DNA from: Kiritimatiellia bacterium
GTDB lineage: Bacteria; Verrucomicrobiota; Kiritimatiellia; PWTM01
Direction: 5' to 3'
Assembly (NCBI GenBank): GCA_026417735.1
Contig: JAOACR010000004.1
Location: forward strand, 15,001 to 79,000
DNA: 64,000 bases
The notes beneath the pieces are model-generated. The model was not told where the DNA came from, made no database searches, and saw only the letters and a list, made by a program, of their open reading frames with translations. Both the position numbers and the translations under genes were made by a program. Below, piece after piece: positions 1 through 64,000 of the stretch (its first letter is position 1; each line of letters starts with the position of its first letter).

Positions 1-360
1 ACCACCGCGCAACGGATCACTCACACCCCACACCACCATTTTCAGCCGCGCCAGCACCGCCGCCCCCGCACACATCGCACACGGTTCCTTCGTCACGTAC
101 ATCACCGCCCCCTCCAGCCGCCAATCGCCCCTCGCCGCCGCCGCCTGCGTGATCGCCAGAATCTCTGCGTGCGCGGTCGGATCACGCAGCCGCTCCACCT
201 GGTTTGCCGCTTTCGCGATCAGCCGCCCCTCGTGCACAATCACCGCGCCGACCGGCACTTCGCCATCCTCCCCCGCCGCGCGCGCCTGCGCAAGCGCGAT
301 CCGCATGAACCGCTCGTGACGCCGTCGCTCCGCACCCGCCTCGATCATCTCCGCACCCAT
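1..360 (-). CDS. tadA: tRNA-specific adenosine deaminase (partial, C-terminus cut by window edge)
   Basis: Deaminates A34 to inosine in the tRNA-Arg(ACG) anticodon, a cytoplasmic housekeeping step. The reading frame is open from ATG at 360 to base 1 (120 residues). It shows the CDA-fold zinc site: HAEI (His64, catalytic Glu66) and PCAMCAG (Cys94, Cys97), with the usual TadA lead-in of a PVGAVIV strand. About 30-40 C-terminal residues should lie left of the window. A later ATG (codon 5) is an alternative start. It is divergent from the cas-containing operon, with 128 bp between them. In many bacteria tadA, ffs, dnaX, ebfC and recR are neighbours; here the cas operon lies between tadA and ffs, and tadA points the other way. 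Confidence 0.93.
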   Translation of the reverse strand, partial: MGAEMIEAGAERRRHERFMRIALAQARAAGEDGEVPVGAVIVHEGRLIAKAANQVERLRDPTAHAEILAITQAAAARGDWRLEGAVMYVTKEPCAMCAGAAVLARLKMVVWGVSDPLRGG

Positions 361-454
361 GCCTTCTACCCTGCCGTGCCGCACCATGCGCCGCAACCCG
401 CACACCGCAGCGTGCCGCGACGTCTCCCATTCTCGCCGGCGTACCCCGCGGCGC

Positions 455-461
455 TTATACT
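455..461 (+). promoter_or_regulatory. Possible -10 element of the helicase-cas operon
   Basis: A TTATACT stretch 28 bases before the helicase ATG is the only AT-rich hexamer in the 128-bp divergent gap between tadA and the operon, and TATACT matches four of six bases of a sigma-70 -10 box. No convincing -35 is seen 17 bases upstream. The helicase start also lacks a clear Shine-Dalgarno sequence, so a short-leader or leaderless-like transcript is conceivable. Weak evidence. Confidence 0.25.
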
Positions 462-488
462 CAACCGCAACACCCCAGACCACCAACG

Positions 489-2633
489 ATGAGGATGACC
501 GAGACGCAGCAGGCCGCCTTACGCACGCTCGCCGCTTTCCTGCGCGAGCGCAGCGTACGCATCGCGATCCTCCGCGGGTACGCCGGCACCGGCAAGACCA
601 CGTTGCTGGCCCAGCTCGCCCAGCTCGCCGAGCGAGACAACCGTCACGTCGTGCTGCTGGCGCCAACCGGCCGCGGTGCGCGCGTGCTCGCCACCGCAAC
701 AAGACGTCCTGCCGCCACAATCCACGCGCACATCTTCAGCCTGACCCAACTCGACACCCGCCGCACCTCGGACGACGAACCCGACACGCTCCACGCCGCG
801 TTCCGCCTGCGCACCAATCACGACCGCGCTCCGACCCTCTATCTCGTCGACGAAGCCTCGATGATCTCCGACACCTTCTCTTCTTCGGAGACTCTGTGCT
901 TCGGTTCAGGACGGCTGCTGGCCGACCTTCTCGAGTATGCGCTCTTCAGTTCGCCCGGCGACGGTCACCAGATCGTCTTCGCCGGCGACCCCGCACAACT
1001 ACCACCGGTGGACCAATCCGAGTCCCCCGCACTCGAACCCGCATGGTTTCGCGAACATTACGGGCTGCAGCCGCTGGTGGTGGAGCTGACCGACATCGTC
1101 CGCCAGGCCGCCGAGCATCCCCTCCTTGAGCTGGCCACAGCGCTGCGCGACGGCTTGCGGTCGGAGTGCTTCTGCGACCTCCGCATCGCGGACGCACCGC
1201 CCGGACTGCAGCGCATTGGCGCGTTCGACCCCGCCGGGTGGGCCGCCCATCTGCGCGAGCGAGGTATGGCCTCCGCAGTGGTGATCACAGATTCCAACGC
1301 CCGGGCGCTGCGCTACAACCGCGCAATCCGCGCCGAGCTTCACGGCACACCGTCCGCACCCCCGCAGCCCGGTGACCGGCTCATTATCGCCGCGAACTCC
1401 CACTACAATGAGCTACCATTGCTCAACGGCGATCTCGTCGAAATCGTCGCGGCGGACCGCGAGGTGGAAATCGTCCAGCAGCCGCTCGCCGCCCGCGATC
1501 GCGACAGTGGCCGGAGAGTGATCCCGCTGATGTTCCGCCGCGTCGTGATCCGGCCGCCGAGCGCCAGTCCCACCACGAAGCTCGAACTACGCATTCTTGA
1601 AAATACGCTCGACTCCGAGGAGCGCGACATCTCGCGACTCGAACACCAGGCCCTCTATGTGCACTTCCGTCAGCGGTATCGCTCACTGGACCCGCGCTCG
1701 CCGGATTTCATCTCGACGTTGTTCCGTGACCCGTGGTTCACCGCGCTCCGCGTGAAATACGCATACGCGCTCACTGCCCATAAGGCTCAAGGCGGCGAAT
1801 GGCCACGGGTGTTGGTGGACATGGCCACCGTCTGGCACCCCGCCACCGCCACATGGTTCCGATGGGCCTACACCGCGGTCACCCGCGCACGCGAGGAACT
1901 CCAGCTGCTCAACGCGCCCACCCTTTCGCCAGACCTCCGCGCGGAGCCAGCAGCCGCCGGCATCGTCCGCGTGTGCGACGCCATTCACCCCACCCTCCGT
2001 CCCGCCGATGCGGCTCTGCCGCCGGAATGGCTGGGCAGCACCGCCTTCCTCCGCGCCGCCACGCTCGAGATCCTTCACGCGCTGCGGGAAGCGGGCTTCG
2101 AAGCCACCGGTGTCGCTCACTACCCCTGGCTGATCCGCTTCGAACTTGTTCACGACAGGCGCCCGATCTCCGCGAACGTGCACTACAACGGCCAGCAGCG
2201 CCTCACCACGCTGGTCACTCCGCCACAGGCGGACCAGACCCTCGCCGACGCGCTGCGCACCGCGATCGCGCCCCTGCTCGGTCGGCCGTTCGTGCTGGAC
2301 CACCTTGCGCTGCCGGTGCCATCGCCCGAACTTCCACCCCACTCGCCGTTGCCGGAAACCTGCCCTCACCCCGGCATGCGGCGATTCGATCAGCTCCATC
2401 GCGCAGCGCTCACCGGCCAGCCGCTGTCGATCACCGCCATCGAAGTGCTCGGACGCCACCAGCTCCGCTACACCTACCGCGACGCCAGCGGCGCGCAGGC
2501 GGTCATCAACTACTACTTCAACCGCGCCGGCGCGTGCACCAGCCACTCAGTGGACGCCCGGCGCACCACCGCCGCGGAACTGGCCGGCCGTATCCTCGCC
2601 CTGCGCCGGCCACTACGCGAGGCGCCCCAATGA
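489..2633 (+). CDS. RecD-like SF1 helicase with C-terminal extension, first gene of cas1-cas2 operon
   Basis: Predicted ATP-dependent 5'-3' DNA helicase of the RecD/AAA_30 plus UvrD_C_2 type, 714 aa. Visible motifs: Walker A GYAGTGKTT (Lys36), Walker B LVDEAS near residue 120, GDPAQLPPV near 166, motif V AHKAQGGEW near 430 and motif VI TAVTRARE near 461. The helicase core ends near residue 475. About 240 further residues follow that I do not recognise; the last 90 include an IEVLGRHQLRYTY-like beta segment. There is no N-terminal RecD2-style helix-hairpin-helix region: Walker A is reached within 36 residues. Its stop overlaps the next start (ATGA at 2630-2633), so translation is probably coupled. 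By context it may supply or process DNA ends for Cas1-Cas2; that role is inference. Confidence 0.88.
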   Translation: MRMTETQQAALRTLAAFLRERSVRIAILRGYAGTGKTTLLAQLAQLAERDNRHVVLLAPTGRGARVLATATRRPAATIHAHIFSLTQLDTRRTSDDEPDTLHAAFRLRTNHDRAPTLYLVDEASMISDTFSSSETLCFGSGRLLADLLEYALFSSPGDGHQIVFAGDPAQLPPVDQSESPALEPAWFREHYGLQPLVVELTDIVRQAAEHPLLELATALRDGLRSECFCDLRIADAPPGLQRIGAFDPAGWAAHLRERGMASAVVITDSNARALRYNRAIRAELHGTPSAPPQPGDRLIIAANSHYNELPLLNGDLVEIVAADREVEIVQQPLAARDRDSGRRVIPLMFRRVVIRPPSASPTTKLELRILENTLDSEERDISRLEHQALYVHFRQRYRSLDPRSPDFISTLFRDPWFTALRVKYAYALTAHKAQGGEWPRVLVDMATVWHPATATWFRWAYTAVTRAREELQLLNAPTLSPDLRAEPAAAGIVRVCDAIHPTLRPADAALPPEWLGSTAFLRAATLEILHALREAGFEATGVAHYPWLIRFELVHDRRPISANVHYNGQQRLTTLVTPPQADQTLADALRTAIAPLLGRPFVLDHLALPVPSPELPPHSPLPETCPHPGMRRFDQLHRAALTGQPLSITAIEVLGRHQLRYTYRDASGAQAVINYYFNRAGACTSHSVDARRTTAAELAGRILALRRPLREAPQ

Positions 2634-4225
2634 CCGCGCCGGTTTCCGTTCGTGAAGTCTACACCCTCCGCCGGGCCGACCGATTGAAAGAAGCCATCGC
2701 GGCGGCGCGCAGCCTCTTTCAACGGCACCCCTCCGATCCCAACACCCGCCACGCGCTCGCCTGGTGCCTGGTAAACCTCGCCTGGGCCGCACTCCGACGT
2801 GCCGACACCAACACCGCCCACGGCCATGTGGAAGATCTGGACCCACTGGTCGATTCCTCTGACGTGCAGTTCCATGATGCCCGCGCCCGCCTTCAGGACC
2901 GCCCTGCAGGCGACCCCCGTGCCCACGAGATCCTCAAACGGCTCGTGCAACTGGCCGGCGATTCCGCCGCCAGCAACCCCCTCCGGTCAGACTCTCCGCG
3001 AACGGAGGGACTCCGACTGCTGCGGCAGTACGCGCGGCTGACCGCATTGAAGCGGCCCGGCGGGATTCACTCTCAAATCCTCTCCACCGCGATCCGCCTC
3101 CACCGCCAGATCCCCCGCTTTGTCGCGTTTGCGCGGTGGTGGGACCCCGCCCATCTGCAGGAGGCCGATTGGCAGCGCCCCGCGAAAACCTCGGCGACGC
3201 GGTCATCTGACGCCCCGCCACGCTCGCTCGTTGAACGACTGATTGCCGCACTGGCCCACTACCGCCAACACCCCGACTTCACCCGCGACAACCTCGCACC
3301 ATTCGAGCCCGTGTGGACCCGCGCGCTGCAGCGATTCCCCGACAACAACTGGCTGCTCTACCAGGTGGGCGTGATGCTCACCCGACTCGGCCGCGAAGCT
3401 GACGCACAGCCGCTGCTGCTCCGGTTTGTCGAGCGTCATCCGGATGACTGGTGGAGCTGGAGCGCGCTCGCGGAAGCGTACGCCGGTGAGCCACGCACTG
3501 CCGCTGCGCTGCTCGCCCGCGCGATCAGATCTGCAGCGCGCCAGCCGCATCCCGCGCAGCGTCTGCGCCGACAGCTTTCGGAATACGCGGCGCGTCTGGG
3601 ACGACCCGAAGTCACCCGCGCGCTGTTGGCCAAGCCGGCCGTGCAGCAGCCCGCAGCCGGCCCCGCCCTAACTCACAAGCCCGACCAGGCCACCGACATG
3701 GCCGCGTTGGACTGGTGGATCGCCGAACTGGCCGCGCGCGCGGACGCGCTGGTGTTCCCCACCAATGTGCTCGGCGTCATCACACGCCATGACACCGCGC
3801 ATCACCTCACCGTCATCGCGATCGGCCCCGCGAGAGTCGCACTCGGCCGTCGTCCCCTGTGGCCCGAGGTCGCCCTGCCGCGGCCGGGATCCAATGTGCT
3901 CGTCGCGCTGGCTGCCCCGCTCGAGCCCGGTCGACCGGCACTTGTCCAGGCCGACCGCTTCGTTGAGCGACCGCACCCTTCGGACTTCGCGCGCCGCATT
4001 TCCGGGCGTTTCCAGCGCCATCCCCGCGGGTTCGGCTTCGTTGGCGACATCTTCGTTCACGCGACCCATGCGCGCCATCTGGCCGACGGCGCCGTCCTGC
4101 GGGGTATCGCCACGCTCGACGCCCCCGCCCGTCATCCCGGCCGCCGGTCCTGGGCCGCGATCCCCATCGAGGTAGAGCCGGACACCCGCCCGCGCCGATC
4201 TGGAGACCTGCCATGCCCGGCCTGA
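2630..4225 (+). CDS. TPR protein with OB-like and cold-shock-like domains (cas operon)
   Basis: 531 aa, no catalytic motif seen. The N-terminal two thirds are helical and TPR-like: residues about 10-60 (ADRLKEAI then DPNTRHALAW) and a clearer pair around 235-310 (NWLLYQVGVMLTRLGREADA, then DDWWSWSALAEAY). A beta-rich stretch at about 379-450 could be an OB/S1 fold. Residues about 458-515 contain RGFGFVGDIFVH, which matches the RNP motifs of cold-shock domains with a shortened loop. It probably binds single-stranded nucleic acid and acts as a scaffold. The start is fixed by the ATGA overlap with the helicase; its end overlaps cas1 by 13 bases. I recall TPR plus S1/CSD-like partners in computationally defined conflict systems, but cannot check the match here. 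Confidence 0.75.
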   Translation: MTAPVSVREVYTLRRADRLKEAIAAARSLFQRHPSDPNTRHALAWCLVNLAWAALRRADTNTAHGHVEDLDPLVDSSDVQFHDARARLQDRPAGDPRAHEILKRLVQLAGDSAASNPLRSDSPRTEGLRLLRQYARLTALKRPGGIHSQILSTAIRLHRQIPRFVAFARWWDPAHLQEADWQRPAKTSATRSSDAPPRSLVERLIAALAHYRQHPDFTRDNLAPFEPVWTRALQRFPDNNWLLYQVGVMLTRLGREADAQPLLLRFVERHPDDWWSWSALAEAYAGEPRTAAALLARAIRSAARQPHPAQRLRRQLSEYAARLGRPEVTRALLAKPAVQQPAAGPALTHKPDQATDMAALDWWIAELAARADALVFPTNVLGVITRHDTAHHLTVIAIGPARVALGRRPLWPEVALPRPGSNVLVALAAPLEPGRPALVQADRFVERPHPSDFARRISGRFQRHPRGFGFVGDIFVHATHARHLADGAVLRGIATLDAPARHPGRRSWAAIPIEVEPDTRPRRSGDLPCPA

Positions 4226-5232
4226 TCCTCATGACCCCCGGTACCCGCGTCTCGCTGGTCAGTGAACGGCTGCGCGTCACTGTTCCACCGCGCGATGGCG
4301 AGACCGAACCAAGCCACGTGGACCTTCACCTTCACGAGATCGACCACGTTGTCCTCACCACCCGCGTCGCGCTCACCGTTCCCGCCCTCGCGGAGCTGGC
4401 CGACCGTAACGTGCCGGTGTTGGTCATTTCCGGCGTCACCCACCGCATGGTCGCGCTGATCACACCGCCACCGCCCGTCAGTCCGGCCCGCGTCGCCCAA
4501 TATGCCGCACTGCAGAATCCTAGCCGCGTCGGGCCCCTCGCCAACGCCCTCGTCGAGGCGAAGATTCGCAACCAGCGACGCATCCTGCAGCGGCTGGCGG
4601 CGCACCGCACCGAGATCCTCGCATCGGGGGCGCTCGAAGCGCTGCGGCAGTTGGCGGACCGCGCAGCAAACATTCCGCCGGGCGGCCTGGACGCGCTGCT
4701 GGGCCTGGAGGGCTCCGCCGCCGCGGAGTACTTTTCGCTGTTCGCCGCCTTTTTCCCGCCGCACGCGCCGATGGCCACGCGCTCCCGGCGCCCGCCCCGC
4801 GATCCCCCGAACGCGGTGCTCTCCTACGGCTACACGATCCTCGCCGGCGAAATGATCTGCGCCATCCTCGCCGCCGGCCTCGACCCCGCGCTCGGGTTCT
4901 ACCACGATGCCGCTCGCAACCGCGCCGCGCTCGCGCTGGACCTCATCGAACCGTTCCGAGCCCCTCTGGTGGATGCGCTGGCCCTCGACCTCTTCAGCCA
5001 CCACGTGCTCGAGCCGGACGAACACTTCCAGCGCGACGGCGAGGCGGTCTATCTGAACGCCGATGGTCGGCGCAAGTTCCATGCCGCCTACGAACGCCGA
5101 ATGACCCGCCCGTTCACCCCCTCCGGTGCAGAGTCTCCGACCACCTTCCGAGATCTTCTCTACCAGCAGGCCCGTGACTTCCGTCGCGACATTCTGGGAG
5201 AGGCCAGATGGACGCCCTTCCGGATGCCTTGA
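4213..5232 (+). CDS. cas1: Cas1 integrase
   Basis: Metal-dependent integrase that, with Cas2, inserts DNA fragments into a CRISPR or similar target. 339 aa, full length. The catalytic triad is visible: Glu166 in GLEGSAAAEYF, His231 in LGFYHDAARN and Glu246 in LDLIEPFR. The N-terminal beta-sandwich (residues 1-75, with DHVVLTTRVALTVPALAEL and NVPVLVIS) and the usual C-terminal YQQARDFRRDI helix are present. No Cas4 or reverse transcriptase is fused or adjacent. The start overlaps the TPR gene by 13 bases and the end overlaps the longest cas2 frame by 25 bases. The full catalytic set argues for a working integrase, although no Cas effector accompanies it. The subtype cannot be assigned from sequence alone. 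Confidence 0.95.
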   Translation: MPGLILMTPGTRVSLVSERLRVTVPPRDGETEPSHVDLHLHEIDHVVLTTRVALTVPALAELADRNVPVLVISGVTHRMVALITPPPPVSPARVAQYAALQNPSRVGPLANALVEAKIRNQRRILQRLAAHRTEILASGALEALRQLADRAANIPPGGLDALLGLEGSAAAEYFSLFAAFFPPHAPMATRSRRPPRDPPNAVLSYGYTILAGEMICAILAAGLDPALGFYHDAARNRAALALDLIEPFRAPLVDALALDLFSHHVLEPDEHFQRDGEAVYLNADGRRKFHAAYERRMTRPFTPSGAESPTTFRDLLYQQARDFRRDILGEARWTPFRMP

Positions 5233-5627
5233 ACCCAACCCCCGGCGGCGGCAACGCCTGCGCGCCTCTCGTGCACAACATCGTCGCCGGCTGGTGGGAA
5301 CAGGCCTTCAGCACCGAACCGTCCGACGAAGACCAGAGGGAATGGACCATGCTCATGGTGGTTGCCTACGACATCCGCGACCCGCGCCGGCTCGCCCGCG
5401 TCGCGCGCCACTGCGAGGACTACGGCGGTCGCGTCCAGTACTCCGTTTTCGAGGTCCGCCTGACCGCCGACCGTTTCGACCATTTCTGGGAAGAAATCCA
5501 GCGGCTGATCGATCCCCGCGAAGACCGGCTGGTGGCCTACCGAGTTTGTCAGGAGTGCGCTCGCAAGATCCGCATCAGCGGCACCCAAACCCTCACCCCG
5601 GAGTCGCCTTCTGCCTTCATCTTTTGA
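5208..5627 (+). CDS. cas2: Cas2 with 47-residue N-terminal extension
   Basis: Bridging subunit of the Cas1-Cas2 integrase. The Cas2 ferredoxin fold starts at ATG 5349 (MLMVVAYDIRDPRRLARVA, with the conserved Asp at core position 8) and runs 92 residues through YGGRVQYSVFEV and a C-terminal CQECARKIRI segment. The same frame is open without a stop back to ATG 5208, adding 47 residues including AGWWEQAF and an acidic stretch; codon use in this part looks coding. A GGGAGAGG precedes 5208 by about five bases and an AGAGGGA precedes 5349 by about eight. Both starts are therefore plausible and two products are possible. The 5208 start overlaps cas1 by 25 bases, in the style of this operon. No CRISPR repeats follow. 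Confidence 0.9.
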   Translation: MDALPDALNPTPGGGNACAPLVHNIVAGWWEQAFSTEPSDEDQREWTMLMVVAYDIRDPRRLARVARHCEDYGGRVQYSVFEVRLTADRFDHFWEEIQRLIDPREDRLVAYRVCQECARKIRISGTQTLTPESPSAFIF

Positions 5628-5665
5628 CCGGCGTTGGTCCCAGCGCCTGCGCGGCCGTCCCCCGG

Positions 5666-5694
5666 TTGCCCCTCACACGCCGCTGTGGTAGCGT
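5666..5694 (+). promoter_or_regulatory. Probable sigma-70-type promoter of SRP RNA
   Basis: TTGCCC at 5666-5671, a 17-base spacer, then TAGCGT at 5689-5694, ending a few bases before the expected 5' end of the SRP RNA. Spacing is ideal, and the hexamers match the consensus in four and three positions. The site lies between the cas2 stop and ffs. Confidence 0.45.
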
Positions 5695-5701
5695 GCCCGG
5701 A

Positions 5702-5818
5702 CGAGGCGGGACCGGACCGGGTCCTGCGCGGCGGTGCGCGACCGAACCCCGTCAGGCCCGGAAGGGAGCAGCGGTAAGGCCGCCGTGCCGAGCGCCGCAG
5801 AGCGCCCGGTCCGCCCGC
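5702..5818 (+). ncRNA. ffs: Signal recognition particle RNA, small bacterial (4.5S) type
   Basis: RNA scaffold that binds Ffh in co-translational membrane targeting. The conserved apical hairpin is unmistakable at 5751-5778: GTCAGG, then CCC, a GGAA tetraloop at 5760-5763, GGG and AGCAG on the return strand. The flanks GGCGGGACCGG (5' side) and CCGGTCCGCCC (3' side) can close a long imperfect stem, giving about 115 nt. The 5' and 3' ends are estimated from this pairing. Position just upstream of dnaX is a widespread arrangement and supports the call. Confidence 0.9.
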
Positions 5819-5853
5819 TTTGCCCTCCGCGGTGCGAGCCGGCAGGCGGACTC

Positions 5854-7491
5854 ATGGCATACGAAGTTCTGGCGCGCAAGTGGCGGCCCCGTCAGTTCGA
5901 TGACGTGGTCGGGCAGCATCACGTCACCCGTACGCTCGTCAATGCGATCACCACCGGCCGCATCGCGCACGCGTACCTCTTCGTCGGCCCGCGCGGCATC
6001 GGCAAAACCTCGATCGCCCGCATCTTCGCACGCGCGCTGAACTGCGCGCAGGGCCCCACGCCCCGGCCCTGTGATCGCTGCCCCTCCTGCACCGACATTG
6101 CGGCCGGCGCCTCGCTCGATGTGATCGAAATTGACGGCGCATCGAACAACAGCGTCGACCAGGTGCGGGAACTGCGCGACACCGCGCGCTTCGCGCCCGC
6201 GCGGGACCGGTTCAAAATCTACATCATTGACGAAGTCCACATGCTCACGATCGGCGCGTTCAATGCGCTGCTGAAAACGCTCGAAGAGCCTCCCGCACAC
6301 GTGAAGTTCTTCTTCGCCACCACCGAAGCGCACAAGGTTCCCGCGACGATCCTCTCGCGCTGTCAGCGGTTCGATCTACGCCGCATCTCCACGGCGGACA
6401 TCGCCGCGCAGCTGGGCCGTATCGCCGAGGCGGAGGGCATTCAGATCGACGCGGAAGCCCGGCGCGCGATCGCCCGGCTCGCCGACGGCGCGCTGCGCGA
6501 TGCGGAGTCCGCACTCGACCAGCTCGTCGCGTTCTGTGGGCGCAACATCACCGAGGAGGACGTTCTCTCCGTTTTCGGGCTGACCTCGCGCCATCACCTT
6601 GAACACATCGCGGACGCCGTCATTCGCGGAGATGCCGCCGGACTGCTGGCGGCGGTCGCCCAGCTCGATGCGGCGGGCAGGAACCTCGCGCGGCTGCCGC
6701 TGGAACTCGTCGAACACTTTCGCAACGTGCTGAGTGCCGCCGCAACCGGTGAGGCGGTGGACGCACCGCCGGATGAGGCCGAGATCTGGCGCCGCCAGGC
6801 CGCCGCCGCAGGCGTCGAGCGGTTGCTGCGCATCGTCGAGGTGCTGGTCGAGTCGGAGGCGCGGGTGCGGCAGTCACTTTCGCCCCGCACCGCGCTCGAG
6901 ATCACACTGCTGCGTTGTGCGAGGATCGCGAGCGGTCCCACGCTGGAGGCGGTCCTGCAGCGGTTGGATGAGTGCGTGGCGATGTTGAGCGGGACCACGG
7001 AGCCCAGTGCCGGCGAAAGTGGCGCGTCGACCGCAGCGGCGTCAACGCCGGCAACCAGCCGGGTCACCGAAGCGCCGCCAGAGGGCCGGCCGGGCGACGC
7101 ATGGGCCGCGGCGGTGAGCGCGCTCGGCGACGCCGATCCCTCGTTGCGTCCGCTGCTGCGCGATTCGGTGCTGCAGCCGCTTCCCCCCGGTCGTGCGCGC
7201 ATTCTGCTGCACGGCACACCAGCCTCCGCAGATCATCTTCAGCCCCGACAGCGGCGCATGATCGCGAAGGCGGTGGCCCGGGTGCTCGGCCGCGAAGCCG
7301 AGATCGAGTTTGCCGCCGCTAGCCCTGGCGACCCACTCCCGCCCACCACGGCGCGCCCGGCCGCGGAGACCCCGCTGCTACCGGCGGAGGTGGAAGCGCG
7401 GCGCGCCGCGCGCGAGCAGCGCATGAATGAAGGCCGGGTGACCGCCTTCCTGGAACGCTTCAACGGCCGCATTGAGGAGGTCGAAGACTGA
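5854..7491 (+). CDS. dnaX: DNA polymerase III subunits gamma/tau
   Basis: Clamp-loader ATPase of the replisome. 545 aa. Residues 1-220 are the AAA+ core: Walker A GPRGIGKTS (Lys51), a four-cysteine zinc module (Cys64, 73, 76, 79), DEVH at 126-129 and the SRC arginine-finger motif at 168-170. The C-terminal half is Ala/Pro rich, as in tau-like tails. The start at ATG 5854 gives the typical MAYEVLARKWRP opening; the frame stays open upstream into the SRP RNA gene, which is not translated. I see no A-rich slippery heptamer, so only the tau-length product is expected. It is followed by ebfC after 25 bp and recR, a classic recombination/replication cluster. Confidence 0.97.
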   Translation: MAYEVLARKWRPRQFDDVVGQHHVTRTLVNAITTGRIAHAYLFVGPRGIGKTSIARIFARALNCAQGPTPRPCDRCPSCTDIAAGASLDVIEIDGASNNSVDQVRELRDTARFAPARDRFKIYIIDEVHMLTIGAFNALLKTLEEPPAHVKFFFATTEAHKVPATILSRCQRFDLRRISTADIAAQLGRIAEAEGIQIDAEARRAIARLADGALRDAESALDQLVAFCGRNITEEDVLSVFGLTSRHHLEHIADAVIRGDAAGLLAAVAQLDAAGRNLARLPLELVEHFRNVLSAAATGEAVDAPPDEAEIWRRQAAAAGVERLLRIVEVLVESEARVRQSLSPRTALEITLLRCARIASGPTLEAVLQRLDECVAMLSGTTEPSAGESGASTAAASTPATSRVTEAPPEGRPGDAWAAAVSALGDADPSLRPLLRDSVLQPLPPGRARILLHGTPASADHLQPRQRRMIAKAVARVLGREAEIEFAAASPGDPLPPTTARPAAETPLLPAEVEARRAAREQRMNEGRVTAFLERFNGRIEEVED

Positions 7492-7516
7492 ACGCAGCGG
7501 AACGGTGGAGATTCCG

Positions 7517-7837
7517 ATGAACCTGTTTTCCGCGATGCGGCAGGCCGCAGCATTGCAACAAAAGATGGCTGAGGTGCACGCGCGCCTCGCGGCGCAAACA
7601 GTGGAGTTTTCCAGCGGCGGAGGCGCGGTGAGCGTCACCGTACGCGGCGATCTGGAGGTCGTCGCGGTCCGGATCCGGCCCGACGTGATGCACGCGGCCG
7701 ACCCGGCGCTGCTGGAGGACATGGTACGCGCGGCGGTGAACGGCGGGCTGCGCGCGGCCCGTGAAATGATGGAGCGCGAGTTCGCCGCAGTCGCGCAACA
7801 GCTGGGACTGCCGCCGGGCGCCGTGCCCAACCGCTAA
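7517..7837 (+). CDS. ebfC: YbaB/EbfC family nucleoid-associated protein
   Basis: Small dimeric DNA-binding protein, 106 aa, the usual length. It opens with MNLFSAMRQAAALQQKMAEV, the family's N-terminal helix, followed by a beta-hairpin with VSVTVRGDLEVVAVRI (family pattern GxGxVxVxxxG) and a C-terminal helix. ATG at 7517 is chosen because upstream in-frame residues do not resemble the family. The position between dnaX and recR is characteristic. Confidence 0.93.
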   Translation: MNLFSAMRQAAALQQKMAEVHARLAAQTVEFSSGGGAVSVTVRGDLEVVAVRIRPDVMHAADPALLEDMVRAAVNGGLRAAREMMEREFAAVAQQLGLPPGAVPNR

Positions 7838-7850
7838 ACGTCGTGTCGCA

Positions 7851-8450
7851 ATGATCGAACCTCTGGAGCGTCTGATCGAGGTGTTTGCCCGGCTGCCCGG
7901 TCTTGGCCGGCGCTCGGCCGAGCGCATCGCGCTGCGACTGGCGCGCGACCGCAGCCGCGCGCTCGCCGACGAACTGCTGGCGGTGCTCACCGAGTTTCGC
8001 CAGCGCGTGGCTCAGTGTCGGATGTGTGGCGGCGTCACCACCGTCGAGGCAAACCCCTGCACCCTGTGCACCGACCCCCGCCGCGACCCCACCGTGCTGT
8101 GCGTGGTCGAGGACCCCGCCGACATCGCCGCGATCGAGGCGAGCGGCGCGTTCACGGGCCGGTATCACGCACTGCTCGGGCGGCTCTCGGCCGTGCGCGG
8201 TGAGGGCCGCCGCCACATCCGCGCCGATGAGCTGTTCCGCCGCGTGGCCGAGGAACACATCGAGGAGGTCGTGATCGCGCTGGACACCGATGCGGAAAGC
8301 GAGGCCACCGCCCGATGGCTCGCAGAACGGCTCGCGGCGCAGCGCGTGCGTACCACGCGTCTGGCCTGCGGCCTTCCGGTGGGCAGCGGGATCGCCTATT
8401 CGGATCCCCAGACGCTCGAACAGGCAATCCGCCGGCGCGTCCCATTCTGA
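7851..8450 (+). CDS. recR: Recombination protein RecR
   Basis: Forms a clamp with RecO/RecF partners and helps load RecA at gaps. 199 aa, full length. Helix-hairpin-helix LPGLGRRSAERIAL at 15-28, zinc finger Cys56, Cys59, Cys70, Cys73, Toprim region starting at CVVEDPADI, and C-terminal Walker-like GLPVGSGIAYSD. It lies 13 bp downstream of ebfC. Confidence 0.97.
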   Translation: MIEPLERLIEVFARLPGLGRRSAERIALRLARDRSRALADELLAVLTEFRQRVAQCRMCGGVTTVEANPCTLCTDPRRDPTVLCVVEDPADIAAIEASGAFTGRYHALLGRLSAVRGEGRRHIRADELFRRVAEEHIEEVVIALDTDAESEATARWLAERLAAQRVRTTRLACGLPVGSGIAYSDPQTLEQAIRRRVPF

Positions 8451-8464
8451 ACGGAGGCGCCGCC

Positions 8465-9223
8465 GTGCATCGCCTCACGCTCCACATCGAAAGTCCCGCG
8501 CTGAACCGGCCGCTGCGCGCACACGTGCTTTGCCCCGCAGGACGCGGGCCCTTCCGCGTGCTGTACCTGTTGCATGGACTGGGCGCCGACGCAGACGTCT
8601 GGCGCTTTTACGATGTCGAAACCCTCGCCGCTCCCCTCCGGCTGATGGTTGTGATGCCCGATGGCGGCGCCTCGTACTACGTGAACGACCCCCGGCCGGC
8701 GGGGCTCGGGCACTGGGAGGACGCGCTGATGCGTGACCTGCGAGGGGCGGTCGATCGGCTGTTCCGAACACTCGACAACCGCGGCGGCCGCGCGGTCGCC
8801 GGCATCAGCATGGGCGGGTATGGCGCGGTGATGCTCGCGCTCCGGCACCCGCACCTCTTCGCCGTGGCGGCGGGCCTTTCCGGTTCACTCTATTTCGGCC
8901 ACGCGCCTCACCCTCGAGGCCAGCCGTTTCAAACGGAACTGTCCGCCGCACTTCCGACCGGCGCCTACGATGTGTTCGCGCTGGCCGAGCAGATCGTACG
9001 TCTTCGCGCGCCGAAGCCCGCCCTGTGGCTCGCTTGTGGCACCGAAGACGGCCACCTCGCCACCAACCGCGCGTTTCGCGATCACCTTGTTTCACTCGGC
9101 TGGCCGCCCGTGTACCTCGAGCGGCCCGGCGGGCACAACCGTGAATTCTGGCAGGCGTGTCTGCCGGACCTGTTCCAGTTCGTCGCCCAAAACCTCGCGC
9201 CGTCCGCTCCGGAACGAGAATGA
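8465..9223 (+). CDS. Esterase D/S-formylglutathione hydrolase-like alpha/beta hydrolase
   Basis: Putative serine esterase, 252 aa, no signal peptide, so probably cytoplasmic. LYLLHGLGADADVW forms the oxyanion region, the nucleophile is Ser115 in GISMGGYGA, the acid is likely Asp in GTEDGHL and the base is His in PGGHNREFW near the C-terminus. The start is GTG at 8465, preceded by GGAGG seven bases upstream and 14 bp after recR. The family includes acetyl-xylan and feruloyl esterases as well as formylglutathione hydrolase; the substrate is unknown. Confidence 0.85.
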   Translation: MHRLTLHIESPALNRPLRAHVLCPAGRGPFRVLYLLHGLGADADVWRFYDVETLAAPLRLMVVMPDGGASYYVNDPRPAGLGHWEDALMRDLRGAVDRLFRTLDNRGGRAVAGISMGGYGAVMLALRHPHLFAVAAGLSGSLYFGHAPHPRGQPFQTELSAALPTGAYDVFALAEQIVRLRAPKPALWLACGTEDGHLATNRAFRDHLVSLGWPPVYLERPGGHNREFWQACLPDLFQFVAQNLAPSAPERE

Positions 9224-9476
9224 TCTGCCCCCTTGTTGGCCCCCCCGCAGGACGGCATCGCCAGACGTGAGCGTTCGCGACCGCGCGGCGGTGCAGCCAG
9301 CCCTCCCGTGGCGCGCAACGTGCCGCGTTCGAGTTCCGGACCCCAAGAACGAAGCACCTCAAGCCTTCACGACACGAAAGGACCGTCACTCCCCCGCCCT
9401 CCCGGCACCCCGCGCTACTGCGCCGACTCGGCCCGACCGCCGCCCCCGCCGCTTCCCGACAGCGAGGCGACCGACC

Positions 9477-10850
9477 TCACTCCTCGTCGTTCGCCAGCTT
9501 GCGGTACAACGTGGTCAAACTGATCTTCAGCGCGACCGCGGCAGCCTCCTTGTCGCCCCCCATGCGGTCCACGACCATCTTCACGTACTCACGTTCCTTC
9601 TGCCGCAAAAACGCCTTGAGCGACCGTCCCCGAAACTCGTCCGGAGAAGGCTCACCGTGCGTCGCCGATCCGGGCGCCGTGGCGGCCGTCGCGTTCACAA
9701 TGCGGGCAGGCAGCACGTCCGGCGTGATCGTGTCGCCCCGCATGAACGTCAGCGCATGGCGCACCGCGTTTTCAAGCTCGCGCACGTTCCCTGGCCACGA
9801 GTAGTGCTCGAACATCCACTCCACCCGTGGGTCGAGCTTCGGTATGGGCGCCCCCGCCGGCCGCTCGCGGCGCAGCACGTAGGACACTAGCGGCAGAATG
9901 TCCTCCCGGCGCTCGCGCAACGGCGGAATGCGGATCGGGATCACGCTCAGCCGGTAGTACAAATCCTCGCGGAACAGTCCCCGCGCAATCCGGTTCTCGA
10001 GCGGCTCGTTTGTCGCCGCAACCACCCGCACGTCCACCGGATACGATTCGGTGCCCCCGACCTTCCGGATCGTCTTGTCTTGCAGCACCCGCAGAAATTT
10101 CGCCTGAATGCTCGGCGGCATCGCGCCGATTTCGTCAAGAAAAATCGTGCCGCCGTCGGCGGCCTCGAACAGCCCCTGTTTGTCGCTCACCGCACCGGTG
10201 AACGCACCCTTCACGTGGCCGAACATTTCGGACTCGAGCAACGGCTCCGGCATCGCCGCGCAGTTGATGGGCACAAAGCTCTTCTTGCGCCGCAGACTCT
10301 GGTCATGAATCGCCCGCGCGACCACCTCCTTGCCCGTGCCGCTCTCGCCGATGATCAACACCGTCGAGTCGGTCGGCGCCACCCGGTTAATCACCTCGCA
10401 AATCTGACGCATTGCGGCACTCTCCGCGACCAGCGAGGGGATCGTTTGGCGGAGCCGGCTGCGCAGGTCCTCCCGTTCCAGCAGCAGGGCGCGGTACTTC
10501 AGCGCACGCTGCAGCGTCGCCAGTAGTTCGTCCATCTTGAAGGGCTTCGTGCAGTAGTCGAACGCACCGCCCTTCATCGCTTCAACCGCTGTTTTCACCG
10601 AGCCGTAACCGGTCAGCAGCACCACCGGCGTATTCGGGCACATCTCGTGGGCCCGGTGCAGCAGCTCGATGCCATCCACCGGTGCCATGTGGATGTCCGT
10701 GAGAATCAAATCGAACTCCTGCTTACGCAGCTCCTCCAACGCCTCCTCGCCGTTCGCGCGCGGCACGACCTCGTAGTCTTCTTTCCGGAGCATCGAGGAT
10801 AGAACGCTCAGCACGCTCGGCTCGTCGTCCACCACCAGTATCTTCGGCAT
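9477..10850 (-). CDS. NtrC-family sigma-54-dependent response regulator
   Basis: 457 aa. Receiver domain with the acidic pair Asp8-Asp9, phospho-acceptor Asp52 and Lys102; AAA+ domain with Walker A GESGTGKE (168-175), the sigma-54 contact loop GAFTGA (215-220) and [10 protein letters not shown] Walker B; C-terminal Fis-type helix-turn-helix ([17 protein letters not shown]). A linker before the helix-turn-helix carries a [18 protein letters not shown] segment typical of ZraR/NtrC. No histidine kinase gene is adjacent, so its partner must be encoded elsewhere. ATG 10850 gives the standard [10 protein letters not shown] opening. The AT-rich region upstream probably holds its promoter. Confidence 0.95.
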
Positions 10851-11270
10851 GTTCAGCCCGCTCCCAACAGACCCTGGCAGCCGCGGCCGCAGCTCCGGCA
10901 GCGGCCCGCTGTTCACACTATCAAGTTATCCCTAATTTTCAATAGCTCCTTTCAATTTTGAGTGCTGCGAACCATTTTTGACCTTTTGCAAATCAATTGT
11001 GAGGTGCCTGCAGAATTGATTCGGCCACAACGCGAAGCAAATCTCGTGGAAAAACGTCCGGTGCCACGCTCCCGGCTCCCGGCGTTCTCCTGCGTCGTCC
11101 ACGCCAAACGAGCGCCGGCATCAACATTGGAACGCGGAAACGAACTCTCCGCGCTTGCGGGAAGAGGACCAGTGGCCCGAGCCGGCGATAAACCCCTGCG
11201 CAGCTTGATGCCGGCGTGAAGAGGATCGGGTCTGGCGCCCCGATCCGTTTTGCCCACACCTGCGGAACGT
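10851..11270. other. 420-bp intergenic region with AT-rich promoter-like core
   Basis: No convincing gene. Bases 10918-11010 are far more AT-rich than anything else in the window and hold TTTCAAT-like direct repeats (10938 and 10950 areas). On the minus strand TTGAAA, 16 bases and TAGTGT could form a promoter for the response regulator. I found no -24/-12 GG-GC pair. The remainder, 11011-11270, is GC-rich and shows nothing recognisable. Confidence 0.4.
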
Positions 11271-12710
11271 TCAGCGCCGGCGGACAACCAGCACCCAGTC
11301 GTGCTCTTCGCCGGAGCTCGGTGGCGTGAACATCGCGGGATCCTCCGCCGGGAACGGCGTGATTGCGCTCTTCGCGCCCGTGCGCGGATCATACCAGAAC
11401 GCTTCTGCGGGCCGGCCGAACCGGTCCGCGCGGAAACGGATCGGCCGCCCCATGGGCGAATACACGATCGCCACCGACCCGTCGGCGGACGCACCCACCT
11501 GAATGTGCGCGTCACCTTCTCCGGCCTCACCCTCCAGCAGTTCCATTGCGGGCCGGTGATCGTGAAAACGGGTTTCTTCCACGAGACGACGCAGGTGAAT
11601 CATCTGCGTCGCGCCGGGCGCGTGCAGCCGTTCGTACCACGGAATGTGCGCGCCCCAGCGGTAGGTTTCTCCCTTCCGGATCCAGCCAATGAAACTCCGA
11701 TGGCCATAGGTGTGGCCGAAGCCGCCGGCCAGCACATTCCACCACGCCGCGCGCCGCACATCCCAAGGCCGGATTCGGATGTCCTGCCGCTCGGTCTGGC
11801 GCAACGAAAGCGATTCCTCATATGCGACCTCCGCATCGAGCACCGGCTTCGGCGGCGTCCGTGCGAAATCCCGCATCACGGTTCGCCAGTTTTCGAAGGA
11901 AAAGCGGGTGGTCGTCTGCACCATGTTGAAGTCGAGCCACGGCTCATCGTGTAGCCACGTCGCGGACGATTTGTCCCCGCCCGGCGGATGGAACGTAATC
12001 AGCACCGCATCCCAGGCGGCTCGGCCATCGAACGCGTCCGCCCCCGTCGCTCCATCCGCAATCCCTTCCGCCATCGCGCGGACTAGTGCCAGCCGCGATG
12101 GCGTGTCCACATTGCGGCCCTTCTGATACGCGTCGCCGCCCATCACCCAGATCACCGGCGCACGGCCCCAGCGCGAACCCAGAAACCTTCCGTAGCGGTA
12201 CGCGACCGTCGGATCGCGCGCGAGTGGATCGTCATCCTCGACGTCGTTGAGCCAGACCGGCAGCGCGGCAATCCGCAGCCCGTGCCGCGCCGCCTCCTCG
12301 ATGCACCAACCGATGTGGTCCCAAAAGTCATCGAACTCTCCCGGCCCCAGCGCCGGCCGTGACGCATCCCCTTCCACAAACGGGACATGCCCGTACGCGT
12401 TTTCCTGGTTGCGCTTCGGACCGCCACCTCCTCGGAACTCCCGAACGATCACCGACTGGATCACCGTAAATCCCTGCGCGGCGCGCGTGCGAAAGTAGAG
12501 GCTCACAGAGGGCTGGTTCGTGGTGTCCTCGCGCACGCTCTTGCCCAACATGTGCCAGGCCGTGTCGCCCAGCCAGAAGAATGGCGTGCCGTCGTCGTGC
12601 ACCAGGTACCGGCCGTTCGCACTCACTTTCAGCGGACGCAGCCCCGCTGCCGAGGCGGGCACCGCCAGCGCCAACGCCACCACCCCCACTGTTCGCGCCC
12701 AACTCCTCAT
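11271..12710 (-). CDS. Exported DUF4038-like putative glycoside hydrolase
   Basis: 479 aa with a signal peptide (MRSWARTVGVVALALAVPASAA). The body fits the DUF4038/putative collagen-binding (GH140-like) TIM-barrel family: LKVSANGRYLVHDDGTPFFWLGDTAW near the start, WVMGGDAY in the middle, PVLDAEVAYEE carrying a likely catalytic acid, and RRAAWWNVLAGGFGHTYG. The C-terminal beta domain contains EAFWYDPRTG. It probably acts on plant-type polysaccharide in the periplasm or outside; substrate not assignable. ATG 12710 is chosen because it begins the signal peptide. Minus-strand neighbour of an MFS transporter. Confidence 0.8.
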   Translation of the reverse strand: MRSWARTVGVVALALAVPASAAGLRPLKVSANGRYLVHDDGTPFFWLGDTAWHMLGKSVREDTTNQPSVSLYFRTRAAQGFTVIQSVIVREFRGGGGPKRNQENAYGHVPFVEGDASRPALGPGEFDDFWDHIGWCIEEAARHGLRIAALPVWLNDVEDDDPLARDPTVAYRYGRFLGSRWGRAPVIWVMGGDAYQKGRNVDTPSRLALVRAMAEGIADGATGADAFDGRAAWDAVLITFHPPGGDKSSATWLHDEPWLDFNMVQTTTRFSFENWRTVMRDFARTPPKPVLDAEVAYEESLSLRQTERQDIRIRPWDVRRAAWWNVLAGGFGHTYGHRSFIGWIRKGETYRWGAHIPWYERLHAPGATQMIHLRRLVEETRFHDHRPAMELLEGEAGEGDAHIQVGASADGSVAIVYSPMGRPIRFRADRFGRPAEAFWYDPRTGAKSAITPFPAEDPAMFTPPSSGEEHDWVLVVRRR

Positions 12711-12841
12711 CACAGTCTCTCCGCTTGTACCGGCGGCCTTGAACCTGGCTCGGCCGCTCCCACAAACATCGCCGCCCCCCCGGCGGGCCATCACCGCGTC
12801 AGTCAGGGGGGCGGCGATTCAGCCAACGACCCTCCTGATGG

Positions 12842-14110
12842 CTAGGGCTGCTGGGGCTGCGCCGGTGCCGCAGCAGGAGCCGGCGCGGTTTCCGCCGCGG
12901 CCGGCGCCGCCGGAGCAGACTCCGCCGCCTGCGCCACGTTGGGCAGCTTGTGCAACACCACCGCAAGGATCGCGAGCACCACACAGGCCGGCAACAGCAG
13001 CTTCAACGCCTTCTGAACCGACGCGCCCTTCGCCATGTTGCCGATCGCCTTGGGCACAATCACCGCCCCGAGCAGACCCACCGCAAAAATAATGCCGAAC
13101 AGACTGCCCGACCCGCCACCGAACTTTCCAAACGTCACGCCCACAGTGGTGGGAAAGGCCGGCGCAAACACCAGACCGGACGCCGCCGCCAGCGCAAACG
13201 CCGCGCCGCTGCCGCTCACGCCGGTCATGATCAGGATCACAATTGCCGCAATCACCGCCGAACCGGCGATCAGCCAGCCACCCGCGTTCGTGATCGGCGT
13301 CAGCCCCGTGATCAACCGGCCCACCATCATCGCAATTGCAAACACCGACAGCATCCGCGCCGCGGAGGCGTCCAACTGCGCGGTCGGCATGCCCGGCTGC
13401 GCCTTCGAGATCACTTCCTTGCCGAACGGCGCCAGCCAGTTCGTAAAGCTCGACTCCAGCGCGATGTAGCAGAACAACACCAGCGCGGCGACGATCGTCA
13501 CCGGCTGCTTCAACAATGCAAACGCAGAGGCCAGTGTGAAGCCCTGAGCGGCCGGGTATTTCGCCGGGAACGTGAACAGAACCGGCACCAACAGAATGAT
13601 GCCCAGCACTGAAACAGCCTTCTCATACGGAAGCTTCTGGAAGAGGAAGCTCACCACGAAGGGCGTCAGAAACAGGCCCAGCCCGAAACAAACATTCACC
13701 AGATTGTTTGCCGCAGCCGGGTTGTTTTTCAGCATCTGGCCCACCACCGCGGTACCCAGCACGTTGCCAGTGGTGTTGCAGGCCATCGCACCGATCCCCA
13801 ACAGCACGCACGCGATCACCCCCGCGTTGTAGTTCTTCGCGTTCGCGAGAATCAGCACGCTGGCCGCCGCCGCCACAAACCCGATGATCGCCACCGCCTG
13901 AAACCCGAGCTTGTCCTGCAACGTGCCGACCACCAGGGACGCGATCAGACACGCGAACATGAAGGCGGAGATCATCGAACCAAATTTCGCGGAGTCAATG
14001 CTCATCCGCGGCATCATCTTCACCGCGATCGAGCCCAGCATCGCAAAGCACATGCCCAGCCCGAATGCGCCGCTTAGCCCCACGATCAACGTCCAGCCGT
14101 TGTGGTCCAT
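12842..14110 (-). CDS. Major facilitator superfamily transporter
   Basis: 422 aa with about twelve hydrophobic helices, a DKLGF loop after helix 2 where MFS loop motif A lies, and many small residues in the helices. The last 35 residues are an unusual Ala/Pro/Gln tail (ending PAQPQQP) that would sit in the cytoplasm. The general look is of sugar/sugar-acid porters of the FucP/NarK-like broad group; the substrate is unknown. It lies 131 bp upstream of the DUF4038-like hydrolase gene on the same strand, so joint use in one carbohydrate route is likely. GC content is somewhat lower than surroundings. Confidence 0.85.
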   Translation of the reverse strand: MDHNGWTLIVGLSGAFGLGMCFAMLGSIAVKMMPRMSIDSAKFGSMISAFMFACLIASLVVGTLQDKLGFQAVAIIGFVAAAASVLILANAKNYNAGVIACVLLGIGAMACNTTGNVLGTAVVGQMLKNNPAAANNLVNVCFGLGLFLTPFVVSFLFQKLPYEKAVSVLGIILLVPVLFTFPAKYPAAQGFTLASAFALLKQPVTIVAALVLFCYIALESSFTNWLAPFGKEVISKAQPGMPTAQLDASAARMLSVFAIAMMVGRLITGLTPITNAGGWLIAGSAVIAAIVILIMTGVSGSGAAFALAAASGLVFAPAFPTTVGVTFGKFGGGSGSLFGIIFAVGLLGAVIVPKAIGNMAKGASVQKALKLLLPACVVLAILAVVLHKLPNVAQAAESAPAAPAAAETAPAPAAAPAQPQQP

Positions 14111-14512
14111 ATCCCTGCACTCCCCTTTCTACCGGCGCCGGCGGCCGGAGCCGTGCGGTCGGCCCCTCTCGCCCGACGGCCGTACACTGGCAACAATGTC
14201 AAAAAGGTTCAGATCGCGCAAGCAGCGAGCGCGCCTCCGTGAAAGCCGGCGCAAACCACCGAACGTCGCGATCGCGATAGTGCCGAAGAGAAGCTTCGCC
14301 GGCCGGGCCGAACAGGGTCGCGTTGATCCGAAGGCGCCGCCCCCCGGTCCCACCGCAAAGCACCTGGTCGATGCACCTCGCAGCCCCGTGGCTGTCGCCA
14401 GCGCAGGGAATGTCAACCGGCCGCTCTGTTGGCCCCTCTTGAACAGCAGGGTCGCGAGATTCATACTCCCTGGCATCCGCTTCGCGGCCACCAGAGACAA
14501 GGAGCACTGACC
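14111..14512. other. 402-bp divergent intergenic region
   Basis: Separates the minus-strand MFS gene from the plus-strand Gfo/Idh gene and must hold both promoters. TACACT at 14183-14188 resembles a -10 box, without a -35. A plus-strand frame from ATG 14196 to 14510 would encode a very basic 104-residue peptide with no recognisable fold; I do not call it a gene. AAGGAG at about 14500 is the Gfo/Idh ribosome-binding site. Confidence 0.35.
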
Positions 14513-15931
14513 ATGCCCTCGTGCCGGGTTTCTCGCCGTTCGTTCTTGCTCACGGCTGCGGGGGTGAGCTCCTTTTTGATTCTCCCGCGTCGTGCGCGTG
14601 GCGCAAACGAGCGGATCCGGGTCGGCTGTATCGGAATCGATGGCAAGGGACGCTCGGACGTGCTGTGGACCGCCGCCGCGGGCGCCGAAATCGCGGCATT
14701 GTGCGACGTTGTCGACCCTCGGCACGCCGCCGCGCGAAAACCACCCAAGGACGGCGAATCCCTGTTCCAAAAGTTCCCGGATGCGAAGTTCTTCACGGAC
14801 TACCGAGAGATGCTTGAGGCGATGAGCGACCTCGACGCGGTGACGATCTCGACGCCGGACCACCATCACTTCCACGCCGCAATGCTCGCGATGCGGAAGG
14901 GACGTCATGTCTACTGCCAAAAACCCCTGGCGCACTCCGTGTGGGAGGCGCGCAGGATGGCCGAAACCGCCGGCGCGGCCGGCGTTGTCACGCAGATGGG
15001 TAACCAGGCCCATGCGGGGGAGCCGCTTCGTCGGGGAGTGGAGCTGGTGCGCGCAGGGGCGGTCGGCCCTGTGACCGAAGTCCATGCGTGGACCGACCGC
15101 CCGATCTGGCCGCAGGGTATGAGCGCGTGGCCGAAGGCCGAACCGGTGCCGGAGGGGCTCCACTGGGATCTCTGGATCGGGCCTGCACCGTTCCGTGAAT
15201 ACAGCGCCGCGATCGCACCGTTCAAGTGGCGCGGATGGTGGGACTTTGGCACCGGCGCGCTCGGCGACATGGGCTGTCACATCCTCGATCTGCCCGTCTG
15301 GGCGCTCGCAAAAGGGCCGCCCAACCGCGTTGAAGCCTGGTCGGAAGGGGGCACCGAGATTTCGGGGCCGCTGCGCTCGATCGTCACCTGGCACTTTCCC
15401 ACTAGCTGGTTCGGCAGGCCGTTCAAACTGGTCTGGTACGACGGCGTCAAGGGCAAGGACGGCAAGTACGAGTTCGCCCCGCCGGAGGAGCTCTGGAAGG
15501 CGGACTTCCCGACGCCGGACCACGTGTTTCGGCGTTTCGATGTGATCCTGGTGGGCGAGAAGGGCCGGATGTTTTTCGGCCGTACCCGGACCGACTGGGT
15601 CTTCAAACCCGACTCCCTCAAAGACGAAATCGGCGACCCTCCGAACACGATACCCCGCGTGCCGCCCATCACGGCGGACGGAAAATATGGCGGCAGCGAC
15701 CCCTCCGTCGTGGAGTGGCTCAATGGCATTCGGGGCGGGCCTGCGCCGCTGTCACGTTTCGAACTGTCCGGCCCGTTGACAGAAATTGTTCTGTTGGGCA
15801 ACGTCGCAGTGCGGGTCGGTCGGCCCGTTGAATGGGATTCCGGGGGTTTGCGCGCGCGCAATGTGCCGGAGGCCGCGGCGTTGATCCGACGCCGCTACCG
15901 GTCGGGCTGGGAGATTGAGCCGGCAACCTGA
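14513..15931 (+). CDS. Tat-exported Gfo/Idh/MocA family oxidoreductase
   Basis: 472 aa. Twin-arginine signal VSRRSFLLTAAG at the N-terminus, so it is probably exported folded with its cofactor. NAD(P)-binding Rossmann region RVGCIGIDGKGRS, then ISTPDHHH and CQKPLAHS (the EKP motif in QKP form). The family-typical GNQAHAGEPLRRGVE and GALGDMGCHILDLP follow. Exported members of this family are numerous in PVC bacteria and act on sugars or sugar acids; the reaction here is unknown. ATG 14513 has AAGGAG nine bases upstream. Followed after 35 bp by the DUF4832 gene. Confidence 0.92.
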   Translation: MPSCRVSRRSFLLTAAGVSSFLILPRRARGANERIRVGCIGIDGKGRSDVLWTAAAGAEIAALCDVVDPRHAAARKPPKDGESLFQKFPDAKFFTDYREMLEAMSDLDAVTISTPDHHHFHAAMLAMRKGRHVYCQKPLAHSVWEARRMAETAGAAGVVTQMGNQAHAGEPLRRGVELVRAGAVGPVTEVHAWTDRPIWPQGMSAWPKAEPVPEGLHWDLWIGPAPFREYSAAIAPFKWRGWWDFGTGALGDMGCHILDLPVWALAKGPPNRVEAWSEGGTEISGPLRSIVTWHFPTSWFGRPFKLVWYDGVKGKDGKYEFAPPEELWKADFPTPDHVFRRFDVILVGEKGRMFFGRTRTDWVFKPDSLKDEIGDPPNTIPRVPPITADGKYGGSDPSVVEWLNGIRGGPAPLSRFELSGPLTEIVLLGNVAVRVGRPVEWDSGGLRARNVPEAAALIRRRYRSGWEIEPAT

Positions 15932-15966
15932 TCATTCGCCCGAGCTCAAGGCCGACGGAGCCGCCG

Positions 15967-17379
15967 ATGTGTCTTTTCCGCTCGCATCGTCCGCCAAAGG
16001 TGGTGCCACCGGATATCGCGCTTCTGATCGCGGTCGCGGTGCATACCGCCGCTTCAGCGGAATGGGTGACGCTCCCCTATGCGCCGGCACCACCGGACAA
16101 CCCGATGAAGGGCCTTGTGCCCTACGCCGGACACGCGCAGGACTTCCCCCACAGCCTCGAATTCCAATACTTCGGCCTGAACGAAATCCTCCGCGGGCCA
16201 GACGAGTTCGACTGGACGCCCATTGAACGTTTTCTGGAGGGTGCGGCCTCGCGGCGTTGCCAGGCCATCTTCCGCGTGTGGGTCGAATACCCCGGCCGCT
16301 CGAGCGGGGTTCCGGATTTTCTCCTCCGCGCCGGCGCGCGGATGCACGTATGGTCGAACGCTTTGTTCTCCGATGGGCGAACGATGTGGACGCCCGACTA
16401 CTCAGATCTCCGGATCCGGGCCGCGATCACCAGCACAGTCGCCGCGCTGGGCCGCCGGTACGACAAGGATCCTCGCGTGGCCTATCTGACCGCAGGCTTC
16501 CTCGGCCACTGGGGTGAGTGGCACACCCATCCCCGGCGCGACCTTTGGGCGTCGAAGGAGGTCCAAACAGAGCTCATGGCCGCCTTCGAGCGGGCTTTCC
16601 GACATGTACCGGTCCTGCTGCGTTATCCCGCCGGCGCCGACGATCCCCAGTATGCCCCCAACCACGACCGGCCCTTCGGCTACCACGACGATTCCTTCGC
16701 CTATGCGACCCGGCAGACCGGCCGCTGCGATGACGAATGGTTTTTCCTCGCCCGGCTCCGCCGCGCCGGGCCATCCGCGCTGGAGCGCTGGCGCACCCAT
16801 CCGATCGGCGGCGAAATCCGGCCCGAGGTCTGGGTGAAGGTGTGGGATCTGCCGCCAGGCACGCCGCCCGGCCAGGAGTTTTTCGAGTGCGTCGCGGAAA
16901 CCCATGCGACGTGGCTGATGGATTCGAGCATCGCGCGGCCGCTGACCGCGCAACAGCGGGCGCGGGCGATCGAAGGCGCACGGCGGCTGGGCTACGAACT
17001 GCATGTGGAGCGAGCGGCGCTCGCGCTCGACGCCGCCGGCCGCCTGCAGGTCGCCATCGCGGTGCGCAACCGTGGCGTCGCCCCATGGTACGCCGACTGG
17101 CCCGTCGAGCTCGGTATCTTCAGCGATGCCGCAGAGCCCCTGAAGGTCTGGCGCACTGACTGGACGCTGCGCGGCATCCAGCCGGACGAGCCAGACGCTC
17201 GCCAGTTCCGCTTTCAAACTGACCAGCCGCTTCCCGCCGGCGTGCAGTTCGCCGCACTCCGGGTCCCACATCCCATGCCCGGCGGCCGGCCGCTCAGGTT
17301 TGCAAACCAGGCGCAGGATGCGGACCGACCCGGCTGGCTCACGCTCGGCCCCTGCCCTCCTCCGCCGCCCCCCCGCTGA
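15967..17379 (+). CDS. DUF4832/DUF4874-type exported glycosidase-like protein
   Basis: 470 aa with a hydrophobic N-terminus (residues 15-31) ending in AASA, a plausible signal peptide. The body looks like the DUF4832/DUF4874 pair: an N-terminal TIM-barrel-like part with NPMKGLVPYAG, ILRGPDEFDWTPIERFLE, AIFRVWVEYPG and TAGFLGHWGEWHT, then a C-terminal beta domain from about residue 345 (RAALALDAAGRLQVAIAVRNRG). A glycoside hydrolase fold is likely but activity is unproven. Follows the Gfo/Idh gene and precedes the kinase gene by 46 bp. Confidence 0.78.
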   Translation: MCLFRSHRPPKVVPPDIALLIAVAVHTAASAEWVTLPYAPAPPDNPMKGLVPYAGHAQDFPHSLEFQYFGLNEILRGPDEFDWTPIERFLEGAASRRCQAIFRVWVEYPGRSSGVPDFLLRAGARMHVWSNALFSDGRTMWTPDYSDLRIRAAITSTVAALGRRYDKDPRVAYLTAGFLGHWGEWHTHPRRDLWASKEVQTELMAAFERAFRHVPVLLRYPAGADDPQYAPNHDRPFGYHDDSFAYATRQTGRCDDEWFFLARLRRAGPSALERWRTHPIGGEIRPEVWVKVWDLPPGTPPGQEFFECVAETHATWLMDSSIARPLTAQQRARAIEGARRLGYELHVERAALALDAAGRLQVAIAVRNRGVAPWYADWPVELGIFSDAAEPLKVWRTDWTLRGIQPDEPDARQFRFQTDQPLPAGVQFAALRVPHPMPGGRPLRFANQAQDADRPGWLTLGPCPPPPPPR

Positions 17380-17425
17380 CCGGCCCTTTTTGCCAAACCG
17401 GTCCCGTCCGTCTAGAGTTGAGTGC

Positions 17426-18622
17426 ATGGGCCAGATTTGGACCACGGATGGCTCCCCCGCCGGCACGGACGTCGCCCGGGCCGCCGCGCTCCGCGAGACG
17501 GTCGTCGAAACCGCGCGGCCGGACGCTCCGACCGCCGGCATGGAGCAGCTCATCGAGAACTACAACGCGATCCTCGCGTCGCGCACGATCTACTACCCGG
17601 TCGCGTACCGGTTCGTCCGGGAGCTCGGCCGCGGGCGGCAGGGCGTGGTGTTCCTCGGCCTCCGCCACGGCGCGCGAGGTTGTCTGACGCGCCACGCAAT
17701 CAAGCTCTTCGACCCCTCCATCTACGCGACACCCCGCCAGTACTGGACCGACATGGGCCGCATCGCGGCGCAGATCTCCCGTCTGCAGACCGTCAATTCG
17801 CCCAATCTGGTCGGCCGCGACGTGTACGACGAGGAGAACGGCATCGGCTACGTGCAGATGGAGGCCATCGACGGTCTCGACCTGCAGCGCCTGCTGTACG
17901 GCCGCCACTTCGACGCCGCCCGCGCGCGATCCTCGCCGGAGGAATGGGAGCGGTTCGCGGACGTGATCTTCCGTTTCGAGGAAGGAAAGGTCCGCATCCA
18001 GCCTGGCGTGGCCCTCTACATCATGCGCGCCGCGTTGCGCGGCCTCGAGGCGCTGCACGACGCCGGCTTCGTGCACTGCGACGTGAAACCCGCAAACATC
18101 ATGGTCGACCAGCTTGGCAACATCAAACTGGTGGACTACGGCCGCGCGAACGTGATCAACGAAAAGGCGTCGCTGCTGCTGGGCAGCCCCCTCTACATGG
18201 CCCCCGAGGTGCACCGCCGCGAGCGCTACCAGATCCAGTCTGACATCTACAGCCTCGGCCTGGTCGGTCTCGAGCTGCTGCGCGGCGAAAGCCTCGTGGA
18301 CTATAGCCGCATGAACGAGGCGCAGTTGCTGCAGTTCAAACTCGAGCTACCCCGTCGCCTCGCCGACCTGCTCCCGCCCCACGTGCGCCGTAACCGCGAT
18401 TTCGTGGCGGTGATGCACAAGTTCCTCGATCCCGATCCGGCGCGACGCTACCAGCGCTGCGACGAGGCCGAGTCCGGCCCCATGGGGCTTGCACTGCTTC
18501 ACAAGCAGCTTACAATCGCGGGACAAGACTCCGAGTACTATCGGGACCTGGAGAGCTACATGGCCAAACTCCAGCCGGCCGCCGCGAGCGGGTCGGCCAG
18601 TCCGGAGGGCCTGATGGCCTGA
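17426..18622 (+). CDS. Serine/threonine protein kinase
   Basis: 398 aa, cytoplasmic, no membrane segment. Kinase domain from about residue 62 to 350: glycine loop GRGRQGVVF (68-76), Lys93 in AIKLF, catalytic loop VHCDVKPANIM with Asp219 (HCD in place of HRD), DYG at 237 in place of DFG, and APEV. The Asp and Lys needed for catalysis are present, so it should be active. Residues 1-60 and the last 45 form non-kinase tails. An insert of roughly 40 residues lies between the N-lobe and C-lobe markers (RSSPEEWERF). No forkhead or PASTA domain. Target unknown. Confidence 0.92.
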   Translation: MGQIWTTDGSPAGTDVARAAALRETVVETARPDAPTAGMEQLIENYNAILASRTIYYPVAYRFVRELGRGRQGVVFLGLRHGARGCLTRHAIKLFDPSIYATPRQYWTDMGRIAAQISRLQTVNSPNLVGRDVYDEENGIGYVQMEAIDGLDLQRLLYGRHFDAARARSSPEEWERFADVIFRFEEGKVRIQPGVALYIMRAALRGLEALHDAGFVHCDVKPANIMVDQLGNIKLVDYGRANVINEKASLLLGSPLYMAPEVHRRERYQIQSDIYSLGLVGLELLRGESLVDYSRMNEAQLLQFKLELPRRLADLLPPHVRRNRDFVAVMHKFLDPDPARRYQRCDEAESGPMGLALLHKQLTIAGQDSEYYRDLESYMAKLQPAAASGSASPEGLMA

Positions 18623-18667
18623 AGGCCGTCTGCATCCAGACCGACGCACGGAATTCGAGGACACTGA

Positions 18668-19339
18668 ATGAACGTATTACATGTGTGTGCGAACCCGAAG
18701 CCGCCCGAAGAATCGGCCAGCAAACAGCTTTCGATCGCCTTCATCAGCAAGCTGATCGAGGTGAACCCGGACGCGGAGGTCAACAACGTCGACCTCTACC
18801 AGGATCCGCCGCCGTTCCTCTCCTACGAGGCGTGGCGAGGCATCTGGCTGGCAGCGATGGAGCCCACACATAAGTTGACGAAGAAGGAGCAGGAAGCCTC
18901 CGCCTACGCGAACCGGCACGCCGAACTGTTCAATCAGGCCGACCTGCTGGTGCTGACCATGCCGATGTGGAACTTTGGCCCGCCCGCGATCATGAAGGCG
19001 TGGCTGGATATGGTGCTGTCCCCCGGCCGTACCTTTGATCTGGCGCTGGCGGAGGGCGGCGGACTCCAGGTCAAACCCCGGCACAAGCTGCAGCGGGTGG
19101 TGCTGCTGGTCTCCTCCGGCGGCGTCTACGCAGAGGACGACCCCCGTGACGCGTTGACGCGGATGATCCGCAGTGCGTTCGCGTTCATCGGCGTGGACCG
19201 TATCCAGATCGCCTGGGCCGACGGCCAGACCCCACTGGTCCACGGCGACCACGAACAACGCCGGCAGATGGCGATCGAGGCGGCCACCGATCTCGCCGAG
19301 GAGATCGGCGAGGAAAGCCTCGCCGCACCGCCCGCGTGA
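18668..19339 (+). CDS. azoR: FMN-dependent NADH-azoreductase/quinone reductase
   Basis: Flavodoxin-fold NADH:quinone or azo reductase, 223 aa. MNVLHVCANPKPPEESASKQL is the phosphate-binding loop of the AzoR/NQO family; TMPMWNFGPPAIMKAWLDMV is its diagnostic flavin motif, and VLLVSSGGVY follows. GAGGA sits seven bases before the ATG. Probably part of a plus-strand run with the acetyltransferase gene 22 bp downstream. Confidence 0.92.
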   Translation: MNVLHVCANPKPPEESASKQLSIAFISKLIEVNPDAEVNNVDLYQDPPPFLSYEAWRGIWLAAMEPTHKLTKKEQEASAYANRHAELFNQADLLVLTMPMWNFGPPAIMKAWLDMVLSPGRTFDLALAEGGGLQVKPRHKLQRVVLLVSSGGVYAEDDPRDALTRMIRSAFAFIGVDRIQIAWADGQTPLVHGDHEQRRQMAIEAATDLAEEIGEESLAAPPA

Positions 19340-19361
19340 GCCGCGGCGCGCCGGCATCGCC

Positions 19362-20369
19362 GTGAGCGAGCGCCCCCATCCGTTCGAAGCCTGCATCGGC
19401 GATCAGATCGAACACTGCCTGTGCGCCTCGGTCGCGCGCCTCCGCGCGCTGTACGCGGACACCGGCGAGGACCGGCCCGACAGCGTGCTGCGCGACTACC
19501 CGGACACCACCCGCGTCATCGAAGGGCTGCGGGTGTTGCTCGACGCGATGTTTCCTGGCCGCGTCTTTCCCAGCGACATCCAAGGCGACGAAATCGGCGT
19601 GTTCCTGATGCGCCGGCTCTCCCTTGTTTGGCGCGCGCTCCGCCCCGAAATCGAAAAGGCCTTGCCGTTCCGATGGCGCGGCGCCACCGGCCGCGACGAG
19701 TCCGTCGAGCCGCTCGCCGACGTCCGGGGCGAGTCGGTGCGCATTCTGCGGGAGTTCATCGAGGCGCTGCCGGACGTCCGCGCGATGCTGATTGACGATG
19801 TGCGCGCCGCCTACGAAGGGGACCCGGCCGCGCTGACTTACGCGGAAATCCAGCTCGCCTATCCGGGCATCCTTGCGATCGCCTCGCACCGGATCGCCCA
19901 CGAGCTGTACCGGCGCAACGTGCCGGTGATCCCCCGGATCATGAGCGAGTGGACCCACGCGCAAACGGGCGTGGACATTCATCCCGGCGCACGGATCGGC
20001 CGCTCATTCTTCATTGATCACGCCACCGGGGTGGTGATCGGAGAGACGGCGGTGATCGGCGACCGCGTGAAAATCTATCAGGGCGTCACCCTCGGCGCGC
20101 GCAGCTTCGCGCTCGACGAGCACGGCCACCCCGTCAAGCACATCCAGCGCCATCCGACCGTCGAGGATGACGTGGTGATTTACGCAAACGCGACGATCCT
20201 CGGTGGTCGCACCGTGATCGGCCGAGGGTCGGTGATCGGCGGCAACGTGTTCCTCACCCACAGCGTTCCGCCCAACAGCGTCGTCACCATGGAACAGGCC
20301 CACATCCGCATCAAAAGCGCCGAGGACACAGACACCGGCACGCCACCGCCGCCGGACTTCGAAATCTAG
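19362..20369 (+). CDS. cysE: Serine O-acetyltransferase
   Basis: Makes O-acetylserine for cysteine synthesis. 335 aa, the long type. An N-terminal helical region (residues 1-195) precedes a left-handed beta-helix of hexapeptide repeats (GARIGRSFFIDHATGVVIGETAVIGDRVKIYQGVTLG). Catalytic histidines are visible in HRIAHELY and FIDHATG. The C-terminal loop ends in a Pro-rich tail. The start is taken as GTG 19362, 22 bp after azoR, because earlier in-frame codons overlap that gene. Confidence 0.9.
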   Translation: MSERPHPFEACIGDQIEHCLCASVARLRALYADTGEDRPDSVLRDYPDTTRVIEGLRVLLDAMFPGRVFPSDIQGDEIGVFLMRRLSLVWRALRPEIEKALPFRWRGATGRDESVEPLADVRGESVRILREFIEALPDVRAMLIDDVRAAYEGDPAALTYAEIQLAYPGILAIASHRIAHELYRRNVPVIPRIMSEWTHAQTGVDIHPGARIGRSFFIDHATGVVIGETAVIGDRVKIYQGVTLGARSFALDEHGHPVKHIQRHPTVEDDVVIYANATILGGRTVIGRGSVIGGNVFLTHSVPPNSVVTMEQAHIRIKSAEDTDTGTPPPPDFEI

Positions 20370-20422
20370 CGGCGGACGGCCGTCCCGTGGGGCCCGCGGC
20401 GCAGCGGTGAAAGGAGGACGGG

Positions 20423-21178
20423 ATGAACATCTGGCGGTTCGCGACGAAGGCAGGGCTCGGCCGCGCGGCCGCCGAGCGGGCCGCGGAATTGATGCGCGGC
20501 GCGATCGCCGCCCGCGGAAGTGCCCGGATCATCGCCGCCACCGGCGCGTCCCAGTTTGAGTTCCTCAGCGAGCTGGTCCGGCAACCGGCGGTGGACTGGC
20601 GACGGGTCGAGATGTTCCACCTCGACGAATACGTCGGTCTGCCGGCGACCCACCCGGCAAGTTTTCGGAAGTACCTGCTCGAGCGACTGATCCGGCCCGC
20701 CGGTATTGAGCGCTATCACCTGCTGGACGGCGATGCGCCGGATCCCGCCGCGGTCGCCCGCGAGATTGGCCGCCGACTGAACGATGCGCCGGTGGATGTC
20801 GCGTTCGTCGGCATCGGCGAGAACGGTCACCTCGCCTTCAATGATCCGCCCGCGGACTTCGACACGGAGGAGCCCTACCTGATCGTCACTCTCGATGACG
20901 CGTGCCGCCGCCAGCAAGTCGGCGAAGGTTGGTACCGCTCGCTCGACGAGGTGCCCCGACAGGCGATCTCCATGTCGATCCGGCAGATCCTGAAGTCGCG
21001 AACGATCCTCTGCATCGTGCCCGACCTCCGCAAAGCCGACGCAGTCGCCAAGTGTCTGGAAGGTCCGATCAGCCCGATGGCACCCGCCTCCGCGTTGCGG
21101 CTGCATCCGGACGTCGAGCTTTTCCTCGACCGCGATTCGGCCAGCCTGCTGCGGACTACGCCGATCGTGGACCGCTGA
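20423..21178 (+). CDS. nagB: Glucosamine-6-phosphate deaminase
   Basis: Converts glucosamine-6-phosphate to fructose-6-phosphate and ammonia. 251 aa. Family motifs: [13 protein letters not shown] (phosphate loop), [11 protein letters not shown] with the catalytic Asp, and [16 protein letters not shown] with the ring-opening His. AAAGGAGG lies eight bases before the ATG. First gene of a three-gene amino-sugar operon, with nagA starting four bases after its stop. Confidence 0.95.
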
Positions 21179-21181
21179 ACG

Positions 21182-22177
21182 GTGGCCACCATGCTGCTCT
21201 CCGGCCCCGGCTGGTGTGATCTGCAGGTGAACGGTTTTGCGGGCGTGGACTTCAACCATCCCGACCTCACGCCGGAACAGGTGCACCACGCGCTCGCCGC
21301 GATGCGCGCGACCGGCGTCACGCTCTGCCTGCCGACGGTGATCACCTCCCCGCTCGAACAGTTCGCACGCGCGGCGAAGACGATTCTGTCGGTTCGCGAT
21401 CCCGCGATCGCCGGTCTCCACATGGAGGGTCCCTACATCAATCCTGCCGACGGGCCCCGCGGTGCGCACCGGCGCGACGCGACCATGCCGCCGCTGCTCG
21501 GCGACTTCCTCCGTCGGCAGGAGGCGGCGGATGGCCGAATTCGCCTTGTCACGCTCGCGCCGGAGCTGCCCGGCGCGCTGCGCCTGACCGAGGCGCTCGT
21601 CAGCATGGGCGTGCGGGTCGCGATCGGCCACTCCGCAGCAACGCCCGGGCAGATCGCCGACGCGGTACGCGCCGGCGCCACCCTCTCCACTCACCTCGGC
21701 AACGGCGTGGCGCTGCTGTTGCCCCGTCACCCGAATCTCATCTGGGCCCAGCTGGCCAGCGACGAGCTCTCCGCCTGCTTCATCGTGGACGGCCACCACC
21801 TGCCACCGGAGACCGTGAAGGCGATGATCCGCGCAAAAGGCCTCGCCCGCTCGATCCTCGTCACCGACGCGACCGCGGCGGCCGGCGCGCCCCCCGGCCG
21901 CTACACGATCGGCGCGATCGAAATCGTCCGCACGCCGGACGGCCGCGTGACCCTCGCAGACGGCAGCTCGCTGGCCGGCTCCGCACTGACGCTGGACCGC
22001 GCGCTGGCGCTCGCCGCCCGCTATACCGGCCATACGGTGCCGGAGCTGTGGCCGCTGGCCGCGCAGCAGCCGGCCGCCGCTATCGGGCAGGTGCCTCGCG
22101 GCCGCGTCACCGCGCGATGGACGCCCGGCACCGGGCGCCTCGAGGTGCTGCGCGTCGAGCCGGAGACTGCGCAGTGA
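21182..22177 (+). CDS. nagA: N-acetylglucosamine-6-phosphate deacetylase (short form)
   Basis: Removes acetate from GlcNAc-6-phosphate. 331 aa, shorter than the usual ~380: the protein begins almost directly at DLQVNGFAGVDFN, so most of the N-terminal beta-sandwich is missing. Metal and catalytic residues are present: Glu in GLHMEGPYIN, His in IGHSAATPGQ, His in STHLGNG, and Asp in LVTDATAAAG. LGNGVALL replaces the common LFNAM. GTG 21182 or ATG 21191 could be the start. The stop overlaps the following transporter start (GTGA). Confidence 0.93.
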   Translation: MATMLLSGPGWCDLQVNGFAGVDFNHPDLTPEQVHHALAAMRATGVTLCLPTVITSPLEQFARAAKTILSVRDPAIAGLHMEGPYINPADGPRGAHRRDATMPPLLGDFLRRQEAADGRIRLVTLAPELPGALRLTEALVSMGVRVAIGHSAATPGQIADAVRAGATLSTHLGNGVALLLPRHPNLIWAQLASDELSACFIVDGHHLPPETVKAMIRAKGLARSILVTDATAAAGAPPGRYTIGAIEIVRTPDGRVTLADGSSLAGSALTLDRALALAARYTGHTVPELWPLAAQQPAAAIGQVPRGRVTARWTPGTGRLEVLRVEPETAQ

Positions 22178-23457
22178 GCCGGCCGCCGATTCGCGGGCTG
22201 CGCTGGTGGATTGCGGCGCTGTTGGTGCTGTCCACGACGTTGAACTATCTCGACCGTCAGGCACTCTCCGCGCTCGCGCAGACGGTGCAGCGCGCGCTCG
22301 AGCTCTCGAACGAGGACTATGCAAGGATCACCTCCTCGTTTCTGCTCAGCTACGGCGTGATGTACCTGCTCGGGGGGACGCTGGTGGACCTGCTCGGCGT
22401 GCGGCGGAGCCTCGCGCTGTTTGTGCTGGCCTGGTCGCTGGCGACCGCCGGGCACGGCTTGGCCGCGTCGCTCGCACATCTGTGCGTGGCGCGGTTCCTG
22501 CTCGGCGTCGCGCAGCCCGGGAACTTTCCGGCCGGCGTGCGGGCGGTGAGCGAGTGGTTCCCGATGCGCGAGCGCGCGATGGCGGTCGGCCTCTTCAACG
22601 CGGGCACCGCGCTGGGCTCGACGCTCGCGATGCCGGTGGTCTCCGCGCTCGCGCTGCGCTGGGGCTGGCGCGCCGCGTTCGTTGGGGTCGGCGCGCTCGG
22701 TCTGCCTTGGCTTGCGGCGTGGCTGTGGCTGTACCGGGCGCCCTCGGAACACCCCCGTCTTGCGCCGGAGGAGCTTGCGCGCATTCGCGACGGCGCGCCC
22801 GCGGCCCCATCGGCCAGCCGCATCCCCTGGCGCTGGCTTCTGCGCGCGCCGGAAACGTGGGGCTGCGTCGCGGTGCGCGTGCTCACCGATCCGATCTCCT
22901 ATTTCCTCGCCTTCTGGACACCCAAATACTTTCAGGCCGAGCGCGGCTTCGATCTGAAACAAGTCGGCACCTTCGCGTGGCTGCCGTTTCTCGGCATGGC
23001 GCTCGGTAGCACCGCTGGCGGTGCACTCCCGCGGTGGCTCACCGCGCGCGGATGGAGCGTGAACCGCGCACGAAAGACGACGATGGCGCTGGTCGCGATC
23101 GCCATGCCGGCGCTATGTCTGGCGGTGACGCGCGTCCGTGGCGCACCGGCCGCCCTCGCGGTGATGTTTGCGATCATGTTCGGGCACGGCGCCTACGGCA
23201 ACATCACGCTCCCCGCCGAGGCATTTCCGAGCCGCGTGGTCGGCACCGTCTCCGGCCTCGGCGGCGCGCTCGGCGCCGCGGTCGGCGTGCTCACCCAGCT
23301 GCACATCGGCGTGGCGGTGGACCGATGGTCCTATCGCCCGCTCTTCGCAGTCTGCGGTAGCGCCTACGCGGTCGGACTGCTGGTGGTGATGCTGACCATT
23401 CCGCGGCTCGGCCATCCCCGCGAGCCGCCGGCCCCCACCCCGCCGCGGACGCGCTGA
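22174..23457 (+). CDS. MFS transporter, anion:cation symporter (ExuT/GudP-like) type
   Basis: 427 aa, about twelve membrane helices. NYLDRQALSAL in helix 1 and GVAQPGNFPAGVRAVSEWFP are typical of the ACS family of hexuronate/glucarate porters. It starts at GTG 22174 overlapping the nagA stop by four bases, which places it in the nagB-nagA operon and suggests uptake of an amino sugar or sugar acid. The substrate is not certain: the family is defined on acids, the context is GlcNAc. Confidence 0.88.
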   Translation: MSRPPIRGLRWWIAALLVLSTTLNYLDRQALSALAQTVQRALELSNEDYARITSSFLLSYGVMYLLGGTLVDLLGVRRSLALFVLAWSLATAGHGLAASLAHLCVARFLLGVAQPGNFPAGVRAVSEWFPMRERAMAVGLFNAGTALGSTLAMPVVSALALRWGWRAAFVGVGALGLPWLAAWLWLYRAPSEHPRLAPEELARIRDGAPAAPSASRIPWRWLLRAPETWGCVAVRVLTDPISYFLAFWTPKYFQAERGFDLKQVGTFAWLPFLGMALGSTAGGALPRWLTARGWSVNRARKTTMALVAIAMPALCLAVTRVRGAPAALAVMFAIMFGHGAYGNITLPAEAFPSRVVGTVSGLGGALGAAVGVLTQLHIGVAVDRWSYRPLFAVCGSAYAVGLLVVMLTIPRLGHPREPPAPTPPRTR

Positions 23458-23474
23458 GGGCATCCGCGCCAACT

Positions 23475-23521
23475 GTCCCACCCTTGGACACCGCGCCGCC
23501 GGCGCCGTCCAACGCTTGGAC
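23475..23521. promoter_or_regulatory. Paired palindromic operator-like element, copy A
   Basis: Two 15-bp sites, GTCCCACCCTTGGAC (23475-23489) and the perfect palindrome GTCCAACGCTTGGAC (23507-23521), with centres exactly 32 bp (about three helical turns) apart. It lies between the transporter stop and the AraD-like gene, 167 bp before the latter. The same layout recurs at 49921-49966. Likely a tandem protein-binding site; the regulator is unknown. Confidence 0.5.
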
Positions 23522-23687
23522 CGGCCGCGGCGGCCGCCCGCCGGTCATCGCCGGTCTGCGGTCAGCGGTGAGACGCTCTTCGTTTTTTTGTGTATGCTCT
23601 GGCCCCACGGGGTCCGCGGCCCGCGCACCGGCGCTCGAGGCCGGGAGGGCGGCGACCATCGTGGGTCCAGTCCGGAGATGTGCGGCG

Positions 23688-24407
23688 ATGCCGTTGGAGT
23701 ACGCAGACCTTCGTGAGGCGCTGTTCGAATCGCTGAGGTCGACCCTCGCGGACGGCGTGGCGGTCGCGGAGCTGTCGAGCCTGAGCTGCGCGGACCGCAC
23801 GTTGGGCGTGTTTGTGGTGCGTCCCGCCGGCGTTCCGCTCGCCCAGCTGCGGCCGGCCGACCTGCCGGTGCTGTCGCTGGCAGACGGTCATCTCGTCGCC
23901 GCAAACACCCCGCCACCTGCGGACGCCGCAGTGCATCTGATCCTGTACCGCCACATCCCCGAGGTTCTCGGCATTGCGGGCACTCGTTCCCCGTTCGTCA
24001 CCGCGTGGGCGCAGGCCGGCCGGGAAATCCCCGCGTTCGGCACCGCGCACGCGGAATGGTTCGACGGGCCGATTCCCCTCATTCGGATGCCGGCCGAAAA
24101 CGTGCATGGAACCGCGGAAGACACGCGCATCGGCGCAGGGATCGTGCGCTGGTTTGCGGAGCAGGGTGTGGACCCGCTGGCCCGGCCTGCCGCACTGGTC
24201 GAATCGCACGGTGCCTACAGCTGGGGTCGGTCGCTCGCGGAGGCACTTCGCTGCGCCGCCGCGCTCGAGACGATTGCAACGATCGCCGCCTGGACCGTGC
24301 TGCTGCAGCCGAAGGTTGCCCCGATGCCGCGGGAGCGGCTCGCCACCTACTTCCTGCGCGCACGGCGCAAACCCTCCGCGCCTGGCGCAGACCGCCTCGG
24401 CGCCTGA
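23688..24407 (+). CDS. AraD-like class II aldolase/epimerase, zinc site degenerate
   Basis: 239 aa, aligns over its whole length with L-ribulose-5-phosphate 4-epimerase: DRTLGVFVVRPAGV (AraD DRxxGVFVIKPSGV), TAWAQAGREIPAFGTAHAEWFDG (AraD IWAQAG...GTTHADYFYG, by recollection), and ESHGAYSWG. The two zinc ligands in the AraD HTHS motif are replaced by Gly98 and Arg100 (AGTRS); only the third, His174 in SHGAYSWG, remains. The phosphate-site serines (SSDT) read PADA, the catalytic Asp of HADYF reads Glu123, and PSG reads PAG. It is therefore probably inactive as an epimerase, or altered in function. The frame is intact and codon use normal, so it is not a decayed gene. Start ATG 23688, with GGAG 12 bases upstream. 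Confidence 0.82.
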   Translation: MPLEYADLREALFESLRSTLADGVAVAELSSLSCADRTLGVFVVRPAGVPLAQLRPADLPVLSLADGHLVAANTPPPADAAVHLILYRHIPEVLGIAGTRSPFVTAWAQAGREIPAFGTAHAEWFDGPIPLIRMPAENVHGTAEDTRIGAGIVRWFAEQGVDPLARPAALVESHGAYSWGRSLAEALRCAAALETIATIAAWTVLLQPKVAPMPRERLATYFLRARRKPSAPGADRLGA

Positions 24408-24427
24408 ACCGGGGGCCGCTCCGCGCC

Positions 24428-24880
24428 TCAGAAATCGGCGGAGGAAATGTCGGCCGCATCGCCGGTGCCGCCCGGCCGGCCGTCCGCGCCGTAACTGACA
24501 ATCTCGAACGGTGCACCGTCGCGGCCCGGCACGATGTAAACGTACTCGTTGCCCCAAGGGTCGCGCGGCACCTGCCGGCGGCTGAGATAGCCCTCCGGCG
24601 GATAGTTCTCAGGGATCGGCGGCACGGTTGGCCGGCGCACCAGCGCCTCCAGCCCCTGCTCCATGGTCGGCAGCCGCCCCTGTTCGATCTGGTAGTGCAT
24701 CACCGCGTTCTTCAGCTCGCCGAGCTGGATCTTCGCGGTGTCCACGCGGGCCTTGCGCTGCCGGCCGACCACGTTCACAGTGACGATCGTCGCCAGCCCC
24801 ATCAGGATCGCGAGCACCACCAACACTTCAATCAACGTAAATCCGCGGCAGCCTCGCCGCGGCCTCGGATCGCCGTTCAT
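24428..24880 (-). CDS. GspG-type major pseudopilin, coupled to polB
   Basis: 150 aa. Prepilin leader ending in Gly with GFTLIEVLVVLAILMGLA, cleavage expected after that Gly. The C-terminal part carries the GspG hallmark DPWGNEYVYIVPG and SYGADGRPGG, with Asp residues near the end that could bind calcium. Its ATG overlaps the polB stop (ATGA at 24877-24880). It is 14 kb from the main T2SS cluster, which has its own gspG, so this is a second pseudopilin of unknown system. Confidence 0.88.
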   Translation of the reverse strand: MNGDPRPRRGCRGFTLIEVLVVLAILMGLATIVTVNVVGRQRKARVDTAKIQLGELKNAVMHYQIEQGRLPTMEQGLEALVRRPTVPPIPENYPPEGYLSRRQVPRDPWGNEYVYIVPGRDGAPFEIVSYGADGRPGGTGDAADISSADF

Positions 24881-27165
24881 TCCGTGGCCTCCCGCTGGCG
24901 GTCGCGCCGTGCCGTACGCGCACCGCCGGTGTCCGACGGCTCGTCCTCCTCGGTCTCGCCGCCCTCTGCGGCTTCGAGCCGGGCGACCAGTTCCTCCAGC
25001 CGCGCCACATAGTACGCGACGTTTTCGTCGCGCTGATCGGGGCGGGCGTCTGCCAGCAGCCGCGCGTTCGAGTGGATCGGCACGCTCTTGCGAGTGCCGG
25101 TGACGTAGTAGGAGACTTGGTCGCCCGCACGGTAGGGCCGACCCGACGCCAGCGCCAGCTCCGCGGCGGCGCTGCGCGCGCGGCTCCCTGCCGCCCGCTT
25201 TGCGGCATACGTCTCCGGCGCCTCGCCGAGCCGCTCTGTGCGCGCGAGGCGCTCCAGCGGCCACTCGTGCCGGATCAGCGCGCGCCGGTACCGGTCCACC
25301 AGCGCGGGAATCTCCGCGTCGCGGCCGTCCAGCTTGTGCTCGACCCAGTCGCGAATGAAGTCGCGCAGATACGGTTCCAGCCCGCGCGACCGCAGCGCCG
25401 CGCCGGTCAGCAGCAGCTCGCCGTCCGCGCCGCGCAACGCGTAGTTTTTTGCACGATAGCTGAACATCGCCGGCCAGACCGAATCAAACTCCAGCTCGAC
25501 GCCCGGCGGCAGCACCGAGCGGACCCGCGCGCGGAACTGCTCCAACTGGGCCGCGTCGCCCGGCGGCGGCACGAAGAACACGCCGTCGGTGTCGATTTCC
25601 ACCGGACGGCCGCCCCCCTCCCGGATCGCCGCGACCATCGCGCGCAGCAGCTCGCGGCCGCGCGCGGCGACGCGCTCCGCGGCATCAAAGTCGTTGAAGC
25701 GGGCGCCCTCGAATCCGAGATAGCCGTAGAACGAGTTGATCAGGATCTTGAACGAGCTTTGCATCGCCTCCTCGAACGCGCGCGCGCGCGGCGTCGCGGC
25801 CGAGCGCATCCGGTCTTTCGCGGCGAGGCGCACCTCGCGCAAACGCTCCAGCAGCCCGAGGAACACGTCGAGATGGTCCGAGGCGGGACGGATGCGGTCG
25901 GCGAGCATCAAGGAGGGATAGAGCGAGCGCACATCGCAGTGGTGCACGTCGCGGACCACGCCGCGCTCATAGACCTCTGTCAGGCCGCCCTCGAACGGTC
26001 GCGGTGGCTGCGGCTGCGGGATCGCCGCACGTCGCGCCAGATACTCGCGCAGCATCAGCGCGTCAATCTTCGCCGCGGTGCCGCGCAGCGACATGTTCTG
26101 CAGGCTCATGGGCACCATCCGTGCCTGCGCGAGATACACCGGCGCCAGCCGCATCGCGAGGTCGGCGGTCTCCTGAAGGTCATCCGCCAGATAGCGCAGC
26201 ACGCGCTCCGGGTCGCGGCGGAACACGCGGCCGACCTCCGGCCCTTCGATGTGTTCCCGGCCGGCACGGGCAAACCCGAAATGCCGCGCGATTTCCTTCA
26301 GTCCCAGCCCCGGCAGCGAGCGGTGGCTGACATCGTAGATTTGAGCCAGAAAGTACGTGTCGAGCACCGTCCGCCCGAAGATGTCGATGCGCGGATAGCT
26401 TGCGGCGCGCTCCGCCGCAACGAACCGGCCCGGGCGCACCGACGGCAGGCTGCCGTCGCGGCCGAGCGGCAGCCGGACCCCGTGGCGCGCGGCGCGCCGG
26501 ATCAGGTAGTCCAGATCGAACGAGAAGATGTTGTGGCCCTCGATCACGTCGGGATCGCGCTCGCGCACCCGCGCGGCGAACCGCTCCAACATCTCGGCCT
26601 CGTCCAGCTCGTCGCCGCGGATCAGCTCGCACCAGCCGGTGTTGTCGGCCAGGCCGATCGCAATGATCCGGTCCTCTTCACGGTCCGGATTTGGAAACTC
26701 GTAGCCCTCCGCGGTCGCGGTCTCAATGTCCAGTTGCATTCGCCGCAGGCCGTCATAGTCCAGGCCGTGACCGATCGTGTGGCCGCTGTCCATCAGGTGC
26801 TGCTGCACGGGATCGTTCACGAACGCGTAGGGCGCCTCCCGGTCGGTCGGCGATCGTTTCGTGGTCTTGTGCAACCAGCGGACCGCGGTCTCGAGCGCGG
26901 CCCAGGTTGGAAACCGGGCAAGCGCCCGCAACGTGCCGGGTCCCGCCAGCGGTTCCACCTCCGCCGGCGTCGGTCCGCCACGGAGCGTCTCCGGCGAGGC
27001 CAGCCACACGAAGGGCCGGAACGGCTCCATCGTGGTCTCGACGCGGTCGCCCCGCCGCCAGAACAGCACCATGCGGTCCGCGGTCTTCCCCGGCAGATGC
27101 TCGGCCGCGACCAGACCCGGTTCTGCCCGCCGGCCGAACAGTAGCGCCGATGCGCCCGCGTCCAT
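24877..27165 (-). CDS. Family B DNA polymerase with 3'-5' exonuclease
   Basis: 762 aa. Exonuclease motifs: Exo I QLDIETA (Asp146, Glu148), Exo II GHNIFSFDLDYL, Exo III YLADDLQET. Polymerase motifs: A DVRSLYPSLM (Asp411), B KILINSFYGYLG, and C IDTDGVFF (Asp525, Asp527) in place of the usual YGDTDS. No protein-primer TPR1/TPR2 insert is obvious. The C-terminus is acidic then basic (EGGETEEDEPSDTGG). It lies 13 bp after lptD and overlaps the pseudopilin gene. The N-terminal 100 residues look like the dedicated domain of bacterial PolB-like proteins. Role (repair, bypass or restart) is not shown by context. Confidence 0.92.
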   Translation of the reverse strand: MDAGASALLFGRRAEPGLVAAEHLPGKTADRMVLFWRRGDRVETTMEPFRPFVWLASPETLRGGPTPAEVEPLAGPGTLRALARFPTWAALETAVRWLHKTTKRSPTDREAPYAFVNDPVQQHLMDSGHTIGHGLDYDGLRRMQLDIETATAEGYEFPNPDREEDRIIAIGLADNTGWCELIRGDELDEAEMLERFAARVRERDPDVIEGHNIFSFDLDYLIRRAARHGVRLPLGRDGSLPSVRPGRFVAAERAASYPRIDIFGRTVLDTYFLAQIYDVSHRSLPGLGLKEIARHFGFARAGREHIEGPEVGRVFRRDPERVLRYLADDLQETADLAMRLAPVYLAQARMVPMSLQNMSLRGTAAKIDALMLREYLARRAAIPQPQPPRPFEGGLTEVYERGVVRDVHHCDVRSLYPSLMLADRIRPASDHLDVFLGLLERLREVRLAAKDRMRSAATPRARAFEEAMQSSFKILINSFYGYLGFEGARFNDFDAAERVAARGRELLRAMVAAIREGGGRPVEIDTDGVFFVPPPGDAAQLEQFRARVRSVLPPGVELEFDSVWPAMFSYRAKNYALRGADGELLLTGAALRSRGLEPYLRDFIRDWVEHKLDGRDAEIPALVDRYRRALIRHEWPLERLARTERLGEAPETYAAKRAAGSRARSAAAELALASGRPYRAGDQVSYYVTGTRKSVPIHSNARLLADARPDQRDENVAYYVARLEELVARLEAAEGGETEEDEPSDTGGARTARRDRQREATE

Positions 27166-27178
27166 TCCACCCCCCGCG

Positions 27179-29530
27179 TCAGCCGCCCAGGCTCACCGAG
27201 GAATAGGGCATCGCCAGCAACCAGAGCTGCACCCACACGCTGAAGTCGTCCTCGCGGCCTTCGTCGCCCGGCTCGTGGCGGACGCCCACTCCCCACCCGA
27301 TGCAGTTCATCCGGTGCTGCACAAAATAGGAGTGCTCCTCGATGCGGCTCTGCTCCAGATCATACCGCGCGTAGAGGCCCAGGCTCCAGCGGGCCTTCGG
27401 AAACAGCCGCAGCTGCGCGGCCATCTGGTCCCGCCGGTCGGCCTGATAGAGGTAGTTGGCGGTGAGCGTGAACTCGGGCGAGGAGGCCAGCGACAGCTGA
27501 CCATCGAACTGCGTGAGCCCCTCGCCGTAGAGGTCCACGAGCGCCTTGAAGTCGAAGCGAAATCCTCGCGCGGGCCAGAGCCGGACATTCGCATACAGCG
27601 GGCCGAGCGGGTCCTCGTCCTCCTCCGGATCGAGCCGCAGCAGCGTGCCGACGTCCGCGTTCACCAGATCGTGGACGGTGGCGTGGCCGGCGGCGGGCAG
27701 CTCCCGCAGCTCGGTCTGGTCCATTCCCTCCGCCTCGCGCGCCAGTGGATCCGCCTCCGCCCGCTCGTAGGAGTGATCCACGTAGAGCACCGAGCCGCGC
27801 CGCGTCTGCAGCTTGTTGCGCAGCCCGAACTGGAGCGTATGCCCGCCGGCGAGGCGGTCCACCGCGTCGAACTGCGGCAGCCGCTCGGGCATGAGGTCGG
27901 GCACCGGGATCCACGTGTGCCGCGCGTACGGCTCGACGACATGCCGCAGCCCGCGGCCAAACACGTTCGGCGCCTCGTCGAGCACCTTGTAGGCCTTGAA
28001 CGAGATCTCCGCGCCCAGCTCTGGCAGCGAGCGGAAGTCGGCGCCGAGCTCCCGCCGAGTGGTGAGCACCTCCTGGACCGTCGTCGGCACGCCGTTCGAG
28101 TCGCTTCGCGTGACGATGTTCGTCGTGCTCACGGGGTCGGCGTAGGTGGTCGAGTACCAGGTGCCGCGCCAGCCCGCCCGCGGCGTGAACGCCAGAAACC
28201 CAAAGTAGCGGTGCGGCAGATACAGCATGTGCCGCGTGTCGAGCCGCAGCGCGTCGTAGTTCTCCGGCTCGGCGATTTCCGGGTACACTCGGCGCAGCGA
28301 CGAGCCGACGGTGACGCTTTCGTAGTAGAGCGGCAGCTCTCCGAGCCGCAGCGCCGGAATCGTCAGCGAGAGTTCCGGCAGCCGGTCCACGCTCTCATAG
28401 AAATCGTTCAGCCGGCCGCTCGCGAGCACCGAGAACAGAAAGCGGTCGCCGCGCCACAGCCATGAGGCGCGGTTCTCGGGCTGCACCGCGGTGCGGTAGT
28501 CGCGCCGGAAGAAATCCTCTTCCACGAACGGATCGCTCATGTACGTCGACTGTACGAAGAGCGATCCGCGCTCACCGGCGGGGCTCTGGTGGCGCAACCG
28601 CACACGGTAGCGGGAGTCCTCCGTGAGCGTGTCGCGGCGCTCCTCCTCCTCGCGGGCGTTACGGAAGGGCTTCTGGTCCTGGATGAAAAAGCCCTCCAGA
28701 TTGCCCCGGCTGACCGCGCTCCGGTTCGGGGGATCGCGCCACAGCACATTCTGCGACACCCCCACACCGCGTTCGGAGTACAGGTGCAGGGAGGAGCGGC
28801 CCAGCAGACTGCCGGTGTCGGTCAGCCCGTAGTTGTAGGTCGCAATCAGAAACGCGCCCAGCCGCGAGCTGTACCCGGGCACGATGTCCCAGCGGCCGGG
28901 TTCGCCCTGTAGATCGCGGCGGTAATACGGCACGTAGGCGACCGGCACCGGGCCCAGCCAGGCGGTCGCGTGATACAGCGTCGCGTAACGTTTCTGTTCC
29001 AGCGTTGCGCGGGGCGCGCGAATCTGAAACTCGCGATTGTCGCCCTCGCAGGTGGTCAGCGTGACGTCTTCCAGTTCGATCAGGTCGGCCGTCACCATTC
29101 GGAACTTTTCCCCGTACAGATAATAAGGGTGGTGGTACACCATGAACCGGCCGAAGTCCCCCTCACCGGTGCGGAAGTTGTACACGAGCCGCTCGCCCTT
29201 CCAGACCGTGCCGTCCCAGCGCACAAACACCACGCGGCCGGTGGCGATGACGGTGTCCGTCGTGCGGTCAATCTCGACCCGCTCCGCGGCCAGCAGCTGT
29301 CGCCCCTGCCGGATGTGCACGCCGCCCTCCGCGACCAAGCGGCGGCCTCCCTCGCGCGCTTCCATCCGACCGGCGCGCACATCGTAGGGCTGCCCCGCAT
29401 CCGGGTTGAGCTCCGGCATGCGCTGTGCGGTCGCGGTGCTGCCGAGGAGGACGACCAGCGCCGCGGCGAGCGCTCCACGGCGCGGCACGCATCGCGGCCG
29501 CGGGACGGCACAATCGACTGCGGTCGCCAT
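27179..29530 (-). CDS. lptD: LPS-assembly outer-membrane protein LptD
   Basis: 783 aa. Signal peptide around residues 15-36 (LAAALVVLLGSTATAQ). An OstA/LptA-like beta-jellyroll follows (ARNxMEAREGGRRLVAEGG-like strand, then VIATGRVVFVRWDG), with VTLTTCEGDNREFQIRAP before the barrel. The remainder is rich in alternating aromatic/polar strands, ending in a likely barrel (HSYFVQHRMNCIGWGVGV). LptD inserts lipopolysaccharide into the outer leaflet, so the organism is probably diderm with LPS. ATG 29530 is chosen for the signal peptide. First gene of an lptD-polB-pseudopilin set. Confidence 0.9.
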   Translation of the reverse strand: MATAVDCAVPRPRCVPRRGALAAALVVLLGSTATAQRMPELNPDAGQPYDVRAGRMEAREGGRRLVAEGGVHIRQGRQLLAAERVEIDRTTDTVIATGRVVFVRWDGTVWKGERLVYNFRTGEGDFGRFMVYHHPYYLYGEKFRMVTADLIELEDVTLTTCEGDNREFQIRAPRATLEQKRYATLYHATAWLGPVPVAYVPYYRRDLQGEPGRWDIVPGYSSRLGAFLIATYNYGLTDTGSLLGRSSLHLYSERGVGVSQNVLWRDPPNRSAVSRGNLEGFFIQDQKPFRNAREEEERRDTLTEDSRYRVRLRHQSPAGERGSLFVQSTYMSDPFVEEDFFRRDYRTAVQPENRASWLWRGDRFLFSVLASGRLNDFYESVDRLPELSLTIPALRLGELPLYYESVTVGSSLRRVYPEIAEPENYDALRLDTRHMLYLPHRYFGFLAFTPRAGWRGTWYSTTYADPVSTTNIVTRSDSNGVPTTVQEVLTTRRELGADFRSLPELGAEISFKAYKVLDEAPNVFGRGLRHVVEPYARHTWIPVPDLMPERLPQFDAVDRLAGGHTLQFGLRNKLQTRRGSVLYVDHSYERAEADPLAREAEGMDQTELRELPAAGHATVHDLVNADVGTLLRLDPEEDEDPLGPLYANVRLWPARGFRFDFKALVDLYGEGLTQFDGQLSLASSPEFTLTANYLYQADRRDQMAAQLRLFPKARWSLGLYARYDLEQSRIEEHSYFVQHRMNCIGWGVGVRHEPGDEGREDDFSVWVQLWLLAMPYSSVSLGG

Positions 29531-29816
29531 GCGCCGCACGCTATCACAGCGCGGGGACAGGGCCAAGCGGTCCACCCTCCGATGAGGCGCACCGCTCCCA
29601 GCGACCCTCCGGGCGCTGCGAAGTCGGGGTGAACTCCGCGCTCGCCGCCGCACCTAGCCCGGTTGTCCGCGCACGGATGCCGCACCTGTACCGCCAGCAC
29701 TGCGGACCGTCGTTCCGTCGGCTGCCGGACCGAGGGCGTCGACCGCAAGGATGTGCCGGCGCTCACCGCGGCCCATGCACGGTTGCCGCCGGCCTCCGAT
29801 GAACACGCTGCCGCGT

Positions 29817-31010
29817 TCAGCGCGGACGCACCGAGAAACGGTACACCGTCTCGCTGCGCAGCGTCTGGCCAGGCCGAAGGATCGTTGAGGGAAACTGCGG
29901 CTTGTTCGGCGAGTCCGGAAAGTGCTGCGTCTCCAGACAGAAGCCGGTGCGATGCTGGTACACGACCCCCCCCTTGCCGACGTTCGAGCCGTCCAGGAAA
30001 TTGCCGCTGTAGAACTGCAGGCCCGGTTCGGTCGTGAACACCTCCATCACGCGACCACTCCGCGGCTCGTGGACGACGGCCGCCTTTCGCAGCGTGCCGG
30101 CAGGACCGTTGATCACCCAGTTGTGATCGTAGCCGCCCCCGAAGCGCAGCTGCTCGTCCGGCTGGTTGATCCTCGCTCCGATCCGCGTCGGCGTGCGGAA
30201 GTCCATCGGCGTGCCCTCGACCGGTCGCAGCTCGCCGGTGGGGATCAGTCCCGCGTCTATGGGTGTGAACCGGTCGGCGAGGATCTGCAGTTCGTGGTCC
30301 AGAATGGGCCCGCCGTCGTGGCCGGCGAGGTTGAAGTAGCTGTGCTGAGTGAGGTTCACCGGTGTGGGCTTGTCCGTGATGGCCTCGTACGTGATGCGCA
30401 ATGCATGGTCGGCGGTCAGCCAGTAGTGCACGGTGACGCGAAGGGTACCCGGATACCCCTCGTCGCCATCCCGGCTCGTGTGGCGCAGGCGCAGGCCGAC
30501 CGCGTTCCGCTCGCGCACCGGCTCGGCCTCCCACACGGCCTTGTCGAAACCGCGCAGCCCCCCGTGCAGCGAGCAGGGAATGCCGCCGGGCGCATTGTTG
30601 GTCGCCAGCCGGTACTCGACGCCGTCGAGCACAAACCGGCCTCCTGCGATGCGATTACCGTAACGGCCGATCAGCGCGCCAAAATAGGGGTGGCCCGCCA
30701 GATAGTCCGCGAGCCGGTCGAATCCGAGCACTACGTCGGCGGGGCGGCCGTCCCGGTCGGGGACCTCGAGCGAGACGATGATGCCGCCGTAGTTCGTCAC
30801 CCGCATCTTCAGGCCACGGCCGTTGTCGAGCGTGAACAACTGAACGCGGCGGCCGTCCGCCTCCCCCCACGGCTGACTGGTCACGGTCATTGCGGTCTCC
30901 TCGTGCGGCGCGCCCGCATCGGGCGGCTCGACTGGCGGCAGCGGCGTCCGACAACCCGCCGCGAGCCCCAGCAACGCGGACATCGCAGTGATTGGAAAGC
31001 TGCGGCTCAT
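29817..31010 (-). CDS. galM: Aldose 1-epimerase lipoprotein
   Basis: Mutarotase interconverting alpha and beta sugars. 397 aa. The signal ends in a lipobox LAAGC (Cys about 20), so it is probably a periplasmic lipoprotein. Galactose mutarotase motifs: VTNYGGIIVSLEVPDRDG, GRYGNRIAGGRF, HGGLRGFDKAVW, NLTQHSYFNLAG with the catalytic His, and GLQFYSGNFLDG with the catalytic Glu in EPGLQFY. Start ATG 31010. It follows gspD by 55 bp on the same strand and may be read through from it, though the functional link is weak. Confidence 0.94.
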   Translation of the reverse strand: MSRSFPITAMSALLGLAAGCRTPLPPVEPPDAGAPHEETAMTVTSQPWGEADGRRVQLFTLDNGRGLKMRVTNYGGIIVSLEVPDRDGRPADVVLGFDRLADYLAGHPYFGALIGRYGNRIAGGRFVLDGVEYRLATNNAPGGIPCSLHGGLRGFDKAVWEAEPVRERNAVGLRLRHTSRDGDEGYPGTLRVTVHYWLTADHALRITYEAITDKPTPVNLTQHSYFNLAGHDGGPILDHELQILADRFTPIDAGLIPTGELRPVEGTPMDFRTPTRIGARINQPDEQLRFGGGYDHNWVINGPAGTLRKAAVVHEPRSGRVMEVFTTEPGLQFYSGNFLDGSNVGKGGVVYQHRTGFCLETQHFPDSPNKPQFPSTILRPGQTLRSETVYRFSVRPR

Positions 31011-31065
31011 CACGTGGATCTCCGGCAAGGCGTATAGAACGCGCGACCGCATTCGTCGAGCCGGT

Positions 31066-33744
31066 TCAGCGCGCCGGCGCGGCCGGCCGGGAGGGTGCCG
31101 GCGCGGAATGACGTGCCGGCTGCACGGTCTGCGGCACGACGATGGTCCGCGCACCGCGGGGCGGCAGCGCGTTGGTTTCGGTCTCCTTCAAGAACTGCTC
31201 AATCCGCGGCGGCAGTTTTGTGTCGGGCCGCAGCGGCGGCAGCTCCGCGCGCTTTGCGCGCGCGAGGTCGCTGTCGCCAAAGCCTTTTTCGAACCAGCGG
31301 CTCATGTCCGCGTTGCTCGCGTCGTGAATGCGGCGAGTCTCCGCGCGGGCCTCCTGCGGCGTGCGGACGACGTACGGCGTCAACAGCACGAGCAGCTCGG
31401 TGCGCTGCTTGGTGCGGGAGTCGGAGCGAAACAGCCGGCCGAGCAGCGGGATGTCGCCGAGCACGGGGATTTTCGAGCTGCTGTCGCGGTCGGCTTGGCT
31501 GACGAGTCCGCCCATCACGATGGTGGAGCGGTGCTCCACCGCAAGGTTCGCCTTCAGCTCGCGCTTCGTCACCACCGGCACCTCGTTGCCGTCAATCACG
31601 ACGATGTCACCGACGTTGTCCGCGGTCTGGGTGACCTCCATCACCACCACGCGCTGCGGGTTGATGCGCGGTTTCACAGTCAGCTCGATGCCGATGTTCT
31701 TGTATTCGTACGCGGAGGTCTGGTTGCCGCCGACGGTGACGGTGGTCGCGGTAACGATCGGACGCTCCTCGCCGGCGACGATGCGGGCCTCGGTGTTGTC
31801 GGTGGTCAGGATGATCGGAGTCGAGAGGATGCGGGCGCGGGAATCCCTCGCGGCGAGACGGATCACCGCGTCGAGGTTCACGCCCTCGAGGGTGAGATAG
31901 TAGGTCAGCGCCCCGGCGGACAGCGGCACGTCGCGCCCGACCTCCGCGCCGCTGCGGAACGCCGCGGTCGCGCCGCTCAGGAACCCGCCGCCCCACGACA
32001 TCACCGGCTCGCGCAGCACAATCCCGCCCCCGGGGCCGAGCCGGCTCGTGCTATAGGCCTGAAGGGAACGCTGCAACCAGTCGAGACCGGTGGTGGTCTC
32101 GTCGCTCAGCGATACCTCGATGATGACCGCTTCGATCACCACCTGCGCGAGCATCACGTCGAGCTCGCGGATCACTTCCTCCAGCACGGTGAGGTCGGTG
32201 CGGCGGCCCATCAGCAGGATCGAGTTGCTGCGCAGGTCCGGTAGGATTCGGGTTTCGCTGGAGAGCTCGCCGACCCCCTCGCCCTCAGGGCCCCCGGCCG
32301 CACCGGAGGCGGGCGTCGGCGTGCGGGAGATCTGACTCTGGATGAACTCCCGGATCGTCTGGCTGCGCGACTCCTGCGTAGTGGAGCCGCCGGCGGTGGT
32401 GCGCGTGCCGGTGGTGCCGGTGCGCGTCCCGGTCGCGCCGGTGGTGGTCCGACGCCGGAGGCTGGTGGTGCTGCCAATCAGCGCGCTCAGCAGGTCCGCG
32501 ATCTCGTCGGCGGCCGCGTACTCCAGCGCGTAGACCTTCACGAGCGTTTCCGGCTCCACCGCCCGGTCAAGCACCGCGATCATATTGTCAAAGAACGGAA
32601 AGTTCGCGGGGTCGGAAATGATGATCAACACGTTCGTGCGCTCGTCGGGGACGATTTTCACTTGTCCGACGACGATCCCCCGTTCCGCGAGGCTGAGGTC
32701 GGTGCGCACCGCGGTGGTGCCGGCGGACGGCGGCCGGATTACGCCGGGGGGCGTAGGTTGCGCGGGCTGTACGATCGTGACGGTGGGGCGCCGCTGCTGC
32801 GAGGTGTCGCTGATGAGCTCATTGAGCCGCTGTGCGACGTCTGCGGCGGCGGCCTCACGCAGCTCGTAGATGCGGGTTTCGACCTTCGTCTCGGCAGGGC
32901 GGTCGAGAAACGCGATCAGTTCCAGCGCGCGCGCGACGTTGCTCTCGCTGTCGGTGATCATGATCGCGTTCGCGCGCTCGAGCGGCTGCACCTTTCCGTG
33001 CGCGTGCAGAATCGTCTGCAGAAGCGTCATCACCTCGCTGATCTCGGCATGCTTCAACTCCACGATCTGGCTGACCATGAAATCACCCTCGCGGGGCGCC
33101 GCGTTGGTGGGGAAGCGGATCGGCATGCCCTCCTGCCGGGCGGCGGGGGGCTGAACAACCTTGTAGAACTTCTCGCCGAGCGGCACAAAGGAGATGTTGT
33201 TCAGCGCCAGCACCGCTTCGATCGCCTGCCGCACCTCCTCCTCGGTGAGCTTCGAGTGGGAGCGGATTGTGATGTTCGCCTGCACGCCCGGCGCCTTGAT
33301 CATCGTGCGGCCGGTCAGCTCGCTGTAGAGCGCGAGGATCTGGTCCACCGGCGCGTCCTGGAAGCTGAGCGAGATCAGGCGCTGCGGCGCGTTCGTGTCC
33401 GCGGCAGCCGGTGCGGCGGCGGGCACCGGCAGCGTGGGCATCGAGGTCGGCGCGACCGGTTCGGCGGCCTGCTCGGGCGGCGCGGGCATTTCGGCGGCGG
33501 TGGCGGCGGCCGGTTCGGCAGCGGGCGGTGAGAGGCGCGGCGGTGAAGCGGGCGTGAGCAGCGGGCGGGGCAGATCCGCGGGCGGGGGGTTGGTCGGGGC
33601 CGGGGGGGCGTCGGTCTGCGCAAGCAGTCGCAACGTCAGCAGCGCTGCGACGGTCAGCAGCGCGCCGGCCAGCATCGAGCGTTGAATCCAGCCGTTCATG
33701 GTGGACGAGGGACCTCCAAATAACGAGGGCCGGTTCGAGTTCAT
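31066..33744 (-). CDS. gspD: Type II secretion secretin GspD
   Basis: Outer-membrane channel of T2SS. 892 aa from ATG 33744 (ATGA overlap with gspM) or 877 aa from ATG 33699, both with GGAGG upstream. Hydrophobic signal LAGALLTVAALLTLRLL, then a Pro/Ala-rich linker of about 90 residues, N0 (ISLSFQDAPVDQILALYSELTG), repeated N1-N3 ring domains (VELKHAEISEVMTLLQTIL, VYALEYAAADEIADLLSAL) with a Thr/Gly-rich low-complexity insert, and the secretin domain with VPVLGDIPLLGRLFRSD and LLVLLTPYVV. Last gene of the T2SS run. Confidence 0.95.
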   Translation of the reverse strand: MNSNRPSLFGGPSSTMNGWIQRSMLAGALLTVAALLTLRLLAQTDAPPAPTNPPPADLPRPLLTPASPPRLSPPAAEPAAATAAEMPAPPEQAAEPVAPTSMPTLPVPAAAPAAADTNAPQRLISLSFQDAPVDQILALYSELTGRTMIKAPGVQANITIRSHSKLTEEEVRQAIEAVLALNNISFVPLGEKFYKVVQPPAARQEGMPIRFPTNAAPREGDFMVSQIVELKHAEISEVMTLLQTILHAHGKVQPLERANAIMITDSESNVARALELIAFLDRPAETKVETRIYELREAAAADVAQRLNELISDTSQQRRPTVTIVQPAQPTPPGVIRPPSAGTTAVRTDLSLAERGIVVGQVKIVPDERTNVLIIISDPANFPFFDNMIAVLDRAVEPETLVKVYALEYAAADEIADLLSALIGSTTSLRRRTTTGATGTRTGTTGTRTTAGGSTTQESRSQTIREFIQSQISRTPTPASGAAGGPEGEGVGELSSETRILPDLRSNSILLMGRRTDLTVLEEVIRELDVMLAQVVIEAVIIEVSLSDETTTGLDWLQRSLQAYSTSRLGPGGGIVLREPVMSWGGGFLSGATAAFRSGAEVGRDVPLSAGALTYYLTLEGVNLDAVIRLAARDSRARILSTPIILTTDNTEARIVAGEERPIVTATTVTVGGNQTSAYEYKNIGIELTVKPRINPQRVVVMEVTQTADNVGDIVVIDGNEVPVVTKRELKANLAVEHRSTIVMGGLVSQADRDSSSKIPVLGDIPLLGRLFRSDSRTKQRTELLVLLTPYVVRTPQEARAETRRIHDASNADMSRWFEKGFGDSDLARAKRAELPPLRPDTKLPPRIEQFLKETETNALPPRGARTIVVPQTVQPARHSAPAPSRPAAPAR

Positions 33745-34310
33745 TTCGGGCGCGCGCCTCCGGAACTGGCGGCGGCGGCCGGACGTGAGCGCGTGTACGC
33801 ACAGGCGATGGAGAAGGTGCCGGCCAGCGCCGAACCGGTACCTTTCGGCGAGGTCACGTTCAGTTGCCGCACGTCGAGCACCGCACCCTGTGTCTGGATC
33901 GCGAAGAGGAAGCGCGTCAGCGCCTCGAGCGTGCCCTCCCAGTTGCAGTTGATGGCCACTTCGTACAGCTCGCCCGCCGCGCGCTCGCGCTCGGGCTCGC
34001 GCCGGGTGAGCCGCAGACCGTGTTCGGCCGCGGTCGTTTCCACGAGTTTCAGCAGATCCGCGGTGACGTCCCGGTCGGCGGGGTAGCGCGGCAGCGCGCG
34101 AAGCAGCTCGTCGAGCCGCCCCTCGACCTCCGCGCGCCGGCGCACCAGACGTTCCGCGACCTGCCGTCGCTGCTCGAGCGTTTCCGCGGTGCGTCCCAGC
34201 TCCGCCCACCGCGCCAGTCGGCTGGCGCCGCCCCACCAGGTCAGCGCGGCCAGTCCGATCGCCAGCGTGATCAGCGCCAGTACCGCCTCGCGCGGGTTGA
34301 GCCGGATCAT
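33741..34310 (-). CDS. gspM: GspM/PilO-like T2SS assembly protein
   Basis: 189 aa. One membrane helix near the N-terminus (AVLALITLAIGLAALTWWGG), a coiled-coil segment (about 35-75, ELGRTAETLEQRRQVAERLV), then a ferredoxin-like alpha/beta periplasmic domain (TRFLFAIQTQGAVLDVRQLNV), as in PilO and GspM. Overlaps gspL by ATGA and gspD similarly. Confidence 0.78.
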   Translation of the reverse strand: MIRLNPREAVLALITLAIGLAALTWWGGASRLARWAELGRTAETLEQRRQVAERLVRRRAEVEGRLDELLRALPRYPADRDVTADLLKLVETTAAEHGLRLTRREPERERAAGELYEVAINCNWEGTLEALTRFLFAIQTQGAVLDVRQLNVTSPKGTGSALAGTFSIACAYTRSRPAAAASSGGARPK

Positions 34311-35719
34311 CCGGGCGTCTCCTCCCCCGGCAGCACCGCGGTGACCCGGAACTCGGACTTCGCGCGCCCCGCGGACGGACGGGACGTCACTCCTTCCGGT
34401 TTCACCTCGCGGAACAAACCGCTACGCTCCAGCGCCGCGAAAAAGTCGTACACCGCGTTCACCGCCTCCGCCTCACCGCGCAGGTTCACGCTACGGCCCT
34501 TTCGGAACGAGAACGACGTGAGCGTGAGGCCGGGCGGCAGATCGGCGCTGATCTGCCGCAGGATTTCCAGCGCGGACCGGGTTCGGTCGCCGTACTCCTC
34601 CAGCGATCGGATGCGGGCCTGAACCGCGCGCACCTCCGCGGCAGGCTTTTCGAGCACCTCGACGAACCGCGCCAGCCGGGCGACCGACGCCTCGCGCACG
34701 TAGAGCGCGACCAGAAACCCCACCACCAGCAGCAACCACAGCCCCAGGCATACGCCGGCCGCCGCAGCAAAGCGGCGGGTACGGCTGCGGTGGCGCCGCA
34801 CCTCCTCCCACTCCGGCGGGGCGAGGTTCAACGTACGGGCGGGATCCGCCAGCGCCCGCTGCGCGGCGCCCTCCGTCAGCGGTGGCAGCTCCTCGAGGCG
34901 GGTGGCGGTCGCCGGCAGGCCGCAGACCGCCGCCAGCCGTGAGGTGAGCGACGCGTCCGGCTCACCGTCAAACCAGACGATCAGCTCCCCCTCCGGGGCC
35001 ACTCCCCACTCCGTCTCCAGCGCCGCAAACGTGAGTTCGAGCTCGTGCTCGAGTTCCTCCGGCGCGTCCCCGCCGGCGGCCAGCGCGCGCACGATGAGCG
35101 GACGGCCGGCGCGCACGGCCAGCACGCGCGCGGTCGCCGCCTCGATCCGCAGATGCACCCGCAGCCCGCCGTCCTCGGCGCCGGACACCGCCGCCAGATG
35201 GTGCCACCAGGCTAGCACGTCAAGATCCACGCGGCGCACGTCTCGCCCGACCGCGCGGAACAGCGCCGCCTCGCGTTCCACCAGCTCGCGCGGCATCGCC
35301 GCGACCAGTACACGGCTGCGACCGGCGCCGCTCGCAAAGACCTCATGGCCGATGACCAAATGCTCCACCGGAAACGGCGAGATGCGGTCGAGCTGGAGCG
35401 CCGCCATGTCGGCCAGTTCGGCGGGATCCTCGCTGGGAAGCTCCAGCACGCGCATCAGCGCGCGGTCGGCTGGCAGCAGCAGCGAGAGTTCACCGTGAAG
35501 TTGTTCCAGCGCGGGGCGCAACGCCGCGGCGGCCACCTCCGCCGACGCGTCGGGGTCGAGCGGCGGCAGCGGCAGCGCACGGGTTTCCGGCGCGACCGCG
35601 CGCCCGTCGCGACGCAGGCGGATCTGGGTCCACACCAGCGAGTCGGCGGTCCGGCGCACCGCGGTGACAGTCCGAACTGCCGCCACCTCCGGCCACCATC
35701 GGCCCCACGAGCGGTTCAT
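34307..35719 (-). CDS. gspL: GspL-like protein (PilM plus PilN parts)
   Basis: 470 aa. Residues 1-330 resemble the cytoplasmic actin-like PilM/GspL domain (LELPSEDPAELADMAALQLDRISPFP is the typical PilM/GspL signature, followed by VVRRVDLDVLAW-like strands). One membrane helix, LGLWLLLVVGFLVALYV, is near residue 345. The C-terminal 100 residues are PilN-like: coiled coil, then LPPGLTLTSFSFRKGRSVNLRGEAE. It links the cytoplasmic ATPase to the pseudopilus platform. Gene order and ATGA overlap fit. Confidence 0.82.
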   Translation of the reverse strand: MNRSWGRWWPEVAAVRTVTAVRRTADSLVWTQIRLRRDGRAVAPETRALPLPPLDPDASAEVAAAALRPALEQLHGELSLLLPADRALMRVLELPSEDPAELADMAALQLDRISPFPVEHLVIGHEVFASGAGRSRVLVAAMPRELVEREAALFRAVGRDVRRVDLDVLAWWHHLAAVSGAEDGGLRVHLRIEAATARVLAVRAGRPLIVRALAAGGDAPEELEHELELTFAALETEWGVAPEGELIVWFDGEPDASLTSRLAAVCGLPATATRLEELPPLTEGAAQRALADPARTLNLAPPEWEEVRRHRSRTRRFAAAAGVCLGLWLLLVVGFLVALYVREASVARLARFVEVLEKPAAEVRAVQARIRSLEEYGDRTRSALEILRQISADLPPGLTLTSFSFRKGRSVNLRGEAEAVNAVYDFFAALERSGLFREVKPEGVTSRPSAGRAKSEFRVTAVLPGEETPG

Positions 35720-35732
35720 CCGTTCGACCCCG

Positions 35733-36743
35733 TCACGGCATCACTTCTTCCCGCCAGAACACGGTATGCACCCGACCGCCTTCCACCTGGAAAACCGCCC
35801 ACACGCCGTACCGCACGCCCTGCACCTCGCCGCGCGAAATGACGCGCACAAACCGCACGTCCCGCACGCTGAAGTAGGCGCGCAGCGCCGGGTTGATGCC
35901 GGTGCGCGCCAGCAGTTCATCCACGGAGCCGTACCCGTCGTCCCGCGTGCCGGTGACGCCGTCCAGACCCGCCCGCCCCTCGATGATAGCATCCGCCTCC
36001 CACTCGGCAATCCCGGGGATCGTCATCAGCACCTCGAACGACGCGGTGTTCGCGTTGATGCGACCATCACCCCAAGTGGTCAGCCACTGCGCAATGCCGA
36101 GCATCGGCTCGCCGTCCGGTCCCGCACCGCCAAACAGAATCTCCTCGGTGAAGCCCTTCACGAGCAGCAGCTCGTCAATCGTGTCGATCGGCCCGTTTTT
36201 CACCCGGTAGCCGCGGTCCCGATAGAACGGATCATCGCTCTCGGCGCCGTTCGGTTTCGCGTTGTCGTCCGCATCGATCCAGTCACCCGCGCACGCGATC
36301 AGTTCCTCCCACAGGTCCTCCGGCACCTGCGCCTGTCGGAGCAGCTCCCGCCACTCGAGCGGCTGCAGCCGGTTCACGTTGCGGCGGCCTCCCTCGGGCA
36401 GGATGTCCAGCCGAAAACGGCCCTCGCCCATCTCGTGTTCGAGGCCGCTGACGCCGACGCCGCGCGCCAGCAACATCGAGTTCAGATACACCGGGTCCTC
36501 GTCGAGCGATTCCTCGGCGGTGGGGTCCACCCGTCGCGACTTCAGTAGCAGCATCCGCGCATACTCGGCGCCGGCACGCGCGAGCGCGGCCGCCTTCGCG
36601 CGCTTGCGGTAGTGCGAGGTGATGCCCGCCTCGATGCGCATTTCGAATGCCAGCGTGCCGACCAGCATGGAGAGAATCACCACGACCCAGAGCGCAACGA
36701 TCAGCGCCCCGCCGCGGCACGAGCCGGCAGCACGTCTGTTCAT
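35733..36743 (-). CDS. gspK: Type II secretion minor pseudopilin GspK
   Basis: 336 aa. N-terminal GGALIVALWVVVILSMLVGTLAFEM prepilin helix without the strict FTLIE, as usual for GspK. Then RINANTASFEVLMTIPGIAEWEADAII, the helix-hairpin-helix-like segment diagnostic for the family, and a comparable RNVNRLQPLEWRELL. It caps the pseudopilus tip with GspI and GspJ. Start overlaps the gspJ stop (ATGA). Confidence 0.92.
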   Translation of the reverse strand: MNRRAAGSCRGGALIVALWVVVILSMLVGTLAFEMRIEAGITSHYRKRAKAAALARAGAEYARMLLLKSRRVDPTAEESLDEDPVYLNSMLLARGVGVSGLEHEMGEGRFRLDILPEGGRRNVNRLQPLEWRELLRQAQVPEDLWEELIACAGDWIDADDNAKPNGAESDDPFYRDRGYRVKNGPIDTIDELLLVKGFTEEILFGGAGPDGEPMLGIAQWLTTWGDGRINANTASFEVLMTIPGIAEWEADAIIEGRAGLDGVTGTRDDGYGSVDELLARTGINPALRAYFSVRDVRFVRVISRGEVQGVRYGVWAVFQVEGGRVHTVFWREEVMP

Positions 36744-37438
36744 CGTCGGCGCACCTCGGTGCGAGACACCGCCGTCGTCGCATAGGCCGCGACGGGGATA
36801 TCCACCAGCCGACGCAGCCTCACCGGTTCGTCGCCCGGCGCTGGCGGTTCAAAGAGCAGCGTGAGCTCGACGCGGGTCGGTAGCCGGTTGGTCGCCTCCC
36901 AGACGTCGCTCCACTCCTCTCGCTCCGCATCCCAGATCCGGCAGTCGAGCCCCCGCACGCCGGCGCCAAGAAACCAGGGCTCGGGCTCCTCCATCTCGTC
37001 CTCGTCGAGAAACGGCGGCCATGCGCGCACAGCCAGCGCGGGCACGCCGTCGGGCCCGTCCTCAACCGACACGCTCAATCGGTGGAGCCCCCGCCGATAC
37101 GGAGAGTCGGGCGGCATCAGCGCGGTGCCCGAGGCGACCCACGAGATGGTGTCGGCCGGATACGTATCCTCGCCGTTTTCGAGCCGGAAACCGTAACGTC
37201 CACTCGCCGTACGGAACCAGGCCGCGGAACGCAGCGCGGCGACGAGCTGGTCCATGAGGAACTCCCCCTCGTGCAGACCCTCCAACGCGTCCGTGCCGCG
37301 ACGCCACGCCCGCGAGGTGCCGAGAAACGCCGCCCCCGCGATCGCGAACGCAGCGGCGAAGATCGCCAGCGCGATCAGCATCTCCAGCAGAGTGAACCCG
37401 GCCTTCTCAAAAGCCCGGCGGCGGCGGTGGACCACCAT
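36740..37438 (-). CDS. gspJ: Type II secretion minor pseudopilin GspJ
   Basis: 232 aa. Leader MVVHRRRRAFEKA then GFTLLEMLIALAIFAAAFAIAG, cleavage after Gly. The body has the GspJ pattern DQLVAALRSAAWFRT and VELTLLFEP followed by RRLVDIPVAA. ATG at 37438 lies inside the gspI 3' end (32-bp overlap). Confidence 0.88.
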   Translation of the reverse strand: MVVHRRRRAFEKAGFTLLEMLIALAIFAAAFAIAGAAFLGTSRAWRRGTDALEGLHEGEFLMDQLVAALRSAAWFRTASGRYGFRLENGEDTYPADTISWVASGTALMPPDSPYRRGLHRLSVSVEDGPDGVPALAVRAWPPFLDEDEMEEPEPWFLGAGVRGLDCRIWDAEREEWSDVWEATNRLPTRVELTLLFEPPAPGDEPVRLRRLVDIPVAAYATTAVSRTEVRRR

Positions 37439-38303
37439 CGAAACCTCCAGGAGATGGGGGAGGAAGCCAGCGCGGCGTACGCGGCGTGCGCGGCGTAGCG
37501 ACTTCGCCTCCCGCGGCCGCGCCGCCAACGGGCTCGCGGCCAGCGGTGAACGCCCGACCCGCACCAGCGCGGCCCGAACCCGGCGGCGGCCGCACCGGCG
37601 CGCCACCGCGCCGCTCCGCGCCGCGCCCGAACGCCTCTCGCAGAAAATCCCGAACCGCGCGCGGCATGCGCTCTGCGGCCCGCGGACCCCCTCCGCCAGG
37701 CACACCAGGCTGCGCGGGTGGCTCACCCGGACCGGCGGCCCCGTTTCGCGGGTCGCGGCCGTCGCGCCGGCCACGCCCGCCCACCGGCGCCGGCGCCCGC
37801 AAGCCACCACCCACCGCCCCGTCGGCGCCTCCCGTTTCGGCGTCCATCGCCTCCGCGTCCGGTGCGACGCCGGCGGTCTCAGTTGGCGCATAGGCGCCGG
37901 TGACCACTTCCTCATAGGACTCCCGCCCGCGCTCGCTCCATCGCAGCCGGGTGCGGATCACGTAGTAGTCCGTTTCCTCCCCCATCAGATCCAGCATTGG
38001 CTCGACCGAACGTTCCCACGTGTAGGCGTCGTACGGCGGATCAAAACCGCCGCTCTCGACCGTCCCGGCCGCCTCGGCAAGGTCCAGAATCGGATTTTCC
38101 AGCTCGACGATGTCCAGCAGGTGGCGCGCAGTCGCAAGGTTCCGCGCCCTTCGGACCACGCCCAGCGCCTGTCCCGCCGCCGCCACCAGCACTGACAGCG
38201 CAATGCCGAGGATGGCGATCGCCAGCAACGTCTCGATCAGCGTCAGCCCCCTGCGCGATCTGCGGCTGCGCCCGCCCCGACGAACTCCCCACCGCACGGT
38301 CAT
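37407..38303 (-). CDS. gspI: Type II secretion minor pseudopilin GspI with long low-complexity tail
   Basis: 298 aa against a usual ~125-140. Prepilin segment GLTLIETLLAIAILGIALSVLVA (Leu rather than Phe after the Gly), then ATARHLLDIVELENPIL and YYVIRTRLRW, a GspI-sized domain ending near residue 140. About 155 further residues are Gly/Ala/Pro/Arg-rich (PVGGRGRRDGRDPRNG, ending GGPPPPPGF), predicted disordered. The tail overlaps gspJ by 32 bp. The frame is intact, but codons in the tail are biased by extreme GC, so I am less sure it is translated to the end. Confidence 0.8.
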   Translation of the reverse strand: MTVRWGVRRGGRSRRSRRGLTLIETLLAIAILGIALSVLVAAAGQALGVVRRARNLATARHLLDIVELENPILDLAEAAGTVESGGFDPPYDAYTWERSVEPMLDLMGEETDYYVIRTRLRWSERGRESYEEVVTGAYAPTETAGVAPDAEAMDAETGGADGAVGGGLRAPAPVGGRGRRDGRDPRNGAAGPGEPPAQPGVPGGGGPRAAERMPRAVRDFLREAFGRGAERRGGAPVRPPPGSGRAGAGRAFTAGREPVGGAAAGGEVATPRTPRTPRWLPPPSPGGFDGGPPPPPGF

Positions 38304-38938
38304 CGAGGCCCCTCCACGATCTGCGCGCGCCCGGTGAGGCCGTTCACCTCGATCGTTGCGCGGTGACCGCGATCGTCGCTCAGTTCCACCGCAAAGGGGT
38401 CGCACATGCCGTTGGGGAGATAGTCGACCCACCAGGTCGTCTCGTGCCGTTGGAGCGGGTCCGCATCCACCCTAGACAACCGAATGCCATCCGGCAAATA
38501 GCGGTCCAGCTCGGCGGCAAGTGCGTTCGTTGGCGTAGAGAGCGAGGAGGCCGCCGCACCGCTCAGATAGAAGGCGGCCTCTCGATGGGCGCCGGAGTTC
38601 GATGGAGAGAGCGCCTCCGCGTCGGTATTCGTCGATGCATCGGAGGACTGCACGCGGACCACCTGGATGCGACCCGAACGTTCGTCGAGCAGCAACACCA
38701 TGTCCGCCTGCTGCAGCACCGCCATGCCGCGCGCATACCGGTGCGCGGCCACGATCGTGCGCGCCGCGGTGCGCAACCGGTTCGAGCGGGAGGCCGCGGA
38801 GAACGCGGGAATCGCCAGCGAGAGCGACAGCAACGCCAGCACGACGACCATCAGCAGCTCAATCAGCGTGAAGCCGCTCGCCGGCCGCACGCGATCAGGG
38901 CGACGTCGCCGTGTCCGAAACCCAGTTGCCAATATCAT
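38300..38938 (-). CDS. gspH: Type II secretion minor pseudopilin GspH
   Basis: 212 aa. Prepilin segment PASGFTLIELLMVVVLALLSLSLAIPAF. The body has a GspH-like AARTIVAAHRYARGMAVLQQADMVLLLD helix-strand followed by IQVVRVQ, and ends ATIEVNGLTGRAQIVEG. ATG 38938 overlaps gspG by 44 bp; a start further downstream is possible. The stop overlaps gspI (ATGA). Confidence 0.83.
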   Translation of the reverse strand: MILATGFRTRRRRPDRVRPASGFTLIELLMVVVLALLSLSLAIPAFSAASRSNRLRTAARTIVAAHRYARGMAVLQQADMVLLLDERSGRIQVVRVQSSDASTNTDAEALSPSNSGAHREAAFYLSGAAASSLSTPTNALAAELDRYLPDGIRLSRVDADPLQRHETTWWVDYLPNGMCDPFAVELSDDRGHRATIEVNGLTGRAQIVEGPR

Positions 38939-39332
38939 CCGCGCTTTCGACTCCGTCCGGCCCCAGCGAGTAGAGGTCGTAGCTGCGCGGATTCCGCTGA
39001 CCGGGGTACACGTACACATACGGCCGGCGCCACGGGTCGTTCGGCAGTCCCTTGGTCAGGTAGGGCCCGTTCCAACGATCGCTGCCGGGTGAGGTGACCA
39101 GCTCCTGCAGCGAGCGCGGAAATTCCCCCATGTCCATTTCGTACTGCGCCAGCGCGGTGCCGATGTTCTCGATCTCCGCCCGCGCACGCGTGATCTCCGC
39201 ACGCCGGGTGTGTCCGCTCAGCTTCGGCAGAGCGATGCCCGCGAGAATCCCGATGATCACCACGACCAGCAGGATTTCAATCAGCGTGAAGCCGCTCTTC
39301 CGGCGGCGATTCGGCCTGTGATTCGCCTTCAT
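38895..39332 (-). CDS. gspG: Type II secretion major pseudopilin GspG
   Basis: 145 aa, the usual length. Leader MKANHRPNRRRKS, then GFTLIEILLVVVIIGILAGIALPKL. C-terminal features: NDPWRRPYVYVYPGQ and SYDLYSLGPDGVESADDIGNW, matching the calcium-binding loop of GspG. First gene of the T2SS run on this strand, with a 132-bp gap before it. It forms the shaft of the pseudopilus. Confidence 0.93.
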   Translation of the reverse strand: MKANHRPNRRRKSGFTLIEILLVVVIIGILAGIALPKLSGHTRRAEITRARAEIENIGTALAQYEMDMGEFPRSLQELVTSPGSDRWNGPYLTKGLPNDPWRRPYVYVYPGQRNPRSYDLYSLGPDGVESADDIGNWVSDTATSP

Positions 39333-39464
39333 GCGCTCGTCTCCATGGCCTCTGCAACGCAGTCTACCGCGTTTTCCAGCCAGGGAACAGGGCGGCGCGG
39401 CCCGCCCGCGCACACCACGGGCGGCCGCGCACTTGTCGCCAGCCGGCGATCACCCCCGCGCGGC

Positions 39465-41414
39465 TCACTCGGACAGGTCAGCACGGAGCGCACCGCCAGA
39501 GGCCGCACGGAGGCCGTTCGTCATGCAGTCACCGGAGGCGATCGACCACCGATCCCGACCGGCCACATCCACAAACAGGGTCGCGGCGCCGCGTGAGGCG
39601 CGGCCGGGATGATTGCGCAGCTCGTAGACATCGTCGCCCGCGAGCTCGACGAACGCGCTCCAAGAACCGATGTCGGCCAGCGCCGGACCGTCCCCCGCGG
39701 CCAACCGGTATTCGTCGTCGCCGCCGTTGTCGAGAAAGAGGCCCACCGTACCATCCCACGCACAGCCGGCCGCGTAGGTCGGGCCGGTGGTCGCATAACG
39801 GTCGCGGCCCTCGCGGTCCACGCAGAGGGCCACGCCCGCGTGCGCACCGGCGCCCAACCCGTAGCGCGCACAGGTCCATTCGTCGTCGCCACCGCCGTCC
39901 ATTGCCACACCGATCCCGAAGTAGTAACCGCACCCGAGCGCAAAGTTGGAGGCCTCGTAGCGGTCGTCGCCGGCGAGGTCCATCACGATGCCCAGCCCAC
40001 CCGCCAGCGCGAACGCCGCATGCTCACGTGGATCCTGCGAGAGCACGCGCCGGCCCAGCCCCAGGCCGAGGCCGAATGCGTCATACTGAAAGCCCGGATC
40101 GCCCGGCCGGGCGTTCGGACGCTCGGACGCGTTGTAGCCGCTCGGCACCGCAAAGCCGCAGCGGTAGCGGTCGTTGCCGTCGGTGTCCACCAGCGCGCCC
40201 ACCCCAGCGGCCGCCCCCAAACCCATCGCAAATGCCTGCGCGCCGTACCGGTCATTCCCACCGAGATCCAACCACAGACCCGTGCCGGCTACACCGACGC
40301 CGATCGAAAAGGCGGTCGCGACCACAACGTCGTCGCCCGCAACGTCGTAGACAACGCCGAGCCCACCTGCGCCCACCCCTCCGCCCCCCGCCCCCAGCTC
40401 GTAGTGGTCGGCGCCGTTGAGATCCACCAGCACGCCGATGCCGAGCCAGCCGCTGCCTAGACCACGATCTTGCGCCACATACCGGTCGCATCCGTCGAGA
40501 TCCAGCACCATTGCAACCGGCCGGCCCGCCACCGCGGCCGCGACCGGCCCGACGTACTCGTCGTCACCCCCCACGTCCACAATCAGCGCAGCGTCCGGCA
40601 CATTCTCGTAGCGGTTGGCCCCTGCTCCGCCGACCAAGACCCGACCGTGCGGCGTGGAGAGGTCGAGCAGCACGGCTCCCCGCACGCCCGAGCCGGAACG
40701 CTCTGTGGCGCTCGCGCCACTCCACGCCGCCCAGATCCGCGCCACGGATGCGGACGAGGCGAGGGACGCCAGATGGGCCAGCGCCACCTCGAACGCGGGC
40801 CACCGGATGGAAGCAGCCAAACGGACGAATGCCGCGTCGTTCTGCAGCTGTGCGCGCGTGTCCTCCCGGACCGGCAGCTGGGGACGGTAGCCGCCGATCA
40901 GCCGCGGCGCCCACGCGATCATATGCCGGCGCTCCGCCGGCGGCAGCGGGGCGAGCGCCTCCTCCACCGCGGCCGCGGCGGCAGCCACGGTGGCGGCCAG
41001 CCACGCCGCCGTTTCCGCGGCCGTCGCCGGAGGCGGAACGGCCGCCGGCGCCGCGGACGGAGGCAGTCCCCTTGCGCCCCCCAGTCTCCGAACCGCAGCG
41101 AGGATCTTTCGGTCGTGATCACCCCGGGTCGCAGCCTCCGCAAGACGCAGTCCCACCTCCTCCACGGCGGCCAGGCCCGCCCAGCGATCGGCCACCACCG
41201 CTTCGTGCAGCGCAAGCCGTCCGAACGCCGGCATCCGGCCGGATTCCGCCACCGAAGCCACCGCGGTGACCACCGCCTCTGAAATCCAGGCACGCTCCAG
41301 CGGTTCGGCGAGCGCGCGGGCACGGTGGACACTGCCGGTGGGCTCCGGGGCCGCGATCGCGGCGCAGCCCAACAGCCACGCGCCAAAAGCTGCGCTGCAG
41401 CTATGCCGGCTCAT
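39465..41414 (-). CDS. Exported protein with about twelve Asp/Gly-rich solenoid repeats
   Basis: 649 aa. N-terminal hydrophobic segment AAFGAWLLGCAAIAAPE could be a signal peptide, possibly a lipobox (LLGC). Residues 30-270 are Ala-rich and helical with no recognised domain. Residues about 275-625 carry some twelve repeats of about 28-31 residues with the core pattern LxDxxGxDxY (VDVGGDDEY, LDLDGCDRY, VDLNGADHY, LDLGGNDRY, MDLAGDDRY and others), separated by Gly-rich alternating strands. A parallel beta-solenoid with stacked Asp, perhaps metal-binding, is plausible. The start overlaps the GH95 stop (ATGA), so the two are probably made together. Function unknown. Confidence 0.85.
   Translation of the reverse strand: MSRHSCSAAFGAWLLGCAAIAAPEPTGSVHRARALAEPLERAWISEAVVTAVASVAESGRMPAFGRLALHEAVVADRWAGLAAVEEVGLRLAEAATRGDHDRKILAAVRRLGGARGLPPSAAPAAVPPPATAAETAAWLAATVAAAAAAVEEALAPLPPAERRHMIAWAPRLIGGYRPQLPVREDTRAQLQNDAAFVRLAASIRWPAFEVALAHLASLASSASVARIWAAWSGASATERSGSGVRGAVLLDLSTPHGRVLVGGAGANRYENVPDAALIVDVGGDDEYVGPVAAAVAGRPVAMVLDLDGCDRYVAQDRGLGSGWLGIGVLVDLNGADHYELGAGGGGVGAGGLGVVYDVAGDDVVVATAFSIGVGVAGTGLWLDLGGNDRYGAQAFAMGLGAAAGVGALVDTDGNDRYRCGFAVPSGYNASERPNARPGDPGFQYDAFGLGLGLGRRVLSQDPREHAAFALAGGLGIVMDLAGDDRYEASNFALGCGYYFGIGVAMDGGGDDEWTCARYGLGAGAHAGVALCVDREGRDRYATTGPTYAAGCAWDGTVGLFLDNGGDDEYRLAAGDGPALADIGSWSAFVELAGDDVYELRNHPGRASRGAATLFVDVAGRDRWSIASGDCMTNGLRAASGGALRADLSE
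39537..40596 (-). repeat. Protein-coding tandem repeat array, LxDxxGxDxY units
   Basis: About twelve units of 84-93 bp (one longer), diverged at DNA level but sharing the hydrophobic-Asp-x-x-Gly-x-Asp-x-Tyr core. This lies within the gene coding for the 649-residue exported protein. First unit near 40590, last near 39540. One unit lost the Tyr (VVYDVAGDDVVV) and two use Trp. Confidence 0.8.
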
Positions 41415-44119
41415 TGCGGCACCACGGCGCGAAACCTGACTTCGTGGAGCCCAGTCGCCGCGCGCCATTCCGCGCCACCATCGGGGGTTTGCGTCACATC
41501 GAGCAACTCGCCGGTCGGGCCAGTGACGCGCGCGACCGGCGCAGAGGCCCACAGGCGGATCCGCAACGGTCGGGCGAACGCGAGCTCCGCGCGCGCCGGC
41601 CGGCCATCGCGCCATTCCAGCGCCGCGGTCACGCCGCCACGCGCCCGCAGACCGCGAAAAGCGCCCTCGGCCCATGCGCTCGGCAGCGCCGGCAGCAGCA
41701 GCAGGTCGGCCTGATCGTACGACCCCCCGGCCGGCCATCGGGATTGGAGCAGCATCTCGCAGATCGCCGCGGTGATGCCGTAGTTGCCATCGAGCTGCAT
41801 GGGGGGGTGATTGCCGAAGAGATTGTTCAGCGTGTTGTACGTCAGCAGATTGCGCAGCATCTCGTGAGCCCGCTCGCCCTCGCGCAGCCGTGCCCAGAGT
41901 GCGCCGCGCCACGCCCACACCCATTCGCGGCGGCTGTCCCCGGTCGTTCCGCGCGCCTCCAGGGAAACGCGCGCCGCGCGCGCCCACTCCGGCGTTTCCT
42001 CTAGCGAAATCCACGAGCCCGGGAACACCGCGAACAGATGTGACGTGTGACGGTGCCGGTCGTTGGGATCGTCGCGGTCCACGCGCCATTCCTGAAGCTG
42101 CCCCCACCGGCCGATTTTGGGCCGTTCGAGCCGGTCCCGCACGTCGCAGAGCCGCTGGCGGAAGACGGGATCGTCGCCGAGAAGCTCGCTCATCCGAAGC
42201 GCAAAGCTGAACAGCTCCCACACGATCTGTTGGTCGTGCGCGACACCATCCTCGACCGGGCCGTGCTCGGGCGACCATCCTTCCGGCACGACCAACGTGC
42301 CATCCGGCAGCGCTTTCAGGCGGTCAAGCCAGAACTCGCAGATTTCGCGCGCGACCGGCCAGGCGATCTCGCGGAGAAAATTCGTGTCCTGCCCGAACGC
42401 AAAGTGCTCCCAGAAGTGCAGCGCATACCACGCGCTCGAGGGCAGATTCCACTTCCACCCATGACCGCCGAAGATGTTGTGCGAGGTGCGGGCGGTCCAA
42501 CCTCGCACGTTGCCGAACGCGGCGCGGGTCGCGGCACGGCTCGGCTCCCGTATCGCCAGCACCAGATCGAAAAACGGCAACGCGCACTCCGGCAGGTTCG
42601 CCGGCTCCGCGGGCCAGTAGTCCATTTGCACGTTGATGTTCGAGTGGTAGTCGGAGTGCCACGGCGGATTGTTGCTGTCGTTCCAGAGCCCCTGCAAGTT
42701 TGCGGGCAGTCCCGGCCGCCGGGACGACGCCATCAGCAGATACCGCCCGTACTGGAACAGCAGCATTTCGAGCTCCGGGTCCGCGGCACCGGCGCGGTAG
42801 CGCTCGAGGCGACGATCCGTGGGCAGCGCGCGGATCTCCGCCGGTGTCTCGCCCCAGCGGACCGCGACACGATCGAAGAGCGATCGGTGGTCCGCAACAT
42901 GCCGCCGCCGCAGCTCATCCCAACTGCGCGCGGCCGTGGCTTCCAGCTGCGCGGCCAGGCGCGGCGCCGGCGGCGCACCCCGCCACCCGCGGCCAGGATC
43001 CATCGCATAGTCGGTGCCGGCGGCGAGCAGCAGCCGGAGCTCATCCGCGCCCGCGACCACGAGCGAGTCGTCGCGCACGTCCATCCGCCCGCCGCTGGCG
43101 ACCGCGCGCAGTCGCGCTTCATAGCGGAGCGCATTCGGCAGCGTACCGGCGAAACGGAGCTCGCCGGACAATGGGCCCATCGCGTGCGCGGTGGTCGTTT
43201 CTTCGTGTGCGCCCCGCAGCCGGATCCGCGCGTTCACCGCGCCGGGGCGATCGGCCGTCCATCGCCACGCGATGATCTGATCGGGATGGCTTGCAAAGGC
43301 CTCCCGACGATGGCGGATGCCGTCGCGATCGAACTCCACGATGTGAACGCCTTCGTCGAGCCGCAGCGTGCGCCGCACCGGCGGGCGACGGTCCGGCAGT
43401 AGCTGGATCTCCGCCATCTGCAATCGCGCGTCCCCCCGGGGCGGCTCGAACACGAAGCGATACCATTGGCCAACCGCCGGCGTCGAAAGCCGGAACTGCA
43501 AGGTGTGATGACGCCGTGCAAACGGTGCGGCGTTCGTGCGCCGATCGATCAGCGTCCACTGCCGGCCGTCGGTCGAGCCCTCCAGCGTCCAGACGCGAGG
43601 ATCGCGGGCGGGCACGTCGTTTGCGCTGGTGATCGCATACGCGGTGACCGTGTGGGCGGAGGCCAGCTGCAGCTCCCAGACCACCGGCCGCCCACCGTGC
43701 TCCACGCACCACTTCGTTGCGGGGTTTCCATCGACCGAACTGGCCACGTCCTCATGGGCATAAAACGGCCGGTGCCCGCTCGAACAACGGACGTTGACCT
43801 CCGCTCCATCCTCCCTTTCGATCCACACCTCGCCAAAGTTCTGATAGGCGCCCATCGTTGCATAATCACCGGAGGGGTTCTGATCGCCAGTCCAGAGGCT
43901 GTCCTCGTTGAACTGCACGCGCTCGGTGGCGACTTCGCCAAACAGCATCGCACCCAGCCGTCCGTTGCCGATCGGCAGCGCTTCTGACGCCCATACCCGC
44001 GCCGGCCGATCGTACCAGAGCGCCCACTCGGCTTGCGCCGCTGTCACCAGCACCCCACACACCGCCGCGGCCCGCCAAGATGAGAACGAACGAGTCATCT
44101 GGCTCATCTTCGCCCGCAT
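41411..44119 (-). CDS. GH95 alpha-L-fucosidase with discoidin-like insert
   Basis: 902 aa, signal peptide VCGVLVTAAQA. GH95 features: WYDRPARVWASEALPIGNGRLGAMLFG at the start, NLQGLWNDSNNPPWHSDYHSNIN (catalytic asparagines near 494), WSPEHGPVEDG near 620, HTSHLFAVFPG, and QLDGNYGITAAICEML with the catalytic Asp near 775. Between about residues 112 and 242 a discoidin/CBM32-like domain is inserted in the N-terminal beta domain (SVDGNPATKWCVEHGG, GQWYRFVFE, LQMAEIQLL). It probably hydrolyses alpha-1,2-L-fucosides or alpha-L-galactosides in the periplasm or outside. The stop overlaps the repeat-protein gene. Confidence 0.93.
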   Translation of the reverse strand: MRAKMSQMTRSFSSWRAAAVCGVLVTAAQAEWALWYDRPARVWASEALPIGNGRLGAMLFGEVATERVQFNEDSLWTGDQNPSGDYATMGAYQNFGEVWIEREDGAEVNVRCSSGHRPFYAHEDVASSVDGNPATKWCVEHGGRPVVWELQLASAHTVTAYAITSANDVPARDPRVWTLEGSTDGRQWTLIDRRTNAAPFARRHHTLQFRLSTPAVGQWYRFVFEPPRGDARLQMAEIQLLPDRRPPVRRTLRLDEGVHIVEFDRDGIRHRREAFASHPDQIIAWRWTADRPGAVNARIRLRGAHEETTTAHAMGPLSGELRFAGTLPNALRYEARLRAVASGGRMDVRDDSLVVAGADELRLLLAAGTDYAMDPGRGWRGAPPAPRLAAQLEATAARSWDELRRRHVADHRSLFDRVAVRWGETPAEIRALPTDRRLERYRAGAADPELEMLLFQYGRYLLMASSRRPGLPANLQGLWNDSNNPPWHSDYHSNINVQMDYWPAEPANLPECALPFFDLVLAIREPSRAATRAAFGNVRGWTARTSHNIFGGHGWKWNLPSSAWYALHFWEHFAFGQDTNFLREIAWPVAREICEFWLDRLKALPDGTLVVPEGWSPEHGPVEDGVAHDQQIVWELFSFALRMSELLGDDPVFRQRLCDVRDRLERPKIGRWGQLQEWRVDRDDPNDRHRHTSHLFAVFPGSWISLEETPEWARAARVSLEARGTTGDSRREWVWAWRGALWARLREGERAHEMLRNLLTYNTLNNLFGNHPPMQLDGNYGITAAICEMLLQSRWPAGGSYDQADLLLLPALPSAWAEGAFRGLRARGGVTAALEWRDGRPARAELAFARPLRIRLWASAPVARVTGPTGELLDVTQTPDGGAEWRAATGLHEVRFRAVVPQ

Positions 44120-44237
44120 GTCGGCCTTCTGCCAAGCACCACCCCGCGGCCATCCCTCACCCGGGCAGGCGGCTCCCCGGCGGCCCCTCCCAACCCCATG
44201 CTCAGCGCCGGTGCATCCTCGCCAAAGGGCAGTTCAA

Positions 44238-46988
44238 TCACCTGCCCGTTTCGCCATCCCGCTCAAGCCAGATCCGCGGAAGCGAGGGGTCCAGCCACAG
44301 CACGCCGTCTGTGGTGCGCGTGGCATATCGCCCGTCCAGACGGCGATCTGGGAGGTCCGGTAACATATGCGCCACCACCTGCGCAAGCTCCCGCGGCCGC
44401 GCAGCCAGCCCCTCCAGATGAACCGTCCGGCCACGACCGACCCCCCGGGTCGCCGCCGCAACGGCCTCGTCCGACACCTCCCGGACCACCGACACCGCGC
44501 TGGCCGGCGTTCCGCCTCCCGCGAGCCGTCGCCACACCACCTGCCGCACTTCAACGCCCAGCTGCCGCGTGTCGGAGGAGCCCGAGACCTCGGAGGGTCG
44601 CCATACGGAACAGCGCAGCTCCAGCTCGGCGAGCCGGCCCCGCGCGATCGGGGCTGACACTTCGAAGTCGACCACCCGCAAGCCCGGCTGGTTGACCGCT
44701 GCAACCCTCCGCCCATCCACCAGTACTTCGACTGGCCCCTCCTTGAGAGCCGGCGCGGGCACGTGGAGCTCGATTGCGCCGCGACCCGGCGTGCCCGGCT
44801 CGGACGGTACCCTCACGACCGCGCGCCGGCCTGTCCAGCGGCACGTGCCCTCCCCGCGCCTTTCCGGGCCGTGCCAATCGCCTTCGAGCCACGGGCTGTC
44901 CGACCCCGAGCCAATGTCCAACCGCCACTGATCCGGCACTGGCCCCTCGAGGCGCGGCTCCACGAAACGCGGCGGTGCGCCGGTGAACTGCACCAGCATC
45001 CGGGCCCGCCACTGCGCCAGATCGTACAGCCGTGATCCCGGCGGGCGCCCTGTACGGGTCGCGACGAGCAGCAGGCCGCCATCCCGCACCCAGCGCTCGA
45101 TTTCGTCCGCGACCGCCGGTTCGATCACCTCCGCCTCTGCAACCAGCAGCGCGGAATACCCGCGCAGATGTCCATCGCTCACTGTCAGGCGGGTCAAGTG
45201 GTCGTGGTCCGCGACGTCGCGCAGCTCGCGCGCAATCGCCCGCAGGCGCTCGTTCGCCGCCGGATCCAGCGCCCAGGTCTCGCGCGGCAAATACAGCGCC
45301 AGCTCCGTGCGCGGTGTCCGCGGCGCAAGCATCGGCACCCACCGCCGAAAGAGCTCCATCGCGGTTGCGTCGGCGACGATGTTGTCCGCATACGCGTGAA
45401 GCTGACGCGCACCGGACGCGGTCGCGTTGTAAATGCGTGCGACGTTACCCGTCGCCGAGACGTTTCCGGCCGGCTCGAAACCGCAGAACGTCCGATACGC
45501 CCGTGTCGCGGTGGCGACCTCGCGGGTCAGCGTGAAGTCCTGCGCGTAGTCGCCACTTTCGTTGGTGATGCGGATACCGATCCCCAACCGTGCCATCGCC
45601 TTCGCCTGGGCGGTGAAGTCGGCCCCGAGCACTGGGTCACCCCCCCCACCAGTGCACAGGTAAACCGGCAGGTCCGGAAAGTGTCGCCGGACGATCTCGG
45701 CCCACCGGACACACCAGTCCGTCATCGCCTGCTGATACCACTCCACAAAGTCCGCGCGCGCACGGTCCGACGGCGCACGATCGGGAAGAAATGTCGTCAC
45801 CTGCTCAAACGAATCCAGCGCGGTCCCCCAGGCGTGGTTCAGCGCTGCGATTTCGCGGTAGCGTGCCCGCATCGCAGCACGGAACGCGGCAACTGCGTCT
45901 TCGTCGGCCGCCCACCAGCCCGTGTGATTGTGGTAGGGACCCGTCAGCCGAGCGGTCCAGCCCCCCTCCGGACCGGCAGGGTAGATGCTCTCCCCGTAGA
46001 TGCCGGTGATGCCGAGCAGCAGCGACTCGAGGGTGCCGCGGGACCGATACCGCTGCGCAAACGCGGCGATGAACCGCTCGATCTGGTCTGGCAGATGAGG
46101 GTTGAACAGACTTTGGACACGACTTTCACGCTGGTGTTCCAGACATCGGTAGAACCGGGATGCCGACGACTGCTGAAACCACAGCGGCGTCGCGTAGGCG
46201 GGCCCCGCGATCAGAAACGGCACCCATCGCAGGCCCGACGCCTCGAGCGTAGCCAGCTGGGCATCCCATCGGGACCAGGTCCATCGCCCGGGCGAGGGCT
46301 CGACGCCGGCCCAGTCCACGTAGCTCTCCACGCTCGAAACGGAGAGCGCCCGATAGACGGCCGCGTCATCCCGGCCAGCATCATTGCCGAACGTCAACTC
46401 CATGCCGGGCGGGCGGACCGCGCGCGGCAGCACCGGGGGCGGAGCGTCGGCCCCGGGGGGCGGTGAGGGATGAAGCTCCACCGCCCGCACCGCAATGCCG
46501 GGGGCGCAGAGCCGGAAGTCCGCGCGGTGGTTCTGCCCCCCCCGAAGCGCCAACGCCGGCATCGGAAACACAAGACGCCGCCACTGCCGCGTACCGGTAA
46601 GCCAGCGGGTCTCGGGCGACTTCGCGTACCGGTCCGCCGGGCCCGCGTCGGAGGGCGCCCGGTCGTACTGCAGCGCGATGCCGGCGATTCGGTCGTCGTA
46701 CACTTCAAACACGGCCCACGCATCCACCGGCCCGTTCGTCCATGCCGGATGCGTGACGCGGATGTAAACGTAGCGCGACGAGCCGCCGCTCAGCCGTCGC
46801 ACCGCCACCCCCTCCACAACGTCCGCTTCGTGCACGCCGTCGCCGGCCGACGGCATCACGAGACCTGGCTCGGCGGTGTCCGGCACCTCTAACGAAAGGC
46901 GCAGCAGGGGACGCGACGAGCCCGCCGTCGCCGACGCGACGGAGACAATCATCACCGCCACGACCCGCCGCACGGTCTGAAGCTTCAT
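44238..46988 (-). CDS. GH42-like exported glycoside hydrolase
   Basis: 916 aa, signal peptide [15 protein letters not shown]. An N-terminal beta domain (to about 190), then a TIM barrel of beta-galactosidase type: [39 protein letters not shown] (likely acid/base Glu333) and an [10 protein letters not shown] segment that may carry the nucleophile. A flavodoxin-like trimerisation-type domain follows ([34 protein letters not shown]), then C-terminal beta strands. The exact family within clan GH-A is uncertain; GH42-like is my best reading. It precedes the GH95 gene by 118 bp on the same strand. Confidence 0.78.
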
Positions 46989-47133
46989 GCGCCCAGTATG
47001 GCACGGCGCCACGCGAATATCCCCTGCCGGTCGGCTACGGGATCGGCCCGCTCCGAGGGCCCCAAACGGCACGGGCGCCGCGCGACATTGCCGCGCGACG
47101 CCCACGCGAACCAGGCCGCGGCCCCCGTCCGTC

Positions 47134-49218
47134 TCAGCGGAAGAACAGTGGCGGGACGTTCTTCAGCACCGGCGCAATCACGAGCGAAACCACGCTCATC
47201 AGCTTCATCAGAATGTTCAGCGACGGACCCGCGGTGTCCTTGAACGGATCGCCGACCGTGTCGCCCACCACCGCAGCCTTGTGCGCGGGCGACCCCTTGC
47301 CGCCGTGCGCACCGGCTTCGATGTGCTTCTTTGCGTTGTCCCACGAGCCGCCGGCGTTGGCCATAAACAGCGCCATCATGACGCCCGACGCGGTGACGCC
47401 CGCCAGCAGCCCGCCGAGCATCTCCTTGCCGAAGAGAAAGCCCACCGCGACCGGAGTGATCACGCCCAGCAGCGCGGGCGCCGTCATCCGGCGGATGGCT
47501 GCGGCGGTCGAAATGTCCACGCAGCGCGCGTAGTCGGCGCGAACGCCCGGCTTACCCTCCAGCAGCCCGGGGATTTCGCGGAACTGACGGCGCACCTCCT
47601 CCACCATCGAGAGCGCGGCCTGCCCCACCGCTTGCATCGCGAAGGCAGAGAACAGGAACGGCATCATCGCGCCGACCAGCAAGCCCGCACAGACCTTCGG
47701 GTTCATCACATCGATGCTGCTGAGGCCGACGGTCTGCCCGTACGCGGCGAACAAGGCCAGCGCGGTCAACGCGGCGGAGCCGATCGCAAAGCCCTTGCCA
47801 ATCGCGGCGGTCGTGTTGCCGCACGCGTCCAGCTTGTCGGTGCGCTGGCGCACCTCCTTCTCAAGGTGCGACATCTCCGCCACGCCGCCGGCGTTGTCCG
47901 CGATCGGCCCGTAGGCATCCACCGCCACCTGGATGCCCGTCGTCGCGAGCATGCCCAGACCCGCAATCGCGATGCCGTACAGACCGGCCACCTGGTACGC
48001 CACCACCAGCGCGGCGGCCAGCACGACCGTCGCATAACCGGTCGACAGCATCCCGTTACCCAACCCCGCGATGATGTTCGTCGCGGCGCCAGTGTTCGAG
48101 GACGCTGCAATTTTGTTCGACGGGCCTTTCCCCTCGGCCGTGTAGTACTCTGCGAGCAGCCCGATCATCACCCCCGCAGCTAGTCCCGCGACCAACGCAT
48201 AAAAGATGCCGATGCCCTGGTGGGTCGCCTCGCCGCCGAGCGAGAAGCTCGCCGGCGCAAACCGCTGGATCACAAAATACGAGACCACCGCGGTCGCGAT
48301 CGCGGCCGCAAAGGTACCCATGTTCAGCGCCGTCTGCGGATTCCCTCCCTCCTGGGTCTTCACGAAGAACGTACCGCTGATCGAGAACACGATGCCGACG
48401 CCGGCCAGCAGAAACGGCAGCATCACCAACGACACCGCATGCTCCGCGGCGGCGGCACCCAGCACCATCGCGGACACGATCGCGCCGATGTACGACTCAA
48501 AGAGATCCGCCCCCATCCCGGCCACGTCGCCGACGTTGTCGCCCACGTTGTCCGCGATCACCGCCGGGTTCCGCGGATCATCCTCCGGAATCCCCGCTTC
48601 CACCTTGCCCACGAGGTCCGCGCCGACGTCCGCCGCCTTCGTGTAAATGCCGCCACCAACGCGCGCAAAGAGCGCGATCGAGCTCGCACCCATCGAGAAC
48701 CCGGCGAGCACCGGCAGCACGGTGGACTGCAGCGTCGCAGCCTCGTGACCGAACACCCGCAGGTAGATCATCGCGAGGATCGAGAGCCCGAGCAGCCCTA
48801 GCCCGACCACGCACATCCCCATCACCGAGCCGCCCGCAAACGCCACTTCCAGCGCGGGCGAGAGCCCCTTGCGCGCCGCGTTCGTGGTCCGCGTATTCGC
48901 CGCCGTCGCCACCCGCATGCCGAAGAAGCCCGCGAGCGCCGAGCACGCCGCGCCCACCACAAACGACACGGCGACCAGCCGCACCGGGCCCTTGTTGATC
49001 GCGGCAAGCACGGCCGCCACCACCACCACGAAGACCGCCAGCACCTTGTACTCGCGCGCCAGAAACGCCATCGCGCCCTCGCGCACTGCCGCGCCGATTT
49101 CGCGCATCCGCTCGGTACCGGGATCCAGTCCGTTGATCCAGGTCGTCTTCCAATACGCGTACAGCAGGGCCAGAACTCCGCAGCCGGCTGCTGCCCAGAG
49201 TGCCGTTTCAATGTTCAC
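47134..49218 (-). CDS. hppA: K+-stimulated membrane pyrophosphatase (Na+ or H+ pump)
   Basis: Couples pyrophosphate hydrolysis to ion export across the inner membrane. 694 aa, about sixteen helices. Pyrophosphate-site motifs: [29 protein letters not shown] and [19 protein letters not shown]. The cytoplasmic [16 protein letters not shown] has Ala at the position where K+-independent enzymes carry Lys, so it should be K+-dependent, and a Na+ pump is possible. It starts at GTG 49218 with AAAGG upstream, chosen because residues before it lack family similarity. Divergent from the STN-domain gene. Confidence 0.95.
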
Positions 49219-49369
49219 GTTCGCCGCCTTTCTGTTTACGTTGTGCGGTCGGCCGACGACCGCCCGAACTGAAAAAAAGACCGCCACAGGGTAGGCAACG
49301 CGCCCGCGCGGGTCAAGCCGCTTGCGCCCCCAGCCCCTCGAGTGTTCACTCAAAGGTGCAGCTCAAGCC

Positions 49370-49774
49370 ATGAGCTTTTCGATTTGCTGGTTGCTGGTGT
49401 GCGCACTCGCGGCCGCTCAGGGGCCGGCCCACGCCGGTTCCCCGGTGCCGTCTCCGCCGCCCGCGCGGACGCCGACCGGTGCCTTCGAGCTCGAACTGCC
49501 GGACATGCACTTCCGCCAGGCGCCACTGGCGGAGATCCTCGCGTGGATCCGCGATCGCAGCCGCGAAGCCGACCCGGAAGGTGTCGGCGTGAACTTGATC
49601 CTGAAGGACGACGCCGCCGGCACGCTGGGCGCGATGCGCCTCACGCTGCGACTCACGCGTCCAACCGTCCGTCAGGCTCTCGAGCTGCTGGCCACCACCG
49701 CAGGGCTCTACATCCGACGCGAGCGCAACGTCGCAGTGATCGAGCGCTCTCGTGCCGGCCCACCGTCGCGCTGA
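49370..49774 (+). CDS. Small periplasmic protein with secretin/TonB N-terminal-like (STN) domain
   Basis: 134 aa. Signal peptide FSICWLLVCALAAAQGPAHA. The mature part is a single N0/STN-like unit: FELELPDMHFRQAPLAEILAWIRDRSRE, NLILKDDA, LRLTRPTVRQALELLATTAGLYIRRERNVAVI, the beta-alpha-beta layout seen in secretin N-domains and TonB receptors, but no channel follows. It may be a periplasmic interaction module. ATG 49370 begins the signal peptide; the hppA start is 151 bp away on the other strand. Confidence 0.78.
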   Translation: MSFSICWLLVCALAAAQGPAHAGSPVPSPPPARTPTGAFELELPDMHFRQAPLAEILAWIRDRSREADPEGVGVNLILKDDAAGTLGAMRLTLRLTRPTVRQALELLATTAGLYIRRERNVAVIERSRAGPPSR

Positions 49775-50288
49775 GCCCGCCGCGGCCGTCCCTGGCCGCG
49801 CCGTTGTTCCCGACCCGGGGCCTCTGCGTCCGGCCTCGTGCAGCGCAGATCTTGCCCGAGGGCCAGCAGTCACCTCCCGCGAGGTGAGGGCCGGCCGAAT
49901 ATCGCAACCGCGCGACTTTTTCCAATCGATGGACACCGCAGGTCATCGGTCCTCCAAAGATTGGACCCCAAAACCCGTTTCGTGCTGCGCGCCCGGCCTG
50001 CCACTTCGCGCAGAGGAGAGGCCCAGCGCTAGACCCCCGTCACCCGTATGGTCGCCGCCATTCCCCGCGCGCTTCGCCCACCCCGCCCGACCGCCGTAGC
50101 CTCACTCACGACGGTCGAAACCCACCTCTCTTACCTCCTCCACGCGCCCATGCGAATGGAGCACCGGCTCGTCTCACGCAACAGGGCCGAAACTCTCAAC
50201 CGCACACGGCGGACGGGCGGTTGCGCATACGGCTCGCCCGCTACAGAGCACCCCGAGCCAGTCGTCTGCAGGAGGCCGCCGAGCCCCC
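49775..50288. other. 514-bp intergenic region holding paired palindrome copy B
   Basis: Lies between the converging STN gene and the aldo/keto reductase gene. Apart from the paired palindrome at 49921-49966 I see no gene, RNA or clear terminator. Several short frames are open but have poor codon character. Confidence 0.5.
49921..49966. promoter_or_regulatory. Paired palindromic operator-like element, copy B
   Basis: TCCAATCGATGGA (49921-49933, one mismatch in the arms) and TCCAAAGATTGGA (49953-49965, perfect arms), with centres 32 bp apart as in copy A at 23475-23521. Both copies share TGGACACCGC after the first site and TTGGACC at the second. No gene start lies close downstream, so if it is an operator its target is unclear; a repeated non-coding element is the alternative. 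Confidence 0.5.
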
Positions 50289-51179
50289 TCAGGTGGATTC
50301 CGCCAGCGCGCGGTTCATCCGCTCGATCGCCTCGTCAATTTCCGCGCGGCTCTTGAACCCGATCGTGATCGCGTCCACCTCCGGCAACGACATCGCAAAG
50401 CGGATGGACTTTTCGCGATCGGCCGGGTCCCGGAAATCGCCATTGCCGATGATCTTCATGCCGATCACGCCGTGGCCGTTGCGGCGCATCACGCGGAGCT
50501 GCTCGAGCACCGGCGCGATGTCCGTGCCCTGCGCGTCCCAACGGGGTGTCGGCCCGTCAATGTGCCGCGCCTGCGGATTGATGCGCACAAGGTTCACCTG
50601 AACCCACTCCGACTCCGCCGCGACCTTCAGCGCCGGCAGCGCGTGACACGACACACCCTTGCAGAGAACCCGCCTTTTCGACTGTGCCTCGTCGATCGCG
50701 TCCATCAGGCGCTTCTGATCGTCCGTCCACGTGTGGGTGACCTGGCAGTGGACCAGCAGGCAGTCAAGGTAGTCGGTTCGATAGACGCGCAGCAGGTTTT
50801 CGATTTCCTCAGCGGGTTTCTCGGGTTTGCCGCCGATCTTCGTCAGCAGAAAGATCTTCTCGCGAGGCAGCGGCGCGATCGCCTCGGCAATCCACGGCAG
50901 CGTTCGATAGCTTTTCGCGCAGTCGAAATAGGTGATGCCGCGCTCGAACGCGTAGCGGACGAGGTCGTTGAACGCCGACTGGCCAAGGTCAAACTGCACG
51001 CGGCCACCATTGGAGCCGGTGCCCATGCCGAGTCGGCTGATGCGCAGCCCCGTTGTGCCGAGCGGAACCAGATCGGTGGCCGTCCGCCGGGACGCTGCCG
51101 CCGCAGCGGCGGAAGTGGCGGCGAGCGCGGCGGTCTGCGTGAGAAAGCGGCGGCGGCTCCACTGGAGGTTCGGATTCAT
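50289..51179 (-). CDS. Tat-exported aldo/keto reductase
   Basis: 296 aa. Twin-arginine signal SRRRFLTQTAALAAT. AKR features: GTTGLRISRLGMGTG opening strand, YFDCAKSYR (Asp, Tyr), FLLTKIGG (Lys) and LLVHCQVTHTW (His) giving the catalytic tetrad, then GVIGMKIIGNGDF. It is probably an exported NADPH-type oxidoreductase of sugars or aldehydes. The start (ATG 51179) overlaps the stop of the O-antigen ligase-like gene (TGATG). GAAAGGAG precedes it. Confidence 0.9.
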   Translation of the reverse strand: MNPNLQWSRRRFLTQTAALAATSAAAAAASRRTATDLVPLGTTGLRISRLGMGTGSNGGRVQFDLGQSAFNDLVRYAFERGITYFDCAKSYRTLPWIAEAIAPLPREKIFLLTKIGGKPEKPAEEIENLLRVYRTDYLDCLLVHCQVTHTWTDDQKRLMDAIDEAQSKRRVLCKGVSCHALPALKVAAESEWVQVNLVRINPQARHIDGPTPRWDAQGTDIAPVLEQLRVMRRNGHGVIGMKIIGNGDFRDPADREKSIRFAMSLPEVDAITIGFKSRAEIDEAIERMNRALAEST

Positions 51180-52450
51180 CACTCGCTCCTTTCGCCGGCT
51201 CCGGCCGGTTCTGTTGAGCGCCACCGACCCAGCGCGAGCGTGCAGCCCATCAGCATCGCCATCAGAATCAGCACGGTGCCCGTGCCAAAGTTATACTCGA
51301 CCACACCGTTGAGCAAGAGGGCGATCGCAGCCGCGAAAATGCCGCGCCCCAGCGCAGTGGGTGGCGCTCCGGCCACCGAGCCGCGGTGAACGTCACCGGC
51401 AGCGCGAACCAGCCAGTGAACCATCCATCCGCACCAGACGACGAGGCCGGCCCACCCGGTTTCCAGCAGCACCTGCAGCGCGTTGTTGTGCACATGGCTC
51501 AGTTTTGTCTCGATACCGGGGACGTGATGTCGCAGCTCATAGTTTTTCATCCCGCCGTACCCCAGCCCAAAGGGATAGCCCCGGCCATTGATCTCCAAAA
51601 TGCGGGGCACGGCGCTCGTCCACAGCTCCCATCGCCCACCACGCCCGAGAAACTGTCGCGGCGCGTCACAAACGCGCGAGCGCACTGGCGGGCAGCACAG
51701 TAGCGCGGCGACGCCCACCAGGACGGCCGCGGCCACGCGCGGACGAAGCCGGCACCCCGCCGCGAGCAGCGCAAGAAGCCCTCCCGCCGTGGCCAGCCAC
51801 ACGCCCCGTTTGAAATGCAGCACAACGCCCGCCGCGTTGCTGATCCATCCCAGCGCCGCCGCACGACGCGGCCCCCTCCAGGCACCCGTTGTGCAAGCGG
51901 CCAGCACCAGCAGCATCGCCACCATGTGAAACTGTGGGGTACGCATGCTGCCCTGATGGTAGATCCAGAACAACCAGTCCACCCCTGGGGGCACCTGCAG
52001 GATTGCCCGGCCCAGGCGCACAAAATGGAGAGCTAGCGCGACCGCGCAGCCGCCCAGCAATGCCCAAACCAGGCGCCACAGGGCCGCCTCTCGCTCCGCC
52101 GGCGAGTCGGGCAGAGAATCCGGAACCGCCGCCAGTAGCAAAAACCAGGCGGCCCGGTGCAGCTTCGGCAACGAGACGGCCGGACGCCAGCCGAAGACCG
52201 CACTCAGCGCGGCCACCACCCAAAACGCAAATGCCCAAGCCCACAGCGGCTCGCGAAGCCACCAGCTCGAGCGCCGCCGAACCGCGGTCCAGGCCCATCC
52301 CGCAATCGCGGCCACCGCCGACGCCTGCGCCGCCGCGATCGAGACCGGCAGCCAGAACATCACCGCCGCCAGCGCCAGCCGCACAAATCCCGACACGCCC
52401 GCGGTCCGGCAACCTTCAAACCACTGCTGAACGATGGGCGGCCCCTTCAT
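51179..52450 (-). CDS. O-antigen ligase/polymerase-like membrane protein
   Basis: 423 aa, about ten to twelve hydrophobic helices with short loops. The periplasmic loop contains the Wzy_C signature region GLGYGGMKNYELRHHVPGIETKLSHVHNNALQVLLETGWAGLVVW, in which HVHNNALQVLLETG is typical of O-antigen ligase (WaaL) and polymerase proteins. It attaches or polymerises surface glycan. The overlap with an aldo/keto reductase gene is unusual. Confidence 0.87.
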   Translation of the reverse strand: MKGPPIVQQWFEGCRTAGVSGFVRLALAAVMFWLPVSIAAAQASAVAAIAGWAWTAVRRRSSWWLREPLWAWAFAFWVVAALSAVFGWRPAVSLPKLHRAAWFLLLAAVPDSLPDSPAEREAALWRLVWALLGGCAVALALHFVRLGRAILQVPPGVDWLFWIYHQGSMRTPQFHMVAMLLVLAACTTGAWRGPRRAAALGWISNAAGVVLHFKRGVWLATAGGLLALLAAGCRLRPRVAAAVLVGVAALLCCPPVRSRVCDAPRQFLGRGGRWELWTSAVPRILEINGRGYPFGLGYGGMKNYELRHHVPGIETKLSHVHNNALQVLLETGWAGLVVWCGWMVHWLVRAAGDVHRGSVAGAPPTALGRGIFAAAIALLLNGVVEYNFGTGTVLILMAMLMGCTLALGRWRSTEPAGAGERSE

Positions 52451-52691
52451 CGCGCGGATTCTGAAGGCAGCCAGAGGCACAACGCAACCCACCCCGCTTC
52501 AGCAGCCACGGCCGCATCGTTTGCTCGCAACATCCGCGCCGGCGGCCGTACCCCTCGCGAGGATACGTCAGCCCACTCGGTTTGTCGGGACCCGAGCCCT
52601 ACGTGCGGACTCGGCCTCCCTTCCGCCCGCCGTTCGTGCCCCTGAAACGCCGCCCCCCCGCGTTCTCTCCGGCGCCCCTCCACCGGCGGGG

Positions 52692-54182
52692 CTAGATCAC
52701 CTCAACCATCACATCGTCTTTCGACTTTTCGGTGGGCTTTTCCTCGACCGCAATCGGCTGATAGGTCGGCAGGAACCGGTAGTACACCATCAGGCTCAAC
52801 GCCGAGAACGTTGTGCCGTACACCTTGCCGTAGTCGACCTCCTCCTTGCCAGTGGACACCCAACTGCCATCCTCGTTTTGATTTTGCACCATCTCCCTCG
52901 CGAAGGTGTTGTTCCACCGGTCCCACGTGCCGCGCCCCTTGTGAAACATTGCCTGCGTAATGTAGTACCACGAATACAATGGCCTCGTCGTTCCCTCGGG
53001 AGCTTTGTAGTTCGGAACATGCTGCTCCAGCGTTTTCAGCGCCCCCTCGACTTCCGGCGAGGACGCATGCCCGAGCAACTGCAAGCACAACGTTCCAATC
53101 CCGGTACAGGCCAGCGTCGGATTACTCCCCTCCGCCTTGCCCGGCTGTGGCGCATACCGGAAACGCCCTTGTTCCGGGATGTAGTTCATCTTGAAGCCGT
53201 TCGCACAACGCTGTAACGCTTCGGCCAGACCCGGCACGTCGGCTCCGGCAATATACGCCGCTTTCATCGCCTGCGCCTGCCACCCGGCCACCGAGGTGTC
53301 CCGCCGGCCATTCTTCTCATAGCCGTAGGTAAAGCCACCCGTGTCCTGCATGCCCCGAATGATCCTCTCAATCCCTTTTTCCATCGCCGTTCGCAGCGAC
53401 GGGATTCTTGTCAGCGCATACGCTTCCGAAATCGCATACACCGCAATACCGTTCGCATAGGAGTTGCCGTCGAAGCTGCCATCTTCTTTCTGCTTGCTGA
53501 TCAGAAACTTGATCGCACGGTCCACCGTCGGGCCGTACCGCTCGGAGGTCGCCGGGGTCTCGCCGTGGGCAAGAAAACACAAGAGTCCCAGACCTGTCAT
53601 CGCCACCGCGTTTCTCGAACCTCCCTCGTTCAACCACGAGCCGTCCTGAAGCTGGTGGTTCTTCAGCCACTCCAGGGCCTTGATCACTGCCTGCTCGGTT
53701 TCCCCTGCAAAACGCCGATTGTACTTACTCAGCGCGCTCATCCGGCCCGAAGCGGTGCGTCCAGCCAGCAGCCCCTTCATGATCAGGGGGCTCTGAACGT
53801 CGGACGAAATGTCCAGCGCCGCCAGCTCATCATTCGGCGTGTTCGCGGTGGGCTGATCCATCTCCGGCGGCTGTTCCGCCACCATCTCCGCCTCCGGCGG
53901 CTTGATGTCCACCTCGATGTCCTGAAGCTGCTCGAGCTCCTTTTTGAACTCCTCCAGCTTCGACTCCTCGGGCTCGATGACCTGAACCTCGATTTCGGCC
54001 CGCTCGATCTTCTGCGGCGTGATCACCAGGTTGATCAGAAAGATCACTACGATGATGTGCAGAATCACCGAGCCAGTGGGCCCCCACAAATGATCAATGA
54101 TCAGCTGAAGGCGCGGGTCTAGTCTCCGCCGGGGTTTCTCTTCCGCAGACGCGGTCTCGACGGGATTCGGTTCACTGCTCAT
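52692..54182 (-). CDS. Membrane-anchored squalene-cyclase-fold (prenyltransferase/squalene oxidase repeat) protein
   Basis: 496 aa. A single membrane helix at about 36-58 (WGPTGSVILHIIVVIFLINLVI), a charged Glu/Lys/Pro linker (EEFKKELEQLQDIEVDIKPPE), then an alpha/alpha-barrel: repeats ALEWLKNHQLQDGSWLN, AIKFLISKQKEDGSFDG, GIERIIRGMQDTGGFTYG and FAREMVQNQNEDGSWVS. The QxxDGSW motif matches squalene/hopene cyclase QW repeats, but no DxDD catalytic motif is seen. Probably a periplasmic binding or scaffolding protein. ATG 54182 has AGGAG eight bases upstream. GC is visibly lower than in flanking genes. Confidence 0.85.
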   Translation of the reverse strand: MSSEPNPVETASAEEKPRRRLDPRLQLIIDHLWGPTGSVILHIIVVIFLINLVITPQKIERAEIEVQVIEPEESKLEEFKKELEQLQDIEVDIKPPEAEMVAEQPPEMDQPTANTPNDELAALDISSDVQSPLIMKGLLAGRTASGRMSALSKYNRRFAGETEQAVIKALEWLKNHQLQDGSWLNEGGSRNAVAMTGLGLLCFLAHGETPATSERYGPTVDRAIKFLISKQKEDGSFDGNSYANGIAVYAISEAYALTRIPSLRTAMEKGIERIIRGMQDTGGFTYGYEKNGRRDTSVAGWQAQAMKAAYIAGADVPGLAEALQRCANGFKMNYIPEQGRFRYAPQPGKAEGSNPTLACTGIGTLCLQLLGHASSPEVEGALKTLEQHVPNYKAPEGTTRPLYSWYYITQAMFHKGRGTWDRWNNTFAREMVQNQNEDGSWVSTGKEEVDYGKVYGTTFSALSLMVYYRFLPTYQPIAVEEKPTEKSKDDVMVEVI

Positions 54183-54465
54183 GGCCATCACTCCTGTCGC
54201 CGTCTCTTCTTCACGCCAAACTCACAAGTTGGACGCAGCCCCGCTCTGCGATCCTGTCGGTCCCCGGCCGCGAAGCTCGGGAGCTGCCGCATCAGCACCC
54301 AACATAGCCCCACCGACTGCCGCGATGCAACCGGTACCCGTCCCCGAGGGGCGGCCGTCCCACCGGAGAGCTGCGGCGCCCATCGGACCTGGAGGCGCGA
54401 AGGCAGAGGGGCTGGTCGCCAGCAACGTCCGCGCGTGATATACAACGGCATCGGGAACCACTGGG

Positions 54466-55224
54466 ATGATCTTGGACAGGTTTCGTCTGGACGGACGGGT
54501 GGCGCTGGTGACGGGCGCCTCGCGAGGGTTGGGGCGGGCGATGGCGCTGGCGTTGGCCGAGGCGGGCGCGGATGTCGCGGCGCTTGCAACGCGCGACTGC
54601 TCGGAGACCGCGGAGAGCATCCGCCGGCTCGGCCGCCGTGCCGAGGTCCTCGCGTTCGACCTGGCCAGCCGCAGTGCGCCGTCGGCGGCGGTGCGAGAAA
54701 CCTTGGAACGGTTCGGCCGGCTGGACATCTTGGTGAATAACGCCGGCATCATTCGGCGGGCGCCGTTTCTGGAGGTCACTGAGCGCGACTGGGACGACGT
54801 GCTGGCGGTGAACCTCACCGCCGCGTTTCTGCTGAGTCAGGCCGCCGCCCGGCACATGGTCGAGCGCCGGTCCGGCAAGATCATCCACGTGGTTTCGATG
54901 TTGTCGTTTCAGGGCGGCATCCGTGTTGCGCCATACACCGCGGCGAAAAGCGGGCTTCTCGGGCTCACTCGCATCATCGCCAACGAGCTTGCCCCGCTGG
55001 GCATTCAGTGCAATGCGATTGCGCCCGGCTACATGGCGACGGACAACACCGCGCCGCTGCGCGCCGACGAGCGTCGCAACGCGGAGATTCTCGCCCGGAT
55101 TCCCGCCGGCCGCTGGGGCGTGCCGGAGGATCTGGCCGGCGCGGTGGTATTTCTGGCCTCGTCGGCGTCCGACTACGTCAACGGCGCCGTGCTGGCGGTG
55201 GACGGCGGCTGGCTTGCGCGGTGA
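54466..55224 (+). CDS. kduD: KduD-like 2-dehydro-3-deoxy-D-gluconate 5-dehydrogenase (SDR)
   Basis: Short-chain dehydrogenase, 252 aa, likely converting the 5-keto intermediate of uronate breakdown. TGASRGLGRAMALALAEAGADV is the Rossmann glycine motif, NNAGIIRRAPFLE is the family NNAG, catalytic Ser is in HVVSMLSFQGG and Tyr/Lys in APYTAAKSG, and the C-terminus ends VNGAVLAVDGGWLAR. Opening MILDRFRLDGRVALVTG matches KduD closely. It starts a plus-strand carbohydrate block including GH127, sulfatase and YqhD genes. Confidence 0.87.
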   Translation: MILDRFRLDGRVALVTGASRGLGRAMALALAEAGADVAALATRDCSETAESIRRLGRRAEVLAFDLASRSAPSAAVRETLERFGRLDILVNNAGIIRRAPFLEVTERDWDDVLAVNLTAAFLLSQAAARHMVERRSGKIIHVVSMLSFQGGIRVAPYTAAKSGLLGLTRIIANELAPLGIQCNAIAPGYMATDNTAPLRADERRNAEILARIPAGRWGVPEDLAGAVVFLASSASDYVNGAVLAVDGGWLAR

Positions 55225-55281
55225 GCCGCACGCCTCCCAGCACGCGACCGTCGCGCAGAGGCTGAGGACGGAGGACTCCAC

Positions 55282-57084
55282 ATGACCGTTCGATGGTTGA
55301 GCCTGGCGATGAGCGCAGCGATCACCGCCGGCGGCGCGATTCCACCGCCGGACGACCTGACCAGCCGCTGGATGATGACGCTGTCCCGCGTGCTCGACGG
55401 TGGCCCCCCGGTGTACGACGTCGCGTTCGTGCTCGCGGACGCGCTGCCCCGCCACGAGCGGCGGTTCACCGAGTTCAGCGGCGACGTCTCCGGCCGCTTC
55501 ATTGAGGCGCTCGTCGTGGTGGAGCGCCACCTCGGTCAGAAGTTTCCAATCCTCGACGAGGTCGTCGCCCGGCTGCCCGCCGCGCAGAAACCGGAGGGTT
55601 TCTTCGGCGACGCATTTCCGGAAGGTCCGATCCGGCCGCAGCCGCACATGGCGCTGCTGTGGGGCAACGGGCGGCTGCTGATTGGTCTGGCGGAGTACGC
55701 GCGGCTTCGCGGTGATGCCGCCGCGCTCGCCTGCGCGCGGCGGCTGGCCGACTTCATCGTCGCGGTCGCACCGCGCCTGAACAACGACGTGGTGATGGAG
55801 GAGTTTTCGGGCGACCAGCATGCGGTCGGCTACATTTGCTGGACCCAGATCATTGAGGGGCTTGCCGCGCTGCACGAGGCGACGCGCGAGCCGCGCTACC
55901 TCGACGTCGCCCGCGAGATGGCCCGTCGCGTCCGGCTGCACGAGGGCCAGCACAGCCACGGCCTGTTGACGTCAGCCCGCGGCATGGTGCGGCTGGCCGC
56001 GGTCACCGGCGAGACCGAGTGGCTCGCCCGCGCGACCAGTCTGTGGCACCGCGTCCTGGCCACTGGCAACCTGCTGGCGCCGCACGGCTGCATTCCCGAG
56101 GCGTTCCGGCCCATGGTGATGCGCGACGAAGGCTGCTCGGAGGCCGACTGGGTGCGGCTTTCGCTGGCGCTGTGGCAGGCGACCGGCGAACCCGCCTATC
56201 TGGACGCGGCGGAACACACGCTGTTCAACGAGTTTTCGATGAACCAGTTTTCCACCGGCGACTTCGGCCACCGCACCATTTCGCCCGATGGCATGGGCGG
56301 CGCGGTGCTGCGCGCGCCGAAAGGCGGTGCGACCAACGTGGCCTTTTCCGCGGTCAGCATCGCCCACGGCTCTGCCCGCGCGTGGTGGTGCTGCACACTG
56401 CACGGCCTACGCACATTCCCGGACGTCGCCGCCGCGGTGTTTCGGTCGGAGGGCGGCGCGCTCTACTACGATTTGCCGTTCAGTGGCGAGGCAGTCGCCT
56501 CCGGGCTGGTGGTGCGCGCCCGCTCCACGCTGCAGCGTGACGCGACCTGCCGGCTCGAGGTCGTTGAGTCCGACGGGCGCGAACATCTGCTCGGCATCCG
56601 GGTTCCGCCGTGGGCGGAGGACCTGGAGATCAGCCTCTCGCCCCCGGGGGCGGCGGAAGGAGCCGGCGCCTGGCGCACGCTGCACCGCGTCTGGCGCGCG
56701 GGCGACACGATCACCATACGGTACCGTCTCCGCACGCGGGCGGTGCCGCATCCGGAGCGCAAGGATGTAGTCGCGTTCATGGTGGGACCGTGGGTGCTCG
56801 GCGTGGAACCGTCGGGCAGTCCGTCCTGGTTCGACGAACCGCGCCATCGGAACCGGATCCTCGTGGAGGGCCTTCCGAACGCGCCGGTCCTGCCGAGCGC
56901 GCCGGACGAGGCCGTGCGTCGCAGCCCGCGGCTCGCGGCTCCTGTCGCGTACCGCGGACTGCCATTCCGACCAGGCGGCTACCCGGTCCAGCCCCAGCTT
57001 GCGTGGTTGCGCCCGATCGCCGAGCAGACGGGCCTGCGCGACGACACCGAGTGGGTGTACTGGTTCACGTTCGAACCGCGCTGA
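55282..57084 (+). CDS. GH127/GH146-type (DUF1680) glycoside hydrolase
   Basis: 600 aa. Cleavable signal (LSLAMSAAITAGGA). An alpha/alpha-barrel with MALLWGNGRLLIGLAEY, EEFSGDQHAVGYICWTQIIEGLAALHEAT and LPRHERRFTEF. RAWWCCTLHGLRTFP carries paired cysteines where GH127 beta-L-arabinofuranosidases bind zinc and use a cysteine nucleophile. The C-terminal beta domain includes RIPPWAEDLEI-type strands (GIRVPPWAEDLEIS). Substrate specificity is not predictable. Start has GGAGG nine bases upstream. Confidence 0.83.
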   Translation: MTVRWLSLAMSAAITAGGAIPPPDDLTSRWMMTLSRVLDGGPPVYDVAFVLADALPRHERRFTEFSGDVSGRFIEALVVVERHLGQKFPILDEVVARLPAAQKPEGFFGDAFPEGPIRPQPHMALLWGNGRLLIGLAEYARLRGDAAALACARRLADFIVAVAPRLNNDVVMEEFSGDQHAVGYICWTQIIEGLAALHEATREPRYLDVAREMARRVRLHEGQHSHGLLTSARGMVRLAAVTGETEWLARATSLWHRVLATGNLLAPHGCIPEAFRPMVMRDEGCSEADWVRLSLALWQATGEPAYLDAAEHTLFNEFSMNQFSTGDFGHRTISPDGMGGAVLRAPKGGATNVAFSAVSIAHGSARAWWCCTLHGLRTFPDVAAAVFRSEGGALYYDLPFSGEAVASGLVVRARSTLQRDATCRLEVVESDGREHLLGIRVPPWAEDLEISLSPPGAAEGAGAWRTLHRVWRAGDTITIRYRLRTRAVPHPERKDVVAFMVGPWVLGVEPSGSPSWFDEPRHRNRILVEGLPNAPVLPSAPDEAVRRSPRLAAPVAYRGLPFRPGGYPVQPQLAWLRPIAEQTGLRDDTEWVYWFTFEPR

Positions 57085-57148
57085 GCTACCCCACCCCCAC
57101 ACTAAACGGCCGGCCCGCACGTTGTGCGAGAGAAGGAACAGCCGGCCG

Positions 57149-58633
57149 ATGAAGCGACGACTGGCTCTGGCGATCGCCCTGCTCTGCCCTCTGAACGGAA
57201 CCGCGGCCCCAAAGCCGAACGTCGTTTTCATCCTCGCCGACGATCTGGGTTGGAGCGACCTGCGATGCCAGGGATCGGGGTTCTACGAAACGTCCGCGAT
57301 CGACCGGCTGGCGGCGGAGGGGATGCGCTTCACCCACGCCTATACCGCCGGCCCGAACTGCCAGCCGACCCGCGCGGCGCTGATGAGTGGCCAGTACGGC
57401 CCACGCACCGGCATCTACACCGTCGGCGGCACCGACCGGTTCGACACCTCGATGCGGCCGCTGGTGCCAGTGGAGAACGTGCAACGGCTCAATCCCGCGA
57501 TCGTCACCGTGGGCGAAGCGCTGAAGGCGGCCGGCTACCGGACCGGCTACTTCGGCAAATGGCATCTCGGCGACGGTCCGGAACATCATCCCGCCGCGCA
57601 GGGCTTCGACGAGGCGATCACCTCGATGGGGCGTCACTTCGCGTTTCGCACCACTCCCCCCACCAACGTCCCCGCGGACGTCGAACTCGCGGACTTTTTG
57701 ACCGACCGCGCCGTCGCGTTTCTGGAGCAGCACCGGGACCATCCCCTGTTTCTGGTGCTGGCGCACTTTGCGGTGCACGCACCGCTAGAGGCGAAGCCGT
57801 CGCTGATCGAACGGTTTCGCGGTCGCCCGCCCGTTGGTGGTCACCATCACCCGGTGTACGCGGCGATGATTGCGAGTCTCGATGAGAGCGTCGGCCGCGT
57901 GGTCGCGACGCTCGCGCGGCTGGGGCTGGACCGCAACACGCTGGTGATGTTCTCCAGCGACAACGGCGGCGTGGGCGGCTATGCGCGGGAGGGGCTCGGC
58001 AAGGAGGACATCACCGACAACGCGCCGTTGCGACACGGCAAGGGCTCGCTCTACGAGGGCGGGGTCCGCGTGCCGTTCATCGCGTGGTGGCCCGGCCGAA
58101 TCCCGGCGGGCACCGTCTGCGACACGCCGATCATCTCGGTGGATCTCTACCCCACGCTTTGCGCGCTCTGCGGCGCACCGCGCCCGCCCGGCCAGCCGCT
58201 GGACGGTGTGGACATCTCCCCGCTCTTCTTTGGCGGCACGATCCCGCCGCGCGCGCTCTTCTGGCATTTCCCCGGCTACCTCGGCAGCGGCCGCAACCTC
58301 TGGCGCACCACACCGGCCGGCGCGATCCGCGAAGGGCCGTGGAAACTCATCGAATGGTTTGAGGACGGCCGCGTCGAGCTGTACAATTTGGCGTCCGATC
58401 CGTCGCAGTCGCGCGATCTGTCCAGTGTGGAGCCGCAGATCGCGCGGCGGCTGCGCGAGCAGCTGGCGGCCTGGCGGCGTGAGGTCGGCGCGCCAATGCC
58501 CGCGCGTCGTGCCCCCACCAGCGAGACCGCAGCTCGTCCGCAGTCAGAGGAACGCGGCGCATCGGTCGGACGGCGACGGGGGCGGCTGCGGCGCTCCGCA
58601 GACAGCCGTCCGGGGCGCCGCCCGTTTGGCTGA
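57149..58633 (+). CDS. Exported type I sulfatase
   Basis: 494 aa, signal peptide ALAIALLCPLNGTAA. Formylglycine-type motif CQPTRAALMSG with Cys71, metal ligands Asp31-Asp32 in FILADDLGW, KWHLGDG, and SSDNGG with the C-terminal metal ligands. It should need a formylglycine-generating enzyme not seen here. The last 40 residues are Arg/Gly-rich and unusual. It removes sulfate from glycan; the neighbourhood (KduD, GH127-like) suggests a sulfated polysaccharide. Confidence 0.95.
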   Translation: MKRRLALAIALLCPLNGTAAPKPNVVFILADDLGWSDLRCQGSGFYETSAIDRLAAEGMRFTHAYTAGPNCQPTRAALMSGQYGPRTGIYTVGGTDRFDTSMRPLVPVENVQRLNPAIVTVGEALKAAGYRTGYFGKWHLGDGPEHHPAAQGFDEAITSMGRHFAFRTTPPTNVPADVELADFLTDRAVAFLEQHRDHPLFLVLAHFAVHAPLEAKPSLIERFRGRPPVGGHHHPVYAAMIASLDESVGRVVATLARLGLDRNTLVMFSSDNGGVGGYAREGLGKEDITDNAPLRHGKGSLYEGGVRVPFIAWWPGRIPAGTVCDTPIISVDLYPTLCALCGAPRPPGQPLDGVDISPLFFGGTIPPRALFWHFPGYLGSGRNLWRTTPAGAIREGPWKLIEWFEDGRVELYNLASDPSQSRDLSSVEPQIARRLREQLAAWRREVGAPMPARRAPTSETAARPQSEERGASVGRRRGRLRRSADSRPGRRPFG

Positions 58634-58650
58634 CTTCCGGAGGTTCGACG

Positions 58651-59793
58651 ATGCTGCCGTTTGTGTACCGGAACCCGACCGAGATCCTGTTCGGCGAGGG
58701 AATGATCCGCGAGATCGCCTCGCGGTTGCCCGGCGACGCCGCGGTGCTCTGGGTGTATGGCGGCGGATCGATCCGCCGCAACGGCGTCTACGATCAGACG
58801 CGCGAGGCGCTCGGCGCCCGCCGTTTCGTGGAATTCGGCGGCATCGAGCCGAATCCCGAGTACGAGACCTGTCGGCGCGCGGTGGAGGTGGTGCGACGCG
58901 AGCGGCTCAACTTCGTTCTGGCCACTGGTGGGGGCTCCGTGCTCGACGCGGCAAAGTTCATCGCGGCGGCGGCGGTGTTCGAGGGTCCCGACCCGTGGGA
59001 CATCCTCCGCAGCCGTGGCGACATCGTCCGCGGCGCACTGCCGCTGGGCACCGTGCTGACGCTGCCGGCCACCGGATCCGAGGCGAACGGCAACTCGGTG
59101 ATCTCCCGCCGCGCGACGCGGGAGAAGCTGTACTTCACTTCCGACCACGTCTTTCCGCGCTTCTCCGTGCTCGACCCGGCAACGACCCGGACGCTGCCCG
59201 CCCGCTACATCCGCAACGGCATCGTCGACGCGTTCGTGCACGTCACCGAGCAGTACGTCACCCGGCCCGCCGCCGCGCCGCTGCAGGACCGTCTCGCCGA
59301 GGCCATTCTCTCAACGCTGATCGAGGTCGGGCCGCGCACGCTCGCGCATCCGGAGGACCGGGATGCGCGCGCCTCATTCATGTGGAGCGCGACGCTGGCG
59401 CTGAACACACTGATCGGTTGCGGCGTTCCGCAGGACTGGTCCACCCACATGATCGGCCACGAGCTGACTGCGCTCTACGGCCTGGACCACGCCGAGACCC
59501 TCGCGGTGATCCTGCCCGGCGTCTGGCGGCACCGCCTCGCGGCGAAACGCGCAAAGCTCGAGCAGTACGGCCGGCGGGTCTGGTCGGTGCTGTCCGCCGA
59601 GGACGCGATCCGCAAGACGGAGATGTTCTTTGAATCCATCGGCATGCCCGTTCGACTGGGCGCGTACGGGGTGGACGCGGAAAGCGCCGCCGAGGAAATC
59701 GGGCGGCGGTTCCGCGAACAGCAGGCCGCCTACGGCGAGGACGGCGACGTGGACGCGGATGCCGCCGCCGCGATTGTGAGGTCCCGCGCATGA
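58651..59793 (+). CDS. Iron-containing alcohol dehydrogenase, YqhD-like
   Basis: 380 aa NAD(P)H-dependent alcohol/aldehyde oxidoreductase. FVYRNPTEILFGEG opening, ATGGGSVLDAAKFIA cofactor loop, LPATGSEANGNSVIS, and the metal ligands in IVDAFVHVTEQY and WSTHMIGHELTALYGLDHAETLA. The overall pattern is nearest to YqhD/butanol dehydrogenase. It may reduce an aldehyde such as lactaldehyde arising from fucose or uronate catabolism; that link is inference. Lies 17 bp after the sulfatase. Confidence 0.9.
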   Translation: MLPFVYRNPTEILFGEGMIREIASRLPGDAAVLWVYGGGSIRRNGVYDQTREALGARRFVEFGGIEPNPEYETCRRAVEVVRRERLNFVLATGGGSVLDAAKFIAAAAVFEGPDPWDILRSRGDIVRGALPLGTVLTLPATGSEANGNSVISRRATREKLYFTSDHVFPRFSVLDPATTRTLPARYIRNGIVDAFVHVTEQYVTRPAAAPLQDRLAEAILSTLIEVGPRTLAHPEDRDARASFMWSATLALNTLIGCGVPQDWSTHMIGHELTALYGLDHAETLAVILPGVWRHRLAAKRAKLEQYGRRVWSVLSAEDAIRKTEMFFESIGMPVRLGAYGVDAESAAEEIGRRFREQQAAYGEDGDVDADAAAAIVRSRA

Positions 59794-59842
59794 GCGCGGT
59801 GCACTTCGGCTGTCGCGGACGCCGGATCGGAGCTGCGCACAC

Positions 59843-61138
59843 GTGAACAGCCGCCCGACCACCTCGCCGTCGGTTCCACCCCACAGCGTGGTGCGTCCCC
59901 ATCATGTTCACATTCCGGCCTGGGCGTTTCTGGTGCTGGCGGCGCTCGCGGTCGCACCGTGGATCTGGTTCGCCCTTCGGCAGCCCATGGCGCGGCTGGA
60001 CAATCCGCCGCCGCGCCCGTTGCCGGCCGCACCCGCGCCGCCGCAACTGGAACGCCGCGTGGGGCCATGGGGCGAAATGGAAAGCCTCGAAATCATCCTG
60101 ATGCCCACCGAGGAGCTCATCCCGGCCGGCTGGTCCGAGCCCCGGCCGGTCGAGTGGTCCTTCGCGGGTTTCACCGTCGAGCGGCTCGCCGAGTGGTTCC
60201 GCGGGCTGCCGCTGTCGGCGACGCACCGTGCGGAGCTGCTGGATATGTCGCGCTGGCGCGCAACGCCGGAGACCGTGATTGTGCCAGTGTCGGACGAGGT
60301 GGTGCTCGATCTCGATCCCGCCGCCCGCATCGCAATCAATCGCGTGTTGGCGCGCGACGAACGCAACGCCAGCCACAGCAGTCCGTGGTCGCTGCGCACC
60401 AACCTGTGGGATGTTGCGTGTCAGACCGCGGGCATCTCCGCGGAATCCCGCAGGCGACTGGAACGGCTCGCCTATTACGGTGGCCATCGGCTGTTCATCT
60501 CCGACGTGTTCGCGGTGCTCAACCAAACAACTTCGCGCGAGGAAAAAGTTCGGATCGTGCGCCTGACCTCCTCCGCCTCCGCGCACCTGCTGCATCTTCG
60601 CATCCGACCGGACAGCGATCTGAACGCGCTGGTGCTCTACTGGGCCGGTCGCGGGCGGCGAAAGGACCTGCGGCCGATTTTCGAGGCGCTGAAGGCGCTG
60701 CCGGGCGGCGGCACGCTCGACATCAGCCACCTGCTGCCCGCGTTCGCCCGCCAGCGCGTGTTCACGTATCCACACCCCGCACAGAGCGCGGACGGGGTCC
60801 GGCGCGACTGCCACTGGACCACTCTGAACTTCTTCTCCGTGACGCCGGATGACCGATTTGGCGATTCCTCGTTCGCGCAGCAGTACATCATCGATCACTA
60901 CTACCCCGTCGGGGAAGCGCCGCAGTTCGGCGACGTGATCTTCTTCACCCGCACCGACGGTTCGGTCGTGCACTCCGCCGTGTACCTGGCCGCCGACTAC
61001 GTGTTCACCAAAAACGGCGACACTGTGCGGCAGCCGTGGACGATCATGGAGCTTCGGGACCTTCGCGAGCTGTACTCGATCCTGGCGCCGGACGGCCTCC
61101 GGGTGCAGTTTTGGCGCAACCGCGACTACGAAAACTGA
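59843..61138 (+). CDS. Membrane-anchored NlpC/P60-like protein of unknown function
   Basis: 431 aa. One N-terminal membrane helix (AWAFLVLAALAVAPWIWFALRQ), so the rest is periplasmic. A C-terminal papain-like pattern is suggested: Cys323 in RRDCHWTTLNFFS, then PQFGDVIFFTRTDGSVVHSAVYLAADYVFTKNG, where GDVIFF and His377 resemble the GDLVFF and His of NlpC/P60 peptidases. The middle part has no recognised domain. It may be a cell-wall hydrolase or amidase; low confidence beyond the fold suggestion. Confidence 0.6.
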   Translation: MNSRPTTSPSVPPHSVVRPHHVHIPAWAFLVLAALAVAPWIWFALRQPMARLDNPPPRPLPAAPAPPQLERRVGPWGEMESLEIILMPTEELIPAGWSEPRPVEWSFAGFTVERLAEWFRGLPLSATHRAELLDMSRWRATPETVIVPVSDEVVLDLDPAARIAINRVLARDERNASHSSPWSLRTNLWDVACQTAGISAESRRRLERLAYYGGHRLFISDVFAVLNQTTSREEKVRIVRLTSSASAHLLHLRIRPDSDLNALVLYWAGRGRRKDLRPIFEALKALPGGGTLDISHLLPAFARQRVFTYPHPAQSADGVRRDCHWTTLNFFSVTPDDRFGDSSFAQQYIIDHYYPVGEAPQFGDVIFFTRTDGSVVHSAVYLAADYVFTKNGDTVRQPWTIMELRDLRELYSILAPDGLRVQFWRNRDYEN

Positions 61139-61211
61139 GCCCGTTGCCGCCGGCTTGCATGCAGCGCGCGCCCGTTCGATGCTGACGGCAACAGGTCGGG
61201 GCCATCAACCC

Positions 61212-61709
61212 ATGGACACGCTCTGGGCACCCTGGCGGATGGAGTACATCCGCGCGCCGCGCGAGAGCGCCGGATGTTTTCTCTGTGACGCGTTCGCGGA
61301 GGGCGCCGATGAACGCGAGCGGCTCGTCGTGCTTCGCAGTCGGCACGGCGGCGCGGTGCTGAACCGCTACCCCTACAATAACGGCCATCTGCTCATTGCG
61401 CCGATGCGTCACGTCGCGGAGCTGCGCGAGTTGGACGCGGAGGAGCGGCTGGACCTGATGAACCTGCTCGAGCGCGCCGTTGCGCTGCTGCGCCGCGCGA
61501 TGCGACCGGACGGCTTCAACGCGGGGCTGAACCTTGGCCGTGTCGCGGGCGCCGGCCTGGAGTCACATCTCCACTTGCACCTGGTCCCGCGCTGGAACGG
61601 CGACACAAACTTCATGCCGGTCACCGCGGCGACGAAGGTGATTCCGCAGGCTCTCGACGACCTTTGGGTGGAGCTCCGACGGCTGGCGACGGAGGAGACG
61701 ACGTCATGA
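61212..61709 (+). CDS. HIT family (Ap4A hydrolase/phosphorylase-like) protein
   Basis: 165 aa. MDTLWAPWRMEYI opening and CFLCDAF zinc-type cysteines, NNGHLLIAPMRHV, then the histidine triad SHLHLHLVPRW near residue 118. The layout is that of the bacterial HIT group acting on dinucleoside polyphosphates. The stop overlaps the epimerase start (ATGA at 61706). Confidence 0.92.
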   Translation: MDTLWAPWRMEYIRAPRESAGCFLCDAFAEGADERERLVVLRSRHGGAVLNRYPYNNGHLLIAPMRHVAELRELDAEERLDLMNLLERAVALLRRAMRPDGFNAGLNLGRVAGAGLESHLHLHLVPRWNGDTNFMPVTAATKVIPQALDDLWVELRRLATEETTS

Positions 61710-62665
61710 GGATCCTCGTCACCGGCGCGGCCGGTTTCATCGGCTACCACGTCGCGGCGGACCTGCTGCGCCACGGGCACGAGGTGATTGGCGCGGACAA
61801 CTTCAACGACTACTACACCGTCCGGCTGAAGCGCGACCGGCACCGCCGACTCGAACGGCATCCGCGCTATCGCGGTGTCGAGCTGGATCTCGCCGATGCG
61901 GACCGCACCGCGGAGCTGTTCCGCGACGCGCGTCCGGAACGAGTCTGCCATTTGGCCGCGCAGGCGGGTGTGCGCTACTCGCTGGTGAACCCGCGCGCGT
62001 ATGAGCGTTCGAACCTCGCCGCGTTTCTCAACGTGCTGGAAGGCTGCCGGCACGGCAATGTGGAGCGCCTCGTCTACGCGTCCAGTTCCAGCGTGTACGG
62101 CGGCAACACGAAGCTGCCGTTCGCGGAGACCGACCCGGTGGACCGTCCGGTCAGCCTGTATGCGGCCACGAAGAAGGCGAACGAGCTGATGGCGCATACC
62201 TACACGCATCTGTTCGGCCTGCAGACGATCGGGCTGCGGTTCTTCACGGTGTACGGCCCCTGGGGACGGCCCGACATGGCGATGTGGATCTTCACCGAGC
62301 GGTTGCTGCGTGGCGAACCGATCCCGGTGTTCAACCACGGCCGAATGCGGCGCGATTTCACTTACATTGACGACGTCGTCGAGGGCGTGCGGGCGAGCTT
62401 GTTTGCGGAGACGTTGGACCGGTATGAGGTGATCAACCTGGGTCACCACCGGCCGGAGGAGCTGCTCGATATGATCGCCCTGCTCGCGCGCGCGCTCGGC
62501 GTCGAGCCGCGGATGGAGATGCTGCCGATGCAGCTTGGCGACGTGCCCGCCACCTATGCGGACATCGAACGGGCGCGCGCGAAGCTCGGTTTCGAGCCAC
62601 GCACCGCGCTTGCGGAAGGGATCCCGAGGTTCGTTGCGTGGTTCCGCGAGTATCACGGGCTGTAG
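61706..62665 (+). CDS. NAD-dependent UDP-sugar epimerase, UDP-glucuronate 4-epimerase type
   Basis: 319 aa extended SDR. VTGAAGFIGYHVAADLL is the glycine motif, ADNFNDYY, LAAQAGVRYSLVNP, SSSSVYGGNTKLPF (Ser) and YAATKKANE (Tyr, Lys) follow. RFFTVYGPWGRPDMA and IPVFNHGRMRRDFTYIDD are typical of UDP-GlcA 4-epimerase, giving UDP-GalA for surface glycan. Overlaps the HIT gene. Confidence 0.92.
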   Translation: MRILVTGAAGFIGYHVAADLLRHGHEVIGADNFNDYYTVRLKRDRHRRLERHPRYRGVELDLADADRTAELFRDARPERVCHLAAQAGVRYSLVNPRAYERSNLAAFLNVLEGCRHGNVERLVYASSSSVYGGNTKLPFAETDPVDRPVSLYAATKKANELMAHTYTHLFGLQTIGLRFFTVYGPWGRPDMAMWIFTERLLRGEPIPVFNHGRMRRDFTYIDDVVEGVRASLFAETLDRYEVINLGHHRPEELLDMIALLARALGVEPRMEMLPMQLGDVPATYADIERARAKLGFEPRTALAEGIPRFVAWFREYHGL

Positions 62666-62697
62666 ACATCGCGCGGCACTGCACGGAGGACTGCACG

Positions 62698-63213
62698 ATG
62701 AACACGTTTGCGGAGCTGGCCGCGCGCCGCGTGAGCGTGCGCGGTTATCGTCCGGACCCGGTGCCGGAGGATCTGCTGCGACGGGTGCTGGAGACCGCGC
62801 GAATGGCGCCCTCCGCCGCGAATCGGCAGCCCTGGCGGATCGTGGTGGCCCGCTCGGAGGCGCGACGTCGCGCGATCGCGCGCGCCTACCCTCGCGACTG
62901 GCTGCTGACCGCGCCGTTGATCCTCGTCGTCGCGGTGGAACCTGCCGCCGCCTGGGTGCGCGCGGAGGACGGCTGGAACGCGGCCGAGTGCGACGGCGCG
63001 ATTCTGATGACGCATCTGATCCTCGCCGCCGCGGCGGAGGGCCTGGGGACCTGCTGGATTTCCGCGTTCTCGCCCTCGAAGCTGCGCGAGGCGCTGCCGC
63101 TGCCCCCCGGCTGCGTGCCGTACGCGATCACGCCGCTGGGCTATCCCGCCGATGCGGGGCGCCCGAAACAGCGCAAGCCGCTGTCTGAGATCGTGCTCGA
63201 CGAACCGCTCTAG
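62698..63213 (+). CDS. Nitroreductase-family flavoprotein
   Basis: 171 aa. RRVSVRGYRPDPVPEDLLRRVLETARMAPSAANRQPWRIVV is the FMN-binding opening of the family; GLGTCWISAFSPSKLREAL and ITPLGYPAD follow. Single-domain nitroreductase, substrate unknown. Its 3' end overlaps the converging minus-strand gene by 86 bp. Confidence 0.92.
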   Translation: MNTFAELAARRVSVRGYRPDPVPEDLLRRVLETARMAPSAANRQPWRIVVARSEARRRAIARAYPRDWLLTAPLILVVAVEPAAAWVRAEDGWNAAECDGAILMTHLILAAAAEGLGTCWISAFSPSKLREALPLPPGCVPYAITPLGYPADAGRPKQRKPLSEIVLDEPL

Positions 63214-63697
63214 GCTGCGGCGATCGCAGCAGCGCTCGAAGCAGCGCGAACGCCCGCCGATACAATCGCGGCGCCTCGCTCGCGCGCGGGCCGGCGACGT
63301 TCAGCCGGCGGATGCGGTGCTTGGCCAGCCATCGCCGCAGCTCGCGCAACGCGCTCGCGGGCCGCGCCCGCTCCAGATTCAGCACCAGCAGCGGCCGCCC
63401 CAGTCGCCGGGCGGTCTGCAGCGTCAGCCTCGTACCGCCGGCGATGCGGCCGTCGTGCAGGATTAGCGTGCCGTCGCTGTCGCGCACGTTCGCGCGGGTG
63501 CGCTCCGCGCGGCCGCCGGCGACACATCGCAGCGGATAGCGGGCGGGAATCACGCCATCCTCCGCGCGGCGGCCGCGCGGGCACCAGCCGCCACATCGCA
63601 CACCCTCCGCCAGCGCCGCATCCAGCGCGGCGCGGTCCACCCCTGTCTGCCCTCCGCTGACAATCTCCGGCGGCCAGCGGGGACAGTCGCCCCTCAC
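63128..63697 (-). CDS. Putative molybdenum-carrier (SLOG/YpsA-like) family protein
   Basis: 189 aa. PPEIVSGGQTGVDRAALDAAL opens a nucleotide/ligand-binding Rossmann-like SLOG fold; CGGWCPRGRRAEDG, VRDSDGTLILHDG, GGTRLTLQTARRLGRP and LNVAGPRASEAP match the putative Mo carrier family. The last 30 or so residues overlap the nitroreductase gene on the other strand. The start is GTG 63697, overlapping the stop of the upstream Gfo/Idh gene (GTGA). Molybdenum carriage is a family name by crystallography, not established here. Confidence 0.85.
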   Translation of the reverse strand: MRGDCPRWPPEIVSGGQTGVDRAALDAALAEGVRCGGWCPRGRRAEDGVIPARYPLRCVAGGRAERTRANVRDSDGTLILHDGRIAGGTRLTLQTARRLGRPLLVLNLERARPASALRELRRWLAKHRIRRLNVAGPRASEAPRLYRRAFALLRALLRSPQPRAVRRARSQTAACAVSGAPHRRDSPAA

Positions 63698-64000
63698 ACC
63701 AGCGGCGTGCGGCCGGGCATTGCGACCGGCTCGACCGGCAGCGGGCCGAACTCGTACTTCGGGGGCCGCAGGTCCAGCTTCGACTGCTTCAGCACCCACT
63801 CCCATTTCAGCGCGCGACCGGTGTAGGTGCTCATCCGGCCCATCACCGCCGTGAGCGTCGCCTCCGCGAGCCGGGTGCACTCGTTCACCGGTCGGTCCGA
63901 CCGAATCGCCTCGATCAGCGCCCGGAACATCTCGAGATCGCCGCTGGAAGGCGGGCCGCCGTAGCTCCACGGCCGCTCGCCCTCGATCCGCGCCATGCCT
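63694..64000 (-). CDS. Gfo/Idh/MocA family oxidoreductase, C-terminal fragment (cut by window edge)
   Basis: At least 101 C-terminal residues. SGDLEMFRALIEAIRSDRPVNECTRLAEATLTAVMGRMSTYTGRALKWEWVL is the familiar C-terminal region of exported planctomycete/verrucomicrobial Gfo/Idh proteins. The N-terminus lies right of base 64000. The stop overlaps the Mo-carrier gene start. Confidence 0.85.
   Translation of the reverse strand, partial: GMARIEGERPWSYGGPPSSGDLEMFRALIEAIRSDRPVNECTRLAEATLTAVMGRMSTYTGRALKWEWVLKQSKLDLRPPKYEFGPLPVEPVAMPGRTPLV

Follow-up and report, generated by a model that had tools for sequence, protein, structure and literature searches.

The 64-kb window analyzed here (the whole stretch of DNA under study, positions 15001 to 79000 of contig C4 in the 3.09-Mb, 24-contig draft assembly G000) contains two copies, A and B, of a palindrome pair (Table 1). 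The element is restricted to a single bacterial class, over-represented, helically phased, indifferent to gene orientation and, in its own genus, evenly spread along the chromosome. The pair is a real and recurrent arrangement of helically phased palindromes, and the evidence supports reading it as a double site for a dimer of dimers. We regard it as close to an even call that copies A and B are among approximately 75 to 100 paired candidate sites of one sequence-specific DNA-binding protein with a chromosome-organizing role, as in matS/MatP and SlmA. The unit consists of two GTCCAANSNTTGGAC-type palindromes with their centers 32 bp, or three helical turns, apart. Each palindrome would hold one protein dimer, and neighboring dimers, sharing one face of the helix, might assemble into a tetramer or begin a filament. 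Less certainly, and judging from the anatomy of the sites, complexes of this putative binder may give structure to the chromosome by anchoring or bridging it at regular intervals, rather than serve as promoter operators, a role comparable to that of the matS/MatP, SlmA, or Noc sites elsewhere.

Table 1. Palindrome pairs and other features of the window (window coordinates)
Feature	Position	Strand	Details
Small SRP RNA, bacterial (RF00169)	5715-5814		
MFS transporter (PF07690)	22174-23457	+	Stop codon 18 bp ahead of copy A
Copy A, site 1	23475-23489	.	GTCCCACCCTTGGAC; core 23476-23488, 1 arm mismatch to TCCAAN3TTGGA
Copy A, linker	23490-23506	.	17 bp, joining the two 15-bp sites; sequence not conserved across own-genome pairs
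Copy A, site 2	23507-23521	.	GTCCAACGCTTGGAC; perfect, core start 23508
Class II aldolase/adducin domain protein (PF00596; AraD-like gene)	23688-24407	+	Start ~167 bp past copy A
Membrane H+-pyrophosphatase (PF03030)	47134-49287	-	Adjoins the small gene preceding copy B
Small ORF, no Pfam match	49370-49774	+	Stop codon 146 bp ahead of copy B
Copy B, site 1	49920-49934	.	TTCCAATCGATGGAC; core 49921-49933 (TCCAATCGATGGA), 1 mismatch
Copy B, site 2	49952-49966	.	CTCCAAAGATTGGAC; core start 49953 (TCCAAAGATTGGA), core perfect
Aldo/keto reductase (PF00248)	50289-51179	-	Convergent; ends 323 bp past copy B

The original prediction described copy A (positions 23475 to 23521) as two 15-bp GTCC-N7-GGAC sites 32 bp apart, the second of them perfect, and this is what the sequence contains, with an offset of exactly 32 bp. 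Copy B (49920 to 49966) follows the same plan, with its two cores again 32 bp apart. The window holds 4 sites that depart from TCCAAN3TTGGA by no more than one mismatch, all of them in these two copies. Simulated windows with matched first-order composition had a mean of 0.63 such sites, and 32-bp pairs appeared in 0 of 200.

Genome-wide, TCCAAN3TTGGA has 102 perfect matches (positions were obtained for 100 of them), compared to 2 for the reversed control pattern, and sites are present on all large contigs. Pairs were sought in 1.155 Mb of sequence, comprising contig C9 as a whole, most of C7 and C4, and part of C3. The only enriched spacing there is 32 bp, represented by 33 pairs (at most 3 mismatches in total per pair); every other spacing up to 200 bp yields at most one near-consensus pair, and the control motif gives no pairs at 32 bp under the same criterion. 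Good sites in this sequence are almost all halves of pairs, and the chromosome-wide set is estimated at about 75 to 100 pairs, roughly one per 30 kb. The logo is GTCCAANSNTTGGAC in the genus of this genome and TTCCAANSNTTGGAA elsewhere in the class, with lineage-specific dialects (GTCC..GGAC and TTCC..GGAA) and a middle base that is nearly always C or G. The original prediction had named single sites at random spacing and in random places as the contrary outcome of a genome scan; the scan instead found 32-bp pairs, and their positions proved to be over-dispersed, as described below.

To determine the taxonomic range, the pair pattern was scanned against genome_contigs, in which each of 84,980 species is represented by a single genome. 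Among the matches listed, all are metagenome-assembled or single-cell records labeled Kiritimatiellae, Lentisphaerae, Verrucomicrobia, or uncultured; the class name Kiritimatiellia for the matching relatives is taken from these labels. Site counts in 116 relatives are bimodal, with 0 to 9 sites in about half of them and 27 to 3347 in the rest, and vary within genera. About 98 sampled genomes from other classes of the phylum contain 0 to 4 sites each. Such variation, from 0 to 3347 sites in the class and more than 100-fold within a genus, would be odd for an indispensable chromosome organizer. An unbiased palindrome-pair search in the stretches around the Lrp loci of relatives recovered essentially the same motif only, at 31 or 32 bp, and the same search in short pieces of site-poor genomes gave no pairs. 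No description of the paired motif was found among the open-licence papers searched.

Across the class, the sites are single, paired, or assembled into phased arrays. In the relatives, steps of 31 and 32 bp are joined by those of 62 to 64, 94 to 95, and 125 to 127 bp and, rarely, of 21/22, 42, and 52 bp. The best period over 592 site-to-site distances is 10.46 bp (R = 0.906); with only the 144 distances longer than 70 bp, R remains 0.81. The genome G022 contains an array of up to 11 perfect sites with steps of 31, 32, 31, 31, 32, 31, 32, 31, 31, and 32 bp, and other families have arrays with 22- and 30/31-bp steps. Since the 31/32-bp steps fit the 10.46-bp period, a protein that binds duplex DNA as phased dimers is the expected ligand, and the phasing is strong evidence that these dimers would be aligned on one face of the double helix. 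In G068, G086, and G045, steps of 22, 30, and 31 bp follow alternating or symmetric orders, such as 22-31-31-31-31-22. Distances of 150 to 600 bp (loci L076 to L286 and G082) give a weak hint of phase, as DNA looping would, in a sample too small to rely on (n = 12, P about 0.008).

Short intergenic palindromes in pairs and mosaics are also typical of REP/BIME elements, and the sites could belong to a dispersed repeat family of this kind, spreading by copying. In G022, 58 of the 72 linkers have a relative with at least 80% identity and the array flanks recur, so that sequence is shared beyond the palindrome; the linkers of CAIVKH are partly related, and the arrays of G068 resemble one another in their middle letters. 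The related linkers indicate that the arrays of G022, and in part those of CAIVKH, have also spread by copying. The arrays of G022 (L196 to L215) are dispersed repeats of mosaic makeup, in which linkers are related and a flank recurs, and many contigs terminate inside them, so these arrays probably break assemblies. However, the linkers of the genome under study are mutually unrelated, their similarity (0.593) being at the level of the shuffled control (0.588). Therefore, the 32-bp spacing in this genome is not a copying artifact, and a repeat family is refuted as its full account. Pairs within open reading frames (ORFs), moreover, lie in collinear coding sequence common to the congener G001, not in an insert, and copying does not explain the helix-phased alternation of 31- and 32-bp steps, which indicates a spacing set by the helical repeat. 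As a general explanation, copying thus seems quite improbable.

In contrast to random placement, the loci are evenly spaced. In this genome, 72 loci contain a perfect site; the smallest gap between neighbors is 12.7 kb, and no gap is shorter than 12.6 kb, compared to 14.7 expected (0 of 20,000 simulations). For 35 pairs on four contigs, an intergenic-constrained null model reproduced neither the smallest gap nor the coefficient of variation (CV) in 20,000 simulations each; in these spacing nulls, some contigs were entered with estimated lengths. In G001, the smallest of 23 gaps is 15.7 kb (P = 2e-5). The evenness is an observation on one genus, represented by these two genomes, and the genome G082 contrasts with it: its 606 sites on a single contig are mostly single and locally clustered rather than even, and 57% of the site clusters lie in ORFs. 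The single, clustered sites of G082 and the copied arrays of G022 and CAIVKH count against the structural reading.

Four G001 pairs share their place with a pair in G000, three of them inside ORFs. In these three, the palindrome arms are identical at 60 of 60 positions, compared to 46 of 75 in the middle and linker and 245 of 360 in the flanks, a figure biased by the requirement for a pair in both genomes; the arm identity fits selection on the arms. Synteny breakpoints coincide with 6 of the 8 intergenic pairs mapped in G001, whereas the 113 other intervals contain just 8 (P = 2e-5; limiting the comparison by interval size gives 6e-4 to 9e-4), a test that rests on eight intervals. A more tentative proposal, which we think has a reasonable chance but would not favor outright, is that of a new Kiritimatiellia system, in which a tetramer- or filament-forming protein occupies three-turn pairs every ~30 kb and defines the borders of chromosomal domains, these borders also serving as rearrangement breakpoints.

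Regulators commonly use paired operators with a three-turn separation, and the pairs might accordingly represent operators of a global transcription factor, with two dimers cooperating across three turns to regulate nearby genes. The location of the pairs is in part what such a regulator would require: 27 of the 35 pairs are intergenic, compared to about 10% of the sequence (the gene calls, from a home-made caller, are approximate). However, these 27 pairs comprise 11 in co-directional, 8 in convergent, and 8 in divergent gaps, so convergent and divergent gaps are equally represented, and the remaining 8 pairs lie in ORFs; all gap classes are likewise used in other genomes, including G082. The pairs are thus not limited to upstream, nonconvergent positions, and relatives share no targets. 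When 4314 ORFs located within 2.5 kb of pairs in about 27 genomes were clustered, no family recurred apart from an ABC transporter, seen in five. The genes beside the largest arrays, which were checked for an autoregulated binder, share no feature. The pairs are often found at gene-order breaks, not traveling with the same genes, and their positions are over-dispersed. A weak test found no promoter-like match near copy A or B. Copy A does lie upstream of the AraD-like gene, as stated in the original prediction, but the stop codon of the MFS transporter gene is also close by (Table 1), and copy B sits in a gap between convergent genes. With adjacent genes listed and no family recurring among them, a reading of the pair as operator of the AraD-like gene, or as the mark of a regulon, is not supported; a promoter regulon is rejected on gene orientation, neighbor clustering, and over-dispersion. 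Regulation of nearby genes by a global factor is, on this evidence, a rather unlikely account of the pairs.

Several pairs, among them copy A, are found 12 to 20 bp from a stop codon, which would suit an RNA-level element, with each palindrome forming a 6-bp stem and a 3-nucleotide loop in a transcript and acting as a terminator or processing signal. However, neither copy has a terminator-like match (no GC-rich stem followed by a run of T) or an Rfam match, so that a terminator or structured RNA is unsupported at A and B. Divergent gaps are used too, and for an RNA the helical phasing would serve no purpose. This explanation appears very improbable.

The patchy, genus-variable counts of up to 3347 sites suggest yet another possibility, a self-recognition sequence of the DNA uptake type that accumulates via transformation and homologous recombination. 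A strongly over-represented short motif with lineage dialects is what is seen in the DUS of Neisseria and the USS of Haemophilus. In Neisseria, most DUS lie between genes, and they favor the core genome and are missing from genes of recent acquisition (PMC2397512). A core bias of this kind is suggested in G082, where many sites are coding and where sites are spread through the first 3 Mb, at least, of the single contig. This contig includes a 126-kb motif-free stretch (C1, 94.6 to 220.5 kb) rich in genes for sulfatases, glycosidases, and similar secreted enzymes, with a tandem duplicate pair, whereas both flanks of the stretch are site-rich and carry housekeeping genes. The pattern of absence from acquired DNA is not seen in the genome under study, where the site-free gaps are not acquired islands: judged by eye from sequence starts, they carry core genes of the dnaE, eno, murC/murG, rpoN, mutL, and uvrA types. 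Further, a DUS acts as a single site (PMC2397512) and has no requirement for helical phasing, whereas strict pairs and phased arrays imply that several dimers bind duplex DNA. With one pair per about 30 kb, this genome is also much sparser in sites than the ~1-kb spacing of USS (PMC7811141) would give, and the sites are very sparse in its family. An uptake signal is therefore, in our judgment, unlikely. We know of no earlier uptake or self signal in the Kiritimatiellia group and, should the motif prove to be one, it would be the first that we are aware of.

If the pairs are sites of a chromosome-organizing protein, its identity is constrained by gene content. No LysR-type protein (T-N11-A boxes) is encoded in the site-rich genomes G000 to G005, G008, G013, G014, and G022; a TetR_N protein, as in SlmA, is absent from the site-rich G005, G008, G014, G035, G041, and G103; and a GntR protein is absent from the site-rich G000, G002, G014, G023, G041, G068, and G089. 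Given these site-rich genomes, all three families are excluded as the binder. Of 38 class members, 36 have a conserved Lrp/AsnC-type protein; the two without it are site-free and are the two genomes sampled from family f2. However, it is also present in many site-poor genomes, and its recognition helix differs among the site-rich ones; although the phased arrays had made this class-wide protein look promising as the binder, neither its presence nor its helix clearly tracks the sites. The protein (C9, positions 264390 to 264614, L029, and loci L244 to L276) has an acidic, variable recognition helix. Lrp/AsnC (feast/famine) dimers bind 13- to 15-bp palindromes at regularly spaced, aligned sites, wrap DNA, and form octamers (PMC2995911). 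Palindromes of 13 to 15 bp in phased arrays are common to both systems, and an Lrp-like architecture offers a reasonable picture of the putative complex.

Among the closest known systems are matS/MatP and SlmA. The matS site, GTGAC-RNY-GTCAC, is a 13-bp sequence whose copies are scattered, some of them in intergenic regions, with no effect on regional gene expression (PMC3116907). Like matS of Enterobacteria and relatives, the motif described here is a 13-bp 5-N3-5 palindrome with many dispersed copies tens of kilobases apart. However, the sequences are unrelated (GTGACRNYGTCAC for matS and TCCAANSNTTGGA here), and matS sites are single and confined to Ter, whereas the sites described here form three-turn pairs throughout the chromosome. 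With a different motif and no confinement to a macrodomain, the element is not a member of the matS/MatP system. SlmA, which acts in nucleoid occlusion, has 50 sites, mainly in coding regions (PMC3116907). These are likewise tens of palindromes scattered over the chromosome that are not operators, but SlmA belongs to the TetR-like proteins, and in several site-rich relatives no TetR domain is present at all; furthermore, SlmA sites are excluded from Ter, and no such region is seen here. The known dispersed organizing sites (matS, SlmA, Noc, and parS) come from a few model bacteria. If the chromosome-organizing reading is true, an evenly spaced, helix-phased motif that is limited to one class and can be read from sequence would provide a new system for studying chromosome domains, and the paired motif makes its putative binder easy to fish out.

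Pairs or phased arrays of the motif are also found in four viral contigs (L284, L285, L286, and L237), two of which appear to be Mu-like. One of these pairs lies within an ORF for a virion protein, and two of the contigs also encode a small XRE-type helix-turn-helix protein.
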